Of a stretch of DNA of 64,000 nucleotides, positions 1 through 64,000 are shown piece after piece. The stretch spans positions 62,001 to 126,000 of the forward strand of contig FAON01000010.1 of the NCBI GenBank assembly GCA_001485605.1. Reading direction: 5' to 3'. The stretch is from Candidatus Kryptobacter tengchongensis (GTDB lineage: Bacteria > Bacteroidota > Ignavibacteria > Kryptoniales > Kryptoniaceae). Within the stretch, counting starts at the first letter, position 1. Every line of letters starts with the position of its first letter. The translations under genes were made by a program, and so were the position numbers. The notes under the pieces were generated by a model. That model made no database searches and was not told where the DNA came from. It was given only the letters and a program-made list of their open reading frames with translations.

Positions 1-28
1 ATAAAAAAACAAAATCAGGGATAAGAAA

Positions 29-826
29 ATGAAAGTATTTATACTTTTCACGATCATTTCATTGGTCGTTGTGGGGCTAACAGCGGTTGCATCTGAAAAG
101 AAAACAACAGCAAAGAGATTCAAAGGTGTGGAAGTGACATGGCTTGGGCATGCTGCATTTCTTTTGAAATCCCCAAATGGTAAGATTGTGTTAATTGATC
201 CCTGGCTTGACAATCCAAAAGCCCCGGAATCAGCTAAGAACATCACAAAAGCAGACATAATTCTCTTAACGCATGGACATTTTGATCATGTTGGCTCCGC
301 CCCAGAAATTGCAAAAAACAGCGGTGCAAAAGTCGTCTGCATTTTTGAAATTTCAAGATATCTTGCAAAGCAAGGTGTGCCCGAGGAACAACTTATTGGA
401 ATGAACTACTCAGGAACCGTTGAAGTTGATGGAATTAAAATCACAATGGTTCCAGCTGTTCATAGCTCTGGGATTTCCGACGGTGATAAGATAATTGAAG
501 GTGGAAATCCAGCTGGCTTTGTCGTTGAATTTGAAAACGGCTTCAAGGTTTATCACACCGGGGACACAGGTTTGTTTGGGGATATGGAATGGATTAAAAA
601 ACTCTATAGCCCTGATCTAATGCTCGTTTGCATCGGAGGACATTTTACAATGAGCCCGAGGGAAGCTGCTGAAGCAATTAAACTTGTTGAACCGAAATAT
701 GTAATCCCAATGCATTACGGGACATTCCCAATCCTTGCCGGAACACCAGCAGAGTTAAAAAAGTATCTTCCTGCAAAGTTTAAAAATGCTGTGATTGAAC
801 TTAAGCCTGGCGAAACTGCAAATTGA
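29..826 (+). CDS. UPF0173-type metal-dependent hydrolase (metallo-beta-lactamase fold), exported
   Basis: A 265-residue metallo-beta-lactamase-fold protein. The metal-binding motif HGHFDH lies at residues 82-87, after a WLGHAAFLL strand typical of the UPF0173/YtkL-like group; later conserved pieces are YHTGDTGLFGDM and PMHYGTFP. The first ~20 residues are hydrophobic and look like a signal peptide, so the enzyme probably acts in the periplasm, which is unusual because most members of this group are cytoplasmic and lack a leader. The ATG at 29 is preceded by AGGG at a workable distance. The substrate is unknown for this family. It stands alone on the plus strand and ends in a strong terminator. 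Confidence 0.85.
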   Translation: MKVFILFTIISLVVVGLTAVASEKKTTAKRFKGVEVTWLGHAAFLLKSPNGKIVLIDPWLDNPKAPESAKNITKADIILLTHGHFDHVGSAPEIAKNSGAKVVCIFEISRYLAKQGVPEEQLIGMNYSGTVEVDGIKITMVPAVHSSGISDGDKIIEGGNPAGFVVEFENGFKVYHTGDTGLFGDMEWIKKLYSPDLMLVCIGGHFTMSPREAAEAIKLVEPKYVIPMHYGTFPILAGTPAELKKYLPAKFKNAVIELKPGETAN

Positions 827-847
827 ATATCTTAAAATGAGCAAGTG

Positions 848-872
848 CTCCCCCAACTCGGGGGAGTTTTTT
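848..872 (+). terminator. Rho-independent terminator of the UPF0173 gene
   Basis: A perfect 7-bp GC-rich stem (CTCCCCC / GGGGGAG) with a 5-base loop is followed by six T. It sits 22 bases after the hydrolase stop codon. The T-run touches the stop codon of the convergent minus-strand gene; there is no A-run on the other side, so it works mainly for the plus strand. Confidence 0.85.
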
Positions 873-1965
873 ATCTTATATCTGTTGATAATTTATACCT
901 AACGATTCTATTGTTTCCTGTATCAGCGATGTAAAGAATTCTATCAAACCAGGCAACACCTTTTGGATTTTTTAGCCTGTCATTCCCAAGCTTACCAGGA
1001 CCGAAAGATTCTTTTAAAAGTTTCCCTCTCACATCAAATTTCATCAAAGAATCAAGAGCTGAATCAATCACATAGATATTATTTCTCGTATCAAGCGTTA
1101 CATCTTCTGGGCTTACAAAAATATTCTGTGTCGTTAAGTCAGTCGCATTTGGTTTAAAATAAGCTTCCCAGTTTGGAGGGACCACTTCGCTTCCGGGGTT
1201 GAAGCGAAACCACTTAACCTTAAAATTTGCCCCTGGGTCGGTTTGTGCAATTATAAAATCGCTCGCTCTCCTCCTATCAGAAAAAGTCACAATTGCACTC
1301 ATCTGATTTATTGAACGGATTCCGCTACCAGTTGCATCAAGATTTGGAGTAAGGTCAATATATTCGCGCGGATATAGAGAATCATTTTTGCTAAAGTGCA
1401 AAATCATATTATCCGGATCAAATAAACTTGTATTATCAGGTCCAACACGACAAACATAATAACTATTGTCTATTAGCTCTGCAACGCCAGTAAATCTTCT
1501 CGCTGGCTTCTCGGGTTCCCAATAAATTGTATCAATCCTTGCTATATTGATGTTATGCCCAGATTCAAATAACCTCACTTTGTAAATTGCTCCGTATCTG
1601 TAATTTCCTTTTATAAGTTCCCCAGCAATTATAAGATTAAATCTTCGGTCCTGTGCGATTGCAACTGGATGTAAAATTCTTTTCTCGCCAATATAATTTC
1701 CAGCAAGGTCAAGCATCACGACCCTATCGTTTCCCGTGTCAGCTATATAAACGAATCCATCATGCCCTATGTATATATCTTCAGGCTGATTAAATTCCAA
1801 TGCCCCTGCTTTTTTCCAATCTTCACCTTCTTTTACATAAACTGTATCAGAGACTGAAATTCCTCTCGGAATATCGTTAAATTGCGAAATATCAAGCTCT
1901 TTCCCACATCCAATTAATATAAGTGCTTTGACAGCCAAAAACAGAAAGATTGATATTTTCCTCAT
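871..1965 (-). CDS. NHL-repeat lipoprotein
   Basis: A probable lipoprotein of 364 residues: the leader ends in LILIGC, a lipobox. The body holds beta-propeller NHL repeats, with clear copies near the N-terminus (PEDIYIGHDGFVYIADTG) and the C-terminus (PKGVAWFDRILYIADTG). NHL propellers usually bind proteins or ligands; no enzymatic function can be read. I chose the ATG at 1965; the frame stays open to a TTG at 1989 that overlaps the stop of the upstream PorV-like gene, but the ATG gives a clean lipoprotein signal peptide. It is the last gene of the surface operon running from 12795, so it is likely anchored to a membrane facing the periplasm or the cell surface. Confidence 0.8.
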   Translation of the reverse strand: MRKISIFLFLAVKALILIGCGKELDISQFNDIPRGISVSDTVYVKEGEDWKKAGALEFNQPEDIYIGHDGFVYIADTGNDRVVMLDLAGNYIGEKRILHPVAIAQDRRFNLIIAGELIKGNYRYGAIYKVRLFESGHNINIARIDTIYWEPEKPARRFTGVAELIDNSYYVCRVGPDNTSLFDPDNMILHFSKNDSLYPREYIDLTPNLDATGSGIRSINQMSAIVTFSDRRRASDFIIAQTDPGANFKVKWFRFNPGSEVVPPNWEAYFKPNATDLTTQNIFVSPEDVTLDTRNNIYVIDSALDSLMKFDVRGKLLKESFGPGKLGNDRLKNPKGVAWFDRILYIADTGNNRIVRYKLSTDIR

Positions 1966-1985
1966 CAGAGATAAAAATTTTATTT

Positions 1986-2969
1986 TCAATCAAACTTAAA
2001 CAAAAGCGAGAACCTATGTGTATTACCAAGCCTTGTAAATTTTGCAAAAGCATAGTCAAAGTTTAATTTTAAAAATCCCATCTTCAGGGCAACACCAGTG
2101 CCAAATGTAAAGTTTTGTTCATCAGCATTTATCTTATACCCGCCGCGAAGGAAAAAAGATTCCTTAAATCCATACTCAAACCCTATCCCAAAATTTTCTG
2201 CGTTATCATTTGGATGATTTAGTTGAATTGCAGTTGTAATCTTATGAAACTCATTCATAACTGGTTCAAAGGCAAAACTAAATCTAAACATAGTCGGGGG
2301 TGAAAATGATTGGAATGATGAAATTTTATCGCCGTTTAAAAGCGTTACCTCGCCCCTCGGTGCGATATCTCCACCAAAATTTGAAATTGAGATCGCAAAC
2401 CTTGATGTTCCAAGCCCTGTCCAGTAAAAAGTCCCAAAATCAACAAGGACACCACGCATTTTCAAGACATCAATTGTCTCATCAATATATTTAACCGTTA
2501 GACCAAAGCTAAACTGATTTGTTAATCTTCTCGCATAGGTTAAACCAACCGCCATATCAATATATTTAAAATATCTTCCCGTACCATAGGGTTGTGTCTC
2601 TGTTGTAACTTCCATATCATCCGTATAAAGCGCTGTCAGACTAACACCGATTGCGTCGTTTCTTGAGAGACGATAAACTCCCCCGACAAAATCATGCTTT
2701 ATATCAACAACCCAGTTTGTATGGGAGAAGATAATCTCATTAGTTCCAAATTGGACAATTCCAGCAGGATTCCAATATAAAGCCGAGGCATCCATTGCGT
2801 TTGCCACAAATGCATCAGCCATTCCAACAGCCCTTGCGCCAACAGGGATTTTTAAAAATTGTGCTGTTGAAATTCCCGCCCTTTGTGAACCAAGAACTGG
2901 AAAAAGTTGAGCATAAGAAAAACAGGTTATCAAAAGTAAAAACAAAAGCAAAAGTGATATTTTTCTCAT
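1986..2969 (-). CDS. PorV/PorQ-family outer-membrane beta-barrel protein
   Basis: 327 residues with a signal peptide ending near SYAQ. The N-terminal mature part has the PorV/PorQ hallmark (FLKIPVGARAVGMADAFVA followed by ALYWNPAGI), and the rest is made of alternating amphipathic strands ending in LLFKFD, as in FadL/PorV-like barrels. In Bacteroidota PorV is the outer-membrane shuttle of the type IX secretion system; Ignavibacteria-like genomes carry many paralogues, so this could be a paralogue rather than the true PorV. It follows the TonB-linked receptor by 19 bases and lies in one operon with two proteins that have sorting-domain-like C-termini. Confidence 0.82.
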   Translation of the reverse strand: MRKISLLLLFLLLITCFSYAQLFPVLGSQRAGISTAQFLKIPVGARAVGMADAFVANAMDASALYWNPAGIVQFGTNEIIFSHTNWVVDIKHDFVGGVYRLSRNDAIGVSLTALYTDDMEVTTETQPYGTGRYFKYIDMAVGLTYARRLTNQFSFGLTVKYIDETIDVLKMRGVLVDFGTFYWTGLGTSRFAISISNFGGDIAPRGEVTLLNGDKISSFQSFSPPTMFRFSFAFEPVMNEFHKITTAIQLNHPNDNAENFGIGFEYGFKESFFLRGGYKINADEQNFTFGTGVALKMGFLKLNFDYAFAKFTRLGNTHRFSLLFKFD

Positions 2970-2988
2970 AGCGAATTTTCTAATTGTT

Positions 2989-5796
2989 TTAAAATCTTAC
3001 AGACAAACCAAGTTTTACATTTCTTTGAGGCAAATATCTTGCTGGATTAAACGGAAATGGATCAACGGGTGCTTGAAGTTCCGGGTAAAGCGGATCGTTC
3101 CACTCAACAGGCGTCGGATCACCAAATTCATAAGCCCTTCCAGTTACAGGATTAATTATCTGCGAATTCTTATTGTCAAAAAGATTTGTCACCTCAATTA
3201 AAAATGTAAATTCAAGACCACCAAATTTTATATATTTTTCAAATGTCAAATCAACCCAGAACCAAGGCTTTCCAACTTTGCTGTATCTGTTTCTTAAATC
3301 TGGAACATAAACAGGTTTCCCGTTTGATAATGTATCGCCAGTAAAGTAATATGGTGTATATCGCCTTCCAGATTGATAAAATGCTCTCAGATAAAGGTTA
3401 AAATTATCAAGTATCCCTTTACCAAATCCGAATATCCCCTTGCCCTTATCAACATAAAAATTAAATATCGCTGATGCTTGAATTGGTCTATCCCAAACAA
3501 GATAAGTTTCTTTGATATTTTCATAAATTTCACCTCTTATCGCAAGAACTCCTTCATCTGGAGATGAACTTTTACCTGTTGCAATTGAATAAGAAGCACT
3601 TAAAGTTGCCCTGAGCCATCTGCCAACTCTCTTTTTATATTCAACTTCAATTCCTCTGCTTCTGGCGTAATCAAGATTAACATAAGTTATGTAACTTCTT
3701 CCAAGTTGTCCCGCTATTGTTATTCTTGCTTGCCTTGTTGTTACATAGTCAAAAATATCTTTATAATAAGCGGTGACTGTTAAAACATCATTTTCAGAAA
3801 GTTGATTTCTAAGACCAAGTTCATAAGCGACCGTTGTCTCTGGATTAAGGTTTGGATTTCCAAATTTTTGGAAAGTTGATCTTGCGGTTACTGGATTAAG
3901 TTTTGCGTAAACAAATTGAGGGCGTGGTCTTTTTGAAAAATGCCCATAGGAGAAAAACAAAGTTTGATTATCGGAAATAGGGTGAGAAATTCCAAGTCTT
4001 GGGCTTAGCCGTCCTTTCCATCTGCGACCGAAGAAATTATATGTTTCACGGAAATACCTTTCCCTTGCCTCGTCCGAGATCGTAACGACCTGCGGATTTC
4101 TAACTGCATCATCAACAAATTTTCCAGGAAACCAGTAATCAAATCTCAAACCAAAATTCAAGATCATTCCGCTAAAAGTTATATTATCCTGTGCATAAAA
4201 AGCACCAAAGGCTGGGCTAACTTCGTAAAGGTCATTATTTAATCCCATCGGCGGAACCCACGGCTGATATATATCAACAAATCTTAACCTTTGAAATGTC
4301 ATTTCAAATCCAGTTTTAAACTTATTCCTTTCACTGAAAAAGTGAGTTAAATCCCCTTTAATTGTATATTCAACAGCAGAATGATCGTGCCATGTAAACG
4401 GATTTCCAGTATCATAAAATCCATCGCCAGGAATTAACCTAATTGTATCGCTTTCGGTATTATAATAATATGGAGGCAATTGCGGAACATCCCTTGGTTC
4501 TTTATAACTTCTCCAATCAAGTCCATTCGCATCGCTTCTTAAACGAGTAAAATACCTGCTAAAATTAAGCTCGTAAAATGTTTTTTCACTTAATGTGTGT
4601 GTGACGGCAATTTGATGATTCAAATTTATGTGAGAGTAAACATTTGCGTTTTGAAGGATGTTTTGAAACTCATACTGATACCCAGGTCCAGGTTCAACAT
4701 ATTCAAGCGTAATTTGAAGTGAACGAGTATTTTGATTCACACTTGCAGAAAAGCCAAAAGTATAATTTAGTTTGAAGGTAGTCGTTGGTTTCCAAGTTAA
4801 TTTAAACATCCCCATATAATTATTTTCTGCACGCGGAGTGTAGAAAGAACTATATTTGCCACCAAATATCTCTTTAAAAAGCGACGAATAAAGCCTCCCG
4901 GGTCTCTTCCCCGTTCTTCCATAAGTATATCCGTCTGAAAAACCAATGCTTCCGTTTGTAAAAAATGTCAATTTCCCAGGCAATATATTTAAAAACGGAC
5001 CTCCTAAATTAAACTCAAAAATATCGGTATTAAAGTTTGATTTTGAATTATTGTTTAGCCCAAAATGATCAAACTTATAAGAAAATCTACCTTGAAATTT
5101 ATCCCCGCCTTCTCTTGTTTTCACTCTTACAACTCCTGATGTAGCTTGACCGTATTCAGCATTGAATCCACCTGTTATAACTTCAATTTCCTCTATTGCA
5201 TCTGGACTTAACTGCAATCCAAAACCGGTTCCGGCAAGTGGGTCTTGCACTGAAACGCCGTCAACAAGATAAGCGCTCTCATATGTTCTCCCACCTCGGA
5301 TATGCACTCCCTCATCACTATAAACAATTCCAACTTGTAGTGTTACAATGTCCTTCACATTTTGAACTGGGGCAATTTGAATTTCTTCAGCCGTGATCGT
5401 TCTCCTTGACTGCGTTTCTTCAATGTTAAAAAGTGGCTTTTCACCAATTACAACAACTTCTTGCTCAAGCGTTAAAACAGTCTCTTCCATCTTTATGGTT
5501 TTTAAATCAGCTATTCCACCAGCGGGAACCTTCACTCCTGTTATAGTTACCTTCTTATAACCAATTATTGAAATCTCAACTGTGTAAGTTCCAGGATTAA
5601 CATTTCTAATTTCAAATTTCCCATCAAAGTCCGTCGCAGCTCCATAATAAGTTCCTTTTACAACGACATTCACAGCTGGAAGACCCTCACCAGTTTTTTC
5701 ATCAACTACTCTTCCAATTATTTTACCCTTTTCCTGAGCTTGGGTCAATCCCAACAAAAAGAGCAAAATCAGGATTGATTTAAACAAATATCCCAT
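2989..5796 (-). CDS. TonB-linked outer-membrane receptor with carboxypeptidase-like domain
   Basis: 935 residues: signal peptide (ends LGLTQAQ), a CarboxypepD_reg-like domain at about residues 22-105 (GKIIGRVVDEKTGEGLPAVN), a TonB plug domain at about 115-225 (GVHIRGGRTYESAYLVDG), and a long 22-strand-type barrel ending in an aromatic residue (GLSVRF). The family imports large ligands or acts in surface assembly; the substrate cannot be told. The start is set by AGAGGTGAG eight bases before the ATG at 5796; the longer open frame to 5952 overlaps the upstream gene and lacks a signal peptide at its front. It sits 22 bases after the lipoprotein gene, a pairing reminiscent of receptor plus surface lipoprotein (SusCD-like) organisation, although the lipoprotein is not a recognisable SusD. 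Confidence 0.88.
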   Translation of the reverse strand: MGYLFKSILILLFLLGLTQAQEKGKIIGRVVDEKTGEGLPAVNVVVKGTYYGAATDFDGKFEIRNVNPGTYTVEISIIGYKKVTITGVKVPAGGIADLKTIKMEETVLTLEQEVVVIGEKPLFNIEETQSRRTITAEEIQIAPVQNVKDIVTLQVGIVYSDEGVHIRGGRTYESAYLVDGVSVQDPLAGTGFGLQLSPDAIEEIEVITGGFNAEYGQATSGVVRVKTREGGDKFQGRFSYKFDHFGLNNNSKSNFNTDIFEFNLGGPFLNILPGKLTFFTNGSIGFSDGYTYGRTGKRPGRLYSSLFKEIFGGKYSSFYTPRAENNYMGMFKLTWKPTTTFKLNYTFGFSASVNQNTRSLQITLEYVEPGPGYQYEFQNILQNANVYSHINLNHQIAVTHTLSEKTFYELNFSRYFTRLRSDANGLDWRSYKEPRDVPQLPPYYYNTESDTIRLIPGDGFYDTGNPFTWHDHSAVEYTIKGDLTHFFSERNKFKTGFEMTFQRLRFVDIYQPWVPPMGLNNDLYEVSPAFGAFYAQDNITFSGMILNFGLRFDYWFPGKFVDDAVRNPQVVTISDEARERYFRETYNFFGRRWKGRLSPRLGISHPISDNQTLFFSYGHFSKRPRPQFVYAKLNPVTARSTFQKFGNPNLNPETTVAYELGLRNQLSENDVLTVTAYYKDIFDYVTTRQARITIAGQLGRSYITYVNLDYARSRGIEVEYKKRVGRWLRATLSASYSIATGKSSSPDEGVLAIRGEIYENIKETYLVWDRPIQASAIFNFYVDKGKGIFGFGKGILDNFNLYLRAFYQSGRRYTPYYFTGDTLSNGKPVYVPDLRNRYSKVGKPWFWVDLTFEKYIKFGGLEFTFLIEVTNLFDNKNSQIINPVTGRAYEFGDPTPVEWNDPLYPELQAPVDPFPFNPARYLPQRNVKLGLSVRF

Positions 5797-5818
5797 TTTT
5801 AACTCACCTCTAAATTTT

Positions 5819-7465
5819 TCAATTTTTAAGCGAAGAAAATTTGCCAAGTGCGCCAAAGTTATTGAAAACTTTCCAAATAAACTCTCCGGCTTTTTTCGTT
5901 CCTCCATTAAATCTATATATCGGAAAGCCAACAAGCACAAAGTTTTTGTCAATTGATTCTGCCCCTATTGTGAAGCTACGGTTTCCCCATGCGCTTTGAG
6001 GCTCAAGCCAGTAAATAGGATGTGCGCTTGCTGATGGGTAAAGTGCTCTCAAAAATGCAAGTATTTTACCACCATCAACGGGGTTATCCGCAGGACTATC
6101 CCGAACTAAAATCGGATAATCTGATTGTTCCGCTGGATTTATAGGGTTATAATTTAAAATTCTCGTCCCCGCTGGAACAAAACCAGTCAACGGTGTAGAG
6201 CTAACACTATCAACCACGCCCGAAAGATCACTTAAAGCCTTACCAACATCAAAATCAGGCGTTGTGCTCTGTGGCAATATAAATGAGAATAAAACTTTGC
6301 CACCCTGAGATTTGAACTTCGGTAACGAAATCGCTGCTATGTCAAAATTTACTTCATCACTTGCAACCCAAAAAACATAATTATAAAATCTCGTTAAAAC
6401 CTCACTGAAATCAACTCTTGGGAAAGGTGGAACTAAAATTCCGCGTCTTGGATATCTTGAGCCAACTCTTAAATCCCAAACATCATAATTCCCACCTACA
6501 AGCGTATCAAAAACCGATTTATAAAAATTGATTGAGTTATCCGCAACACCATAATCAGCAACTATTAAAAGATTCCCCTTTGGTCTTTTAACAAACCATT
6601 TTTTTTCTTCTGATGGCATTCTTATTGTTCTACTGAAAGCGCCAGCGATATCACGAGCCTTAAGATAAAAGACATTTTCACCATTTAAACGCATTTTCAA
6701 AGTTCCCTGAACAGGAGCACGCCCAAGTGTTTGAGTTGAACTTGGAATAACAAAAGCATCGGCAATGGTATCACTTTGAGAAAAATTTTCAGCAAGCAAT
6801 GTTAAAAATCTAAACTGACCAGGAACAACAACCCAAGACGATGTATCATTTAAAGCAACCCAAAATTCTGAAATTGTATTATCCCCATCTATATCTGATG
6901 CAATCCATTGAAACGAAACTATTGGGAAAGTTGTATCTGGAACATCAAGGCGCGTCCCTGCAAATTCACCTGTCATTGCAAATTCAACAGTTGGCGGTGT
7001 ATTTTTGATCGGAAATGTTAGGCTTGCTGGCGTATCATCATATGAGTCGTCAGGCGAAATTTCAAATTTCTCCCCAAGGCTCCACAACCCATCACCATCT
7101 TTATCAACAAAATTAACCCTCTGTCCTTCGCTAAATTTAATCTTAACAGTGTTATCAACCGCAAAAATCCAGAAATTATAACTTGTATCAGCTCCAAAAA
7201 TCTGAAGTTTAAAAATACTATCATTTTTAAATGTCCAGAACCAATTAACCCTATCAAAGCTGAAAACATAACCAACAACCCAACCGTCTTTATCAACTCC
7301 CCACCAATGAATATGTAGATTACTTGTTGATTGATTCAAAGTTGAATCTGGGAAAAGCGAAATATAAGTTTCGGGTTTTGCATTTGGGAAAGGCTCCGCC
7401 ACCTTGTGTTTAACACAACCATAAGTAAGCAAGATAACCGCAAAGAACAAAAGCTTAAGTTTCAT
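5819..7465 (-). CDS. Large lipoprotein of unknown function
   Basis: 548 residues beginning with a lipoprotein signal (lipobox LTYGC). I do not recognise a named family. The N-terminal half resembles fibronectin-type or Ig-like sandwiches (HWWGVDKDGWVVGYVFSFD, then a second module with IASDIDGDNTISEFWVALND); the C-terminal third (NLLIVADYGVADNS onward) has alternating alpha/beta character that could be a class I glutamine amidotransferase-like fold, but this is weak. Start: TTG 7477, ATG 7471 and ATG 7465 are all in frame; GGAG at 7475-7472 is correctly spaced only for 7465. The Asp-rich stretch DKDGDGLW resembles a calcium-binding loop. Context suggests a surface or periplasmic partner of the receptor encoded next. 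Confidence 0.7.
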   Translation of the reverse strand: MKLKLLFFAVILLTYGCVKHKVAEPFPNAKPETYISLFPDSTLNQSTSNLHIHWWGVDKDGWVVGYVFSFDRVNWFWTFKNDSIFKLQIFGADTSYNFWIFAVDNTVKIKFSEGQRVNFVDKDGDGLWSLGEKFEISPDDSYDDTPASLTFPIKNTPPTVEFAMTGEFAGTRLDVPDTTFPIVSFQWIASDIDGDNTISEFWVALNDTSSWVVVPGQFRFLTLLAENFSQSDTIADAFVIPSSTQTLGRAPVQGTLKMRLNGENVFYLKARDIAGAFSRTIRMPSEEKKWFVKRPKGNLLIVADYGVADNSINFYKSVFDTLVGGNYDVWDLRVGSRYPRRGILVPPFPRVDFSEVLTRFYNYVFWVASDEVNFDIAAISLPKFKSQGGKVLFSFILPQSTTPDFDVGKALSDLSGVVDSVSSTPLTGFVPAGTRILNYNPINPAEQSDYPILVRDSPADNPVDGGKILAFLRALYPSASAHPIYWLEPQSAWGNRSFTIGAESIDKNFVLVGFPIYRFNGGTKKAGEFIWKVFNNFGALGKFSSLKN

Positions 7466-7495
7466 CTCCATCTCCAAAATTTTGATTCCAATTAT

Positions 7496-9757
7496 TTACT
7501 TGAGCAAAATCATCTTTTTCACATCAACAAAGTTACCCGCTTTCAAAACATAGAAATAAACACCGCTTGAAATTTGAGAATTCTCAAACTTAACCCTATA
7601 AGAGCCCGCATTTTGAACTTCATCAACCAATGTCGCAATCTCCCGACCAAGAACATCATAAACCTTTAATGTCACACGAGATTGTCTTGGCAACCTATAC
7701 TCAATGTAAGTAGACGGGTTAAATGGATTCGGATAGTTTTGCAAAAGCTCAAATTTATCGGGTATCTCTGAATTGTAAGCAATGACAACTTTTGTCACCG
7801 TCCCAAAGTCATCATCCTGCCTTGGCTCAAGCTTATAGTTCCCAAATGAAAAGTAAAATATACCACGAAGATAACTTATCTTGTTCCCAACATAAAGTAA
7901 TTTAAAACCAAGTGATGTATCAGCAGGATAATTTGAATATTTATAAGCGCCATCGTCATTTACCCTACAAGGACCAGTCCCATCATCAACCACAAACTCC
8001 CTAAATGTTCCTCCATTTCTATCGGGATCAATATCTGTAATAGACACATTTCTAAACTCAACAAGCATGCTTTCCCATTTCTCGGAGATTTCTGTTCCAT
8101 TTGGCTTATTTCCAACTTCACCAGTTCTAACTATAACTGGTGCATAAACTGGTTTACCACGCTCAATAATTCTTATGCTATCAACGACAATTTCAGTTAC
8201 ATTATTTCTTTCCCTTACAATTCCAATAACCTCAACACTATCACCACGCTTTGCAACATATGACTTGCTACCATATAAACGAATCCCGCTCCAGGCGGAA
8301 GTGTCATCTTGAATATATACTCTTAACTGCTCTTTACTCCCAGCGTTCGGGATAGATTCTGCAGGGAAGTCAGTTGTGTCAGCTGTCACGATACCATAAA
8401 CCTTTACTCTTAAATCCCAGAACCCCGTATTCCCATTTTTTAAAATCGTATATTGCAAATCTTTTATCTTCAATTCACCATCTTTAACAAAATAAAAGTA
8501 AATGTTTTGAGAAGTATCACCTGGAAGTTGAGAATATTGACCTTTAGAATCCCATGCTTTGAAAAAGTATCTTACAAGCGAGCCATTCGCTTGAGGTGGT
8601 ATTATACCTTCCCACAATGTATCTCCACGGACTTTTGACATTAAAACTTCATTAAATCCACCGTAATTTACACTGTAAAGAAGTTTAACCGAATCAATCA
8701 CAACTCCTGGCTCAGGATCTATTGACTTAACTATTACTCTTATCTTTACTTGATCATTGCTTGATGGTAAAGCAGGTTCTCTTTTTTGTGGTTCTGTAAA
8801 AGCGTAGTTTATTTCTGGAGCGTATGAAAGTATTTCTACATCGCCAGGATAAAGCGGTGTAATTGCATAACCACTACCAACGCCAACTATGACACCCCGA
8901 ATATGTTTGAGTTTAGTCCCAATTGGTGGCGGAGTCCAATTTGGATCATAAGCACCCGAACCACCTCTAAAATATCTTGAACCATCATAAACTTGTATAA
9001 CATTATTTGAATCATCGCCAATCCACCAGGTCCACCTACCTCCAACAGTTCCGCTACGATTAATAACCGAAACATTTTTTATTATCACATAAACATCTTC
9101 CCATTGTTCCCCGTTGGAAAAATTAATTTGATGCCCTCCAGTAGCAGAAGCGTTTCCTTTAACTAAATCCGAAACCCTGACTTCAACAGGTTCTGGTCTG
9201 CTCAACTTCCAATCAAGAACTTCAATTGGAATTATCTGACCTGTTTGAGGATCAGGTATAACTGTGAACAACTCCGTATATCCAGTGCTTGATGCATTTG
9301 GAAATTCCTCAACCCTTCCAACAACCTTTACAACCATCCCCGTATCAAGAACTTGAATCCCTGTCGCTTGAGTATTTGGAGAGGTTGTATCGTTTGCCAG
9401 GACAATAATTCCACTCCAAGGTCCACCTGCGGTATCTTGAATGAACACAGCGTATCTATTACCGAGAGCATACATTTGTGGTTTATTTAACACTATCCCA
9501 ACAACTGTAACAGTATCGCCGTATTGAGTTGCTGAAAGCGGTGGGACATGCCAATATCTTGAATCCTCAATCCAATGGGGAAAGTTAGCTGCATTGAAGG
9601 CAACCCCAGCAGTTTGCAAACTATCTGCTTTCCTTAATGAATCAGGATGAACCCATTGAATTTGCTGAATTGGAACAAGCGGAAATGGACTTTGAGAAAA
9701 TGCTACAGATGAAATCAAAATGATAACGAAAAATAATTTTTTCATCTTTGATACCAT
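7496..9757 (-). CDS. Secreted OB-fold-repeat protein with type IX-like C-terminal sorting domain
   Basis: 753 residues, signal peptide ending SVAFSQ. Two or three OB-fold-like modules are visible (GDTVTVVGIVLNKPQM near residue 75; VRVSDLVKG near 195; GIVTADTTDFP and KRGDSVEVIGIV near 460-530), of the kind linked to extracellular nucleases but here without a nuclease domain. The last ~85 residues are a textbook sorting domain: NYPNPFNPSTYIEYRLP, then VTLKVYDVLGREIATLVDE and GVYFYVLKAGNFVDVKKMILLK. Such domains direct export by the type IX system in Bacteroidota and relatives. A second in-frame ATG (9745, MKKLFF) is an alternative start. It lies 19 bases upstream of the lipoprotein gene in the same operon. 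Confidence 0.85.
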   Translation of the reverse strand: MVSKMKKLFFVIILISSVAFSQSPFPLVPIQQIQWVHPDSLRKADSLQTAGVAFNAANFPHWIEDSRYWHVPPLSATQYGDTVTVVGIVLNKPQMYALGNRYAVFIQDTAGGPWSGIIVLANDTTSPNTQATGIQVLDTGMVVKVVGRVEEFPNASSTGYTELFTVIPDPQTGQIIPIEVLDWKLSRPEPVEVRVSDLVKGNASATGGHQINFSNGEQWEDVYVIIKNVSVINRSGTVGGRWTWWIGDDSNNVIQVYDGSRYFRGGSGAYDPNWTPPPIGTKLKHIRGVIVGVGSGYAITPLYPGDVEILSYAPEINYAFTEPQKREPALPSSNDQVKIRVIVKSIDPEPGVVIDSVKLLYSVNYGGFNEVLMSKVRGDTLWEGIIPPQANGSLVRYFFKAWDSKGQYSQLPGDTSQNIYFYFVKDGELKIKDLQYTILKNGNTGFWDLRVKVYGIVTADTTDFPAESIPNAGSKEQLRVYIQDDTSAWSGIRLYGSKSYVAKRGDSVEVIGIVRERNNVTEIVVDSIRIIERGKPVYAPVIVRTGEVGNKPNGTEISEKWESMLVEFRNVSITDIDPDRNGGTFREFVVDDGTGPCRVNDDGAYKYSNYPADTSLGFKLLYVGNKISYLRGIFYFSFGNYKLEPRQDDDFGTVTKVVIAYNSEIPDKFELLQNYPNPFNPSTYIEYRLPRQSRVTLKVYDVLGREIATLVDEVQNAGSYRVKFENSQISSGVYFYVLKAGNFVDVKKMILLK

Positions 9758-9776
9758 TAATTTGTTTTTCTGTTTT

Positions 9777-10760
9777 TTAAACTTCTTCTTCAGATGGCTC
9801 AGGTGTTATAACCTTAATATCTTCGCCAGCTAAAAAAATAACTGATTCAGCTGAGGCACTTGCAGTTATAACATAGGCTGGGATTTCTTTTCCAAGTTCT
9901 TTTCTGTAAGCTTTAACTTTCTCAGCGATTCTTCCCGCTTTTTCTTTATTCACTGAGCTTGAAATTTCAACAATTATCTCCTTAGCATTTGAAATCACAA
10001 TGTCAATTTCAGATTCTTTACCATCATATTTTATCTTTCGTTTTTCAACTCTATATTCAAGTCCAAAGAGAGCTTTCAAGATTTCTTCGTAAGCTTTTCT
10101 AAACATATCCTCTGTCATAATTCCCCATCTTGCTCCTATATTCCCAACTGTAACCTTTAACTTTGAAACTTCATCTGATAGCCGAATAAACTCCACTTTC
10201 ATCTCGCCCATTTCCTTAACAAGTCCACCAACAGTTATCTTCAACTCATAAACTTCTTTTATAAGCATTTCAATTGCCTTTGAATGCTCTTCCAATTTTT
10301 TCGCATGCTCTTCCAAAATCTGTGAATGTCTCTCCTGACCACGAACTAACTCCTCCAAAATCTGCGAATGCCTCTCCTGCCTCTCACTCAACTCCTTTAT
10401 CGCCCTTGCATGCTCTTCCAAAATCTGTGAATGTCTCTCCTGCCTCTCGCTCAACTCCTTTATCGCTCTCGCATGCTCTTCCAAAATCTGTGAATGTCTC
10501 TCCTGACCACGAACTAACTCCTCCAAAATCTGCGAATGCCTCTCCTGCCTCTCGCTCAACTCCTTTATCGCCCTCGCATGTTCTTCCAAGCGCTTTATAA
10601 TCTCATCTATGCCTTTTAAAATTTGAGTGTATTCCTGTCTTGAAGGGAAATATTCAAGCAGTATACCAAACAACCTCTGCCTAAAACTTTCATCTGTTTC
10701 TATTAACTCTGGCAACCGTTTTATTATTTCTTCTGCTTTTGTTATTCTCTTTGTCTTCAT
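9777..10760 (-). CDS. DUF3782-like coiled-coil protein with degenerate PD-(D/E)XK-like C-terminus
   Basis: 327 residues, no signal peptide. Residues ~52-165 are a coiled coil built from 21- and 14-residue units around the core ERQERHSQILE; residues ~200-325 match the nuclease-like fold of DUF3782 proteins common in thermophiles (EIDIVISNAKEIIVEISSS). In the PD-(D/E)XK scheme D253 and E265 are present, but the lysine expected two residues after E265 is Ser267, so catalysis is doubtful. The function of the family is not established. It sits between two genes for exported sorting-domain proteins, 10 and 19 bases away, although it looks cytoplasmic. There is no Shine-Dalgarno sequence before the ATG. 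Confidence 0.75.
   Translation of the reverse strand: MKTKRITKAEEIIKRLPELIETDESFRQRLFGILLEYFPSRQEYTQILKGIDEIIKRLEEHARAIKELSERQERHSQILEELVRGQERHSQILEEHARAIKELSERQERHSQILEEHARAIKELSERQERHSQILEELVRGQERHSQILEEHAKKLEEHSKAIEMLIKEVYELKITVGGLVKEMGEMKVEFIRLSDEVSKLKVTVGNIGARWGIMTEDMFRKAYEEILKALFGLEYRVEKRKIKYDGKESEIDIVISNAKEIIVEISSSVNKEKAGRIAEKVKAYRKELGKEIPAYVITASASAESVIFLAGEDIKVITPEPSEEEV
10309..10581. repeat. Intragenic tandem repeat, 63- and 105-bp units
   Basis: Inside the coiled-coil gene, a block of 105 bp (42 + 63) is followed by a single 63-bp unit and then by the 105-bp block again, with only a few substitutions between copies. All units are multiples of 21 bases, which keeps heptads in frame. 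The near-identity points to recent duplication or slippage. Confidence 0.85.
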
Positions 10761-10770
10761 GTTTTTATTG

Positions 10771-12795
10771 CTATTTAATTATCACAAATTTACCTCGCTT
10801 TATCTCGCCAGTTTCAAGGTCTTTAACCGTAAAAAGGTAAAGTCCTGTTGCAATTGCTTGGTCATATTTTGAGATCAAATCCCAGGCGTGTTCTCCGCCT
10901 GAAAATTTCTGTGTTCCATCTCCATAAACTTGAAACCATTGAATATCAGTTCCAGTGTATGTATCCGCATCGTGAATAAATCTATCAACTATATCTCCAG
11001 CAAGCGTATAAATTGTTATCTCGCATTTCCTCGGCAAATTATAAAAATAAATTTTTCTCTCTCGCTCTCCACCCGAACCATCCCATATTGCTTTTGCATA
11101 GTATGGATTCGGATAAACTCCAACTTCTTTTGATCTATCCGCCGTCGGAGGAGCTCCTGGCACAACCCTTCGCAAAACCCTTACACTTGATTGACTTGGT
11201 ATATTATTAATCGGATCACCTTCATCAAATGCTTCAATGCCAAAAATATACTGCCAACCATTGAGTAAGTTTTGGATTGTGAATCTATAATAATACTTCA
11301 CTGTGTCATCAGGAAATATAGCTGGTTCAGGAAGTTTAATTGAGCTGAAGCCTGTATTAAAACCTATTTCATTTCCTGGTTTATCAAATTCAGCAAGCAA
11401 AATATATGGATCTTCGCCGGATTGCACAAATCCAATATCAAATCCAGGTCTTGTCATATAAATTCTATAACCCTCAAAATCCTTTTTATTTAAAACTGGA
11501 TCAACAACATCTTCAACTGATTTATCCCAGTATATATCAACTTTTCTATCACCAGGGATTATTTTAACTTTCGGTGGCGGAAGTATTGTCGGGAAGATAA
11601 ACCTCGTTATTTTACCATCTCCGTCAAGGTCTTCACCGGGATCAAGAATTCCATTTCCATTTCTATCTTCACCATTATAAGTTTTCTGTGCCCATATAGC
11701 GCTTTCAATAAGAAGTTTTTTACTCAGCGGTGTATCATCTTGTTGTGGATCGTTGCCAAATTTTTTAGCACATATAACTGCAAAAGCTACACTTACAGAA
11801 TCACCCGGATATAAAACTGGAAAAGGTCCAACTGATAAAAGCGTGTATCTATTTCCGGGCTGTTTCAAATATGGTATTTTCACTGCAGGGAAAGGAATCC
11901 GCATCTTATCATATCTTTGTTGATCATTTGATGGAGATATTAAATCTGGGTCTCCAGTGCTTGCTCTGAACTGCCAAACCTGATAGATTGTATATTTATT
12001 TAAGCTATCAAGATGACCTCCAAGTAAAGGTTCTGTCCCTAAAAGTTTTATACCTATATAGCTATCAGTTGGACCATCTGATGGTCTATTTTCAGCATCA
12101 AACGCATAGTGCAATCTTAAACTATCAATATAACCAAGCCCAGTTCCAGAGTAAAACACCGAACCTTCGGCGGGAAATCTATAGTTTGTATTTCGCACAA
12201 CAAGATCAGTGACAAGTCCTACATATAAACTTTCAATAGGAACATCAACCACATTTTTTATTGTAAAATTTAAAATAACGAAATTATCTGCTATTGAATA
12301 TTGCCAAGCATATGTTTCAAAGTGAACCGAAACACCAAGCGGATTATGTCCAGAGATTGGTTCACCCGTTAATGGATTTATTGTGTTCGTATCTGTAAAA
12401 TCACAATAAAAATCCTGATGACTTATAGCACCTGGGCTATAGTATCTTGACTCAAGTAAGCTTGAACGCTCATATAGTCCTTGGTCAATTTGCTGAGTAA
12501 ATTCACTTGAGAATCGTCTATCATTTGTAGCAGTTGTAACGCTTAATCCACTTTTCCCATATCCTCCAACCCAAAGACCACCGTTGAAAAGATGTTCAAT
12601 CCTTGTTCTGACTGGCTTTATCGGGAACTCACACGATGGCTGAGATGGCCAAAAAGATGGATTAAAACCGTTCCCAATTTGACCATAAGAATTTACCGCA
12701 AGCCCAATTCTCCCAATGTTGGTTGAGCGATTATCTTGTGGTTTTTGAGCAAGAATTAAAGACGGTAAAAGGAAAAGCAGTAGAAGTTTTCTCAT
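10771..12795 (-). CDS. Secreted surface protein with fibronectin-like modules and sorting-type C-terminus
   Basis: 674 residues, signal peptide ending LILAQ. The protein has a long beta-rich N-terminal region, a calcium-binding-like loop near residue 380 (DRNGNGILDPGEDLDGDG, as in thrombospondin type 3 or dockerin repeats), fibronectin-like segments (PGDRKVDIYWDKSVEDV), and a C-terminal module beginning VYPNPY and ending GLYLFTVKDLETGEIKRG plus a basic tail, which resembles type IX sorting domains. No enzyme signature was found. It is the first gene of the minus-strand surface operon, diverging from copA. GTG 12798 directly precedes the ATG at 12795; I use the ATG. Its promoter should lie in the 131 bases shared with copA, but I found no exact match to the local consensus on this strand. 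Confidence 0.75.
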   Translation of the reverse strand: MRKLLLLFLLPSLILAQKPQDNRSTNIGRIGLAVNSYGQIGNGFNPSFWPSQPSCEFPIKPVRTRIEHLFNGGLWVGGYGKSGLSVTTATNDRRFSSEFTQQIDQGLYERSSLLESRYYSPGAISHQDFYCDFTDTNTINPLTGEPISGHNPLGVSVHFETYAWQYSIADNFVILNFTIKNVVDVPIESLYVGLVTDLVVRNTNYRFPAEGSVFYSGTGLGYIDSLRLHYAFDAENRPSDGPTDSYIGIKLLGTEPLLGGHLDSLNKYTIYQVWQFRASTGDPDLISPSNDQQRYDKMRIPFPAVKIPYLKQPGNRYTLLSVGPFPVLYPGDSVSVAFAVICAKKFGNDPQQDDTPLSKKLLIESAIWAQKTYNGEDRNGNGILDPGEDLDGDGKITRFIFPTILPPPKVKIIPGDRKVDIYWDKSVEDVVDPVLNKKDFEGYRIYMTRPGFDIGFVQSGEDPYILLAEFDKPGNEIGFNTGFSSIKLPEPAIFPDDTVKYYYRFTIQNLLNGWQYIFGIEAFDEGDPINNIPSQSSVRVLRRVVPGAPPTADRSKEVGVYPNPYYAKAIWDGSGGERERKIYFYNLPRKCEITIYTLAGDIVDRFIHDADTYTGTDIQWFQVYGDGTQKFSGGEHAWDLISKYDQAIATGLYLFTVKDLETGEIKRGKFVIIK

Positions 12796-12869
12796 CACAA
12801 ATTAGTGTCTATATTTTTCAGTGCAAAGTAAATTTAATAAAACCGCATCTCTTTTGAAAATTATCTTGA

Positions 12870-12900
12870 TTGTTTTTTTTCAACCGAAAACTTATATTTG
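12870..12900 (+). promoter_or_regulatory. Bacteroidota-type promoter of copA
   Basis: TTG at 12870-12872, a 20-base spacer, then TATATTTG at 12893-12900 fits the Bacteroidota -33/-7 consensus TTG-N19~21-TAnnTTTG. It ends 26 bases before the chosen copA ATG. Two other promoters in this window have the same 20-base spacing. Confidence 0.65.
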
Positions 12901-12926
12901 AAAAAAACCTTCATTCGCTGGGAAAG

Positions 12927-15392
12927 ATGAGCGAAAAAAGCAAGGAAATAGAAAAACTTAAAGAAAGCAAAACCGTAAAGATAGATATACCCATCATTGG
13001 GATGACATGTGCAAGCTGTGTTTTGAAAGTTCAAAACAACCTCTTAAAACTTCAAGGTGTTAAAAATGCAACTGTTAATCTTGTAACTGGAAAAGCAACG
13101 ATTGAAATTGAACCAGATAAAAAGATAAATCCAAAGGAAATAATTAAATCAATAAAATCAATTGGTTATGATGTTGCGATACAAAAAATAACCTTTCCAG
13201 TTGAAGGAATTTCCTCCGCTTCATCCCCCCATATTGAAAACGCCCTCTCAAAATTAAACGGGGTTATAAATGTTTTAGCTAACCCCGCAACTGAAAATAT
13301 AACTGTTGAATTTATCCCAACCCTTGTCTCGCTTGACAACATAAAAGAAGAGATAGAGAAGTTCGGATATAAAGTGCCACCACTTTCAGAGGAAGAGATA
13401 GAACTTTACGATGAGATAATCCGAAAAAATGAATATGAAGATTTAAAGAAACGCTTTATACTCAGTGCAGTCCTAACTGGCTTAATTCTTATTGATATGC
13501 TCTCGCATTTCGTTTATCACATTCAAAATAGGATGCTTGTTAACTATATTCTTTTCATCTTAGCAACTCCTGTTATTTTCTATGGCGGAGGGAAGTTTTT
13601 CAGAAGTTTCATTGCTGGACTTAGATATTTGTCTATGGATATGAACACATTAATAGCAATTGGAACTGGATCAGCATATTTTTACAGCGTTGTGGCTACA
13701 TTTTATCCACAAATTTTTACATCAATTGGGAAAGCACCCGATGTTTATTATGAGGTTTCAGCAGTTATAATAACACTGATTTTGTTCGGACGGCTTCTTG
13801 AATCAAAAGCAAAAGCGCAAACAACTGAGGCGATAAAAAAACTTTCCTCACTCCAGCCCAAAACTGCAACACTTATCAGAGATGGAGAAGAGATAATTGT
13901 CCCAGTCAAAGAAATAAAAACTGGGGATATAATTCTCGTTAAACCCGGTGAAAGAATACCTGTTGACGGTGTGATAGTTGAAGGATATGGCTCGGTTGAT
14001 GAATCAATAATCACAGGTGAAAGTATGCCTGTTGAGAAAAAACCCGGGGACAATGTAATAGGTTCAACACTTAATAAAGCTGGAAGCTTTAGGTTCAAGG
14101 TGACAAATGTTGGGAAAGATACTGTTCTTTCAAAGATAATTCAGCTTGTAAAAGATGCCCAAGCAACAAAACCACCTGTCCAAAAACTTGCTGATAAAGT
14201 CGCCTCAGTTTTTGTCCCCATTGTAATTGGGATAGCTGTTTTAACCTTTTTGATATGGTATCTCTTGGGATACGGTTTTACTTTTGCGCTCATGAATTTC
14301 GTTTCTGTTTTAATTGTTGCTTGTCCTTGTGCACTTGGGCTCGCAACACCAACCGCTATAGTTGTGGCAACTGGGAAATCTGCTGAATATGGAATTTTAA
14401 TAAGAAACGCACAAGCACTTGAAATTGCAAATAAAGTCAACATCGTGGTTTTTGATAAAACTGGAACTATAACTTATGGGAAACCTGAGGTAACAGATAT
14501 AATAAAACTTGGAAACATCCCAGAAAATGAACTTTTGAGACTTTCCGCTTCAGTTGAAAGGAATTCAGAGCACCCACTCGCAGAAGCAATAGTTAGATAT
14601 GCAAGGCTAAGAGGTTTGAAGCTTTATGAACCTAAAAACTTCTTCTCAATTCCCGGGCAAGGTGTGTTTGCCAATGTTGATTCAAGCAATGTTGCTGTCG
14701 GAAATATAACATTTATGAGAAATTTAAACATTGAAATGAAAAACTTTGAGAGAATTCTTGATATTTTGACAAACGAAGGCAAAACCCCGGTATTTGTTGC
14801 GGTTGATGGTAAAATTGTTGGTGTAATTGCAATAGCGGATACAATAAAACATGATGTAAGGGAAACAATTCTAAACCTTAAAAAACTTAACATAGATGTT
14901 GCAATTTTAACCGGGGATAACTACAAGACAGCAAAAGCAATAGCAAATAAAATCGGCGTTCAAAAAGTTTTTGCTGAAGTTTTGCCAGATCAAAAATCCG
15001 AAAAGATAGAAGAACTTAAAAACTCTGGCTACATTGTTGCAATGGTTGGCGATGGAGTAAATGATGCCCCAGCACTTGCTAAAGCAGATGTAGGAATTGC
15101 AATCGGCTCAGGAACAGATGTTGCTTCCGCAACCGCAGATATGATTCTAATGAAAGATGATATCAAAGGAGTCCTGCAAGTGATAAAACTTTCTGCAAAA
15201 ACCTATAAAATCATCAAACAAAATTTGTTCTGGGCTTTCTTTTATAACTTGATTTTAATCCCAATAGCAGCTGGGATTTTATACCCAATCGCTGGCATCC
15301 TCCTGAAGCCTGTCTTTGCCTCAATTTCCATGTCTTTCAGCTCAGTTTTCGTAGTGTCAAATTCCCTAAGAATTAAAAAATTAAAATTATGA
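12927..15392 (+). CDS. copA: Copper-exporting P1B-type ATPase CopA
   Basis: 821 residues. A functional heavy-metal-associated (HMA) domain has GMTCASC at residues 25-31; a second HMA-like domain follows, but its metal site reads GISSASS (94-100), so both cysteines are lost. Then come the P1B-ATPase parts: TGES at 363-366, the ion-channel motif CPC at 466-468, the phosphorylated DKTGT at 510-514, an SEHPLAEA nucleotide-binding motif and GDGVND at 708-713. It pumps Cu(I) out of the cytoplasm using ATP. The ATG at 12927 follows GGGAAAG and the promoter; the frame is open back to a TTG at 12870 that is part of the promoter. copZ follows after 8 bases. Confidence 0.95.
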   Translation: MSEKSKEIEKLKESKTVKIDIPIIGMTCASCVLKVQNNLLKLQGVKNATVNLVTGKATIEIEPDKKINPKEIIKSIKSIGYDVAIQKITFPVEGISSASSPHIENALSKLNGVINVLANPATENITVEFIPTLVSLDNIKEEIEKFGYKVPPLSEEEIELYDEIIRKNEYEDLKKRFILSAVLTGLILIDMLSHFVYHIQNRMLVNYILFILATPVIFYGGGKFFRSFIAGLRYLSMDMNTLIAIGTGSAYFYSVVATFYPQIFTSIGKAPDVYYEVSAVIITLILFGRLLESKAKAQTTEAIKKLSSLQPKTATLIRDGEEIIVPVKEIKTGDIILVKPGERIPVDGVIVEGYGSVDESIITGESMPVEKKPGDNVIGSTLNKAGSFRFKVTNVGKDTVLSKIIQLVKDAQATKPPVQKLADKVASVFVPIVIGIAVLTFLIWYLLGYGFTFALMNFVSVLIVACPCALGLATPTAIVVATGKSAEYGILIRNAQALEIANKVNIVVFDKTGTITYGKPEVTDIIKLGNIPENELLRLSASVERNSEHPLAEAIVRYARLRGLKLYEPKNFFSIPGQGVFANVDSSNVAVGNITFMRNLNIEMKNFERILDILTNEGKTPVFVAVDGKIVGVIAIADTIKHDVRETILNLKKLNIDVAILTGDNYKTAKAIANKIGVQKVFAEVLPDQKSEKIEELKNSGYIVAMVGDGVNDAPALAKADVGIAIGSGTDVASATADMILMKDDIKGVLQVIKLSAKTYKIIKQNLFWAFFYNLILIPIAAGILYPIAGILLKPVFASISMSFSSVFVVSNSLRIKKLKL

Positions 15393-15400
15393 GGTGAAAA

Positions 15401-15607
15401 ATGAACAGACTAACATTAACAGTTGAAGGTATGACTTGTCATCATTGTGAGATGACAGTTGAAAAAGCAGTTAAACAGTTAAAAAATGTTGTCTCCGCAA
15501 AAGCAGATCACATAAGTAAAACCCTTGAGATAATTTATACCGGTGAACTTAACATAGAAGATGTAAAACAAAAGATTGAAGAGGTTGGATATAAGGTTTT
15601 AACATAA
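15401..15607 (+). CDS. copZ: CopZ-like copper chaperone (single HMA domain)
   Basis: 68 residues forming one HMA domain with the Cu(I) site GMTCHHC near the N-terminus. Such chaperones carry Cu(I) to CopA. AGGTG precedes the ATG, and the gene begins 8 bases after copA, so the two are almost certainly co-transcribed. The two histidines between the cysteines differ from the usual CxxC filler and could tune metal affinity; Zn or Hg binding cannot be excluded, but the neighbour argues for copper. Confidence 0.88.
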   Translation: MNRLTLTVEGMTCHHCEMTVEKAVKQLKNVVSAKADHISKTLEIIYTGELNIEDVKQKIEEVGYKVLT

Positions 15608-15687
15608 ACCTTTTTACAAGCTTATTTCCGAAGAGCCCGCGGTATGTGCGAATCTTGCTCATTTCTCCAAAAAACTAAATACGAAAA

Positions 15688-16326
15688 ATGACCGAAATTT
15701 ACCTTGATATTTTCAAGTTTGTCCTCGCCATTATCTTTGGCGGGTTGATCGGTCTTGAAAGAGAATTAAAGGGTAAACCCGCTGGCTTTAGAACAAACAT
15801 TTTGATCTGCCTCGGCTCAACACTTTATATGATTTTATCAATGAAAATTTCAGGTGACCCCGGGCGAATAGCTGCACAGGTTGTAACTGGGATTGGTTTC
15901 ATTGGAGCAGGCACAATAATTCAATCAAAAGGCACAATAACAGGTTTGACAACCGCAGCAACAATCTTCGTCGTCGCTTCAATTGGACTTGCAATTGGCT
16001 CAAATCAAATTATCCTTGCAACAGTATTTACAGCTTTCGTTCTTGTTACCTTAACATTCCTTGCAAACATTGAAAAATCACTTCTCGGCAAGTGTCATTT
16101 CACAACACTTCAACTTGAAATCTTTGATGAAAAAGGCAAAGGCAGAGCTGAACTTATAGAAATCCTCACCGAACATGAGATCAAACCAAATCAATATCAA
16201 TTGACCGAGGAAGATGGAATTTTAAAAATTGAGATCTCATACTGCGATAAACACCCATCACATCATCGCTTTTTATCCGAACTTCTAAAAATGCCTTACA
16301 TAAAAGAAATTAAAACTAAAATCTAA
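15688..16326 (+). CDS. MgtC/SapB-family membrane protein
   Basis: 212 residues. The N-terminal ~130 residues form four or five membrane helices with the family's conserved start (GGLIGLEREL, KPAGFRTNILICLGS, GIGFIGAGTI). The C-terminal ~80 residues are a soluble alpha/beta domain, ACT-like in character. MgtC relatives act in adaptation to low magnesium or acid, but their biochemical role is debated. It is 80 bases downstream of copZ with no evident terminator between, so it may be read with the copper genes. Its last 11 bases overlap the convergent gene at 16316. Confidence 0.87.
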   Translation: MTEIYLDIFKFVLAIIFGGLIGLERELKGKPAGFRTNILICLGSTLYMILSMKISGDPGRIAAQVVTGIGFIGAGTIIQSKGTITGLTTAATIFVVASIGLAIGSNQIILATVFTAFVLVTLTFLANIEKSLLGKCHFTTLQLEIFDEKGKGRAELIEILTEHEIKPNQYQLTEEDGILKIEISYCDKHPSHHRFLSELLKMPYIKEIKTKI

Positions 16327-16936
16327 CCTGTGCACCCGCTTGAATTCCAATCCATTGAAAACCGCTTGCTTGTTCAAGTCGTAATGCAAGTGTTTGCCAC
16401 ATCTCTCCAACAACTATCTGATATCTCGTGCTTAAATTTAAAGATAAATTTTTCATAACTCTCACCTCAACTCCTCCACCACCCCAAAACCCAGCGCTCC
16501 AATCTTGATACCTTCTCTCAGCAATGTAATCAATGACATTACCTGCTGAATCTTTAAAGAAATATTCACCTCTTAACCCAAACCAGCGATACACCCCAGT
16601 CCCGATAATACCATGAAAATTCAAAAAATTAAACCTCAAAATATTACGCCTGTATTCAACCCCAACACCGTAAAGTTTTAGCTCAAGATTTAAATCTTTA
16701 TAAAACAATTTTTTCGTATTTTCACGATCAAATCTATAAAACTCAACTCTGCCCGAGATAAAAGAATTTCCATGATTTACCTGACCGATGTAAATTGTCC
16801 CAGAATAATGATTATCAAACCATCCAGAAAAACCACCAACGGGAACAATATAAATTCCTTCAGTTGCAATGGAAAACTGAGCCTGTGAGATATTAAATAA
16901 AAACAAAACTAAAATCGCAAGAATTAATTTATTCAT
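16316..16936 (-). CDS. Probable outer-membrane beta-barrel protein of unknown function
   Basis: 206 residues with a signal peptide (ends NISQAQ). The rest alternates amphipathic strands with Gly/aromatic patterning (GVGVEYRRNILRFNFLN, GFWGGGGVEVRVM) and ends in GAQVRF, a terminal aromatic residue as in outer-membrane barrels. No family recognised. It lies 20 bases after a second barrel-like gene and overlaps the 3' end of the convergent mgtC-like gene by 11 bases. Confidence 0.6.
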   Translation of the reverse strand: MNKLILAILVLFLFNISQAQFSIATEGIYIVPVGGFSGWFDNHYSGTIYIGQVNHGNSFISGRVEFYRFDRENTKKLFYKDLNLELKLYGVGVEYRRNILRFNFLNFHGIIGTGVYRWFGLRGEYFFKDSAGNVIDYIAERRYQDWSAGFWGGGGVEVRVMKNLSLNLSTRYQIVVGEMWQTLALRLEQASGFQWIGIQAGAQVRF

Positions 16937-16956
16937 TTGACCTAAAAATTAAATTT

Positions 16957-17742
16957 TCAATAACTGAACGAAAATCCGATTATTAACTTAAAAACATCCC
17001 TCAAAATAAAGTTTTTATATGATTCCCCAACACCACCAAGTGTAATCTTCCCAAACTCAACTTTTTCAATTTTATTTACACTCGGATAATGCTCAAATTC
17101 AAATCCGAAAACCAACGAAGCGATCTTCGTTATTCTATATCTTCCTTCAACTTTTAAACCCAAATTTAAAACAGTTCCTTTCTTACTTGGAGCGTTGTTT
17201 TTGAACGAATACTGAAAAACATATGTCTCACCACCAGAAACATTTGGAAACTTTTTCCACCATGTCTCATTTAACCAAAATGCCCTTTCATAAAAAACTA
17301 ATCCAGCCCCAAAACCAGCAAAGAAATTAACTTCGCCCAGATAAAAATCTCTGCCAAAGTAAACTTTTACAGGCAGAACATACAACCTTTGCTCGGGATT
17401 TAAATCAACAGCATAATTTGAATCAACTATAAGCGAGCGTACATGATTACGATACCATATTTTCCAGTAATCCCAATTCCATCTTTCAATTGTCATTGAA
17501 TCCGATGGCTCAACCTTAAAGTCACTATACCCAGAAATAAATCTAATCCCCCAGCGTGAATTTTCACCAGTTTTAAGTTTCAACTCCCCAACAAATCCAA
17601 AACCAACTGCTTTCGTAACATAATTTGTCCCCCTGATCCCGTAAGAAAATTCAGAGCCAAGCGTTATATTTTCAAGTTTTACCTGCGATTTAAACTGTGT
17701 TATAAAAGTTAAAATAAGCAAGGTGATAAATTTAAATCGCAT
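16957..17742 (-). CDS. Probable outer-membrane beta-barrel protein of unknown function
   Basis: 261 residues with an N-terminal leader (MRFKFITLLILTFITQF), then beta-strand-rich sequence (SRWGIRFISGYSDFKVEP, YRITKIASLVFGFEFEHYP) and a C-terminal aromatic residue (IIGFSFSY). This is the pattern of a small outer-membrane barrel. I do not recognise the family. It is 20 bases downstream of the asparaginase-like gene and 20 bases upstream of the other barrel gene, so the three probably form one transcript. Confidence 0.6.
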   Translation of the reverse strand: MRFKFITLLILTFITQFKSQVKLENITLGSEFSYGIRGTNYVTKAVGFGFVGELKLKTGENSRWGIRFISGYSDFKVEPSDSMTIERWNWDYWKIWYRNHVRSLIVDSNYAVDLNPEQRLYVLPVKVYFGRDFYLGEVNFFAGFGAGLVFYERAFWLNETWWKKFPNVSGGETYVFQYSFKNNAPSKKGTVLNLGLKVEGRYRITKIASLVFGFEFEHYPSVNKIEKVEFGKITLGGVGESYKNFILRDVFKLIIGFSFSY

Positions 17743-17762
17743 TTTACCAACTTTTAAATTTT

Positions 17763-18770
17763 TTAAATTAAATTTGGTGCATCAAGGAACTGATTTTTTC
17801 CATCTTTGTAAAGTGCATATTGAAATCCTTTCCTCAAGCCCATCGCTCCTATTTCGCCTTTCAAATTAACAGCAATGAACGCAACTTGAAAGTTTGGATC
17901 TTTATCAATCCACTTTTTATTAACCTTTAAAACTCTTTTCAATGTTTCTTCAACTGCTTTTTGCGGATGCATTCCGTTTCTCATATATTCAACGACAAGA
18001 AAACTTCCACATGTCCTTATCACAGCTTCCCCAACGCCCGTAGATCCAGCGGCGCCGACTTCACCATCAACATATAAACCTGCTCCAATTATTGGTGAAT
18101 CACCAACCCTCCCATGAATTTTCCACGCAAGTCCGCTTGTTGTTACAGCCCCAGCAACTCTTCCTTGTTTGTCAAGAGCAAGCATTGCTATTGTATCATG
18201 ATTTTCTTCTGGAGAAAGCCAGTTATCACTTTGGCTCATTTTTCTTCTCCATTCAAGCCATCTTTTTCTTGCCTCATCCGTTAAAAGATCAACTTCCGGG
18301 AAGCCAACCAATTTTGCAAACCGATCTGCACCTTCGCCAACTATGAAAACATGCTTTGTCAATTCCATCACTTTTCTCGCAACTGAAACAGGATTTTTAC
18401 ATTTTTGGACGAAGGCAACGGCACCGGCATTATATTCCCAATCCATTATACATGCGTCAAGCGAAACATGCCCACACTCATCTGGCAAACCACCGTATCC
18501 AACGCTCATAACATTTGGATCGTCTTCAGCAGTTCTCACTCCAAGTTCAACAGCATCAAGCGCAGTTCCACCTTCTGATAAAACTTTAAAGCCCATTTCG
18601 TTTGCTTTTATACCCTGCCTCCAAGTTGAAATCAAAACAGGCAAACTTGCTTGACTTGACGGGCGTGCTTTAGAATCCTCAAAAAAAGATGGAATTTTAA
18701 ATTTTCTTGAAAGCACCGCTCCAATCCCCACAAGTAGCGAGCTTCTTAAAAATTCTCTTCTTCCTATCAT
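17763..18770 (-). CDS. Tat-exported N4-(beta-N-acetylglucosaminyl)-L-asparaginase-like Ntn hydrolase
   Basis: 335 residues of the asparaginase type 2 / glycosylasparaginase family. Residues 4-9 (RREFLR) begin a twin-arginine signal, so the folded enzyme should be exported. The self-processing site is HDTIAML, with Thr193 as the expected N-terminal nucleophile after cleavage; GGTALDAVE (68-76), GYGGLPDE and GRVGDSPIIGAG are further conserved blocks. Members hydrolyse the amide of asparagine-linked GlcNAc or isoaspartyl peptides; which of these applies here cannot be decided. Lysosome-like glycoasparagine breakdown in bacteria is usually periplasmic, in line with the Tat signal. Confidence 0.88.
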   Translation of the reverse strand: MIGRREFLRSSLLVGIGAVLSRKFKIPSFFEDSKARPSSQASLPVLISTWRQGIKANEMGFKVLSEGGTALDAVELGVRTAEDDPNVMSVGYGGLPDECGHVSLDACIMDWEYNAGAVAFVQKCKNPVSVARKVMELTKHVFIVGEGADRFAKLVGFPEVDLLTDEARKRWLEWRRKMSQSDNWLSPEENHDTIAMLALDKQGRVAGAVTTSGLAWKIHGRVGDSPIIGAGLYVDGEVGAAGSTGVGEAVIRTCGSFLVVEYMRNGMHPQKAVEETLKRVLKVNKKWIDKDPNFQVAFIAVNLKGEIGAMGLRKGFQYALYKDGKNQFLDAPNLI

Positions 18771-18852
18771 TGGAACCTGAGATTTTTGTTTTAATTGACA
18801 CTTAAAATTAAACTGTTAAATTTTAAAACACAAAAACTTTTTGCGTAAAAAC

Positions 18853-19578
18853 TCAAATTTCTTCAAGCAGGATAAATTCCGCAGCCTTATTTTTACCAGG
18901 CTTGATATTTTTAGTTTTTCTTTTGTAAACTTTTTTCTGCTTAAAATCGCAAATTCTATAAATTGGGCAAATACCGCAAAGTGGCTCTCTGGCTTTACAA
19001 ATCATCCTCCCAAACTTTATCAACCCTGTGTGAAGTTGGTAAGCATAACCGTCTGGAATTAATTTTTGAACCTTTAAAAATGTTTCATCTGGAGTTTTCG
19101 TTTTAACTACCCCAACCCTATTCAAAATTCTATGTATATGCGTATCAACTGGGAAAACATTTTTATTGAAAGCAAACAAAAGAACACATCCAGCGGTCTT
19201 TAAACCAACCCCCTTAAATGAAGTCAAAAATTTAATACCTTCTTCAATGGACAAATTTTTAAGAAAAGAGATATCAAAATCACCTGTTTTTTCTTTCAAT
19301 TCAACAAGCAATTCCTTTATCCTTACCGCTTTTTGATGTGCAAGCCCACCAATTTTTATCGCTTCCTCAATTTTACTTACATCAGCCGTAAGAATTGATT
19401 CAAAACTTGGAAACTTTTCCTTCAAATTTTTAAATGCCCTATGGCTGTTGACATCATTTGTGTTTTGAGATAAAATCGTTGCAATTAAAATATCAAGTGG
19501 ATTTGACTTTGGGGGATTTTCAGTCTTGAAAAACTTTGCTATTACTTCGGAAATTTTCTTAAGTTTACTTTGACGCAT
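18853..19578 (-). CDS. nth: Endonuclease III (DNA glycosylase/AP lyase)
   Basis: 241 residues. The helix-hairpin-helix (FKGVGLKTAG) carries the catalytic Lys127, the catalytic Asp145 is in FPVDTHIHR, and four cysteines (194, 201, 204, 210; spacing C-x6-C-x2-C-x5-C) form the [4Fe-4S] cluster. The enzyme removes oxidised pyrimidines and cleaves the abasic site in base-excision repair. The early motif reads SQNTND instead of the usual SAQTTD-like form, and a ~30-residue basic tail follows the cluster. It starts 3 bases after the DUF4292 gene, as the last gene of its operon. Confidence 0.93.
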   Translation of the reverse strand: MRQSKLKKISEVIAKFFKTENPPKSNPLDILIATILSQNTNDVNSHRAFKNLKEKFPSFESILTADVSKIEEAIKIGGLAHQKAVRIKELLVELKEKTGDFDISFLKNLSIEEGIKFLTSFKGVGLKTAGCVLLFAFNKNVFPVDTHIHRILNRVGVVKTKTPDETFLKVQKLIPDGYAYQLHTGLIKFGRMICKAREPLCGICPIYRICDFKQKKVYKRKTKNIKPGKNKAAEFILLEEI

Positions 19579-19581
19579 TTT

Positions 19582-20268
19582 TCAGCTGTTTATATTTATC
19601 TCCGAGAAATTCAAGTAAATTCCCCTGCCAGAGCCATCATAAATTCTCACAACCCTCGGAAATGTTATATCCTTAACTTTGGCATACTTTAAATATATCA
19701 CCTCAAAAACTTTCACACCTGATTTAAAAAAAGCATAACTTTCAATCTCAAGGTCAGAATTAAATTTCAAAATCACATCCCGCCCTTCCTTTTTTTCAAA
19801 AACTAAAAACTCATAATCTTCAAAACTTTGCGATTCAACTTCCCCAACTCTCGGACAGGCGATTAAAATGTCAACGAGTTCATCAATGGTTAAGTCAATC
19901 CCAAGATACTTTTGCAAATACTCACTAACCTTTCCTTGTAAAACGCGATCATTAAATCTATCTATAAGTTTAAAGTTATCCGCATAAATCTGAACTTCAC
20001 CGAGATCTATTCCAAATATCGTTTCAATTTTAAGCATTAAAGTATCGGGTCTTCGTAAATTTACTTTTAATTTTGCAGAGTTTGAAAACTCAGGCGAGTC
20101 AACGGTAATGTTACCAGTTGCAGTCAATGACTTTACAAAGTTATCCCTTGCTTTTATTTTTTCAAAATAAATTTTAGAATCTTTGTAAGTCAACATTTTT
20201 TTTGATGGGGCACACGAGATGAGAAAAATTCCAAGAATTAAAAGAATGGGGAATTTACATCTGACCAC
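19582..20268 (-). CDS. DUF4292 lipoprotein
   Basis: 228 residues with a lipoprotein leader (lipobox LISC). The body matches the DUF4292 family of Bacteroidota-type genomes, whose fold is thought to resemble LolA/LolB lipoprotein carriers (TGNITVDSPEFSNSAKLKVN, then LRRPDTLMLKIETIFGIDLG). A role in outer-membrane lipoprotein or lipid handling is inference. It starts with GTG and overlaps the 3' end of the TPR lipoprotein gene by 14 bases, a pair often seen together in this phylum. Confidence 0.82.
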   Translation of the reverse strand: MVRCKFPILLILGIFLISCAPSKKMLTYKDSKIYFEKIKARDNFVKSLTATGNITVDSPEFSNSAKLKVNLRRPDTLMLKIETIFGIDLGEVQIYADNFKLIDRFNDRVLQGKVSEYLQKYLGIDLTIDELVDILIACPRVGEVESQSFEDYEFLVFEKKEGRDVILKFNSDLEIESYAFFKSGVKVFEVIYLKYAKVKDITFPRVVRIYDGSGRGIYLNFSEININS

Positions 20269-22009
20269 GCTTTATTTTCTCTTTTAATTTTTCATTTGAT
20301 GGGTTTTTATCAAGGGCTTTTTTCCAGTATTCCATCGCTTTTTCTTTATCTCCGAGTTTGAAATATACATCACCAAGATGCTCAACCACAACGGAGCTTC
20401 CTCCCTTTTCAACTGCTTTTAAAATATATTCCCTTGCCTTTTCATAATCACCAAGTTTAAAGTAAACCCACCCAATTGTATCAAGATAAGAAGGGTTTTC
20501 AGGTTCTTGTTCAACTGCTTTCTTTGCCATCTCAAGGGCGATATCAAGTTTTTCGCCTCGTTCAGCAAGCGTATAGCTGTAATTGTTTAAAATAAGATGA
20601 TTATCTGGACTAATTTTTAAACCAAGCTCATGAAGTGAATCAGATTTGCTCACTTCACCAATAGCATCGTAAACGAGGGCAAGTGTGCTTATGACATCAA
20701 TGTTTTTCGGGTCAAGCGAGAGAGCCCTCTCAAGTGGTTGAACTGCCTCACTATTACGCTCAAGCCGATGATATCCAAGCCCAAGGAGAAAGTTAAGGAA
20801 AAAATCATCTGGAAATTTTTCAACACCATCTTCCATTACTCTGATAAGTTCATCAAATTTACCCATCTCATAAAGTGCGATCCCAATCCCACGCCATGCT
20901 TCAACAATTTTAGGATTGATATCAACAACCTTTTTAAATTCATTAAAAGCGGTTTCGTTATCTTTTTCGTCCGACGCTATAATCCCAAGCAACCAGTGCG
21001 CTCTCCACTCGTTGGGATATTTTGAAGATAAATTTTTTAAAATCTCCTTTGCTTTGCCCTTTAAACTTACATCCTCACCAGCACTTTTAAATAAGCTCTC
21101 AACCACCTGAAACTTTAACTCAAACCCAACGGAATCATCAGATACAACCTCATTTAAAATTTTTAAAGCATCATCCCTTTCCTTAAGCTGGAGTAAAACT
21201 TCACCATATCTTATCTTTGCCTGCACATCTGATGGTTTAAGTTCAATAAGTTCAGATAAAATTGATTTCGCTTTTTGAAGCTCCCCAGCGCTTATGTATG
21301 TTTCAGCTGTTAACTTACGAAGGTCATAATTTGATGGGTCAATCTCTATCATCATTTCAAGCGCATGCGCCGATTCTGAAAACCTACCAAGCCGAAAGGA
21401 TAACTCAGCTATCCTTTGAAGAGCATTCCATTCCAATCCATAATTTTCAATGATCTTATTGTAAAGCTCAAGTGAGCGTAAAGGTTTGTTTCCTTCATAA
21501 AGCTGAGCAAGGTTAAATAAGGCGTTATAATTCAGCGAATCAAGTCGGAGTATATTTTCAAGTTCATTTATTGCCTTTTGAGTTTCAAATGTTTCAATGT
21601 AAATGCCAGCAAGGGTTTCACGATAAGCGATGTTCAAAGAATCCAACTTTATCGCCTCCATAGCCATTTGAACAGCAAGTGAATATTTCCCTATTTTCTG
21701 ATATGCTTTCGCAATTGCGTTGTAAATCCCTGGACTTTTATCATAGCGAAGCGCATCTTGATATTCAAGTATTGCGCTTGCATAATCACCCTTAAGCTCA
21801 TAAACTTGACCAGCAACGAAATGTTCAATTGCTTTTTCTTTATCCCCAATTCGGGTATATGTTAATTCTTGAAATTCAGATTTGTTTATTTCAGGTTGAT
21901 TTAGAATCGCTTTCTTAGATGATGAACACCCACTTAAAAAAAGCAAGAATGAAAAACTAAAAGTAATCGTTATAAAACAGATTAAACATTCCATTGTTTT
22001 TCTCTTCAT
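20255..22009 (-). CDS. TPR-repeat lipoprotein
   Basis: 584 residues: a lipoprotein leader (lipobox FLSGC) followed by about fourteen tetratricopeptide repeats, such as AIEHFVAGQVYELKGDYASA and the closing set PENPSYLDTIGWVYFKLGDY. TPR arrays are protein-binding scaffolds, here probably on the periplasmic side of a membrane. I chose the ATG at 22009 because it gives a clean leader; the frame is open to 22096 but that stretch is charged. It overlaps the DUF4292 gene by 14 bases. A possible role in outer-membrane biogenesis is suggested only by that neighbour. Confidence 0.87.
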   Translation of the reverse strand: MKRKTMECLICFITITFSFSFLLFLSGCSSSKKAILNQPEINKSEFQELTYTRIGDKEKAIEHFVAGQVYELKGDYASAILEYQDALRYDKSPGIYNAIAKAYQKIGKYSLAVQMAMEAIKLDSLNIAYRETLAGIYIETFETQKAINELENILRLDSLNYNALFNLAQLYEGNKPLRSLELYNKIIENYGLEWNALQRIAELSFRLGRFSESAHALEMMIEIDPSNYDLRKLTAETYISAGELQKAKSILSELIELKPSDVQAKIRYGEVLLQLKERDDALKILNEVVSDDSVGFELKFQVVESLFKSAGEDVSLKGKAKEILKNLSSKYPNEWRAHWLLGIIASDEKDNETAFNEFKKVVDINPKIVEAWRGIGIALYEMGKFDELIRVMEDGVEKFPDDFFLNFLLGLGYHRLERNSEAVQPLERALSLDPKNIDVISTLALVYDAIGEVSKSDSLHELGLKISPDNHLILNNYSYTLAERGEKLDIALEMAKKAVEQEPENPSYLDTIGWVYFKLGDYEKAREYILKAVEKGGSSVVVEHLGDVYFKLGDKEKAMEYWKKALDKNPSNEKLKEKIKRGQM

Positions 22010-22096
22010 ACCAAAATATTCACAGGCTTTGTTCCTAGATAAACCTTGTTTCAAGTTACGCTTTACGCTTAAATTTTCCAAAATTATATCCATCAA

Positions 22097-22876
22097 TTAA
22101 ATTTTCATCACCTGCTTGACTCTTAGGATGACATTTTCACCACAATTTGCTTTAAAAAATTCTTTAGCATTTCCATTACGAACACCTATCTCAAGCAGGT
22201 TACTGCTATTTATTAGAGCAACCATTTGACCTTGCCCGACCTCTGCGTATGTGCTTGAAATTTTTTCAATTATATATTCCCTAAACCTTACCTCACCCTC
22301 AATTTTGTTTGATATCTTTAAATTTGTTATCAAGTTCCCAAATCGGTCAATGTAAATAATCTCACCTTTATAATCACCCTGCGTTGAGACATCAACAAAA
22401 ATTTTTTCTGGAATTTTCAAATCTGCTTCTGTTCCAATCTCGTTTAGATCAACTCCACGAGAAATATAAGCTGAAACAGGGGCAAAGATATCCCTACCGT
22501 GAAATGTAAAACTTATATTCTCAAGGAAATAATTTTTATTCTCAACATAAACTGCCCTTAGCACTTCAACTTCACTTAAAACGAAATCAAGAAGTCCATT
22601 ATCAGGAGCGATAAAAATGTAATTTTTAGTTTCAACAGCGATAATTTTTCTTTCGCTTCCAACCTTTGGATCAACTACACATACAAAAATTGTCTTTGGC
22701 GGGAAATATCTATACGCATTCCATAGGACAAATCCAGCTTCGCGAACATCTTGAGGTGTGATTTCGTGTGTTATATCAAGTACTTTCACATTTGGATTTA
22801 TTTTTAAAATCACCGCTTTCATAGCACTGACAAACCAATCCCGATTTCCAAAATCGGTTAAGAGCGCTATAATCAT
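22097..22876 (-). CDS. S-adenosyl-L-methionine hydrolase (SAM hydroxide adenosyltransferase, DUF62 family)
   Basis: 259 residues. The start MIIALLTDFGNRDWFVSAMK and the later NGLLDFVL, HGRDIFAPVSAYI and IYIDRFGNLITN are the conserved blocks of the SAM-dependent chlorinase/fluorinase/hydroxide adenosyltransferase family. Non-halogenating members split SAM into adenosine and methionine with water. The halogenase-specific insertion is absent as far as I can see, so hydrolase is the better call. The ATG at 22876 matches the family start; the frame extends to 22936, but that stretch overlaps the terminator of the upstream receptor gene. The TPR lipoprotein gene begins 87 bases downstream. Confidence 0.88.
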   Translation of the reverse strand: MIIALLTDFGNRDWFVSAMKAVILKINPNVKVLDITHEITPQDVREAGFVLWNAYRYFPPKTIFVCVVDPKVGSERKIIAVETKNYIFIAPDNGLLDFVLSEVEVLRAVYVENKNYFLENISFTFHGRDIFAPVSAYISRGVDLNEIGTEADLKIPEKIFVDVSTQGDYKGEIIYIDRFGNLITNLKISNKIEGEVRFREYIIEKISSTYAEVGQGQMVALINSSNLLEIGVRNGNAKEFFKANCGENVILRVKQVMKI

Positions 22877-22911
22877 AATCCGTTTTAAGTTTAATTTTTT
22901 ATCAGAAAAAT

Positions 22912-22951
22912 AAAAAAGGGGAGCAGAAAGAAACAAATTTCCGCTCCCCTT
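22912..22951 (-). terminator. Rho-independent terminator of the TonB-linked receptor gene
   Basis: On the minus strand AAGGGGAGC pairs with GCTCCCCTT around an 18-base loop and is followed by six T (complement of 22912-22917) and a further T-rich stretch. It begins about 22 bases after the receptor stop codon, and separates that gene from the SAM hydrolase operon. Confidence 0.85.
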
Positions 22952-22973
22952 GAAAATTTAGGCGTTTAAATTT

Positions 22974-25900
22974 TTAGAATGTATACCTTATCCCAATTTG
23001 TGCCTGCCATCTTGAAGCAAGATCAAGCGGAAGTTCACGAACTGGAGTTCCAGTCCACAGGAATCTTGGTCTTCCAGTTGTTGGATCAAGGCTATGGAAT
23101 CTCAATAAGAAAGCTCTTTGGAATGTAACCGCTTTAACAATTCCCCAATTTTTGTTCAAAAGATTGGTGAGATTCAAAATATCAAATGTTATTTCAAGTT
23201 TCTGGCCGTAAATCGTTGGAATTTCTACCGCCAATCTCGCATCAACCTGATGCGACCATGGACCCCGAGCTGCCATTCTTTCAGCAAATTTGCCACGATT
23301 CTTGCTCAAATAAGGATCACTCTCTATAAAAGCGTTCAATTGATCATAAGCTGGATCAGTGTAAGGTAAGTTGTTCCCAGCTGAATTGACAAGTATAATG
23401 TCATTTCTATCCTTCGGGATATATACAAGGTCGTTTTCAACTTGTCCATCGCCATTTACATCACCACTGTAAACCCAAGAATATGGCTGACCTGACAAAC
23501 CATTATAGAATAAACTAAGCGTCGCGGAAATTCCTCTGAAAATTTCATATCTGTATGAAAGTATACCAAGAATTCTATGCCTATAATCAAATGATGAATA
23601 TGAAAGTGTTGGGTTATTAGGATCAATGGCATGGTTAAATCTCCATTGTGAAAATGCCTGAGCTGATGTTCCACTATTCATATCCTTTGATACTCCATAG
23701 GTATAAGCAAATTTAGCGTAAATTCCATCTGGCGCAACTGGTCTTTCAAGTTGGAATGTTATGTTATATGTATACCCCTTATTCGTATTCGTCAACAAAA
23801 TAACATTTGTGAAAGTTGTATTATATTTTTTGATATCCCATCTTCTGGTAGAGTAGTTCCAAGTTCCATAGATCGGTCTTCCATCAGCAAGATAACCTTG
23901 AGGTATAAGGTTGATATCCTGATAAAGGATATCGTTTACAGTTTTTGTATATTGAGCCTCAATTGTTCCGATAAATCCAAACGCAAGCACTTTATCAACA
24001 CCAAAGCTTGCCCTCCAAACTTGCGGGAGCTTATATGTTGGGGCTGTAACATTGATTTCAGTTGTTTGTATAGGTGTTCCGCCTTTAGGTGGGTTATATG
24101 GATCAGGCACAAAATCTGGAACCGCTGCACCAGTTAAGAACAACCTTCCGAATTCCATTCCGGTGTTTGAATACTGGTTTGAAATCCAAACATAAGGAAC
24201 ACGACCTGTAAACAAACCGACCCCACCACGAATTTGAAGCGTCTTATCTCCATTAACATCCCAGTTCAATCCAAGGCGTGGACCCCACATAAACTGTGCC
24301 TTAGGAACTTTATCAGTTGAAATATCATAACCCAGCGGTTTAAATGTTGAATCAACTTTTGGATTATATGATGGCTTATCCGGGAATGTAGGAACATCAA
24401 GTCTTATGCCATAAGTTAATCTCAAACCAGGCTTAACAGTCCACTCATCTTGAACATAAAATCCGTATTGAATCGCTTTCCATTCTGCTCTCGGCGCTGG
24501 ATTACCCTCAATTTTTGAATAGCTTAATTCATACTGCGCAGCTTTCCTCCCAGCAAGAAAATCAGCAAGTGAGTTCCAATGATACGCACCAAAGAAATCA
24601 CGAATGAAAAGATTGCTAAATGAGAATATCTCATTATGAGTTCCAACTGTGATCGCGTGGCTCCCAACGAAAAATGTTAAGTTATCAGTTATCTCAATAA
24701 CCCTCTGTTTCAGATCATTCGCCATACGGAATTTCTCGGAACCAGCTGCAAGATTATAAGTTCTACCTTGAGAGTCATAAGTTCTAACACTAACATATGG
24801 GAAAGGTTGCCCATAATACAAAGGATTATCATGAATATAGGTATAGCCAACTATAAGTTCGTTTGCGATGTTATTACCGAATAAACTCCTCAATTGAAGA
24901 ACGGTTGAATTCGTGGTATTTTGGGTTTTATATCTTGTGTTTTCCGCGTAAATAGTTGCAACTTGCGGAGATGGTATTCCAGATGTAGAAGGAGCATTAT
25001 CATCAAAAGCATCAAGGTAACTATGTCTTAACGTTAAGCGATGATTTTGAGCAAGGTTAAAGTCAAATCTCACAAAAAGTTTATTACTGTGTCTCTGGAA
25101 TTTCAAAGCGTCAAAAGCCCCGGTTTCATAACCATATGTGTTCTTAAGATGTTCGCGGAACAACCTTACACTATCTGGGGACAGAGTAAAGATATTAGTT
25201 CCAACGCTTGGCGCACCAAACACACGATTTAAAGGAGAATTATACCTTGTCAATTCACCATTGATAAAGAAGAAAACCTTATTCCTTAATATTGGACCAC
25301 CAAGCCTAAACCCAGTTTGATAATCCGTAAAGTCAGGATATTTCCTTCTTAGAGAATCTGGACTTTTACCAATGAAATTCTGATTTCTTCCGTAATAGAA
25401 AAGCCCTCCTGAAAATCTGTTTGTACCACTTCTTGTGATGACATTAATACCTCCACCCGTGAACCCGCTTTGACGAACATCGTATGGTGCGATAACAATT
25501 TGAAATTCCTCAATTGCTTCCAAACTTATTGGGGTAACATTTGACTGCCCAGCTGGAGTCCCGGTTCCACCAAGACCAAACAAATCATTATAATTTGCGC
25601 CATCAATTTGAATATTGTTGTATCTGTTATTTCTGCCCGCTGCACTGTTGCCGATAAAATAAGGTGAAATCTTATAATAGTCTTGGAAACTCCGTGAAAT
25701 CGTTGGTAACGCATCAATTTGTTGTCTTAGAACATTTGTAGCTGGACCTGTTCTTGCTGCGTTGATAACCCCAACTCTTTCACCTACAACTTCAACTTCA
25801 CCAAGTTGAACTGGTTGTTCCGTAAGCTTAAAGTTAAGCTCAAGATTCTGACCGAGCGCAAGCATTACATTTTCTCTTCTTTGCTGGGCATAACCAACAA

Positions 25901-26147
25901 ATGAAACAGTGATTGTGTAAGGACCCCCAACTCTCAAACCAACAAGATTGTACCTGCCATCAATTCTTGAAATCGTTCCATAGACAGTTCCGCTTGGTTC
26001 ATGAACAGCGACTATGTTTGCTCCAGGTAGTGGCTCCCCCGTTTGTGTAAGAACAATACCACTTATGCTCGCTGTTGTAACGCCCTGCCCCAATAAGGCA
26101 ATATGCACTAAAAAGAGCAACCCCAGGAGGAGAGCAAGTTGTCTCAT
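22974..26147 (-). CDS. TonB-linked outer-membrane receptor, Oar-like
   Basis: 1057 residues: signal peptide (ends ALLGQG), CarboxypepD_reg-like domain at about 24-110 (ASISGIVLTQTGEPLPGANI), plug domain about 120-245 (INVITRSGTNRFSGGLFYY) and a long barrel ending in GIRYTF with terminal Phe. The plug region and the GPILRNKVFFFINGE block resemble Oar-type receptors, which in some bacteria export or handle surface proteins rather than siderophores. The start is fixed by AAGGAGGT before the ATG at 26147. It is a single-gene transcript with its own terminator and a palindrome in the upstream region. Ligand unknown. Confidence 0.9.
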   Translation of the reverse strand: MRQLALLLGLLFLVHIALLGQGVTTASISGIVLTQTGEPLPGANIVAVHEPSGTVYGTISRIDGRYNLVGLRVGGPYTITVSFVGYAQQRRENVMLALGQNLELNFKLTEQPVQLGEVEVVGERVGVINAARTGPATNVLRQQIDALPTISRSFQDYYKISPYFIGNSAAGRNNRYNNIQIDGANYNDLFGLGGTGTPAGQSNVTPISLEAIEEFQIVIAPYDVRQSGFTGGGINVITRSGTNRFSGGLFYYGRNQNFIGKSPDSLRRKYPDFTDYQTGFRLGGPILRNKVFFFINGELTRYNSPLNRVFGAPSVGTNIFTLSPDSVRLFREHLKNTYGYETGAFDALKFQRHSNKLFVRFDFNLAQNHRLTLRHSYLDAFDDNAPSTSGIPSPQVATIYAENTRYKTQNTTNSTVLQLRSLFGNNIANELIVGYTYIHDNPLYYGQPFPYVSVRTYDSQGRTYNLAAGSEKFRMANDLKQRVIEITDNLTFFVGSHAITVGTHNEIFSFSNLFIRDFFGAYHWNSLADFLAGRKAAQYELSYSKIEGNPAPRAEWKAIQYGFYVQDEWTVKPGLRLTYGIRLDVPTFPDKPSYNPKVDSTFKPLGYDISTDKVPKAQFMWGPRLGLNWDVNGDKTLQIRGGVGLFTGRVPYVWISNQYSNTGMEFGRLFLTGAAVPDFVPDPYNPPKGGTPIQTTEINVTAPTYKLPQVWRASFGVDKVLAFGFIGTIEAQYTKTVNDILYQDINLIPQGYLADGRPIYGTWNYSTRRWDIKKYNTTFTNVILLTNTNKGYTYNITFQLERPVAPDGIYAKFAYTYGVSKDMNSGTSAQAFSQWRFNHAIDPNNPTLSYSSFDYRHRILGILSYRYEIFRGISATLSLFYNGLSGQPYSWVYSGDVNGDGQVENDLVYIPKDRNDIILVNSAGNNLPYTDPAYDQLNAFIESDPYLSKNRGKFAERMAARGPWSHQVDARLAVEIPTIYGQKLEITFDILNLTNLLNKNWGIVKAVTFQRAFLLRFHSLDPTTGRPRFLWTGTPVRELPLDLASRWQAQIGIRYTF

Positions 26148-26181
26148 TTTTAAAGACCTCCTTGATTTTGTTTTTAACCTT

Positions 26182-26197
26182 GTGAACTTTCGTTCAC
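26182..26197 (-). promoter_or_regulatory. Perfect hairpin/palindrome upstream of the TonB-linked receptor
   Basis: On the minus strand the sequence is GTGAACGAAAGTTCAC: a 6-bp perfect stem around GAAA, a GNRA-type tetraloop. It lies 35 bases before the receptor start and 67 bases after the nuoN stop. It could be an RNA hairpin in the receptor leader, a stabilising 3' end of the nuo message, or a protein-binding palindrome. No T-run follows, so it is not a standard terminator. Confidence 0.5.
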
Positions 26198-26264
26198 TTC
26201 ACCAAAAATTAAATAAATAAAGTTAAAAATTCAATTAAACAACAATTAAACTTCGGTTAAAATC

Positions 26265-27782
26265 TCACCTTAAACCAAACATCGCCACAGAATTTTGAGC
26301 AAGTTCTACAATTGGGCTAAAGTAAACACCAAAAAGCAAAGTTGGTATAACAAGAATAAGCATCACAACAATATGAGCTGGTGAAAAAGCTATTGAAGCC
26401 TTTTCAGATTCAGGATCTCTCAAAAACATATTTCGCACAACACGAATATAATAATAAAGTGAAATGACGCTGTTTAAAACACCAACAACCGCAAGCCAGA
26501 TAACTTTTGCATTGATCAGCGCTGAAAAAAGATAAAGTTTCCCAATAAATCCAAATGTTGGCGGAATCCCTGTAAGCGAAACAAGAAAAATTGTAAATAC
26601 AACACCAAGAAATGGCGCCCGATATCCTAACCCTTTGTAAACTTCAATATCTTCACTTCCCGTCTTTTCAGCAACAAGCATAACGCAATAGAAAGCACCA
26701 AGGTTCATAAAAAGATAAGCGATAAAATAAATCAACATCGCAGAGATCCCGTAATTTTGAGCAACCACAACCCCCATCAATATATAACCAGCATGCGCAA
26801 TACTTGAGTAAGCAAGCATCCGTTTTAAATTGTTCTGCCAAATCGCAATTATATTCCCTACCGTCATCGTTAAAGCAGATAAAACAGCTATTATCTCAGT
26901 CCACGGTAACCCTTGAATTATAGCCCAAGCACCCTCAACTCCAAGCGTTACAGTCCTATCAATAAAACTTGCCTTCAGAAATCTTATCAGCATTGCAAAT
27001 CCAGCAGCTTTTGAGCTAACAGAAAGAAATGCAGTTACAGTTATAGGTGCTCCCTCGTAAACATCTGGCGTCCAATAGTGAAACGGAACAGCTGAAATTT
27101 TATATCCAAATCCAGCAAGCATCAACAAAAGTGAGATCATCAAAACTATAGGACTATAACCAGTTGATAAAAGCGATGCATTCAAAGCATATATATTCAA
27201 TTCACCTGTTAACCCATAAATAAGAGAAATCCCGTAAATCATCAACCCGGATGACAAAGCCCCATAAATCACATATTTCATTGATGCCTCACTTGACCGC
27301 TCTGACTCCTTGATATAACCAGCAAGTATGTAAGAACTTATACTAACAAGCTCAAGTGAAAGATACATCATAACTAAATTAACTGATCCAGCCATCAAAA
27401 ATGCACCAAGAGTTAAGCTTAAAATCAAAAAATAATACTCACCTGTCCTTCTTCTGGCTGATGTTTCTTTGAGCTCATACGATTGTAAAGAAAATATCAC
27501 AATCACAAGAGCCGAAATTATAAATACAAATTTGAAAAATGTTGAATAAGGGTCAACAACGAACATCCCTCTGAAAATCTGATAATTTCCACCATATTGT
27601 TTAACCGTAAAGAACAAAGTCACAACTAAACCAGCAAGGGAGATAAAAGCACCGATATTTTTAAACTTTCTTCCAAATATCAAATCAAGCAAAATAACAA
27701 GAGACAATGTTATGGTAAGCGAAACCTCAGGTAAGAAATTTTTTAGCGATTGTGTTAATTCTATCACAAATTGCTCTGTCAT
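26265..27782 (-). CDS. nuoN: Complex I membrane subunit NuoN
   Basis: 505 residues, about 14 membrane helices, antiporter-like proton-pumping subunit. The family block GAPITVTAFLSVSSKAAGFA carries the conserved lysine of the proton path, and KRMLAYSSIAHAGYILMG is the second signature. It is last in the nuo operon, 22 bases after nuoM. Confidence 0.95.
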   Translation of the reverse strand: MTEQFVIELTQSLKNFLPEVSLTITLSLVILLDLIFGRKFKNIGAFISLAGLVVTLFFTVKQYGGNYQIFRGMFVVDPYSTFFKFVFIISALVIVIFSLQSYELKETSARRRTGEYYFLILSLTLGAFLMAGSVNLVMMYLSLELVSISSYILAGYIKESERSSEASMKYVIYGALSSGLMIYGISLIYGLTGELNIYALNASLLSTGYSPIVLMISLLLMLAGFGYKISAVPFHYWTPDVYEGAPITVTAFLSVSSKAAGFAMLIRFLKASFIDRTVTLGVEGAWAIIQGLPWTEIIAVLSALTMTVGNIIAIWQNNLKRMLAYSSIAHAGYILMGVVVAQNYGISAMLIYFIAYLFMNLGAFYCVMLVAEKTGSEDIEVYKGLGYRAPFLGVVFTIFLVSLTGIPPTFGFIGKLYLFSALINAKVIWLAVVGVLNSVISLYYYIRVVRNMFLRDPESEKASIAFSPAHIVVMLILVIPTLLFGVYFSPIVELAQNSVAMFGLR

Positions 27783-27804
27783 TTTATTCCACCAGGTTTA
27801 TTTT

Positions 27805-29409
27805 TCAAGGCAAAATTCCCAATTGCATTCCCGCTTGACCCATCTCTGAAACAAATCTTACAAGATGATTAACTGATGTATTCATCAAATTGATTAATGG
27901 ACTTGGGTAAACACCAAGGAAAATAACTATAATTGCAAGCGGAACAAGCGTCACAAGTTCACGAGCATTTATATCTGGAAGGTTCTTCCATCTTTCAGGC
28001 AATTGTCCCAGGAAAAGACGCTGTGTTGTCCAAAGGATATATCCTGCGGTTATTATTACGCCAGTTGCTGAAAAGATCGCAATCCATTTATAAGTTTGAA
28101 ACGCACCAAGAAAAACAAACGCTTCACTTACAAACCCACTTAATCCCGGAAGTCCAAGTGCAGCAAAGAAAGCAATTATAACAATACCAAAATATTTTGG
28201 CATTTGATTTGCAAGTCCACCAAATTCATCAAGTCCCCTTGTATGAGCTCTGTCATATAAAACACCAACTATTAAAAACAACATTGCTGTTATCGTCCCG
28301 TGATTGAACATCTGCATAATCCCACCTGTTACGCCTTGAGTGTTAAGAGCAGATATTCCAAGAACAACATAACCCATATGGCTTATACTTGAATAAGCAA
28401 TAAGCTTTTTGAAATCTTCCTGTGCCATTGCCGCAAGCGCCCCATAAACAATGTTTATAAATCCAAGTATAGCCATTGGAAGCGCATACTTTACCATTCC
28501 ATCCGGGAAAATTGGGAAACTTATCCTCAACATTCCATATGTCCCCATCTTCAAAAGAACACCGGCAAGTATGACGCTTATCGGAGTTGGAGCTTCTACA
28601 TGCGCGTCAGGAAGCCAAGTGTGAAATGGAACTATTGGAACCTTTATCGCAAATCCAATGAATAAAGCAATGTAAGCAATATATCTCCATGTCGTATGTA
28701 AACCTGAAAAGATTGAACCTGGTTCATAATTTCGGGGATCCATCATTGCAAGCATATTAAATGTGTGAATTTTCTCCCCTGTCACAGGATCAATTATACT
28801 TGTGCTGAAATACAAACCAATCATAACAAGAAGCATTAAAACACTGCCAAGTAAAGTGTAAATGAAGAACTTTATAGCAGCGTATTCCCTTCTCGGACCT
28901 CCCCAAATTCCTATGAGAAAATACATTGGCAAAAGCATAACTTCCCAGAAGACATAGAAAAGGAAGAAATCAAGCGCAACGAATACGCCCATCATTCCAG
29001 TATCAAGTAAAAGATAAAGCGAATAATATCCCTTCGTCTTAGGCAATTCCCAAGATGCTATTGCGCCAATAAATGAAATCAAAGCTGTAAGAACAACCAT
29101 CGGCATGCTCAAACCATCAACACCAAGGAAATATTCAATTACAATTCTTCCAAACCATGCAACCCCTGAAACATCAATCCAACGATATTTTTCAACAAAT
29201 TGAAATCCCTCAAGTGTATTTACACCAGCAAGATCATATCTGTAATTTAAAAGCATAACAACAGCAAGTATGACCTGAATCCCGGTTGCCACAACAGAAA
29301 TCCATTTTATCCAAGTTTCCCTTCCTTTTGGGACGAGCAAAACTAAGAGCATCGCTACAACAGGTAAGAAAACAATCCAAGTCAAAATCCCAATTCCAAG
29401 TATTTGCAT
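27805..29409 (-). CDS. nuoM: Complex I membrane subunit NuoM
   Basis: 534 residues, about 14 membrane helices. Conserved blocks include FYVFWEVMLLPMYFLIG, with the essential helix-5 glutamate, PFHTWLPDAHVEAPTP and KKLIAYSSISHMGYVVLG. It is one of three antiporter-like subunits that move protons when complex I works. It lies between nuoL and nuoN. Confidence 0.96.
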   Translation of the reverse strand: MQILGIGILTWIVFLPVVAMLLVLLVPKGRETWIKWISVVATGIQVILAVVMLLNYRYDLAGVNTLEGFQFVEKYRWIDVSGVAWFGRIVIEYFLGVDGLSMPMVVLTALISFIGAIASWELPKTKGYYSLYLLLDTGMMGVFVALDFFLFYVFWEVMLLPMYFLIGIWGGPRREYAAIKFFIYTLLGSVLMLLVMIGLYFSTSIIDPVTGEKIHTFNMLAMMDPRNYEPGSIFSGLHTTWRYIAYIALFIGFAIKVPIVPFHTWLPDAHVEAPTPISVILAGVLLKMGTYGMLRISFPIFPDGMVKYALPMAILGFINIVYGALAAMAQEDFKKLIAYSSISHMGYVVLGISALNTQGVTGGIMQMFNHGTITAMLFLIVGVLYDRAHTRGLDEFGGLANQMPKYFGIVIIAFFAALGLPGLSGFVSEAFVFLGAFQTYKWIAIFSATGVIITAGYILWTTQRLFLGQLPERWKNLPDINARELVTLVPLAIIVIFLGVYPSPLINLMNTSVNHLVRFVSEMGQAGMQLGILP

Positions 29410-29448
29410 TTATCCTTGCTTGTTTTGTTTTTAAAACCTTTTTCTATT

Positions 29449-31539
29449 TTATCCGATAAAAATGTAAAACAAAATTATCACCGCAAACACAACATAAACA
29501 ATGTAAGTTTGAACTTTTCCGTTTTGCAATAACCTTGTCACATATCCAAAAAATCCAGTTATGTAAGCAAGTAAATTAACAAGCCCATCAATTATGTTCC
29601 AATCAAACTTACCAACCGAAAAAGACCACAACTTCGTCAAATAAGCCGAACCATCAACTATACCATCAATAATTTTAAGATCAAACCATCTCGCAAATTT
29701 AGAAATCCCAAGCGTTGCAAGAACAAATGTATTTTGATAAAGTTCATCAAAATACCATTTGTTTTTCAAAAATGTATATAACGGTTTTAAAGCACCTGCA
29801 ACTTTTTCTGCGCTGATTTTACCCCATTGATAAGTTAAAAATGCAAACAAAATTCCAAGCCCAGCCATCCCAAGTGACAACAACATCGCTGGAATGTGTG
29901 CCTCATGTAATGCGTGTTCGTATTCCGTAATTGAAACACCCTCATCAACTTTTGGCAAATTAAATTCAAATTGTTGAGCGTGCGGAACAACGCTTTTCGG
30001 TTTATGAATATATTTCTCAACCCAAGTTAAACTCGCATCAAATGGATTTGGTCCAAAGACAAACCAAAGTGATAAAACAGCAAGTATAACAAGCGGAACC
30101 GTCATAACTTTTGGCGACTCATGAATATGCTCAAAAATATCTTTTCTCTTCGGCTCACCGTGAAATGTTAATATCAAAAGCCTAAACATGTAAAATGCGG
30201 TTAAACCAGCTACAAAGAAACCAATTAAAGGTATTAACACATGCCCGCTTAATTTTCCAAATGCAAAAGCCCCAGCAAGAATTGAATCTTTACTTAAAAA
30301 TCCAGATGTTAATGGAATTCCAGAAATTGCAAGCGTGTAAATTAAAAATGTATAGTAAGTTATCGGCATTTTCTTTCTTAGCCCACCCATATTTCGTATA
30401 TCCTGTGGGTCTGTGTGATGATCGTGAACCTTATGCAAAGCATGATGCATCGCATGGATCACAGAGCCCGAACCAAGGAACAATCCAGCTTTAAAAGCTG
30501 CGTGCGTTACAAGATGGAAAAATCCAGCAACATAAGCACCACTGCCAAGAGACATCGTCATGTACCCAAGTTGAGAAATAGTTGAATAAGCAAGAACTCT
30601 CTTTATATCCGTTTGAGTTATTGCAATCGTTGCAGAGATAAAGGCTGTTATAGCTCCGATGTATGCGATAAATGTTAAGGCATCAGCACTCATCATTGCG
30701 TAAGTTCTTGCGGTAAGATAAACACCAGCTGCGACCATTGTTGCAGCATGAATTAAAGCACTAACTGGCGTTGGACCCTCCATCGCATCAGGCAACCAAA
30801 CATGAAGCGGAAACTGTGCGGATTTACCAATTGCACCGCAAAAAACAAGGATACCGGCTGCTGTAAGCAACCCTCCAGATAGCTTGCCCTGCTCAATCCC
30901 AGCAAAAACCTCAGCAAAATTAAATGTCTTCAAACTTGCCCATATTATCATTATCCCAACGAAAAACCCAAAATCCCCAACCCTATTTACAATAAACGCT
31001 TTCTTAGCTGCATCAGAAGCAGACTTTTTCTCATACCAATGACCGATTAAAAGATATGAAGAAACCCCCACAAGCTCCCAAAACACATACATCGTAAAGA
31101 AATTATTTGTCAAAACAATTCCAAGCATTGAAAATGTAAAGAAACCAAGATAAGCAAAATATCTTGAATACCTCACATCATCTTTCATATACCCAATTGA
31201 AAAGATGTGAACAAGCGAACTTATCACTCCAACCACAACAAGCATTGTCGCAGAAAGATTATCAATTAAAATTCCAAGCGTTATCTTCATTTCTCCCCAA
31301 TTTTGCACAAATCCAAAGTTCACCCATTCAAACTTCCACTCAATCGGCTCAGGGAAATGAAGTATTTTATTAAAAAACACAACAAAAGAAATCGCAAGTG
31401 AACCCAAAACAAGTCCCGTCTCAATCAAATCCCCCTGCCTTGGAAGCCGTTTTCTACCGAAAAAGATCAAAAGAACAAATCCCAGAAAAGGTAAAAGCAA
31501 AGCAATGATTGAAAGAAAAACTAATGTATCTTGACTCAT
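29449..31539 (-). CDS. nuoL: Complex I membrane subunit NuoL
   Basis: 696 residues, the largest antiporter-like subunit. Signatures are FVFWELVGVSSYLLIGHWYE, FPLHVWLPDAMEGPTPVSAL and KRVLAYSTISQLGYM; the C-terminal ~150 residues should hold the long lateral helix (HL) that runs along the membrane arm. A His-rich loop (HHALHKVHDHH, near residue 365) is common in NuoL. It follows nuoK by 38 bases. Confidence 0.96.
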   Translation of the reverse strand: MSQDTLVFLSIIALLLPFLGFVLLIFFGRKRLPRQGDLIETGLVLGSLAISFVVFFNKILHFPEPIEWKFEWVNFGFVQNWGEMKITLGILIDNLSATMLVVVGVISSLVHIFSIGYMKDDVRYSRYFAYLGFFTFSMLGIVLTNNFFTMYVFWELVGVSSYLLIGHWYEKKSASDAAKKAFIVNRVGDFGFFVGIMIIWASLKTFNFAEVFAGIEQGKLSGGLLTAAGILVFCGAIGKSAQFPLHVWLPDAMEGPTPVSALIHAATMVAAGVYLTARTYAMMSADALTFIAYIGAITAFISATIAITQTDIKRVLAYSTISQLGYMTMSLGSGAYVAGFFHLVTHAAFKAGLFLGSGSVIHAMHHALHKVHDHHTDPQDIRNMGGLRKKMPITYYTFLIYTLAISGIPLTSGFLSKDSILAGAFAFGKLSGHVLIPLIGFFVAGLTAFYMFRLLILTFHGEPKRKDIFEHIHESPKVMTVPLVILAVLSLWFVFGPNPFDASLTWVEKYIHKPKSVVPHAQQFEFNLPKVDEGVSITEYEHALHEAHIPAMLLSLGMAGLGILFAFLTYQWGKISAEKVAGALKPLYTFLKNKWYFDELYQNTFVLATLGISKFARWFDLKIIDGIVDGSAYLTKLWSFSVGKFDWNIIDGLVNLLAYITGFFGYVTRLLQNGKVQTYIVYVVFAVIILFYIFIG

Positions 31540-31577
31540 GCTATTCCGACTTTATTTTTATTTTAACGAGCATTGTC

Positions 31578-31910
31578 CTATCGCTTCAAATTATCAATTT
31601 CGTCAATGTTAACGGTTAGAAAGTTCTTGTAAATATTCAAAACGATAGCAATTGCAATCGCCGCTTCAGCAGCTGCGAGAATTATCACAAAAATTGCCGC
31701 AAGATGACCGCTGAGTTCGGCGGTGCTGTATTTTGAAAAAGCGATGAAATTTATATTTGCAGAATTTAAAATCAACTCAATACCCATTAAAACCATTATC
31801 GCATTTTTTCGTGTTACAACAGCATAAATCCCAAGCGAGAAAAGAATCGCACTAACTATCAAAAAATGTTCAAGCCCGACATTTTTAAGCATAGACAAAT
31901 CAACTTGCAT
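31578..31910 (-). CDS. nuoK: Complex I membrane subunit NuoK
   Basis: 110 residues, three membrane helices. The conserved glutamates of the proton path are in MGIELILNSANINF and in LAAAEAAIAIAIVLN. Slightly longer than the usual ~100 residues because of an N-terminal extension. Twenty-one bases after nuoJ. Confidence 0.95.
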   Translation of the reverse strand: MQVDLSMLKNVGLEHFLIVSAILFSLGIYAVVTRKNAIMVLMGIELILNSANINFIAFSKYSTAELSGHLAAIFVIILAAAEAAIAIAIVLNIYKNFLTVNIDEIDNLKR

Positions 31911-31931
31911 TACAAAACCATTTTTTATTTT

Positions 31932-32429
31932 TTAACTTTTTTCTTTTCTTGCAATTATAACTGCACCAAGTAAAGCAACAAGTAAAACCACCGAGGCAAC
32001 CTCAAATGGTAAAAGAAAATCCGTCATTAACTTTTCTCCTATCTTTTTCGTGGTATTCTCCCACTGAACATTCATAACATTAAACCATTTCGTCTTTAAA
32101 ATAACCCCGACCAGTGTTCCCATAATAGCTCCTGTTATAACAATAGCAGGTCCAACATGTAATGCTTCGGTTCGCACAGGAACATCAAAAACTTTTGTTG
32201 TAAGCATAATTCCAAAGATGATCAAAACAAGTATTCCGCCAACATAAATCAAAATTTGCGTCACAGCGATGAAATCAGCATTAAGAAGAACATATAATCC
32301 AGCAACTCCAAAAAATGTGAAAAGAAGAGCGAAAGCAGAATAGATTATGTTTCTGGCACTCACCACAACGATTGCTGAACCGATGGTTATAAAAGCAAAG
32401 ATATAAAAGGCAGCGTCAAATAAACTCAT
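31932..32429 (-). CDS. nuoJ: Complex I membrane subunit NuoJ
   Basis: 165 residues with five membrane helices; the third carries the NuoJ block IYVGGILVLIIFGIML that contains the pi-bulge helix involved in coupling. The sequence ends VALLGAVIIARKEKS. It lies between nuoI and nuoK with about 20-base gaps. Confidence 0.94.
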   Translation of the reverse strand: MSLFDAAFYIFAFITIGSAIVVVSARNIIYSAFALLFTFFGVAGLYVLLNADFIAVTQILIYVGGILVLIIFGIMLTTKVFDVPVRTEALHVGPAIVITGAIMGTLVGVILKTKWFNVMNVQWENTTKKIGEKLMTDFLLPFEVASVVLLVALLGAVIIARKEKS

Positions 32430-32449
32430 CTTTGATTCTTCTTTGTTTT

Positions 32450-33019
32450 TTAGGATTTTTCTTCAGGATTTCCTGGATTATTCACCGCAACCTGTTCAAC
32501 TGGCTTAGCGGTTTTCTTCATCTTTTGTTCAAGTTCAAACTGTTCAACTTGTTTTTTCTTCAACTCGGCTTCCTCTGGCGTGAAATTGCTAAAATGATAA
32601 ATTAAATTATGCCTTTTGTATTCGGAAAATTCATAAACATCCGTCATATAAATACACTCAGTTGGACACGGATAAACACAAAGCCCGCAATAGCAACACT
32701 TACTTATATCAATATCAAATTTCGTAACCCATAATCTTTTCTTATTTCCCGTTGATGTAACTCCAAGGTCTTCATTTGGCAATGCTTTAACAGTTTCAAT
32801 CGTTATACAATCAACAGGACAAGCCATCTCACATTGTCTACACCCGATGCAATCATCTATATTGACATAAAGCCGATTCCTTGCTCTTTCAGGAAGTTTC
32901 AACTTCACATCTGGATATTGAATTGTCACAGCTCTGACGAAAAGATGTTTGAATGTGAGCTTTAGACCGATGAGTATTGTCCAGAGCGCAATGAATATAT
33001 TTTTGAAGTATTGTCTCAT
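32450..33019 (-). CDS. nuoI: Complex I iron-sulfur subunit NuoI
   Basis: 189 residues. Two ferredoxin-type [4Fe-4S] motifs hold clusters N6a and N6b: cysteines 57, 60, 63, 67 and cysteines 108, 111, 114, 118. An N-terminal amphipathic segment (residues 1-30) docks it to the membrane arm. The last ~35 residues are a charged tail outside the core family. It passes electrons to NuoB. Confidence 0.96.
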   Translation of the reverse strand: MRQYFKNIFIALWTILIGLKLTFKHLFVRAVTIQYPDVKLKLPERARNRLYVNIDDCIGCRQCEMACPVDCITIETVKALPNEDLGVTSTGNKKRLWVTKFDIDISKCCYCGLCVYPCPTECIYMTDVYEFSEYKRHNLIYHFSNFTPEEAELKKKQVEQFELEQKMKKTAKPVEQVAVNNPGNPEEKS

Positions 33020-33032
33020 CTTGAAACAGATT

Positions 33033-34028
33033 TTATTTTAAAATTGCCCATAAACCCACAGCCATTATGTTCACAAATGAAATTGGCGTTAACACCTTCC
33101 ACGAAACATACATTAACTGATCAACCCTTAGCCTTGGTAATGTCCATCTCAACATTATCTGCAAAAACACAAAAAACAAACCTTTTGAGACAAACCAGAA
33201 AACTCCCCACGCTGGTCCCGATAAAAATTCTCCAAACGGGCTATCCCATCCACCGAAAAACAAAATTGCCGAAATCCCAGAAACAAGAAACATATTCGCA
33301 TATTCAGCAAGATAAAACATAGCGAATTTCATCCCCGTATATTCCGTGTGATACCCTGCGACAAGTTCAGACTCCGCTTCAGGAATGTCAAAAGGAGTTC
33401 TGTTAACCTCAGCAAGCGAAGCGATAAAATAGATTAAAAAGGTTATCAACATAAATGGCGGATACTTGAAGATGTTCCAGTTAAATAAGCCACCTTTTTG
33501 CATCTGACATACTTCCTGTAAATTTAATGTCCCCGCAACAATCACAACAGTTAAAATTGATAACGCAGTCGGAATCTCATAGCTTACAATTTGAGCCACA
33601 GAACGCATTGCGCCAAATAAAGAATACTTATTATTTGATGACCACCCAGCCATTAAAATTCCAATTACAACAAAAGAGGTAATCGCAATTATGTAAAAAA
33701 TTCCCACATTTAAGTTCGCAGCGATGAATGTTGATGTAAAGGGCAATGCAGCATAAGCTGCATACGAACCCGCAAATACAACAAATGGTGCAAGCGTAAA
33801 AAGAATCTTGTCAGAATTTGCAGGTGTTATATGTTCCTTTGTCAAAAGCTTTAAAAGATCAGCTATTGGCTGCGCCCAACCATGAAACCCACCGGTATAC
33901 ATATAACCAAGACGATCTTGGACATGAGAAGCAACTTTTATCTCAACCCATAAAATAACAACAGCATATACAAGTATGAATAAAAGAGGAATCACAGAAG
34001 CAATCAACATATTTAAAATTTCAGGCAT
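33033..34028 (-). CDS. nuoH: Complex I membrane subunit NuoH
   Basis: 331 residues, eight membrane helices, forming the quinone entry site with NuoB and NuoD. Recognised by LGYMYTGGFHGWAQPIADL and the acidic loop EVNRTPFDIPEAESELVAGY. I use the ATG at 34028; a TTG two codons upstream (34034) is also in frame. Twenty-six bases after nuoD. Confidence 0.95.
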   Translation of the reverse strand: MPEILNMLIASVIPLLFILVYAVVILWVEIKVASHVQDRLGYMYTGGFHGWAQPIADLLKLLTKEHITPANSDKILFTLAPFVVFAGSYAAYAALPFTSTFIAANLNVGIFYIIAITSFVVIGILMAGWSSNNKYSLFGAMRSVAQIVSYEIPTALSILTVVIVAGTLNLQEVCQMQKGGLFNWNIFKYPPFMLITFLIYFIASLAEVNRTPFDIPEAESELVAGYHTEYTGMKFAMFYLAEYANMFLVSGISAILFFGGWDSPFGEFLSGPAWGVFWFVSKGLFFVFLQIMLRWTLPRLRVDQLMYVSWKVLTPISFVNIMAVGLWAILK

Positions 34029-34054
34029 CGCCAAAACAGATTTGTTTTTAAATT

Positions 34055-35212
34055 CTACCTATCAACTTCGCCAAGAACTATATCAACACTTCCAAGTATT
34101 GCAACAAGATCAGCTATCATATAACCTCTGGAAATCTCAGGTAATACAGACAAGTTAACAAAACTTGGAGCCCTTGCCTTAACTCTAAATGGGGATGATG
34201 TATGACCATCGCTTATGATGTAAAATCCAAGTTCTCCTCTTGGATTTTCAGTTCTAAAGTAAACTTCACCCTGTGGTGGTCGTGCTTTTTTAGGTATCGC
34301 TGCATGGACATCACCAGGCGGAAGTTGTTCCCAGGCCTGTTCAATTATCTTTAAACTCTCCTCCATTTCCCTTACCCTGACATAATACCTGTCCCAACAA
34401 TCACCAACTGTTCCCATCTTCCCCTCACCAATCGGAACATCAAACTCAAATCTATCATAAACAAGATATGGTTCATTTTTCCTAAGATCAAACTTAACAC
34501 CCGAACCCCTCAACATAGGTCCACTGCATCCATAATTTATCGCAACATCTGCTGGCAAAACACCTATATTTGCAGTCCTATCTATGAAAATTTTGTTAAA
34601 GGTCAAGAGGTCATTTATCTCTTTAAGTGCCTTTGGAAATGTTTTCAAAAAATCTTTGAGTTTTTTCCCGAAATCAGAAGGCAAATCATGGGAAAGTCCC
34701 CCGATCCAGATATAGTTATAAAGTAACCTCGCCCCACAAGTTATCTCAAACATATCAAGAATTTTTTCCCTTTCCCTAAAACACCACAAAAAGGGAGTAA
34801 AAGCACCAAGATCAAGACCATATGTTCCAATAGCAAGAAGATGGCTTGCGATCCTTTGCAATTCAGCCATTATAACACGAATGTATTGAACTCGTTCCGG
34901 GACTTCTATGCCCATTAATTTCTCAACCGCAAGAACATAAGCAAGCTCATTACCCATCGCTGCAACATAATCCATCCTATCAACATAAGGGATAACCTGT
35001 TGATAATTTGTCATTTGCTCAGCATGTTTTTCAAAACAACGATGAAGATAACCAATATGAGGGATCACATCAACTATTATCTCCCCATCAACCACAAGTT
35101 CAAGTCGCAAAACTCCATGAGTTGAGGGATGTTGAGGACCCATATTTAAAATCATTGTATCGGTCTTCAATTCCCCCTTAACCGAGCGAGTCGTTATTTC
35201 AAATGTTGCCAT
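34055..35212 (-). CDS. nuoD: Complex I quinone-site subunit NuoD
   Basis: 385 residues of the 49-kDa family. The N-terminal [17 protein letters not shown] loop contains the quinone-binding His, and the closing [14 protein letters not shown] is the typical C-terminus. It is encoded separately from NuoC, not as the fused NuoCD of enteric bacteria. It begins 34 bases after nuoC. Confidence 0.97.
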
Positions 35213-35246
35213 TAAATTAACACCTGTTTTTATTTTTGGATCTATT

Positions 35247-35732
35247 TCAATATGGAATTTTCATACCGTTGTAAAATTCAGGAACTTGAAAATCTTTTCG
35301 CAATGGATAACTTCCCTCGGGCCAATCATAAGGCATCAAAATCCGCCTCAAATCCGGATGTCCATCAAATATGATCCCGAACATATCGTAAGCTTCCCGC
35401 TCGTGCCAGTTTGCGCTCTTCCATACTGATTCAACCGATTGAACAACTGGATTTTCAACAGGAACTTTAACCTTTAAAACAAATCTATGTCCATGCTTCA
35501 TTGAATAAATATGGTAGACAACCCCAAGAGCGCCATTTGCATAATCAACCCCACTTAAACACATCAAATAATCAAACGCAAGCTCAGGCTCATCCCTTAG
35601 AAATTCACAAATTTCTCTTATTCTATCCGGCTTAACCTCAAGATATGGCTCAACGATTGCATCAGCTTTAAATTCAACAATTGCATCCTCAAACTTAGAT
35701 TTTATCCTTTCATATATTTCACTTGCCTGCAT
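35247..35732 (-). CDS. nuoC: Complex I subunit NuoC
   Basis: 161 residues of the 30-kDa family. The signature runs from [20 protein letters not shown] to [21 protein letters not shown], with the family's conserved WxERExYDxxGI motif. It is a scaffold subunit of the peripheral arm. It lies 20 bases after nuoB. Confidence 0.96.
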
Positions 35733-35752
35733 TATACATTCTCCCTCTATTT

Positions 35753-36268
35753 TTATTTTTCCTCTATATAAACTGGTGGCAATTTCTTTTTTACCAGACT
35801 TTCTCTGCGAATTTTCTCACGAAGCTTTATTATTCCCTCAAGCAATGCTTCAGGTCTTGGCGGGCAACCCGGAACATAAACATCAACAGGTATAATTCTA
35901 TCAACGCCTTTTAAAACATGATAACCATGCTCCCAATATGGACCCCCACAATTTGCACAACTTCCCATTGATATCACATATTTCGGGTCGGGCATTTGCT
36001 CATATAACCTTTTCACGCGAGAAGCCATCTTTAAAGTTACCGTCCCAGCAACTATCATCAAATCCGCCTGTCTTGGTGTTGACCTCGGAATTATACCAAA
36101 TCTCATAATATCAAAGTGAGACGCAGACGCAGCCATCATCTCAATTGCGCAACACGCAAGCCCGAACTGCATCATCCACAAAGATGATAACCTCGCCCAA
36201 TTTAAAACATCTTCAACCGTTGTTATGACAATATTTTCATTTTCAAATCTTTTATCCAAAAGTCCCAT
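35753..36268 (-). CDS. nuoB: Complex I iron-sulfur subunit NuoB
   Basis: 171 residues. The four ligands of the terminal cluster N2 are present: the adjacent Cys39-Cys40 in [10 protein letters not shown], Cys104 in [10 protein letters not shown] and Cys135 in VPGCPPRPE. It hands electrons to quinone at the junction of the two arms. Between nuoA and nuoC with 20-base gaps. Confidence 0.97.
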
Positions 36269-36288
36269 TTTACCTTTCCCTTAAATTT

Positions 36289-36723
36289 TTAAATTTCAAC
36301 CTTCTCTGATTTTGATTCCATAAAAGACTCCTTCAATTTTGAAACCTCAAGATATCTCGGTCTTGGTTTATCCCATTCAAGATCCCCCTTCGCCCATGCA
36401 TAAACATAGCCAAGGATCAAAATTAATAAGAAAACCACCATCTCAATGAAAGCAAATAACCCAAGTTCCTTATAAATCACAGCCCAAGGAAATAAAAACA
36501 CAACCTCAACTTCAAAAATCAAAAATATCAAGGCAACAGTGTAAAACCTGATATTAAACCTAATCCACGGATTTCCTACTGGCTCTTCCCCGCATTCATA
36601 AATTGTGGATTTCTCGGTATTTGGTCTGTGAGGGCGAATAAAACGATTTACAATTAAAGCACCAGCAACAAAAAATACACTAATGATTAAAAACAATAAA
36701 ATCTTCACAAATTCATTCAACAT
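36289..36723 (-). CDS. nuoA: Complex I membrane subunit NuoA
   Basis: 144 residues, three membrane helices, with the conserved loop STIYECGEEPVGNPWIRFNI and the acidic helix LIFEVEVVFLFPWAV. AAGGAAC precedes the ATG. It is the first gene of an 11-gene operon that has no nuoE, nuoF or nuoG. The C-terminal ~25 residues are a charged extension. Confidence 0.95.
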   Translation of the reverse strand: MLNEFVKILLFLIISVFFVAGALIVNRFIRPHRPNTEKSTIYECGEEPVGNPWIRFNIRFYTVALIFLIFEVEVVFLFPWAVIYKELGLFAFIEMVVFLLILILGYVYAWAKGDLEWDKPRPRYLEVSKLKESFMESKSEKVEI

Positions 36724-36752
36724 AAAGTTCCTTTTTTAATTTTTACTCAAAG

Positions 36753-36780
36753 CAAGAAACTTCTTGAGAAATACCTCAAG
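36753..36780 (-). promoter_or_regulatory. Overlapping inverted repeats in the nuo leader
   Basis: Two hairpins share bases and cannot form together: CAAGA/TCTTG (36753-36757 with 36762-36766) and CTTGAG/CTCAAG (36763-36768 with 36775-36780). They lie 30-57 bases before nuoA, within the long leader predicted from the promoter at 36886. A switch or attenuator is possible; the stems are short, so chance is also possible. Confidence 0.3.
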
Positions 36781-36885
36781 GGCGATCATCTCACAAAAAC
36801 ACCCCATATACCACAAGCAAAACGTTTCACACCATTTCAAAAAATTTAAGCGACATCTCAAAACTTAAATTCAAAGAACTCTTTG

Positions 36886-36916
36886 CAAATATATCAAAAC
36901 AGATGGACAAATTCAA
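36886..36916 (-). promoter_or_regulatory. nuoA: Bacteroidota-type promoter of the nuo operon
   Basis: Read on the minus strand: TTG (complement of 36914-36916), 20 bases, TATATTTG (complement of 36886-36893). It has the same -7 octamer and spacing as the copA promoter. Transcription from here would give a leader of roughly 155 bases before nuoA. Confidence 0.65.
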
Positions 36917-36927
36917 ATTTTAATTCA

Positions 36928-38751
36928 TCAAGGCATGGGTAATTTTTTTCTTTTCATAAATCTTAACCAATCAACATTCCGCTCAAGCAATGGGACAGCA
37001 AGAATTCTATTATTAAACCCGAGAAAACGAACAACAATTGTATTTATGTATGTAACTTCAACGGATTTCAAAACTTCTGGTTTAACGCTCACATCATATT
37101 TCTCAGCAAGAGAAGCTATCAATCTATTCAAAATAACGCTAAATGTATCATAATTTACAACATAAAGCGTATCCTTCGGCTTTCTCTTGTCAATAAGTTT
37201 GAAAATTGAATAACCCTCATCTGTGTAAAATGGACCATAAACTTCTCCGATCTCAAGCGTGCTTGCAATTTGCCCTATTTCCCCAAGCTGGGTTGAAAGA
37301 ACATAACCTATTATCCCCTCGTTTTCTCTTGCCCATTCTCTCTTTGTAAACTTTTTCGCAAGTTCCCCCATGTCATACCCAGATTTAACAAGTTTTAAAA
37401 TTGAATCAGCAAGCTCAATATCATCAACAAGAATTTCTTGAATCTTTATCTCCCACACTTCCCCCTTGGTGGTTGAATAACTTTTCAAAAGCTCTTCCGC
37501 TGAAATAAAATTGCTAAATTTTAAGGAATCAAGAAGCATTTTCTTAACAGCATAAGCAAGATAAGCATCGCGCCACATCTCCATGTCCTTTAAAACATCC
37601 GGGGACTTATCCAAACCACGCCTGTATCCTTCAAAAGCAAGAAATTCCTCATTAATTATCGTCTTCAAAAGGTTATTCAATGTTCCTCCAACACTTTGCC
37701 TATCAGAATGTAGAACGAAACCTTTGAAAGAAATTTGATCTATCACATAATCAAGCGTTCTATTAAAACTATCACCCTTAAGAAAATAATGGTCAAGATA
37801 GTTCGCAAGTTTTGATTTTATATCCAGAAAATCATCCCTCAAAAGAGCAAGAGGATAAACTGAGATATTTTCAGCCCTGCGGACATATTTCTTTTTCTCA
37901 ACGAGATTATTTATTTCCGTGTAAAGAAGTTTTAAAAGTTGTGCATCAACTTTTAACATTTTCCCCTTTCCAAATTCATTAACGAACTCAACAAATCTTT
38001 GCCTTTCCTTCCGCTCTTGAATTATCTTTCTAACCTGACTTTTAGCACTCTCAATTTCATCGGGGCTTAAACCAAACTTTGATGTTTTATTTGCAAGCCT
38101 GATTATATACCAGAGCGAATCAACCTGAATCGGCTGATAAATCTCACCAACTGAAAGATATTCATAGACGACTTTTTCAATCGGTTCGTAAATCTCACCC
38201 CATCTTAACTTTTCAATATTATTTTCCTGCCCAATTTTTGCCATTAGGCTATCAAAATCCTCACCGCTTTTCAAAAGCCCCCAAAGCGAGTCGGCTAAAT
38301 TTTTTGTTTCTGCAACTATGTAATGAAGTTCAACTTCTGTATTATACTTTGGGAGCGCCTCAATAATTTCCTTTTCAGAAACATTAACTTTGTTTTTAAT
38401 TTCCTGTTTATAAAGTGCATCAAGAACGAGAAGTTTTTCAGTTTGTTGAATTGCCCTTTCAACCTCGGGATTTTTATCAAGCCCAAGTTCAAGCCCCTTA
38501 AGAGCAAGCAACTTTTCGGCAATCATTGAATATAAAAACTCAAGCTTATTTTTATCAACTTGATTTTTCCTCTCTTTCCCTTGCCATATCGTAAGTTCGT
38601 ATCTTTCAATAAAGTCACGCACCGTTACAGTTTTGTTTCCCACTTTTGCAATTGTATCATTTCCTATCCGTGCGGATTTTGAAGGGAATTGTGAGCGAAG
38701 AATTTGCGTTAAAACAAACGAAATCAAGAAAACCAGCGTAATTTTTCTCAT
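36928..38751 (-). CDS. PpiC-type peptidyl-prolyl isomerase / periplasmic foldase
   Basis: 607 residues with a signal peptide (ends TQILRSQ). Residues ~30-130 form a SurA/PrsA-like N-terminal chaperone part (VGNKTVTVRDFIERYELT); a first parvulin-like domain follows (VELHYIVAETKNLADSLW, later LRWGEIYEPIEKVVYEYL), and a second copy appears near the C-terminus (WEIKIQEILVDDIELADSIL, IGYVLSTQLGEIGQIASTLE). The layout fits a SurA-like helper for outer-membrane protein folding. Parvulin domains in such proteins are often degenerate, so isomerase activity is not assured. The ATG at 38751 is used; a TTG lies two codons upstream. It is the only gene in its transcription unit. Confidence 0.85.
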   Translation of the reverse strand: MRKITLVFLISFVLTQILRSQFPSKSARIGNDTIAKVGNKTVTVRDFIERYELTIWQGKERKNQVDKNKLEFLYSMIAEKLLALKGLELGLDKNPEVERAIQQTEKLLVLDALYKQEIKNKVNVSEKEIIEALPKYNTEVELHYIVAETKNLADSLWGLLKSGEDFDSLMAKIGQENNIEKLRWGEIYEPIEKVVYEYLSVGEIYQPIQVDSLWYIIRLANKTSKFGLSPDEIESAKSQVRKIIQERKERQRFVEFVNEFGKGKMLKVDAQLLKLLYTEINNLVEKKKYVRRAENISVYPLALLRDDFLDIKSKLANYLDHYFLKGDSFNRTLDYVIDQISFKGFVLHSDRQSVGGTLNNLLKTIINEEFLAFEGYRRGLDKSPDVLKDMEMWRDAYLAYAVKKMLLDSLKFSNFISAEELLKSYSTTKGEVWEIKIQEILVDDIELADSILKLVKSGYDMGELAKKFTKREWARENEGIIGYVLSTQLGEIGQIASTLEIGEVYGPFYTDEGYSIFKLIDKRKPKDTLYVVNYDTFSVILNRLIASLAEKYDVSVKPEVLKSVEVTYINTIVVRFLGFNNRILAVPLLERNVDWLRFMKRKKLPMP

Positions 38752-38777
38752 TTGCAAGCACTTGTTTTATTTCTTAT

Positions 38778-38808
38778 CAAAGTTAAACAAAATAAAGTTA
38801 ATCTTCAA
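38778..38808 (-). promoter_or_regulatory. Bacteroidota-type promoter of the PpiC-type gene
   Basis: Minus strand: TTG (complement of 38806-38808), 20 bases, TAACTTTG (complement of 38778-38785), fitting TTG-N20-TAnnTTTG. The -7 element is 26 bases upstream of the ATG at 38751, the same distance as at copA. Confidence 0.6.
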
Positions 38809-38886
38809 TAACTATTTTGTATTTTTTCGCCAGCTTGATTAAATTAAAACCTGATTTTCAAAACAAACATGTTCACAAAACAAAAA

Positions 38887-39852
38887 ATGAAAAGAATAGG
38901 CGTATTTACAAGTGGTGGTGACGCACCAGGAATGAACGCCTGTGTAAGGGCAGTCGTAAGAGCAGGAATTTACTACGGTCTTGAAGTCATCGGAATTGGT
39001 CACGGATATCAAGGTATGATAAACGGTGAATTTATACCATTGCAGGCAAGATCCGTATCAAACATTCTTCAGCGTGGTGGAACAATTCTGAAAACCGCAA
39101 GATCCGAAGAATTCATGACAAAAGAAGGAAGGGCAAAAGCAGCAAAAAATCTAAAAGACCACGGAATAGAGGCTCTTGTTGCAATAGGTGGAGATGGCAC
39201 ATTCCGGGGCGCTGTTGCCCTGTATGAAGAGCATGGAATTCCATCCGTTGGGATTCCCGCGACAATTGACAATGATTTATACGGAACTGATTACACCATC
39301 GGATATGATACCGCAGTTAACACAGCCCTTGAATCAATTGACAAGATCAGAGATACAGCAGATGCACATGATAGGCTATTTTATGTTGAGGTTATGGGAA
39401 GAACGAGTGGCTTTATAGCAGTTGAAGCTGGAATAGGTGGAGGTGCTGAATATATCGCAATTCCAGAAGAACAGACTGATTATGAGGAAATAAGAAATGT
39501 TTTAAAGGGCTTCCGAAAAGACAAGACAAGCAGTATAATTATCGTCGCTGAAGGGGACGAGGAAGGAGGCGCATTTAAGATAGCAAAGAAAGTGAAAGAA
39601 CTTTACGGATTTGACTACCGTGTCGTTGTACTTGGACATATACAGCGTGGCGGGGCACCAAGTGCAAGAGATAGAATCCTTGCAAGCAAACTTGGCGTCG
39701 CAGCCGTTGAAGCATTGATAAATGGAAAATTTAATGTAATGGTTGGAGAAGTAAAAGGAGAAATTAAACTTACACCACTAAAAGAAACTTTCAATAGAAG
39801 AAAAGAACTTGACCCATATCTCCTGAAGATCGCAAAAATTTTATCAATATGA
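38887..39852 (+). CDS. pfkA: ATP-dependent 6-phosphofructokinase
   Basis: 321 residues, the usual length of bacterial PfkA. GGDAPGMN near the start and GGDGT at residues 101-105 form the ATP site; glycine in GGDGT (not GGDDT) marks the ATP-dependent rather than the pyrophosphate-dependent type. The catalytic block is PATIDND (124-130), and HIQRGG binds the phosphate of the sugar. It catalyses fructose 6-phosphate to fructose 1,6-bisphosphate in glycolysis. MKRIGV at 38887 is the family start; an ATG six codons upstream (38869) is possible. Neither has a Shine-Dalgarno sequence; the leader is A-rich. The 3' end overlaps the convergent gene by 9 bases. Confidence 0.95.
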   Translation: MKRIGVFTSGGDAPGMNACVRAVVRAGIYYGLEVIGIGHGYQGMINGEFIPLQARSVSNILQRGGTILKTARSEEFMTKEGRAKAAKNLKDHGIEALVAIGGDGTFRGAVALYEEHGIPSVGIPATIDNDLYGTDYTIGYDTAVNTALESIDKIRDTADAHDRLFYVEVMGRTSGFIAVEAGIGGGAEYIAIPEEQTDYEEIRNVLKGFRKDKTSSIIIVAEGDEEGGAFKIAKKVKELYGFDYRVVVLGHIQRGGAPSARDRILASKLGVAAVEALINGKFNVMVGEVKGEIKLTPLKETFNRRKELDPYLLKIAKILSI

Positions 39853-40644
39853 TCGTAAACTTACCTCCTTCCTCTCCCTCTTTTCAAAAATTGAAATCTT
39901 ACCGCCACCATAAATTTGTATTAATTCATATGCAGTATCAAAATCTCTGCCTATATCCTCAGGGCTATGGGCGTCTGAGCCAACGGTTAGAGGGATTTTA
40001 TATTCCCTTGCAATTTTAAGTATCTCCACCGAAGGATAAATTTCACCAACTTTATGCCTTAACCCAGATGTGTTAATTTCAATACACAAGCCATTTTCCT
40101 TGATGAGTTTCAAAATTTCCCTTATCAACTCCTCAAAATTTTTATCTGCATGATGTCCAAACTTCTTTATCATATCAAAATGCCCAACTATATCAAAAAT
40201 CCCTGACTTGACAAGTTTTTTAATAGTTTGATAATAATCCTCATAAACTTCATTTACATCTTTCCCTTCCCATTTCCATGCCTCCTTATGGCTTGCGATA
40301 TTCCATCCATCAAGAAAATGAACTGAACCGATGACATAATCAAAATCACCATTTCGGACAAAGTCCCTGATGAAATCAATTTTTTCATCTATAAACTCAG
40401 CCTCAATACCAAATTTTATTTTGATTCTCTCACCGAATTCATCAACCGCAGATTTATACCAATCTTTGTAAATTTCAAATTCATCAATCGTCATTCTATG
40501 TTCAGGGTCAAAATCATCGGGCAACGGCATGTGATCCGAAACCCCAATTTCTGTTAAGTTTTTCTCAATTGCCATCAAAATATAATCTTTTATCTCACCC
40601 CTCGCATGCTTACAAAGTTTTGTATGAGTATGATAATCAACCAC
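39844..40644 (-). CDS. PHP-family histidinol-phosphatase-like protein
   Basis: 266 residues. DYHTHTKLCKHA at the start, VSDHMPLP, GSVHFLDGW, VGHFDMIKKF and GSDAHSPEDIGRDF are the metal-binding motifs of PHP phosphoesterases of the HisK/HisJ type, which remove phosphate from L-histidinol phosphate. No other his gene is in the window, so a different phosphate substrate is possible. It starts with GTG, 21 bases after the DUF2520 gene. Confidence 0.87.
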   Translation of the reverse strand: MVDYHTHTKLCKHARGEIKDYILMAIEKNLTEIGVSDHMPLPDDFDPEHRMTIDEFEIYKDWYKSAVDEFGERIKIKFGIEAEFIDEKIDFIRDFVRNGDFDYVIGSVHFLDGWNIASHKEAWKWEGKDVNEVYEDYYQTIKKLVKSGIFDIVGHFDMIKKFGHHADKNFEELIREILKLIKENGLCIEINTSGLRHKVGEIYPSVEILKIAREYKIPLTVGSDAHSPEDIGRDFDTAYELIQIYGGGKISIFEKRERKEVSLRSY

Positions 40645-40665
40645 AGTTAAATTTCAACTTTGTTT

Positions 40666-41562
40666 TCATTTTCTTCCAATATATGAACTTACAAGGTCAA
40701 GCATTTTAGAAGCAAGATTTACGGATATGCTCTTCTTTTTAAAGGCAACCCTTATGGTTTCAATTGCAAGCGATGAATAAAGTGGCAGAATTTCGGGAAA
40801 TTTATTTTTAAGTTCATCAAGATGAAGCCTTACAGTTTCAATATCACCTCTTTCAATCGGTCCTGTGAGGGCGTTTACAACCCCCAATTCATCTGCGTTT
40901 TTAAGTGAAATTTCAATAAGCGGAGAGAGAAATTTATTGTCAATGCTTAAGTTTGCCTTCTTCAAAATTTCATCAATCGCATGAAGAAGTGAAATCATAT
41001 AATTTGACGCAAACACACAGGCAATATGGTAAAGAATTTTCTGCGACTTTTCAATCGGAAAAATGTTGAAGTCAAAATTGTAAAAAATCCACTTAGTTAT
41101 ATCGTAAATTTTTCTACTGCCCTCAAGTGTGAATTTTATCTTTTTTATCTCATCAATGGAATAATCAAAGTGTGAAATAGAATAAACAGGATGAAGAGAG
41201 CCAATCTCAGCACCAAGCCAATGCAAACACGAAAGAACATCGCTTGTAAGAACTCCAGAAGTATGGTAAACGACGAGATTTTTAAAATTCAAATTTTCAA
41301 GTTTACAAAGATTTTCAGCAACCCCACGAATTGCCGAGTCAGGTGTGGTGATGAAAATAACCTCAACATCAGAAGGGATGTCCAGAATTGAAATTGAAGT
41401 GGTTTCAGCTTTAACCCTTTTCAAAAACCTTTGAAGTGATTCAGTGCTTCTACTTATTACAGCGGTTATCCTGTGCCCGATGATTTCGCTCAAAAATTTC
41501 GCTATTAAAGTGCCAACTCTTCCTGCACCTATTATGGCTATGTTAAATGGTTTAATCGTCAA
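40666..41562 (-). CDS. Rossmann-fold/DUF2520 oxidoreductase-like protein
   Basis: 298 residues. An N-terminal Rossmann fold (FNIAIIGAGRVGTLIAKFL) is followed by a helical DUF2520 domain (VFASNYMISLLHAIDEIL, NALTGPIERGDIETVRLHL), the layout of F420-dependent-like or ProC-like reductases. The substrate is not known. The start is TTG at 41562, overlapping the amrB stop codon (TTGA); no ATG occurs in the early part of the frame. Its tight link to amrB and amrA may be functional. Confidence 0.85.
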   Translation of the reverse strand: MTIKPFNIAIIGAGRVGTLIAKFLSEIIGHRITAVISRSTESLQRFLKRVKAETTSISILDIPSDVEVIFITTPDSAIRGVAENLCKLENLNFKNLVVYHTSGVLTSDVLSCLHWLGAEIGSLHPVYSISHFDYSIDEIKKIKFTLEGSRKIYDITKWIFYNFDFNIFPIEKSQKILYHIACVFASNYMISLLHAIDEILKKANLSIDNKFLSPLIEISLKNADELGVVNALTGPIERGDIETVRLHLDELKNKFPEILPLYSSLAIETIRVAFKKKSISVNLASKMLDLVSSYIGRK

Positions 41563-42416
41563 CCCAGCTCAACTTGTTTAAATAGCACTGCCGAAAGATA
41601 ACCAACGACCGCTGTTTTATCACCAGTGACATCTCCGGAGTTGCAGTAATAAAGAACTTCAGACTTGTCAGCGCCAAGTTTTTTAGCTGCATACATCACT
41701 GCCACAGTTGGACCACCACCACATGCCTCACACTTTCGCTGTTCAAGGTCATCCATAAGTTTTTCCTCATCAAATCTCTCAATATCATCAATTACGATTT
41801 TATCAAACTTAACAGCAACATCATATGGATAATAATGCGATAGATCAGTGCTTGCAACGAGAAGAACATTTCTTCCTGTTAAAACCTCTCCAAGTATTTC
41901 CCCCAAACGGAAACAATAGTCAGATTTCTGATCCCCCATTACAATTGGGACAAACTTAAAATGATTTAACGCTTTCTGAAGAAATGGAAGATGAACCTCA
42001 ATCGCATGCTCAGCCCTGTGACCATAACTTGAAAACTCAATCAAACCATTTCCCGCTTTAACGATTTCCTCGGCAAGGTTAAAATCAATCTCAATCTCAC
42101 CAAGCGGAGTTCTATAACTTTTACCATCGTAAATTGAGATCGCATCAAAATATTCCCTATGGCTTGGCGAGACAACAACGACCACATCATAATCTTTGCC
42201 ACGAACCAACGAATAGGCAATCGCTGCTGTCTGACCCGAATACATATAACCAGCATGAGGTGCTATTATGGCCCTTATTTCACCGTTAATTTTTTTATTC
42301 CCAATTATATCCCCAACCCTTTCAAACATCTTTTCAATTTCAGCGTTTAAAATTGATGGGACATCAGGATAGAATAAACCAGCAACCGCTGGCTGTCTTA
42401 CTTTTTCTTTGATCAT
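41559..42416 (-). CDS. amrB: AmmeMemoRadiSam system protein B (MEMO1 family)
   Basis: 285 residues of the MEMO1 family. Recognised by RQPAVAGLFYPD, AIIAPHAGYMYSGQTAA, VVVSPSHREYFDAISIYDG, HRAEHAIEVHLPFLQ, STDLSHYYPYD and the closing CNSGDVTGDK; the histidines and a late cysteine line a metal-binding, dioxygenase-like pocket. The biochemical role is unsettled. It overlaps amrA by 4 bases upstream and the DUF2520 gene by 4 bases downstream. Confidence 0.93.
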   Translation of the reverse strand: MIKEKVRQPAVAGLFYPDVPSILNAEIEKMFERVGDIIGNKKINGEIRAIIAPHAGYMYSGQTAAIAYSLVRGKDYDVVVVVSPSHREYFDAISIYDGKSYRTPLGEIEIDFNLAEEIVKAGNGLIEFSSYGHRAEHAIEVHLPFLQKALNHFKFVPIVMGDQKSDYCFRLGEILGEVLTGRNVLLVASTDLSHYYPYDVAVKFDKIVIDDIERFDEEKLMDDLEQRKCEACGGGPTVAVMYAAKKLGADKSEVLYYCNSGDVTGDKTAVVGYLSAVLFKQVELG

Positions 42417-42988
42417 ACATTCTCCCCTTCTTTTAGTTTGAAATCACTTTCTTTAAAAATGATCGCTGTAAATTTGAAAATCTCTGTTTCTTTGTCTTTC
42501 CAACAATCAGGTGGTAACCCAGCTTTAAGGCAGGTATGCTCAAGGAATTCCTCTCTTGTTAAGTTGTGTTCAACTGCAACCTGAGGTAGAAGTAATCCCC
42601 TTCTCCATCCCCTTTTGACCATCAATCCATGCTCCCCAATTTTTATCTCATCAACTGACTTGACAGAACTTAAAGGGGACAAAACAGAAATTTCAATTTC
42701 AATTTTATCAAGTTCATCAGGTTCAACGGGTGGAAAGCGGGGGTCCTCAAGAGCAGATTTCGCTGCCACTTCATTTACAGTTTCAGCAAGCGATTTTATT
42801 GCCTCCACATAACCGATACAGCCCCTCAAAGTATCATTAATTGTAATAGTTACAAAAGCTCCACACGGGGTTTTCAAATTCTCAGTTTTTGGTTCAACCT
42901 CTGGAAGCCCCTTTCCATTGACGACGCTTGTGATTGAATTGCGGGCGATGCGCAAAAGCTCAATTTTCTCTTCGTCGGTGAGGTTCAT
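42413..42988 (-). CDS. amrA: AmmeMemoRadiSam system protein A (AMMECR1 domain)
   Basis: 191 residues of the AMMECR1 family: the hallmark LRGCIGYVEAIKSL is preceded by FVTITINDT, then DPRFPPVEPDELDKIEIEIS and LLLPQVAVEHNLTREEFL. The function is unknown. In many prokaryotes amrA, amrB and a radical-SAM gene (amrS) are neighbours; here the first two are adjacent and the radical-SAM gene is not in the window. Confidence 0.93.
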   Translation of the reverse strand: MNLTDEEKIELLRIARNSITSVVNGKGLPEVEPKTENLKTPCGAFVTITINDTLRGCIGYVEAIKSLAETVNEVAAKSALEDPRFPPVEPDELDKIEIEISVLSPLSSVKSVDEIKIGEHGLMVKRGWRRGLLLPQVAVEHNLTREEFLEHTCLKAGLPPDCWKDKETEIFKFTAIIFKESDFKLKEGENV

Positions 42989-43060
42989 TGCTTTCTCAAA
43001 TTTAAATTGTAAGCTTTCAAAAATAAACTAAAAAAAATAACAAAATTTTTCAACTAATCA

Positions 43061-43891
43061 TCACACCAAATACCACATAAGATCACCCGAAAAAGTGCTC
43101 TTAAGCTTATCCTCATCAATTTCCTCAAAAAAACCAAAAACCGCAGATCCACTCCCCGACATCAGAGAAAAAACAGAACCAAGTTTGTAAAGCTTACGTT
43201 TCACATCTTCAACAACTGGATAATGAGAAAAAACAAGTTCCTCAAAATCATTCCCAATGAGTTCTCTTAACGCAGCTGGATTCTTAACATTTTCCACAAA
43301 TATCTTCTTTAAACTTTCCTCCCCTTCATGACCTTTCAATTTTAAATTCTCATACGCCCACGCAGTTGAAATTTTGACACCCGGATAAACAATGACGATT
43401 TTATACGGAACTTTAACATCAATTGGTTCAATTATCTCCCCACGCCCTGTAGCATAAGCTGTTCCACCCTTTATAAAAAATGGAACATCTGAGCCAATCA
43501 AGCTCCCAAGCTCACATAGATGATCATCATCAGCTCCAACATTAAATAAGATATTAAGCCCTTTTAAAACTGTCGCAGAATTGCTACTACCCCCACCAAG
43601 CCCAGCTCCTACTGGAATCCTTTTTTTAAGATAAATTCTAACCCCGGAATGAATCCCGAAACTTTCAAAAAAAATTCTCACTGCCTTTAAACACAAATTT
43701 TCAAAACCACGAGGTATCTCATCAGAGTCAGATTCAAATTCAATCTCATCGTAAATTTCCATCTCAATCTCATCAAAGAGTTTCACTTCATGAAAAATTG
43801 TCTCTATATCGTGATAACCATCCACACGTTTTCTCAACACCCTTAACCCGATGTTTATCTTCGCAGGGGAAAGTAATTTTATCCTATCCAT
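43061..43891 (-). CDS. ispE: 4-diphosphocytidyl-2-C-methyl-D-erythritol kinase
   Basis: 276 residues of the GHMP kinase family. It opens with LLSPAKINIGLRVLRKRVDGYHDIETIF, has the ATP loop VPVGAGLGGGSSNSATVL and the late SLMSGSGSAVFGFF. It phosphorylates CDP-methylerythritol in the MEP pathway to isoprenoids. It overlaps the preceding gene by 13 bases and ends the seven-gene minus-strand run that starts at 48500. Confidence 0.95.
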   Translation of the reverse strand: MDRIKLLSPAKINIGLRVLRKRVDGYHDIETIFHEVKLFDEIEMEIYDEIEFESDSDEIPRGFENLCLKAVRIFFESFGIHSGVRIYLKKRIPVGAGLGGGSSNSATVLKGLNILFNVGADDDHLCELGSLIGSDVPFFIKGGTAYATGRGEIIEPIDVKVPYKIVIVYPGVKISTAWAYENLKLKGHEGEESLKKIFVENVKNPAALRELIGNDFEELVFSHYPVVEDVKRKLYKLGSVFSLMSGSGSAVFGFFEEIDEDKLKSTFSGDLMWYLV

Positions 43892-44421
43892 TTTATATCG
43901 TCAACATTTTCAATTTTATTTGCATATCTTGCAAGTGTGAAAAACAAATCAGAAAGACGATTCACAAATGGTATTATATTTTCATTTATCTTCTCTTTTT
44001 CAGAAAGTGAAACTATCCTTCGCTCAGCACGCCTGCAAACAGTCCTCGCAAGGTGCAAAAAAGAAGCAAGAAAAGTCCCACCAGGAAGTATAAAACTGCG
44101 CAACGGTTCAAGACTTTCGTCTACCTTGTCAATCAACCTCTCAATTTTTTCAACATCATCTTTCGTGATCCTTTTCACCTTAATACTTTCAACCCCAATT
44201 GGCGTTGCAAGATCAGACCCTAAAACAAAAAGTAAATTTTGAATGTCTTTTATCGTTTCATTGATAAAATTATCTTTTGACACCGCCCTTATGACCCCGA
44301 GAATTGAATTAAGTTCATCAACAGTTCCATAAGCTTCAACTCTGGCGTTGTCTTTCTTTACCCTTCCACCAGCGAAAAGAGAAGTTGTCCCGTCATCACC
44401 TGTTCTCGTGTAAATTTTCAT
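43879..44421 (-). CDS. PduO-type cob(I)alamin adenosyltransferase
   Basis: 180 residues. The N-terminal TRTGDDGTTSLFAGGRVKKD is the ATP-binding loop of PduO/MMAB-type corrinoid adenosyltransferases; VEAYGTVDELNS, the RSFILPGGT block and CRRAERRIVSL complete the signature. It forms adenosylcobalamin from cob(I)alamin and ATP. It overlaps both neighbours (26 and 13 bases), so it is translated from the same message. Confidence 0.94.
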   Translation of the reverse strand: MKIYTRTGDDGTTSLFAGGRVKKDNARVEAYGTVDELNSILGVIRAVSKDNFINETIKDIQNLLFVLGSDLATPIGVESIKVKRITKDDVEKIERLIDKVDESLEPLRSFILPGGTFLASFLHLARTVCRRAERRIVSLSEKEKINENIIPFVNRLSDLFFTLARYANKIENVDDIKWIG

Positions 44422-45256
44422 TTAGCGATTCAATTAGTTTTAATATCTTTATTAACTTTTCTGCATTTTCAATATAGCCGTTATTTTTATAGGCAAGAGC
44501 AAGATTTCCAAACATTCTCTTAACAATCATCTCGGGCGTTGCACGCTTCAGGTATTCATCCTTTTGAGAATAACCAAGTTGAGAAATTAACTTTTCACAA
44601 TCTGACCTCGCCATTATCTTACCACCGTTAAACGGGTCAACATAAATTTCAAAACCGTTTGATTCATATCTGACAACAAAATGCCCTGGTATTCCAACGC
44701 CATAAACCGGGATATTCGCCCTTCTACCCACAAGGATGTAAATCAACGAAAGCGTAATTGGTATTCCCAATCGTCTATCTATCACACGATTTATGAAAAT
44801 GTTATCTGGCTCATAATAATTTTCAAAATTTCCCCTGAAACCTTTCTCAACAAAGAAAAATCTATTCACCACCTCAACGATGTCATACAAATTTTCAACC
44901 ATGTAAATTCTCTTCTTCAACTCAAAAGCCATTAAATCAAGCATCTCTGAGTACTTCCTAAAATTAACATCTGGATAAGCAAATCTCGCAACAAGATATG
45001 CCCCCCTCTCAATATCTTTTTCATGAGCCATAAAATACGAAACAACCTCACTGGTATAATTTTTATATTTTAAAGTATCAACGATTTCATCAAGCAAATT
45101 TTTTACATTCTCGCTTACATTATGCTTAATTTTTGAAAGCACAGGGATCGCCTCAACACCTAAATCAACGAGTTTTTCATAAGCAGACTTTGAAACAAAA
45201 ACATCTTCATCATCAAGAAGTTTGACAAGCGAAATTATGTATCTTTCGGGGCTCAC
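44396..45256 (-). CDS. SirB1-type transglutaminase-like protein
   Basis: 286 residues. An N-terminal HEAT-like helical part (SAYEKLVDLGVEAIPVLSKI) precedes a transglutaminase-like core of the SirB1/YchA family (RRLGIPITLSLIYILVGRR, then GVGIPGHFVVRYES and VDPFNGG). The catalytic cysteine of true transglutaminases is not evident in the core, as is usual for this group, so it may be a binding protein. The start is GTG, overlapping the upstream stop as GTGA. Function unknown. Confidence 0.82.
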   Translation of the reverse strand: MSPERYIISLVKLLDDEDVFVSKSAYEKLVDLGVEAIPVLSKIKHNVSENVKNLLDEIVDTLKYKNYTSEVVSYFMAHEKDIERGAYLVARFAYPDVNFRKYSEMLDLMAFELKKRIYMVENLYDIVEVVNRFFFVEKGFRGNFENYYEPDNIFINRVIDRRLGIPITLSLIYILVGRRANIPVYGVGIPGHFVVRYESNGFEIYVDPFNGGKIMARSDCEKLISQLGYSQKDEYLKRATPEMIVKRMFGNLALAYKNNGYIENAEKLIKILKLIESLNENLHENR

Positions 45257-46134
45257 AGATAATGTTTTGTAAGTTCATTTTTTAAATATTCAAATGCTTC
45301 AATTGGTGTATCAACAAACTTGAAAAGCTTCAAGTCATCTTTGTCAATCACCCCATACTCAACCATAGCGTCAAAATTAACGATCTTTTTCCAATATTCA
45401 CTTCCATAAATTAAGACGAGCATTTTCTTTTTAATTTTTCTTGTCTGAAGAAGCGTAAGGACTTCAAAAAGTTCATCAAGCGTCCCATATCCACCCGGGA
45501 ATATAACAAGTGCCTTTGCTGGATAAATGAACCAGAACTTGCGCATAAAGAAATAATGAAATTCAAAATTAAGCTCTTCCGTGATATACTGGTTTGGTTT
45601 TTGCTCGTATGGTAAACTTATGTTAAGTCCTATACTTAAACCTCTCGCCTTGTATGCGCCCTTATTCGCAGCTTCCATTATACCCGGACCCCCTCCAGAA
45701 CAAACGACAAAGCGATGCCCATTTGCCTCACCAAGAGACGCCGACCACTCCGTTATCAACCTTGCAAGTTCAACGGCGTCCTCATAATATCTTGACATAT
45801 AAACATCAATTTCAGCTCTTGCCTTTTCATCAAGCAGACTCTGAGGCACAGGCTTACCCCTTGATTCCAATTCCTTTATCTTTGATTCAATTTCACGCAA
45901 CTTCGCTTTTGCCTCCTTCATTGGCTTTGTCCTCGCTGAACCAAAGAAAACAACTGTGTCAACAACTTGATACTTTCTAAATCTTGATAACGGCTCAAGA
46001 TATTCAGCAAGAATCCTAAGAGCTCTCGCATCAGGGCTGTTTAAAAACTTTAAATTTTTATATGCCTTTACAGGTTGCCTATTTGCACTAAATGCTTTTT
46101 CCTCCTTCTCAATTTTTTCTCCAGTCATCCTCAT
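45253..46134 (-). CDS. LOG-family protein (cytokinin riboside phosphoribohydrolase-like)
   Basis: 293 residues. The two LOG hallmarks are visible: CSGGGPGIMEAANKGAYKA and VIFPGGYGTLDELFEVLTLL (PGGxGTxxE). Members release the base from nucleoside 5'-monophosphates; many were once labelled lysine decarboxylases. It is longer than the ~190-residue core because of an N-terminal ~70 residues and an internal helical insert (KAKLREIESKIKELESRGK). It overlaps the SirB1-type gene by 4 bases and starts 11 bases after the SDR gene. Confidence 0.87.
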   Translation of the reverse strand: MRMTGEKIEKEEKAFSANRQPVKAYKNLKFLNSPDARALRILAEYLEPLSRFRKYQVVDTVVFFGSARTKPMKEAKAKLREIESKIKELESRGKPVPQSLLDEKARAEIDVYMSRYYEDAVELARLITEWSASLGEANGHRFVVCSGGGPGIMEAANKGAYKARGLSIGLNISLPYEQKPNQYITEELNFEFHYFFMRKFWFIYPAKALVIFPGGYGTLDELFEVLTLLQTRKIKKKMLVLIYGSEYWKKIVNFDAMVEYGVIDKDDLKLFKFVDTPIEAFEYLKNELTKHYL

Positions 46135-46145
46135 ACTAATTTTTT

Positions 46146-46877
46146 TTATAAAATTGACCTTCCACCATCAACTGGAATAACTTGTCCTGTTATGTAATCC
46201 CCTTTCGTTGCAAGAAACACAACTATATCTGTAATATCCGATGGCTTTCCATATCTTTTCAATGGAATCCTATGCTCAGGGATATGCTTTATCTCACCGG
46301 ATTCTTCACCAGGTATTATTATAGTTCCAGGTGCAATTGCATTAACAGTTATATATGGGGCAAGTGCTTTTGCCATTGCCTTTGTCAACATTATCAAACC
46401 AGCCTTTGCAACATTATAAGCTATATGTTCAGTCCAAACCTGCAAGCCACCAAGCGAGGCAATGTTAATTATTTTCCCCCTCTTCCTCTCAAGCATAAAC
46501 TTAACAACTTCTCTTGAGCACAAAAACTGCCCCTTTAAATTTGTATCAATTACATAATCCCATAACTCATCTGTTATTTCCCAAAACTTAACAGGCTTTG
46601 GGAAAATTGCAGCGTTATTCACAAGAACATCTATCTGACCAAACCTTTCAATAGCTTTTTCAACCATTCTTTTAACTTGACTACTTTTTGTGATATCCGC
46701 TTTTACAGCTATCGCTTCCCTACCAATTTCTTTTATCTTTTTTAAAGTCTTCATCGCCTCAAGCTTTGATTGATTATAATTTACAACTATGTCAAAACCC
46801 GATTCAGCAAGCGCAATCGCGATCTGTCTACCCAATCTTCTTCCAGAACCAGTGATAAGCGCAACCTTTTTTTCCAT
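46146..46877 (-). CDS. Short-chain dehydrogenase/reductase
   Basis: 243 residues, classical SDR length. The cofactor loop is TGSGRRLGRQ, the structural motif VNNAA is present, and the active site has Ser in NIASLGG and Tyr-Lys in AYNVAKAG. Double arginine in the cofactor loop is typical of NADPH-dependent pteridine reductase-like members, so a pterin reductase is possible; a FabG-like ketoreductase is the alternative. The ATG at 46877 is used; a TTG two codons upstream is in frame. It lies 14 bases after the fRMsr gene. Confidence 0.87.
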   Translation of the reverse strand: MEKKVALITGSGRRLGRQIAIALAESGFDIVVNYNQSKLEAMKTLKKIKEIGREAIAVKADITKSSQVKRMVEKAIERFGQIDVLVNNAAIFPKPVKFWEITDELWDYVIDTNLKGQFLCSREVVKFMLERKRGKIINIASLGGLQVWTEHIAYNVAKAGLIMLTKAMAKALAPYITVNAIAPGTIIIPGEESGEIKHIPEHRIPLKRYGKPSDITDIVVFLATKGDYITGQVIPVDGGRSIL

Positions 46878-46891
46878 TTTCAATAACCCAA

Positions 46892-47371
46892 TTAAAATTT
46901 TGAAACTAACAAATCAACAACTTTTTCAAGATAAATTTTATCAACCTCATCAAAATTATTTAATTCATAGCTGTCAATATCAAGAACCCCAAGAACCTGG
47001 CCATTTTTAATTATAGGAACAACTATCTCTGACTTTGAGTCAGGATCACAATAAATATGCCCTGGAAATTTCTCAACATCGGGAACAATAATTGTTTCTT
47101 TTCTTAAGGCAGATGTCCCACAAACTCCAGAGCCTATTTTTATCCTTGTGCAAGCAAGTTTCCCTTGAAAAGGTCCAAGGACAAGCTCATCCCCTTTTGC
47201 AAGGTAAAACCCAACCCATGAAAAAGATGGAAATGCTTGCTTAAGTGCAGATGTGACATTTGCAAGGTTTGCAATCAAATCCGATTCATCCTCAATTAAA
47301 GATTTTATCTGCGGTATAAGTTCTGAATATATTTCCTCCTTCGTTTGACCTTTTATTATTATCTGCTCCAT
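46892..47371 (-). CDS. msrC: Free methionine-(R)-sulfoxide reductase (GAF domain)
   Basis: 159 residues forming one GAF domain. The three catalytic cysteines of the fRMsr family are present: Cys74 in LACTRI, Cys84 in GVCGTS and Cys108 in HIYCDP; the block VPIIKNGQVLGVLDIDS is typical. It reduces the R form of free methionine sulfoxide. It lies 19 bases after ygfZ, another gene linked to oxidative damage. Confidence 0.92.
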   Translation of the reverse strand: MEQIIIKGQTKEEIYSELIPQIKSLIEDESDLIANLANVTSALKQAFPSFSWVGFYLAKGDELVLGPFQGKLACTRIKIGSGVCGTSALRKETIIVPDVEKFPGHIYCDPDSKSEIVVPIIKNGQVLGVLDIDSYELNNFDEVDKIYLEKVVDLLVSKF

Positions 47372-47390
47372 CTAAATTTTAGAATTTGTT

Positions 47391-48500
47391 TTAAATTGAA
47401 AACGGGGGAATGATAATTGTTGCCCGGTGATTTTCATCACTACATTTAATTTCAACTTTCTCCCCCTGAATAGCATAATTTATTTTAACATAGCCAAGGG
47501 CTATGAGCCTTTGAAATCCATAGGAATAAACAACGCTTGTCAATTTACCAACCTCTTCATCCCCGACGCATACTGGGGAACCCTCATAAATCTTTCCTCT
47601 ACCTTTTTCCCTCTCAATCACAAAACCAACAAGTTTTCTTTGCAACTTTTGATAAGAATCAATTCTTGAAAGAACTTCCTGCCCGATGTAACAACCTTTC
47701 GTAAAACTCACATACCTATTAAGATTAGCCTCAAGAGGATTGTAATCCTGAGTTATCTCTTTTCCATAGGCAGGAACCCCTGATTCAACTCTTAACACCT
47801 CAAGAATTTCCCTCCCTATAGGGGTCAAACCCTTCCCATAGAGGGAGTTCCAAACCTTAACCGCAATCTCATTTTTTAAAATTAAATTATACCCGGGCAC
47901 AAGAAACTCGTTCGTCTTCGCCAAAATCACCTCACTCTCAAACATAAAACCCCGAATAAAATTATAAACCGCCATCTTTGATATATCTGTGAAATGCTTG
48001 TGGTCAACTTTAAAATCAGATTTAATCGCCTCATGAACCCCAGAACCATATACAGAAATAATTACATATTCATGGGTTACATCTTCAAACTTCACATCAT
48101 CCATAATGATCAACTTAGTAAACCAGTTCTTAACCTTCTCTAATGCTTCATAACTTAACAGCGCAAAAATTTCTTGATAATTTTCCTCGGCTCGTAAAAC
48201 ATAAATTGTTAAAAATTCAATCATCTTACCTTTTTCATCCGTAAGAACTGTCCCAGCTCCCATTCCAGAAGAAAGTCCTCTCAGATCATTTGTTGATATT
48301 CTATTCATGAAATCAAGCGCATCTTTACCAAATATGCGTAACTTCCCAAGATATGTCCTGTCAATTATCGCATTTGATGTTTTCACAGATTTATATTCTT
48401 CTAACGCATTCACATAATGCTTCGGCAATTCCCAGCCTGAATAAGATTCAAATTCAGCACCGAGGTCAAGATGTGTTTCATAAAGTGGCGTTCTCTTCAC
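47391..48500 (-). CDS. ygfZ: YgfZ/GcvT-family folate-binding protein
   Basis: 369 residues with the GcvT fold. The signature TKGCYIGQE (residues 267-275) marks YgfZ/IBA57-type proteins, which help make or repair certain iron-sulfur enzymes and use tetrahydrofolate. The size and the opening (LYETHLDLGAEFESYSGWELP) also resemble glycine-cleavage T protein, but a true GcvT lacks this cysteine motif. It starts with GTG and leads the seven-gene minus-strand run down to ispE. Confidence 0.85.
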   Translation of the reverse strand: MKRTPLYETHLDLGAEFESYSGWELPKHYVNALEEYKSVKTSNAIIDRTYLGKLRIFGKDALDFMNRISTNDLRGLSSGMGAGTVLTDEKGKMIEFLTIYVLRAEENYQEIFALLSYEALEKVKNWFTKLIIMDDVKFEDVTHEYVIISVYGSGVHEAIKSDFKVDHKHFTDISKMAVYNFIRGFMFESEVILAKTNEFLVPGYNLILKNEIAVKVWNSLYGKGLTPIGREILEVLRVESGVPAYGKEITQDYNPLEANLNRYVSFTKGCYIGQEVLSRIDSYQKLQRKLVGFVIEREKGRGKIYEGSPVCVGDEEVGKLTSVVYSYGFQRLIALGYVKINYAIQGEKVEIKCSDENHRATIIIPPFSI

Positions 48501-48604
48501 AAAACCTTTTAAGTTTAAATTTTTTGAAAAGATAATAATTTTTTAAAACACTATCAAGTTTCAAGGAATTCGCCAAAGTTTAAACCCCTTGCAACTTCCC
48601 AAGG

Positions 48605-48612
48605 TCAAATAT
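48605..48612 (-). promoter_or_regulatory. Possible -7 element of the ygfZ-ispE operon
   Basis: The complement of 48605-48612 is TATATTTG, identical to the -7 element of the copA and nuo promoters. No TTG is found 20 bases upstream of it on the minus strand, so the match is only half of a promoter. It lies 105 bases before the ygfZ start. Confidence 0.3.
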
Positions 48613-48671
48613 ATTGAATTTTCTCGTTTATATGTTTAAATTAAACGGAGAAAAAATTTCGGAGATTTGAA

Positions 48672-50033
48672 ATGAGAAAAACGCTTTTTTTATCCTTGCT
48701 TTTAATATCAACACTATATGCACAACTTCCTTTCTTCCGTCCATTCTTCTCAACAATTGAAAGAGAAGCTGGGAAACTTTTCTTTTACGAGGTCATAAAC
48801 CTAATAAGCGAAGATACATCTAAAAGCAGAGTTGATATAAATTTTAGAATTGCCAACGATCTTCTAACCTTCGTAAAAAATCCATTGAATTCCCCCGCTT
48901 ATGTTGCAAACTTTACAGTCAGCGCCGAAATCACCGATAAAGATGGGAAATCAATAGCAAGAAAGATATTTAGAGGTTATAGAGCAACTGATAATTATGA
49001 AGAAACCAATTCAAAAGATATTTACACACAGGGAAATTTTCGCTTTGATCTGGCACCTGGAAATTACCGATTGATTCTTATACTTGAAGATGAACAATCA
49101 AACCAGATATTAAAACGTGAGCGAGTTTTAACTTTAAAATCCTTTAAACCAAATTCTTTTGAAACCTCTGATTTGACGATTATTCAAGAAAGCCAGGAAA
49201 ACGGAGATACACTTATCTTAATCCCGACAAACATCGGAAACAGGGTTAACTTCGGGAAAGGCTTCTTCGCCTACATTCAATTCACCGATAAACCCACCGA
49301 AGTTGAATATACACTGGTCTTTTTTTCAGAATTTGGAAGAAAAAAAGAGATAAAAAAAGAAACAATTAAATCCGATGAGATAACAAATGATAAAAAATTT
49401 CTCTTTAAAGAAAATCCAGGTGATACAATTTTCACATATCTTTTAATTCCATCCTTTCCTCAAACATATTACTCACTTCTCATCCGGTTTAGTGGTGATT
49501 CGCTTGACCTTGGTGAATATGAAATTTCACTTTCTACAAAATTTATGGATTCAACAGGAAAGGAAATTCAAAAATCATTTACAAAAAAATTCACAGTTGA
49601 ATGGATTGACATGCCATTCTCACTTCAAAATCTTGATTACGCAATTGAAATACTTGAATATATTGCAACGCCCGATGAAATGGCTAAGTTAAGGTTTGGA
49701 ACCCCGCAGGCGAGGTTGCTAAAATTTAAAGAGTTCTGGGCTCAAAGAGATCCAACCCCTAATACGATTTATAACGAGCTAATGGCTGAATACTACAGAA
49801 GGGTTGACTATGCTTATATAAACTTTGCAACAATGAGAGAACGAGATGGAGCAAGAACAGATAGAGGGAAAATTTACATACTTTACGGTCAACCAACAAA
49901 AATTGAAAGAAAATATACCCCTGGAAAACCAACTGAAGAAATATGGTATTATGAGCCTATAAGAAGAAAATTTGTCTTCGTTGATCAGTATGGTTCTTTT
50001 AAACTAATATCCGTTGAAAAATATGCGCCCTAA
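48672..50033 (+). CDS. GWxTD-domain exported protein
   Basis: 453 residues, signal peptide ending TLYAQ. The C-terminal ~130 residues match the GWxTD domain of FCB-group bacteria (FKEFWAQRDPTPNT, then RTDRGKIYILYGQPTKIE and EEIWYYEPI). The motif that names the domain reads GARTD here, with Ala in place of Trp. Function unknown; a periplasmic location is likely. GGAG seven bases before the ATG supports the start. It overlaps pdxA by 11 bases, so it heads a four-gene operon. Confidence 0.85.
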   Translation: MRKTLFLSLLLISTLYAQLPFFRPFFSTIEREAGKLFFYEVINLISEDTSKSRVDINFRIANDLLTFVKNPLNSPAYVANFTVSAEITDKDGKSIARKIFRGYRATDNYEETNSKDIYTQGNFRFDLAPGNYRLILILEDEQSNQILKRERVLTLKSFKPNSFETSDLTIIQESQENGDTLILIPTNIGNRVNFGKGFFAYIQFTDKPTEVEYTLVFFSEFGRKKEIKKETIKSDEITNDKKFLFKENPGDTIFTYLLIPSFPQTYYSLLIRFSGDSLDLGEYEISLSTKFMDSTGKEIQKSFTKKFTVEWIDMPFSLQNLDYAIEILEYIATPDEMAKLRFGTPQARLLKFKEFWAQRDPTPNTIYNELMAEYYRRVDYAYINFATMRERDGARTDRGKIYILYGQPTKIERKYTPGKPTEEIWYYEPIRRKFVFVDQYGSFKLISVEKYAP

Positions 50034-51024
50034 AATCGCAATCACAGCTGGTGATATAAATGGAATAGGTCCTGAGGTTGCCCTGAAATCAATGATTAAA
50101 AAAAATGTTCTCTCAAAAGCTCAACCTTTCATCATAGCCCCGGTGAAGATCATCAAAACATATTGCGAACTTTTAAATCTAAAATTTCACATCATGGAAA
50201 ACGAAGATGATTTCCTACCTGAAAAAGATGTCATCAATGTTCTGCCGATGAAAAAATTTGAAAACTTTGAAATAAACATCGGAAAACCGACCAAAACTTC
50301 TGGAAAAATCGCAGGCGAGTCAATAATCCTTGCTGTTGAACTTTGCCTTCAAAAAAAAGCTGATGCCATTTGTACCTCCCCTGTATCAAAAAAAGCATTG
50401 GACCTTGCTGGCTTCAACTACCCTGGGCAAACTGAGATGATCGCAAAACTTTCCAATTCAAAAAGATTTCTAATGATGTTTGTAAATAACCAGATCAAAC
50501 TTGGACTTGCAACAATCCATATCCCGATATCAAAGGTGAGCAAAATCCTATCGGAAAAATTGCTAAGTGAGAAAATTGAAATTTTAATTGACTCGTTAAG
50601 ATTTGACTTTGCTATAAAATCTCCAACTATTGCAGTCCTCGGTTTAAACCCTCACGCTGGAGAAGACGGCTTGATTGGGAACGAAGAGCAAAATATAATC
50701 AAGCCCGTTATAACTCAGCTCAACAAAGAAAAAATCACAATTGAAGGTCCATTTCCAGCGGATGGATTTTTCGGCAAGCGAAAATATAAAAACTATGACG
50801 CTGTCTTATCCCTATATCACGATCAAGGTCTCATCCCGATAAAACTTATTGACTTTTACAGAACAGTTAATTTTTCAGCAGGTCTTAACATAATAAGAAC
50901 CTCGCCAGACCATGGGACTGCGTATGACATCGCTGGGAAATTGATCGCAAATGAAAAAAGTATGGAATCAGCAATAATTCTTTCAGCCCAAATTTTTAAA
51001 AATCGCGCAAAATCACAGAAATGA
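50023..51024 (+). CDS. pdxA: 4-hydroxythreonine-4-phosphate dehydrogenase PdxA
   Basis: 333 residues. The opening IAITAGDINGIGPEVALK is characteristic. His166, His211 and His266 in this numbering coincide with the metal ligands known from the E. coli enzyme (in TIHIPIS, LNPHAGE and YHDQGLIPIK). It oxidises 4-phosphohydroxy-L-threonine in pyridoxal 5'-phosphate synthesis. The ATG at 50023 is used; a TTG three codons upstream is also in frame. A PdxA2-like role in sugar-acid breakdown is possible because the next gene is a glycerate kinase. Confidence 0.92.
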   Translation: MRPKIAITAGDINGIGPEVALKSMIKKNVLSKAQPFIIAPVKIIKTYCELLNLKFHIMENEDDFLPEKDVINVLPMKKFENFEINIGKPTKTSGKIAGESIILAVELCLQKKADAICTSPVSKKALDLAGFNYPGQTEMIAKLSNSKRFLMMFVNNQIKLGLATIHIPISKVSKILSEKLLSEKIEILIDSLRFDFAIKSPTIAVLGLNPHAGEDGLIGNEEQNIIKPVITQLNKEKITIEGPFPADGFFGKRKYKNYDAVLSLYHDQGLIPIKLIDFYRTVNFSAGLNIIRTSPDHGTAYDIAGKLIANEKSMESAIILSAQIFKNRAKSQK

Positions 51025-52157
51025 AAATTGTAATAGCTCCTGATTCATTCAAGGGTTCCCTCACATCAGTTGAAGCAACGCAGATAATCGCTAAGGCATT
51101 TGAAACGACTTTACCAAACTGCGAAATAGTTAAAATCCCAATCTCAGACGGTGGCGAAGGCTTTGTTGATGCAATTTACTTCTCAATATCTGGAGAAATC
51201 TATGAAACAATTGTCTCAGGTCCTCTTCCAAATCAAAAAGTCAAAGCTAAATTCCTGATCAAGGATAAAATTGCAATAATTGAAATGGCATCTGCAAGTG
51301 GCTTAACACTTGTCCCCAAAGCGAAACGAAATCCAAAAATAACAACAACTTACGGAGTTGGAGAACTGATAAAGAAAGCGCTTGACCACAATGTAAATGA
51401 AATAATCATTGGCGTTGGCGGAAGCGCCACAAATGATGGTGGAATGGGCATGGCTTCTGCACTTGGTTATAAATTCCTTGATAAAAATGGAAAACAAATA
51501 AAGCAAGGCGGGATAAATCTTCTTAAACTTGAAAAAATAGATGACTCAGAAGTGGATGAACGAGTTAAAAAAGTTAAATTCAAAGTCGCAGTTGATGTCC
51601 TAAATCCATTATGTGGACCAGAAGGCGCCTCATTTATATATGCACCACAAAAAGGCGCACGAAAATCAGATTTACCACTACTTGACAAAGCACTTAAAAA
51701 GTTGGCATCTATCGTTAAAGAAAAATACAAAATAGACATAGAAAATCTCCCAGGAGCTGGAGCAGCTGGAGGACTCGCAGGAGGACTTGTTGCATTCTGC
51801 AATGCAAAGATCGTAAGAGGAATTGACATCTTCCTTGATCTTGTTTCATTCAACGAGAAAATAAAGAACGCAAATCTTATAATAACTGGCGAAGGCAAAA
51901 TTGATTCCCAGGTTAAGTATGGAAAAGCAATCAAAGGAATAATAGAAAGAGCCCAGAATATTCCTGTAATTGCCATCGCTGGAAAAATTGAGGGAAGTTC
52001 AAGAGAACTTGCATATAACCTCGGCTTGGCATCAATAATAAGTATGACTCATCTCGGGATGAAGGAATCATATGCAATCAAAAATGCAAGGGGAATTTTA
52101 TTTGATGCCTCAACACAAATTGCAAATTTGATAAAAAACTTATGCTTGAATTACTAA
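51021..52157 (+). CDS. Glycerate kinase, GarK/GlxK type
   Basis: 378 residues. The opening VIAPDSFKGSLTSVEA, the PISDGGEGFVDA loop, GVGGSATNDGGMGMASALG and LPGAGAAGGLAGGL are all signatures of the bacterial glycerate kinase family, which makes 2-phosphoglycerate from D-glycerate. It overlaps pdxA by 4 bases (ATGA) and the next gene by 16 bases. Confidence 0.94.
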   Translation: MKIVIAPDSFKGSLTSVEATQIIAKAFETTLPNCEIVKIPISDGGEGFVDAIYFSISGEIYETIVSGPLPNQKVKAKFLIKDKIAIIEMASASGLTLVPKAKRNPKITTTYGVGELIKKALDHNVNEIIIGVGGSATNDGGMGMASALGYKFLDKNGKQIKQGGINLLKLEKIDDSEVDERVKKVKFKVAVDVLNPLCGPEGASFIYAPQKGARKSDLPLLDKALKKLASIVKEKYKIDIENLPGAGAAGGLAGGLVAFCNAKIVRGIDIFLDLVSFNEKIKNANLIITGEGKIDSQVKYGKAIKGIIERAQNIPVIAIAGKIEGSSRELAYNLGLASIISMTHLGMKESYAIKNARGILFDASTQIANLIKNLCLNY

Positions 52158-53002
52158 CTTCAAAGACACTTGTAGCTGATGGTGCAATTGGAACTGAACT
52201 TCTTAAACGCTCAAATGAAAAATTTCCCGAGATTTTAAATTTTACAAACCCCCAACTCGTTGAATCACTTCACATTGACTACACAAACGCAGGAGCCGAT
52301 ATAATAACAACAAATTCATTCGGGGCAAACCCAGCAAGGTTAAAAAGTACCAAAATAAACATATACGAACTCAACAAAACATCAGCACAATTAGCCCGAA
52401 AAGTCAACTTCTCCAATAAATTGATCTTCGGCAGCGTTGGACCATCAGGTTTAAAACCTGGAGATGAAGAATTTAAAAAACTTGCTGATTACTATTTTGA
52501 GCAAATTCGTGGTTTGGCAGATGGCGGTGTGAATGCAATTTTAATTGAGACGATGATATTTATAGAAGAAATGAAAATAGTGTGTGAAGTTGCAAGGAAT
52601 GTAACCAAACTACCCCTGGCTTTGTCAATGAGTTTTCATAAAACTAAAAATGGATTTAAAACTTACGCTGGAGTTGACCTGAAAATCGCTGTTAAAGAAA
52701 TGCTAAAACTTGGAGCAGAAATTATTGGCGCAAACTGCGGAAATGGATTTGCAGAAATGGTTGATATTGCCAAAAATTTTAAATCAATAACAAAAGAAAT
52801 TCCCGTCCTTGTAAAACCCTCCGCTGGAACCCCAAGAAAAATAAACAATGATTTGATCTACCCCGATACCCCTGAAACTATACCTGAATTTGTTAGGAAA
52901 CTTGTTGACATAGGGATAAACATAATCGGTGGATGCTGCGGGACAACACCAGAACATATAAAAGTGATAAGAAAAATCGTTGATGAAACCGCACAAAAAT
53001 AA
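52142..53002 (+). CDS. Homocysteine S-methyltransferase-family protein
   Basis: 286 residues, corresponding to the zinc-containing homocysteine-binding domain of MetH/BHMT/MmuM. The early LVADGAIGTELLKRS and ITTNSFGANPARL blocks are typical; zinc ligands are the cysteine in GANCGNG and the pair in IGGCCGTTPEHI. It transfers a methyl group to homocysteine; the donor is unknown, and there are no cobalamin or folate domains attached, so it may be a stand-alone enzyme or part of a split MetH. Last gene of the operon. Confidence 0.9.
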   Translation: MLELLTSKTLVADGAIGTELLKRSNEKFPEILNFTNPQLVESLHIDYTNAGADIITTNSFGANPARLKSTKINIYELNKTSAQLARKVNFSNKLIFGSVGPSGLKPGDEEFKKLADYYFEQIRGLADGGVNAILIETMIFIEEMKIVCEVARNVTKLPLALSMSFHKTKNGFKTYAGVDLKIAVKEMLKLGAEIIGANCGNGFAEMVDIAKNFKSITKEIPVLVKPSAGTPRKINNDLIYPDTPETIPEFVRKLVDIGINIIGGCCGTTPEHIKVIRKIVDETAQK

Positions 53003-53027
53003 AAAGCGTGGGCATAATGCCCACGCT
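53001..53027 (-). terminator. Terminator between convergent operons
   Basis: AGCGTGGGCAT and ATGCCCACGCT (53005-53015, 53017-53027) form a perfect inverted repeat with one central base. On the minus strand it is followed by TTTT-T-A-TTTTT, so it terminates the histidine kinase gene ending at 53061. On the plus strand the following bases are only ATTATTATT, so termination of the plus-strand operon here would be weaker. Confidence 0.8.
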
Positions 53028-53060
53028 ATTATTATGGAGGTAGCCATGAGGTTTAAACTC

Positions 53061-54362
53061 TTATATCATTTCGCAATTTTCAACAACGCCATTTTTAAAT
53101 TTATTAACACCCCGCTTTGAAGGTAATATAACCCTGAACTCGCTTCCCTTGCCATACTCACTTGAAACATTTATTTCGCCACCGTGAAGTTCCACCAAAT
53201 ACTTTGCCAAAGCAAGCCCAAGACCCGTGCCATTCAAATGAGACTTTATCCTTGGAAATGGTTTAAAAATCTTCTGCATATCCTCACGACGAATGCCAAT
53301 ACCCTCATCCTTCACAACAAGTTCAACCAAATCATCAAAACTCTTCAAACTAATTTTAATAAACCCTCCTTCATATGAAAATTTCACAGCGTTTGAAACA
53401 AGCTGATAAACAACCTCTCTAAATTTTTTTCTATCAGCCTCAATTTCAAAATCCCTATCAATATCTAAAACTAAACTTAATTTCTTCCTTCCAATCTCAC
53501 CAGAAAAATAAGCAAGCACATCGTCAACAATTTCAGATGCTTTGAACCTCTCAAGGTTTAAACTATCCTTCCCCGTTTCAATCTCAACTATCTCTGCTAA
53601 ATACTTTAACATCATCAACATTTCATCAGCGGATCTCTTTATATTTGTGGTGAAATCTATTATATCTTTATCTGACAGATTCTTGAACTCATCCCTTAAA
53701 ATTTCTGAAAAACCAATGATTCCCGTCAAAGGCTTCTTAAGCTCATGAGCGAGAATATGCACAAATTCGTAAATTGAATTTTTAACCTTAACAGATTCAT
53801 CTTCAACGAATTTAACTTTTTCGCTCAATTTTAAGTTTTCAATGTAAAGTTTCAAAAAGGAAATCTCGCTTTCAAAATCTTCCCGCCTAAAGTTTACAAA
53901 AGGCTTATCCCCAAAAAGAGCAACATAACAAGTTGAATTATCACCCAACTCAATTGGAATTGTCATCATTAAACATTCACCTTCACTCCCGTATTTAAAA
54001 ACAAATTTGGAATTTTCACTTTCACCATTATAAATAACCGCAATCCCTTTAGCAGTGCTTTTCTCAATTATTGATTCTACCGCTGATTCAATTGAATTTA
54101 TAACTCTGTTCTTATTCTTCTCTTTTTCCTTTGAAACCAAAATTAATCCATAGATTCCCAAGGCAATTCCACCTAAAAGCAAGGATAATGAAATTAAATC
54201 TAAACTGAAGAAGATGTTTGAAATTCCAGCAAGCCATAAAGACAACACACTTGCAAGGATCCACTTCAAACCTAAAATCTTTCCATCCAAAATTTTGATA
54301 ATAAACACAAGACCGCAGACAAGAACAGCAAAAATGATATTTTGAATCACAAGTGAAATCAT
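53061..54362 (-). CDS. Membrane sensor histidine kinase
   Basis: 433 residues: three membrane helices (about 5-75), a short GAF-like soluble region (about 95-180), then HisKA with His206 (LAHELKKPLTGIIGF) and an ATPase domain with the N box (QLVSNAVKFSYEGG), G1 box (VKDEGIGI) and G2 box (GTGLGLALAKYL). It should autophosphorylate and feed a receiver. It overlaps the pseudo-receiver gene by 4 bases, so the two are co-translated. The input signal is unknown. Confidence 0.92.
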   Translation of the reverse strand: MISLVIQNIIFAVLVCGLVFIIKILDGKILGLKWILASVLSLWLAGISNIFFSLDLISLSLLLGGIALGIYGLILVSKEKEKNKNRVINSIESAVESIIEKSTAKGIAVIYNGESENSKFVFKYGSEGECLMMTIPIELGDNSTCYVALFGDKPFVNFRREDFESEISFLKLYIENLKLSEKVKFVEDESVKVKNSIYEFVHILAHELKKPLTGIIGFSEILRDEFKNLSDKDIIDFTTNIKRSADEMLMMLKYLAEIVEIETGKDSLNLERFKASEIVDDVLAYFSGEIGRKKLSLVLDIDRDFEIEADRKKFREVVYQLVSNAVKFSYEGGFIKISLKSFDDLVELVVKDEGIGIRREDMQKIFKPFPRIKSHLNGTGLGLALAKYLVELHGGEINVSSEYGKGSEFRVILPSKRGVNKFKNGVVENCEMI

Positions 54363-54751
54363 GTTTGTGCTCCTTTTGTCGTTATAATATAATTTTCACT
54401 TACAGCCATCTGAATGACTTTTTTCCATTCTTCTGGGTCAGCGAACTTACTTACAAAGTAAAATCTTGAATTTTCCCCATCTACAATTTTCAATTTACTT
54501 TCACCACATGCGACCACAATCGGTATGCCAAGCAGGACATTATCCGCAATTTTTAAAAGTCCGTTCATCTCACCCATAAACTCCGTCTCAATCACAAGCA
54601 CATCATACAGTTCAAAATGCAATATCTCAACAACTTCGGTAAACAACCCGACAACTCGCAAAACATACTCTTCAGAACCAAAAACTCTTTTCATTTTATC
54701 GCTGAAATTAGCATCGTTTGTATAAACCAAGATTTTACAAATGACCGACAT
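54359..54751 (-). CDS. Pseudo-receiver domain protein
   Basis: 130 residues with the alternating pattern of a receiver domain. The position of the phosphoacceptor, at the end of beta strand 3 (DVLVIETEF), carries Glu55 instead of Asp, and the conserved acidic pair near the N-terminus is replaced (YTNDANF). The Thr/Ser and Lys switch residues are also not clear. It may act as a permanently 'on' or binding-only receiver for the kinase that overlaps it. The receiver-fold call is by pattern, not by strong motif match. Confidence 0.6.
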   Translation of the reverse strand: MSVICKILVYTNDANFSDKMKRVFGSEEYVLRVVGLFTEVVEILHFELYDVLVIETEFMGEMNGLLKIADNVLLGIPIVVACGESKLKIVDGENSRFYFVSKFADPEEWKKVIQMAVSENYIITTKGAQT

Positions 54752-54876
54752 ATCAAAAACTTTTTAATTAAACAATCTTCACATCTAAAAATACTTCAAT
54801 TATTGTGCCAATCTTTTAAAACTTGAAATTTGATTGATTTATGGAATCTTTACTCTTCTATATGGGTAGGGTTGGT

Positions 54877-54908
54877 AAAAATTTCAAAATAAAATGGAAA
54901 TTTTGAAA
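54877..54908 (-). terminator. Probable Rho-independent terminator after the receiver-DHp gene
   Basis: On the minus strand TTTCAAAAT pairs with ATTTTGAAA (9 bp, 9-base loop) and is followed by TTTTT. It begins four bases after the stop at 54912. The stem is AT-rich, so strength is uncertain. It suggests that the 53061-54751 pair is a separate transcript. Confidence 0.55.
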
Positions 54909-54911
54909 GGG

Positions 54912-55580
54912 TTATTTATCAAGATCAAGCATTCGTTTGCCATCAACATAGGTTTTGAAGGCGGGTTTACGAAGCGAAATGAGTTTATTTACAATGTCTT
55001 TTATTCTCTCGGAAGCTTGAAAAATTCGGGTTAAATTTTCCTTAACTTTTTCAACATCATTTTCTTTCAATGAGCGATTTATAAGTTCAAGAGCAAGGTA
55101 AATTATGTTCAGCGGGTTATTTATCTCATGTCCCAAAGTTCTTGCCATTTCAAGAAGTGCGACTTCATGTTGAAGTTCTGCTATCTCAGTCTGAAGTGCC
55201 TTTATTCTAAACCCAACCCTTACTCTTGCAATAAGCTCGCCGAAATCAACAGGTTTAGTTATAAAGTCATCTGCACCCGCTTCAAGTCCAGTTATTTTGT
55301 CCTCCGTTTCAATTCTTGCTGTAAGCATTATAACATAGCAAAATTTTAACTCTTGATGTTCTTTAATTTTTTTAACAAGATCAATTCCTGACATCCCAGG
55401 CATCATCCAATCAACTATAGCGACATCTGGTTTCCATTCAACCATTTGATTAAATCCATCAACACCATCATAAGCAATTTTCACATGATAACCATTTTTT
55501 ATGATTACTCTTTTTAAAATCTCAGCATAATTTTGATCATCCTCAACGATTATTACTTTCTTTCCTATTTCCTCATCCAC
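54912..55580 (-). CDS. Response regulator with C-terminal DHp (HisKA-like) helices but no ATPase domain
   Basis: 222 residues. Residues 1-125 are a complete receiver: acidic pair in VEDDQ, phosphoacceptor Asp57 (VAIVDWMMPGMSG), Thr in MLTAR and Lys109 in ITKPVD. A short coiled coil (125-145) leads into a DHp-like hairpin with His151 in LGHEINNPLNIIYLALELI and a second helix to about 205. The chain then ends; no ATPase domain follows. It may be a phosphotransfer relay or a scaffold. It starts with GTG and overlaps the upstream regulator gene by 8 bases. Confidence 0.85.
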   Translation of the reverse strand: MDEEIGKKVIIVEDDQNYAEILKRVIIKNGYHVKIAYDGVDGFNQMVEWKPDVAIVDWMMPGMSGIDLVKKIKEHQELKFCYVIMLTARIETEDKITGLEAGADDFITKPVDFGELIARVRVGFRIKALQTEIAELQHEVALLEMARTLGHEINNPLNIIYLALELINRSLKENDVEKVKENLTRIFQASERIKDIVNKLISLRKPAFKTYVDGKRMLDLDK

Positions 55581-55971
55581 TTTTTAAATGCTCTCTGATT
55601 TTTTGAATTAAAAAATTATGGTCTGTGATTGGCTTTGAAATATAATCATCTGCCTTGCTTTCCTGAAGAAATCTTTCCGCATCCCCGCGCATTGCATGTG
55701 CTGTTGCAAGTATAATTGGAATCCTTGCTGTTTTTTCATTTTCTTTTATCATCCTTGAAAGTTTCAATCCATCAACCTGAATTCCATTCACAAATGTCCC
55801 GGAAAGTGAGACATCCATTATAATCAAATCAACCTCACCTGAGTTAAGAATTTCAGTTATCTTTCCCCCATCATCTGTCACTGTAACTTCAAATCCACCT
55901 TTTCTCTTCAAAATCACCTCAAACAACTGCGCCGTTAAAGCATCATCTTCAACAACAAGTATATGCGCCAT
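55573..55971 (-). CDS. Single-domain response regulator
   Basis: 132 residues, one receiver domain and nothing else: acidic pair in VVEDDALTA, phosphoacceptor Asp53 (DLIIMDVSLSG), Thr in LATAHAM and Lys in YISKPI. Stand-alone receivers are phosphate shuttles or act by binding partners. It lies 8 bases after the hybrid kinase and overlaps the next regulator. Confidence 0.92.
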   Translation of the reverse strand: MAHILVVEDDALTAQLFEVILKRKGGFEVTVTDDGGKITEILNSGEVDLIIMDVSLSGTFVNGIQVDGLKLSRMIKENEKTARIPIILATAHAMRGDAERFLQESKADDYISKPITDHNFLIQKIREHLKSG

Positions 55972-55979
55972 CTTTTACT

Positions 55980-58900
55980 TTAATTTATTTTGATTTGACT
56001 ATTTATTAAATCAATTAATCTATCGGGGTTTGAGCTAAGCTCGCTTTTGTCAAGAACAATTATACCCATGCTTTTTGATAGTAATTCTCTCTCTTCCTCG
56101 GTTGCTGGCTCTGGATAATTTGTTATCACAAGTATGGGAAGTTCAGGCGCAAGTTTGTTCAATCTCAACTCCCTTATAACATCATAACCATTTACCTCAG
56201 GCATCATAAGATCAAGCAAAAGTATATCATAATTTTTTGATTTAATCTTTTCAATCGCTTCTCTACCATTTTTTGCATAATCAATCTTGTATTTTTCGGG
56301 CAATATTTTCTTAAGGTAAATTTCAACGCTGACATCATCATCAGCAAGTAAGATATTAACCTCATCCTTTTCTTTCACATACTGTTTTAAAAGACTCAAA
56401 AGATAATTTGGCTCAACAGGCTTTTCAACAACACTTGGATGAAAATTAACAAATGAAAGCTTTAAAAGCTCCCTGACTTTCTGCGGATGCCCTGTCAAAA
56501 TTATAATCGGTATGTTTTTAAATTCAACTGTATCACGAACTTTTAAGAAAAGATCAAATCCATTTTTTATCTCCGCAGATGCCCTGCTTGGAATGGCATA
56601 ATCAAGTATCAAAATATCTGGCTTAAATTTCAAAATATACGCCCAACCATCTTCAGAATTACTTGCCCAGATAAACCTAAACGAATTCTTAACAAGGAAT
56701 GTCTTTAAAAAGTCAGCAAACTTTAAATCGTCATCAACAGCGAGAACCAACAAACCTGAATCCCCATAAATTTTCCCCTGCTCAATTTCAAATTCCTGAC
56801 CATATGAAACTTCAGACAACGGAATGGTAAATGTGACAGTTGTCCCTTTCCCCTCCCCTTCACTGTAAAGCTCAATGACTCCACCCATCAATTCAACTAA
56901 ACTTTTAGTAATAGCAAGCCCAAGACCTGTGCCTCCATATTTTCTCGTCGTCGTCCCATCAGCTTGAACAAACTTCTGAAAAAGCTTCGCCTGTTTTTCC
57001 TTCGCTATACCTATACCTGTATCTGAGACAGTAAATTTACAAAAACCTTTATCTTCAAAAATTTCCGCTTTTACAGTTATACCGCCTTTATGCGTGAATT
57101 TTATCGCATTCCCAATCAGATTTAACAAAATCTGTTTCAACCTGTTTCTGTCACCTTTTATGAAAACCTTTTCCTCTGGATAAATAAACTTATAATCAAG
57201 TTTCTTCTGCTCTGCCTGAACATGGGACAATGTCCAAACCTCATAAAGAAGCTCCGAAACTTCAACATTTTCAATGTTTAATTCAAGCTTTCCAGCTTCA
57301 ATCTTTGCAATATCAAGTATGTCGTTTATAATATTCAAAAGATGTTTTGCGCTCATCAAAGCGTTGTCAACAAATTTCATCATCTCCTCGTGATTTTCAT
57401 ATAATCCCTCCTTTATCAAATTCAAAAACCCAATAATTGAATTCAATGGGGTCCTTAATTCATGTGATGTATTTGCAAGGAACTCGCTTTTTAGCTTATT
57501 TAACTCTTGGAGTTGGGCATTGGCGATTTCAAGCTGTTCGGCGTATAATTTTAATTTTTCCTCCGCTTTTTTCTGCTCTGTTATATCACGATTTATCCCA
57601 ACTGTCCCGATTGGATTACCTCTTGAATCCTTCAGGATTGAAATTGAACTGCTTACATAAATTTTCTCACCCCACCTATTATAATGTATCGCTTCACCGC
57701 TCCAAAATCCCTTTTCCCGAATTATCTTTCTAACTTCTTCTCTTGACAAACTCGGAATTTCAACTGGGATGACCTCGCTTATCTCCTTACCAAGAACTTC
57801 TTCAGCTTTGTATCCATACATTTTTTCAGCTGCCTTGTTCCATGATGTTATTCTAAAATTCAAATCAGCTGCGATTATCGCATCATTCACATTCTCAAGC
57901 AAATTCGCTTGGTATCTTATCTGCTCTTCAATCTTCTTCTTCTCAGTTATATCCGATTGAATTCCAAGATAGTATGTAACACCGTGAAGCTCATCTTTAA
58001 CCGATGAAATTGAAAGAAAAGCAAAATAAAGCTCGCCGTTTTTCTTTTTGTTGATTATTTCGCCAGACCAATAACCTTTGGTTAAAATTGAATCCCACAT
58101 ATTTTTATAAAATTCTGCGTCATGAAGCCCTGATTTTAAAATTCTTGGATTTTTACCAATGGCTTCCTCTTTTGAATAGCCAGTAATTTTACAAAAGGCA
58201 TCATTTACCTCAAGTATATTCCCCTGCTCATCGGTTATGACAACTGCATCATTCAAATTGAGCAAAAGATTTGATAAAATTCGCTCTCTTTGTTCAGCTT
58301 TAATTTTATCAGTTATATCAAGTATTGTTCCGAGAATTGCAGGCTTGCCATCGTAAGTTATGAGATTGTTAAGAACTTCAACCCAAGCAATCTCACCATT
58401 TTTCTTAAACACCCTAAATGAAAAGTTCGCCACTGGAACTTCTCCCCTCAAATTTGAGGCAAACATATCAAGAACTTTTCGCCTGTCCTCTGGATGAACA
58501 AATTTAAGAATCTCTCTTGTGTTCGTTATCTCATCCCTACTGAAACCAAAAATTGAAGCAAGCTGACCACTTACAAATTTAAATCTCCCATCTTGAAAAA
58601 TATATGTTCCAGCCAGGGAACTTTCTACAAGCGTTCTATATTTCGCCTCCGATTCCCTGAGCTTTTCCTCTCCCACTTTCTGTTCGGTTATGTCCTCTAT
58701 CATACCCTCATAATAAAGAACATTCCCAACTGAATCTCTAACAGCCCTAACATGCTCCCGAACATATATCTCCTTTCCGTCAAGGCGTTTTAATCTGTTT
58801 TCAAAATTTGACACAACACTTAAAATTTCAAGAGCACGAATAAACCTTTCTCTATCCTCTGGATTAACATAAAATTCAGAAGCGTTCTTTTGTAAAATTT

Positions 58901-59633
58901 CAAATTTATCTTTCGCCCCAAACATCTTAACAAACGCAGGATTAACATCAATTATCTTCCCATCTGGAGTTGATCTGTAAACCCCAATGACCGCATTTTC
59001 AAAAAGCTGTCTATATTTTCGCTCAGCTTCAATTAGCTCATCTTCAAACCTTCTCTTTTCCGTTGTATCCACTTCAATAAATTGAATTAAATCCATCGCT
59101 TTATACCTTATCAATCGCCCACCCAATTCTGCATACCTTACACTCCCATCTTTCGTCAAAAATCCAACTTCAATAGCTTCTGCCCCTTTATCCTCAATTA
59201 TATCCTTGATATACTCACGGACAACTTCAATAAAATCCGAAACAACGAGATCAAAAATATAAAACTCTTTTATCTCATCAAGCGTATAACCGTGAAAGTT
59301 AAGCGCATAGTTGTTTGCATACTTTATTTTTCCAGTTAAATCAGTTAATATTATCCCATTGACCGAAGATTGTAAAAGACTTTTCCAAAATCTCTCGGTT
59401 TCAAAAATTCTTTGCTCAACCGAAAACCTCAAAAACGAAGATATAACCCCAATGAATATACCCACGACCGTGGGAATGACAAAATAAAAAGCATCTATCA
59501 CCGCTCCCCTATAAACCCATTCGGTAATAAACACTATAAGGTTTGAAATTAAAACAGAAATTACAACATACATTAAGATTATGACTAATTTTGAAGGTCT
59601 TGCTCTACCTTCTGTCTCAATTTTCAATTCCAT
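55980..59633 (-). CDS. Hybrid sensor histidine kinase with five PAS and two receiver domains
   Basis: 1217 residues from the ATG at 59633 (a GTG eight codons upstream, 59657, is also in frame). Two membrane helices (about 16-38 and 47-68) are followed by five PAS domains (about 82-190, 205-320, 330-445, 455-565, 575-690), HisKA with His724 (FLANTSHELRTPLNSIIGF), an ATPase domain with LIGNAIKFTHKGG, DTGIGIAKE and GGTGLGLAITKSL, and two C-terminal receivers with phosphoacceptors in ILILDYAIPS and ILLLDLMMPEVNG. The short periplasmic loop means the signal is probably sensed in the cytoplasm by the PAS domains (redox, gas or small molecule). First gene of a kinase-regulator-regulator unit. Confidence 0.93.
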   Translation of the reverse strand: MELKIETEGRARPSKLVIILMYVVISVLISNLIVFITEWVYRGAVIDAFYFVIPTVVGIFIGVISSFLRFSVEQRIFETERFWKSLLQSSVNGIILTDLTGKIKYANNYALNFHGYTLDEIKEFYIFDLVVSDFIEVVREYIKDIIEDKGAEAIEVGFLTKDGSVRYAELGGRLIRYKAMDLIQFIEVDTTEKRRFEDELIEAERKYRQLFENAVIGVYRSTPDGKIIDVNPAFVKMFGAKDKFEILQKNASEFYVNPEDRERFIRALEILSVVSNFENRLKRLDGKEIYVREHVRAVRDSVGNVLYYEGMIEDITEQKVGEEKLRESEAKYRTLVESSLAGTYIFQDGRFKFVSGQLASIFGFSRDEITNTREILKFVHPEDRRKVLDMFASNLRGEVPVANFSFRVFKKNGEIAWVEVLNNLITYDGKPAILGTILDITDKIKAEQRERILSNLLLNLNDAVVITDEQGNILEVNDAFCKITGYSKEEAIGKNPRILKSGLHDAEFYKNMWDSILTKGYWSGEIINKKKNGELYFAFLSISSVKDELHGVTYYLGIQSDITEKKKIEEQIRYQANLLENVNDAIIAADLNFRITSWNKAAEKMYGYKAEEVLGKEISEVIPVEIPSLSREEVRKIIREKGFWSGEAIHYNRWGEKIYVSSSISILKDSRGNPIGTVGINRDITEQKKAEEKLKLYAEQLEIANAQLQELNKLKSEFLANTSHELRTPLNSIIGFLNLIKEGLYENHEEMMKFVDNALMSAKHLLNIINDILDIAKIEAGKLELNIENVEVSELLYEVWTLSHVQAEQKKLDYKFIYPEEKVFIKGDRNRLKQILLNLIGNAIKFTHKGGITVKAEIFEDKGFCKFTVSDTGIGIAKEKQAKLFQKFVQADGTTTRKYGGTGLGLAITKSLVELMGGVIELYSEGEGKGTTVTFTIPLSEVSYGQEFEIEQGKIYGDSGLLVLAVDDDLKFADFLKTFLVKNSFRFIWASNSEDGWAYILKFKPDILILDYAIPSRASAEIKNGFDLFLKVRDTVEFKNIPIIILTGHPQKVRELLKLSFVNFHPSVVEKPVEPNYLLSLLKQYVKEKDEVNILLADDDVSVEIYLKKILPEKYKIDYAKNGREAIEKIKSKNYDILLLDLMMPEVNGYDVIRELRLNKLAPELPILVITNYPEPATEEERELLSKSMGIIVLDKSELSSNPDRLIDLINSQIKIN

Positions 59634-59674
59634 CAGTTTAAAATTTTTTATTTCCACTGAAAAAGGTTTGAACC

Positions 59675-59732
59675 AGCACTCATAGTGCTTTACCGTTCAA
59701 GGTAAGAACAAAAAACAATTTATCTTACCGTT
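59675..59732. promoter_or_regulatory. Repeat-rich divergent intergenic region
   Basis: Between the hybrid kinase and the GH94 gene: a perfect AGCACT-CAT-AGTGCT inverted repeat (59675-59689), two direct copies of TTACCGTT (59690-59697, 59725-59732), and GGTAAGA/TCTTACC (59701-59707, 59723-59729) that can pair. These could be operator sites or RNA structure; no exact match to the local promoter consensus was found on either strand. Confidence 0.35.
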
Positions 59733-59818
59733 AGCTAATTTTTCAAAATTTGATTTTCTTTCAATAACTTATAACACGATTAAAATTTAAACATATTCAC
59801 AAAAAATTGCAACTGATT

Positions 59819-62161
59819 ATGAAAACAAGCGTAAACCTTGAAAACGCCGAGATAACACTTGAAGGAATCCCCCCTTCCAACTGGTCAGTTATACTTACAA
59901 ACGGAAGATATACCGCACTTGTCCTTTACAATGGAACAGGGCATAGTTTTTATGAACATCCAACATTTAACTCAATAATCAAATGGATTCCAAAGATGAA
60001 TTCACAACTTGGTCGTTTCATTTATATAAAAGACATGGAAACAGATGAAAACTGGTGTTTAAATTTACCGTTAATTTACAAGTTTGACACTTGGAAGGTT
60101 AATTTTGGAATTGGCTATTTAAAAATTGAAACAATTAAAAATCAAATTTCATCTGAGCTCACTTATTTCGTCCCGGTTGATAAAGACCTTGAATACTGGC
60201 TCATAAAAATTAAAAATGAATCCAAACGAAAAAAGAAATTAAAAATTTTCTCCGCCGTTGAACTCTCGCTTGGTAATTTACAACCGTCAATACTTGATCC
60301 ATACGCTTATGAGCTTTTCGTTAGAACATGGGTTAAAGACAAAACCCTCTACGCCACTAAAACCCTTTGGAATGATAAAACAACTGGAAAATCGGAAAAA
60401 TCCTGGGATAAAATTGCCTTCTTCAGTTCCGACCCAGCTCCTGAATCTTTTGACTCTTTAAAATCAGCTTTTATTGGAGATGGAACAATTGAATTACCAC
60501 AAGCAGTAAAAGAGGGATGGTGCTTTGAATCAATAGCAAATGGAAGGGAAGCTGTTTTCGCATTTCAACATGAGATTGAAGTTGAAGACGATGAAGAAAA
60601 AGAAATTTTAATCTCATTGGGAATTTTGAACGAAAGAACAAAGCCAGAAGCAAAGATTGAAATTGCAAAAGATGATTTTAAAAAAATGCTTTTATTCTAT
60701 AAAAACGAATTAATTGAAAAAGGTGTTAAGATACAAACGCCAGACGAAAATATAAATGTTTTCGTTAATCACTGGAATAAATATCAAAATTGGATTTGTT
60801 TCCACTGGCACAGGTATTCAGCAAGTAATTATGTGGCTGGTTTTGATGTGGTTGGATTCAGAGATGCTCTTCAATCAATCCTTGGAATTTTACCATTAAA
60901 TCAAAATATATGTAGAGAGCGACTTTTATATCTTTTAAAATTTCAATTTAAAAACGGAAACACATGCCATAATTTCAACCCCATTGATAATTTCGCAACC
61001 CCTTCAAATCAAAGCGACGACCCATTATGGCTTTGCATAACGACATTTGAGTATCTTAAAGAGACAGGTGACTTTGAAATCTTGTGGCAGAATTTTAATT
61101 ATTATAATTCAGATGAAGAAAGTTCGGTTTATGAACATCTTAAAAGAGCAATAGATTTCGTTCTGGGGCTACGTGGGAAACATGGACTTGTGCTTTTACG
61201 AGATGGGGACTGGAACGACGCTTTAAATTTAGCTGGAATTAACGGGATTGGTGAATCAACGCTCGCAAGCATGATTTTGCTTTACACCATAAATGAGTGG
61301 ATAAAACTTAATAAACTTCTAAACATTGATGTTGAAAAATACGAAATTGAACGGGAGAATCTTTTGGATTCACTTAATAAACATTGCTACGAAGAATATA
61401 AAAAACTTAACAATACTGGCTGGTTCATAAGGGGATTCACAGATGATGGCGAGAAAATCGGAAGCTACTTTTCAAAGGAAGGGAAAATTTACATTGAACC
61501 ACAGGTCTGGGCTGTTTTAAGTGAGGCTTGTGATGAAGAGAGAAAGGTAAAATGCCTGAAATCAGCAATAGAATTTCTTGAATCAACTTATGGCTTTCTT
61601 TTGCTTGACCCCGCCTACACAAAACCTGATGAGAAACTTGGAATAATAACGAGATTCGTCGCCGGTGAAAAAGAAAACGCAAGTTTTTTCATCCACGCAA
61701 ACGCATGGGCTGTGATGGCTTTTTCAACTTTAACAGGTGAATTTAAGGATAAAGCGTTTGAGATATATTCAAAACTTTTACCATTGAGATTTTTAAATGA
61801 TAGAAGGTATAAAGCTGAACCCTTTGTCTATCCACAATATATTTGTGGTAAAGATTCTCCACACTTTGGAGAAGCATCATTTACATGGCTTACCAGTTCA
61901 CCCACATGGATGTTTAAAGCTTTTTACGAATGTATCTGCGGAATTAAACCAGACTACAACGGGATTCGTATAACAAAACCAGTTTTTCCATCAAACTGGG
62001 ATAAGATTTTACTTAAGAGAATTTTCAGAAATTGTGTTTATGAATTTAAATTTGAGAGAACGGGTGAATTTCATATAAAATTTGATGGACAAAAAATAAG
62101 TGAAAACACTTTGCCACCATGCGGATGCGGGAAAATTCATCTGATTGAAATTTTCTTTTAA
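59819..62161 (+). CDS. GH94-family beta-glycoside phosphorylase
   Basis: 780 residues of the cellobiose/chitobiose phosphorylase family. The N-terminal ~250 residues are the beta-sandwich, followed by the (alpha/alpha)6 barrel with VVGFRDALQ (residues 344-352), SDDPLWL and LLRDGDWNDALN, whose GDWND (463-467) holds the catalytic acid. It reversibly splits a beta-glucoside, or a related disaccharide, with phosphate to give a sugar 1-phosphate. Which disaccharide cannot be told. The ATG at 59819 has no Shine-Dalgarno sequence; a TTG four codons upstream is in frame. It diverges from the kinase gene. Confidence 0.88.
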   Translation: MKTSVNLENAEITLEGIPPSNWSVILTNGRYTALVLYNGTGHSFYEHPTFNSIIKWIPKMNSQLGRFIYIKDMETDENWCLNLPLIYKFDTWKVNFGIGYLKIETIKNQISSELTYFVPVDKDLEYWLIKIKNESKRKKKLKIFSAVELSLGNLQPSILDPYAYELFVRTWVKDKTLYATKTLWNDKTTGKSEKSWDKIAFFSSDPAPESFDSLKSAFIGDGTIELPQAVKEGWCFESIANGREAVFAFQHEIEVEDDEEKEILISLGILNERTKPEAKIEIAKDDFKKMLLFYKNELIEKGVKIQTPDENINVFVNHWNKYQNWICFHWHRYSASNYVAGFDVVGFRDALQSILGILPLNQNICRERLLYLLKFQFKNGNTCHNFNPIDNFATPSNQSDDPLWLCITTFEYLKETGDFEILWQNFNYYNSDEESSVYEHLKRAIDFVLGLRGKHGLVLLRDGDWNDALNLAGINGIGESTLASMILLYTINEWIKLNKLLNIDVEKYEIERENLLDSLNKHCYEEYKKLNNTGWFIRGFTDDGEKIGSYFSKEGKIYIEPQVWAVLSEACDEERKVKCLKSAIEFLESTYGFLLLDPAYTKPDEKLGIITRFVAGEKENASFFIHANAWAVMAFSTLTGEFKDKAFEIYSKLLPLRFLNDRRYKAEPFVYPQYICGKDSPHFGEASFTWLTSSPTWMFKAFYECICGIKPDYNGIRITKPVFPSNWDKILLKRIFRNCVYEFKFERTGEFHIKFDGQKISENTLPPCGCGKIHLIEIFF

Positions 62162-62197
62162 AAATTTTATCTTAAAATTCAAAAAGGGAAACTCGCA

Positions 62198-62614
62198 ATG
62201 TTAAAAGCTTCAAACATAGCAATTTTCCTACTTCGCTTCGTTTCTGGATTAATGCTTGCATATTTTCACGGGCTTGGAAAAGTCAAATCAGCAATTGGTT
62301 ATTTTATACAGGGAAATGAATGGAAATTTTTGGATACAGTAAGGAACATTGGCTTCCCTGCACCTGGGGTGTTCGCTTTAGCTGCTACGATATCGGAATT
62401 CATCGGTGGTATTTTGCTTGCGGTTGGTCTATTCACAAGATATTCAGCGATTTTCATTGCCATTACGATGGGTGTTGCAATTTATAGACATTTAACCACA
62501 GATATGAGGTTTGAACTCGCTGGTTTATATTTTTTAATTGCGCTTGTTTTTGTTTTCAAAGGAGGCGAAGGAATATCAATTGATGGTTTAATAAAGAAAG
62601 GTTACAATCACTAA
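62198..62614 (+). CDS. DoxX-family membrane protein
   Basis: 138 residues with four membrane helices. Signature pieces are LRFVSGLMLAYFHGLGKV, FAATISEFIGGILLAVGLFT-like sequence near residue 65 and the RYSAIFIAITMGVAIYRH segment. The family (DoxX/YphA) is linked to redox or thiosulfate metabolism in a few cases, but most members are uncharacterised. GGGAA precedes the ATG. It lies 36 bases after the GH94 gene and may be co-transcribed. Confidence 0.88.
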   Translation: MLKASNIAIFLLRFVSGLMLAYFHGLGKVKSAIGYFIQGNEWKFLDTVRNIGFPAPGVFALAATISEFIGGILLAVGLFTRYSAIFIAITMGVAIYRHLTTDMRFELAGLYFLIALVFVFKGGEGISIDGLIKKGYNH

Positions 62615-62704
62615 ACAAAACATAAACTTTTTAAACAAAATTACAACTAATCCGTGCGTTGTTTTATTAACTATGTTTAAAATTTATTCAAGGGCAGTCT
62701 ATTT

Positions 62705-63799
62705 TTAATAACATATTTTTTCAAATTTTATACTCCTTCCACAATCAATAACAAATTCAAAGTAAAGTATTGGTAATGAAATTTGCTTTTGATTATAATT
62801 TCTAAAGGCATTAAGAACGGATTGCCAGTTTCTTGGTTTATGTGGAGGTGCAACAATTATAGGTTGGATATTCCAATTGAAAGCACCATCCAGATGCCTC
62901 CCTGAACTCTGTGATGCCCAATTTACATAGTATTCTATTTGATCAACTACTTCAGGTCCTACGGGTTCATCTTTCAATTCAATTAAGCGGTACTCTTTCC
63001 TTTCGCTATTTTGACATATAGTTAGAATATCAATTTTTTGCATTCCAACACCACAGGCAATTTCGTTTCCAAACCAAATAAGATTGTTTCCAACTATAGG
63101 GTTTAAGTTTGGGTCAATTCCAATGTTTTCTGTAAAATATAGTTGAAGGTAAACCTCATATGCCTTTCTTTGTTGTTGTAGTTCGCAGATTTTAGCCAAT
63201 ACATTATAGTTAAAAGTCCTTGGACCTGGATAATTCTGCGGATTTTGAGTTGTTATTATCTTTCTATTGGTTTTATCCCAGTCAAAACCACCAGTGAATT
63301 GTGCATTTGCAATGGGTTTACCTGCATTTTTGTTTCTAATCATATCCATTAATCTTTGCGCTTCCCACGGAAGTAATGGAGTGCACCCTCTTTTACCTTT
63401 CAATTTTCTGTAAATTAAACTCCATTGAATCTCAGTCGCGTAGAGAGGAAGTTTATCTAATGCTTCCCATTCTGGCACACCATCTGAGTATACCTCGTAC
63501 GGTTCAATCAGTGTTCTGTAGATGAGTTTCTTGCCCAGGTTAGGCAAAAACCCATTTTGTCCAGGTGTATGAAATACTAAAGGGCTTTGGTCAGCAATTT
63601 TAAAAATCCCGTAAAATCCACCTTTTACTCGCGTTGTAGCCTCAATATAAAAAAGAACGAAATCCCCTGGTCTTACTCTTTTTATATCAGCTAATAAAGA
63701 AATGTTTTCATCTTTGTCTTGTGCACCAGTACCGGCAAATAAGTACTTTAAATGGCTTGGAAAAGTACCGTCATTTACTATGAAGACATGCGTTTTCAT
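62705..63799 (-). CDS. PUA/EVE-like plus NucS-like PD-(D/E)XK protein, candidate restriction endonuclease
   Basis: 364 residues, no signal peptide. Residues ~3-125 look like a PUA-superfamily (EVE/YTH-type) domain: HVFIVNDGTFP, then VRPGDFVLFYIEA and GGFYGIFKIAD, matching the PGDxVxFY and GxxxI pattern of EVE domains that read modified bases. Residues ~205-350 look like a PD-(D/E)XK nuclease of the NucS/DUF91 type: Asp257 in QKIDILTI, Glu274 and Lys276 in RLIELKDEP, and VVDQIEYYVNWA, the QxxxY helix that follows. It starts 3 bases after the stop of a probable DNA methyltransferase, so a restriction role is the best reading. A base-modification-dependent nuclease is an alternative. Both domain calls are by motif reading only. 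Confidence 0.65.
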   Translation of the reverse strand: MKTHVFIVNDGTFPSHLKYLFAGTGAQDKDENISLLADIKRVRPGDFVLFYIEATTRVKGGFYGIFKIADQSPLVFHTPGQNGFLPNLGKKLIYRTLIEPYEVYSDGVPEWEALDKLPLYATEIQWSLIYRKLKGKRGCTPLLPWEAQRLMDMIRNKNAGKPIANAQFTGGFDWDKTNRKIITTQNPQNYPGPRTFNYNVLAKICELQQQRKAYEVYLQLYFTENIGIDPNLNPIVGNNLIWFGNEIACGVGMQKIDILTICQNSERKEYRLIELKDEPVGPEVVDQIEYYVNWASQSSGRHLDGAFNWNIQPIIVAPPHKPRNWQSVLNAFRNYNQKQISLPILYFEFVIDCGRSIKFEKICY

Positions 63800-63802
63800 A
63801 TT

Positions 63803-64000
63803 CTACTTCTTTTTGAATAGCATTATATACTCATGTTTAAACACATAAAAACCACCAACCAATGCTCTATATCTCCACAGTTCCTTTTGATTCCTTTTTC
63901 CTCTCGTTTCCTCAAAATTTTTAACGATTATACTTTTCAACAAGTAATTTCTTTTCAAAACTTCTTGCATACAATAGAAACCCAATGGTATCCATTCACC
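63803..64000 (-). CDS. C-terminal end of a probable DNA methyltransferase (cut by the window edge)
   Basis: An open frame enters from the right edge and runs 65 codons to a TAG at 63803. It begins GEWIPLGFYCMQEV and ends FYVFKHEYIMLFKKK. The IPLGF...M...LKSIIVKN pattern followed by a HEY-(I/L)-x-x-F-(K/R)-K end is the usual C-terminus of amino-methyltransferases (N6-adenine or N4-cytosine) of restriction-modification systems. The catalytic motif (D/N)PPY and the SAM-binding motif would lie outside the window, so the type cannot be decided. The nuclease-like gene follows after 3 bases. Confidence 0.6.
   Translation of the reverse strand, partial: GEWIPLGFYCMQEVLKRNYLLKSIIVKNFEETRGKRNQKELWRYRALVGGFYVFKHEYIMLFKKK

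What the first reader, a model, noticed from the sequence alone, without database searches (positions are those of the whole stretch)
53061..59633. Two-component cluster with five receivers or receiver-like domains and no output domain
Five genes encode a five-PAS hybrid kinase with two receivers, a single receiver, a receiver-DHp protein, a pseudo-receiver and a second membrane kinase. None has a DNA-binding, cyclic-di-GMP or methyltransferase output. Either the output gene is elsewhere or the output is by protein binding, for instance on motility, secretion or the divergent GH94 gene.
Basis: partly seen in the sequence, partly recalled or inferred. Interest (0 to 1): 0.5.

Follow-up and report, generated by a model that had tools for sequence, protein, structure and literature searches.

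The report
Motility-linked phosphorelay with kinase-less adaptor
Five neighbouring bacterial signalling genes carry messages by passing phosphate between proteins but lack a part that acts on DNA; their conserved core contains an unusual shortened kinase that, in related bacteria, sits among flagellar genes, so the cluster probably feeds signals to motility control through proteins encoded elsewhere.

Summary
Pfam finds no output domain in the five genes. Four receivers keep the acidic pair, acceptor Asp, Thr and Lys; the fifth (psR) has Glu at the acceptor in 7/7 same-genus genomes. The genes look like two units: HK5-R1-RecDHp (slowly evolving, wide) and psR-K2 (fast-evolving, genus-only), the latter behind a conserved sigma-54-like site. 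No DNA-binding gene was lost: none lies in the cluster in any same-genus genome, nor in 13 same-order loci.

The novel part is RecDHp, a receiver joined to a DHp domain without a catalytic domain, ending in a conserved Tyr/Met hairpin (66 of 68 such proteins found). Across 46 relatives the phospho-His is kept in 45 and Asn at H+4 (phosphatase residue of HisKA proteins) in 44, but the acid at H+1 (kinase residue) in only 26. I read it as a REC-gated phosphotransferase/phosphatase. In relatives R1-RecDHp sits behind MotB in the flagellar operon (14/14 named loci) or behind a FliA-HDOD cassette; a paralogue lies directly upstream of an NtrC regulator in 17/17 loci. Output is most likely a receiver encoded elsewhere, with an ancestral motility link. 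No biochemistry was done.

The parts
55980..59633 (-). HK5: membrane hybrid kinase, 5 PAS + HisKA + HATPase + 2 receivers (GTG start possible at 59657)
   Evidence: Pfam; receiver residues; best match, among the sampled own-genome proteins, of the kinase next to RecDHp in 11/11 order-mates tested
55573..55971 (-). R1: single receiver with an insertion after the phospho-Asp strand, immediately upstream of RecDHp
   Evidence: Pfam; orthologues at E<1e-20 in 15 of 61 genomes (7 g1, 4 f12, 4 f10), each just upstream of RecDHp by coordinates; alignment
54912..55580 (-). RecDHp: receiver + DHp, no catalytic domain, conserved C-terminal hairpin tail
   Evidence: Pfam; conservation; AlphaFold2 pLDDT 88.5
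55128..55130 (-). Phospho-acceptor His151 codon of the RecDHp DHp domain (H-box GHEINNP)
   Evidence: alignment (45/46 His)
54915..54965 (-). RecDHp C-terminal tail, residues 206-222, with Tyr211 and Met217
   Evidence: predicted strands 207-211 and 215-219
54882..54908 (-). A/T-rich hairpin after RecDHp, possible weak terminator between the two units
   Evidence: MFE -4.9 kcal/mol, z -1.79, 11 of 200 shuffles as good; lies in the conserved part of the intergenic alignment. Not listed by the terminator scan, which asks for G-C pairs
54796..54810 (-). Sigma-54-like -24/-12 site TGGCACAATAATTGA upstream of psR
   Evidence: aligned in 7/7 same-genus genomes; only one of the 7 has the canonical TTGC at -12
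54359..54751 (-). psR: pseudo-receiver, acceptor Asp replaced by Glu
53061..54362 (-). K2: histidine kinase (HisKA + HATPase_c) with a hydrophobic, probably membrane-spanning N-terminus; start overlaps the end of psR
   Evidence: membrane segment read from the sequence by eye

Best explanation
HK5, R1 and RecDHp form a phosphorelay module whose business end is RecDHp. HK5 autophosphorylates on a signal read by its membrane segment and five PAS domains and passes phosphate to its own receivers, R1 and/or the receiver of RecDHp (inferred). Phosphorylation of the RecDHp receiver changes the helix that runs into its DHp helices, as shown for the related full-length kinase LvrB (inferred by architecture). 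Having no catalytic domain, RecDHp cannot autophosphorylate by itself; its conserved His and Asn let it receive phosphate from, and pass it to or strip it from, a receiver on a protein encoded elsewhere (inferred from residues). That target most likely belongs to the motility regulon, judging from where R1-RecDHp sits in relatives. psR-K2 is a second, genus-specific unit, probably sigma-54 dependent, added as a modulator.
For: Shown: RecDHp has HisKA but no HATPase. In 46 non-redundant relatives the second Asp of the acidic pair, acceptor Asp, Thr and Lys are 46/46, phospho-His 45/46, H+4 Asn 44/46, H+1 Glu only 26/46 (12 Lys, 7 Gln, 1 Arg). In four HisKA kinases the acid at H+1 is needed for kinase but not phosphatase activity and Thr/Asn at H+4 for phosphatase but not kinase activity (PMC3510030, abstract and passages). 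RecDHp lies downstream of HK5 in 6/6 testable same-genus loci and directly downstream of an HK5-type kinase in 11/13 same-order loci, and follows R1 in 15/15 R1-bearing genomes. Named Ignavibacteria loci read FlgL-MotB-FliW-CsrA-REC/HPt-MotA-MotB-R1-RecDHp: second MotB upstream 14/14, MotA 13/14, FliW 13/14, R1 labelled 12/14. In f12 the order is NtrC-REC-x-FliA-HDOD-(GAF)-R1-RecDHp in 4 of 4 genomes, R1 of G047 seen only. Paralogue RecDHp2 lies directly upstream of an NtrC regulator in 17/17 loci L241-L257. This genome has flagellar rod genes (6 PF00460 matches). Structural match over nearly the whole length to LvrB, REC-DHp-CA.
Against: The genus itself keeps the module away from its own flagellar operon, and f12 keeps R1-RecDHp though no flagellar rod gene was found in its 4 genomes, so motility need not be the present output. 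The flagellum association is strong per genome (24/30 with RecDHp against 4/31 without) but modest per family (5/6 against 3/11) because relatives are not independent. A free HPt exists in this genome, so RecDHp is not needed to close the relay. No phosphotransfer was measured. Two relatives have Gln at H+4 and one lacks the His. The LvrB match has a high rmsd (14.8-15.1), so the domains are not superposed as one body.
Confidence: 0.5

Rival explanations
1. Output is by binding: phosphorylated R1 acts like CheY or VemR, docking on the motor, a sigma factor or another protein; RecDHp only sets R1 phosphorylation (a phosphatase or phosphate sink).
For: R1 is a conserved, complete single receiver next to MotB in the flagellar operon of relatives. 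VemR, a response regulator consisting solely of a receiver, binds RpoN2 and controls flgG (PMC6637908, abstract; domain make-up from the abstract of PMC9923393 listed). The Asn needed for phosphatase is kept while the kinase acid drifts.
Against: The 13 same-order genomes keep RecDHp, 11 of them with the kinase, but have no R1 orthologue at E<1e-20 (best E 7e-18, elsewhere), so RecDHp works without R1 there. The genome has its own CheY beside CheA and CheB.
Confidence: 0.25
2. The hidden output is the NtrC on contig C14, the only receiver-bearing DNA-binding regulator recognised in this genome without a neighbouring kinase; HK5/RecDHp phosphorylates it, or does so through RecDHp2, and it drives sigma-54 promoters including that of psR-K2.
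For: 17/17 adjacency of a REC-DHp paralogue to that NtrC; sigma-54-like sites 21 in the genome against 2 for the reversed pattern, including psR and a FlhF-like gene.
Against: RecDHp2, not RecDHp, is its conserved neighbour. 13 of the 21 sites lie inside predicted ORFs. At least 4 other receiver-bearing sigma-54 activators exist, which have kinases nearby. No specificity test was done.
Confidence: 0.12
3. RecDHp is a decaying hybrid kinase and the cluster has no specific output of its own.
For: Loss of the catalytic domain and drift at H+1.
Against: 79-84% identity across the genus, invariant receiver residues, His and Asn kept, tail kept in 66/68 CA-less proteins, operonic context kept across families.
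Confidence: 0.04
4. The cluster controls the divergent GH94 phosphorylase gene.
For: Divergent neighbour in this genome and three relatives.
Against: GH94 is absent beside HK5 in 2 of 6 testable same-genus loci, and the neighbours listed outside the genus show no counterpart; no DNA-binding protein in the cluster.
Confidence: 0.03

Closest known systems
LvrB of Leptospira (Rec-controlled histidine kinase, REC-DHp-CA; PMC13269768, passages)
   Same: Same REC, signalling helix and DHp order; among the listed solved structures the one aligned over the whole RecDHp model (8vc9, 223-225 columns).
   Different: RecDHp stops where the CA domain would begin; it cannot autophosphorylate alone. No REC-Bergerat anti-sigma partner like LvrC was identified.
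PhyT of Sphingomonas (SdrG-PhyT-PhyR relay; PMC5898713, abstract)
   Same: A His phosphotransferase that carries phosphate from a single receiver (SdrG) to an output regulator (PhyR), with binding as a second role.
   Different: PhyT is membrane-bound; RecDHp has no evident membrane segment and carries its own receiver. No EcfG/PhyR output was identified here.
ChpT / Spo0B phosphotransferases (recalled)
   Same: DHp-like bundle used for transfer, not autokinase.
   Different: No ChpT-type C-terminal domain reaches cut-off in this genome (PF10090); RecDHp has an N-terminal receiver and no CA-like domain.
VemR single-domain regulator (PMC6637908, abstract)
   Same: Single receiver linked to flagellar gene control.
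   Different: R1 is fixed to a REC-DHp partner and has a loop insertion; binding to a sigma factor untested.
Aspartate-less pseudo-receivers (PMC12632262, abstract and passages)
   Same: psR has Glu at the acceptor, the commonest replacement according to that review.
   Different: psR is a stand-alone, genus-restricted protein tied to a kinase gene.

Membership tests
HisKA histidine kinase (RecDHp) | HisKA DHp with phospho-His | tested here: met
   Pfam 42.4 bits against cut-off 26.9; His 45/46
HisKA histidine kinase (RecDHp) | Catalytic ATP-binding (CA) domain | tested here: not met
   No HATPase_c in Pfam or with a home-made CA profile
Rec-controlled kinase of the LvrB type | REC-DHp-CA on one chain | tested here: not met
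   CA missing; REC and DHp present and modelled
DHp-type phosphotransferase/phosphatase | Phospho-His and H+4 Asn/Thr kept in a protein without CA domain | tested here: met
   read with PMC3510030
DHp-type phosphotransferase/phosphatase | Measured His-Asp transfer or dephosphorylation | not testable with these tools
   needs purified proteins
ChpT-type phosphotransferase | HPTransfase C-terminal domain (PF10090) | tested here: not met
   none over cut-off in the genome; not reported for RecDHp
Hybrid histidine kinase (HK5) | HisKA, HATPase and receiver on one chain with phospho residues | tested here: met
Pseudo-receiver / aspartate-less receiver (psR) | Phospho-Asp replaced | tested here: met
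   Glu in 7/7
Pseudo-receiver / aspartate-less receiver (psR) | Receiver fold | tested here: inconclusive
   Pfam score 14.2 bits, below cut-off 30.2; single-sequence model poor, pLDDT 53
Sigma-54 promoter (upstream of psR) | TGGCAC-N5-TTGC at fitting distance | tested here: inconclusive
   -24 half kept; TTGA in the window, TTGC in 1 of 7; start site not mapped
Flagellar regulon module (R1-RecDHp) | Genes lie inside flagellar operons | tested here: inconclusive
   Met in 14/14 named loci and 4/4 f10 genomes (two named loci are the same sequences as f10 loci), but not met in the window's own genus

The most novel reading that the evidence does not exclude
CA-less REC-DHp proteins with a conserved C-terminal Tyr/Met hairpin are a separate, phylum-spanning class of two-component adaptor: a receiver-gated His phosphotransferase/phosphatase that links one kinase to a regulator lacking its own kinase (NtrC in one paralogue, the flagellar regulon in the other), with the hairpin standing in for the missing catalytic domain.
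Probability: 0.35. Interest if true: 0.62.

Novelty: new variant of a known kind. Interest (0 to 1): 0.46.

Why it matters
Many bacterial signalling genes have no visible output. Here comparative context gives one a testable destination and shows that a 'truncated' kinase is a conserved type of protein with its own signature. If the residue pattern means what it does in characterised HisKA proteins, the family separates transfer/phosphatase function from kinase function in nature, and it gives a lead for assigning partners to regulators without kinases in Ignavibacteria and other phyla.

Tried and rejected
GH94 as target: rejected for inconsistent neighbourhood. A lost DNA-binding gene in the cluster: none in the genus. 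ChpT-like transferase: PF10090 not over cut-off. RecDHp as the genome's only His-transfer protein: rejected, since CheA's P1 and a free HPt exist. psR fold: the single-sequence AlphaFold2 model was poor (pLDDT 53.1) and was not searched. VIA-align rows were dominated by the receiver part, so they say little about the DHp and tail; LvrB was not among its 50 listed rows. Rfam and tRNA scans of the window gave nothing. NCBIfam gave no family over its cut-off for the five proteins apart from the PAS domain model. The sigma-54 pattern is not specific: 13 of its 21 matches lie inside ORFs from my simple ORF picker. The tail expression and the CA-less class were defined with profiles built from the same family, and the expression is permissive, so counts lean towards it; only 4 CA-bearing REC-DHp proteins were available as contrast (0 of 4 with the tail). 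Left out of the 46-protein count: one partial copy (L090), three duplicates (L099, L108, L110), ORFs of 300 aa or more, and hits of 120 bits or less. Literature: five full-text searches touching REC-DHp proteins without CA or related motility relays listed no paper on this protein class by title or abstract; the library lacks most subscription papers, and a 2010 review of output domains was not held.
Full report
What is there. On the minus strand of the window lie, in transcription order, HK5 (59633/59657-55980), R1 (55971-55573), RecDHp (55580-54912), psR (54751-54359) and K2 (54362-53061). Pfam assigns five PAS domains, HisKA, HATPase_c and two receivers to HK5; one receiver to R1; a receiver plus HisKA to RecDHp; a sub-threshold receiver to psR; HisKA plus HATPase_c to K2. 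No output domain is present. An alignment with a CheY of the same genome shows the acidic pair, acceptor Asp, Thr and Lys in four receivers and Glu at the acceptor of psR.

Two units. Between RecDHp and psR lie 160 bases with an A/T-rich hairpin (z -1.79, modest) and a sigma-54-like site, TGGCACAATAATTGA, about 45 bases before psR. In the alignment of seven same-genus sequences the site's 15 columns hold 10 invariant ones; only the block just after RecDHp and the end of the RecDHp gene score as high or higher. The -24 half fits the consensus (its last base is T in two of the seven), but the -12 half is TTGC in one of seven and TTGA or TTGT in the others. In the whole genome the pattern TGGCACN5TTGM occurs 21 times against 2 for the reversed pattern; 13 of the 21 lie inside predicted ORFs, and the remaining 8 include sites just before psR, a single receiver on C4 and a FlhF-like gene (the FlhF name is read from its sequence, no family call). 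psR has orthologues only in the genus (7 of 7; in the other 54 genomes one marginal hit at 5e-4), and psR and K2 diverge fast (K2 35-61% identity within the genus) while HK5, R1 and RecDHp stay near 76-86%. I therefore read psR-K2 as a young second unit.

Conservation of the cluster. HK5-R1-RecDHp is together in 6 of 6 same-genus loci that reach HK5 (one contig, G005, starts inside R1), and psR-K2 follows in 7 of 7 (in G003 the cluster is split over two contigs), with the same downstream MetH-type gene. GH94 is beside HK5 in 4 of 6 testable loci only. In 13 same-order genomes (f2) RecDHp has no R1 but directly follows a kinase in 11; that kinase's best match among the sampled own-genome proteins is HK5 in 11 of 11, at about twice the score of the next. 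R1 orthologues (E<1e-20) occur in 15 of 61 genomes and lie just upstream of RecDHp in all 15.

Flagellar context. A scan of the genome collection with a family alignment gave named loci from Ignavibacteria (Melioribacter, Stygiobacter and others); three are identical in this gene to loci of the unnamed set, which places the window's genome in the same class as Stygiobacter. In 14 named loci (L098, L100-L103, L105-L112, L115) a MotB gene is upstream of RecDHp in 14/14, next to it or separated by R1; MotA in 13/14; FliW in 13/14; R1 was labelled in 12/14. The run reads FlgL-MotB-FliW-CsrA-REC/HPt-MotA-MotB-R1-RecDHp-kinase. Not in this context were L099, L113 and L114; L104 and L116-L118 gave no small RecDHp-labelled ORF in that analysis. 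In family f12 the run is NtrC-REC-x-FliA-HDOD-(GAF protein)-R1-RecDHp, although PF00460 found no flagellar rod gene in those four genomes. The window's own genome has a flagellar operon with FliA-type sigma, HDOD, a GAF kinase, rod and hook genes, MotA, MotB and FliW, without R1-RecDHp (most gene names there rest on reading the sequences, with family for some). Over 61 genomes 24 of 30 with RecDHp and 4 of 31 without have flagellar rod genes; by family 5 of 6 against 3 of 11. That is support, not proof.

The RecDHp protein. In 46 non-redundant relatives four receiver positions are invariant; the His is kept in 45, H+4 Asn in 44 (Gln in 2), while H+1 is Glu in 26, Lys in 12, Gln in 7 and Arg in 1. 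In CrdS and three other HisKA kinases the H+1 acid is needed for kinase and not phosphatase activity, and the H+4 Asn/Thr the reverse (PMC3510030, abstract and passages). RecDHp thus has lost the constraint of a kinase and kept that of a phosphatase and, through the His, probably of a phosphotransferase. AlphaFold2 (18 sequences) gives mean pLDDT 88.5: a receiver, one helix 113-172 running into the DHp, a second DHp helix 176-204, and two strands 207-211 and 215-219 at lower confidence (about 63-71). These strands carry Tyr211 (45/46) and Met217 (44/46). Of 68 CA-less REC-DHp proteins in all loci held, 66 have a tail of this kind, including loci titled Nitrospirae, Acidobacteria, Methylomirabilota, Brocadiia and Deltaproteobacteria, against 0 of 4 with a CA domain (the profiles come from this family). 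Foldseek's match over the whole length is LvrB, REC-DHp-CA (8vc9); most rows match the receiver alone.

A paralogue as precedent. The genome holds a second REC-DHp protein (C14, L095:4338-5057) with the same tail, directly upstream of an NtrC regulator. This pair is kept in 17 of 17 loci of the genus and order (L241-L257); three further loci in the list did not show it (L258 and L259 without a RecDHp2-labelled ORF in that analysis, L260 with another neighbour), and in G002 and G019 no close RecDHp2 was found. Among 8 receiver-bearing DNA-binding regulators that I recognised by reading the proteins (5 NtrC, 3 OmpR; the 5 NtrC also) this NtrC alone has no neighbouring kinase. Receivers were listed at 33 places; 30 had loci, of which three are the window's own genes and one (L030) is a broken fragment; of the other three places one is HK5's first receiver, one is the C4 single receiver (read), and one on C3 I did not read.

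Mechanism. Shown: architecture, conservation and context. Inferred: HK5 feeds R1 and the RecDHp receiver; the receiver gates the DHp as in LvrB (PMC13269768, passages); the DHp hands phosphate to, or removes it from, a receiver on a protein encoded elsewhere, most likely of the motility regulon. PhyT (PMC5898713, abstract) is a working example of a His phosphotransferase between a single receiver and an output regulator, and VemR (PMC6637908, abstract) of a single receiver acting on flagellar genes. Against: a free HPt is present, f12 has no flagellar rod genes, and the genus keeps the module away from its flagellar operon.

Verdict. The cluster is a new variant of a known kind: a phosphorelay with a CA-less REC-DHp adaptor of a type for which I found no description in five searches of an open-licence library.

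Noticed in passing
L095:2971-6393 (own genome, contig C14): Run of KaiC-like ATPase (TIGR03878), a 124-aa possible HTH protein, a second REC-DHp protein and an NtrC regulator; the REC-DHp/NtrC pair is kept in 17 loci of the genus and order.
   Followed up: partly
L097 and L272 (own genome, contig C9): Stretches of one contig, about 8 kb apart, with a SpoIIE-type phosphatase with GAF, an HD-GAF-STAS protein, a single receiver, a free HPt and a small anti-sigma-like kinase: looks like a partner-switching sigma system with a phosphorelay input.
   Followed up: no
L030 (own genome, contig C12:177337-177639) and L210:7564-7836: A receiver fragment with three stops next to a short GAF fragment just upstream of flagellar genes: apparently a decayed GAF-receiver gene.
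   Followed up: no
L080, L081, L082, L084 (family f12): Genomes without flagellar rod genes keep a FliA/WhiG-type sigma gene with HDOD and a 430-aa protein; the one scanned gave no Pfam match, perhaps a dead kinase. What this sigma factor controls is unclear.
   Followed up: partly
L223:1094-1459 (own genome, contig C4): A second single receiver-like protein behind a sigma-54-like site at about the same distance (42 bases), upstream of a protein with repeated CxxCH motifs.
   Followed up: no
window 59784-59812: A conserved block (TTGCAATTTTTTGTGAATATGTTTAAATT on the minus strand) upstream of HK5 in 5 of 6 same-genus loci, also where GH94 is absent; possible promoter or operator.
   Followed up: no
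window 62705-63799: Protein with weak EVE-like and weak PDDEXK nuclease-like stretches (both below cut-off).
   Followed up: no
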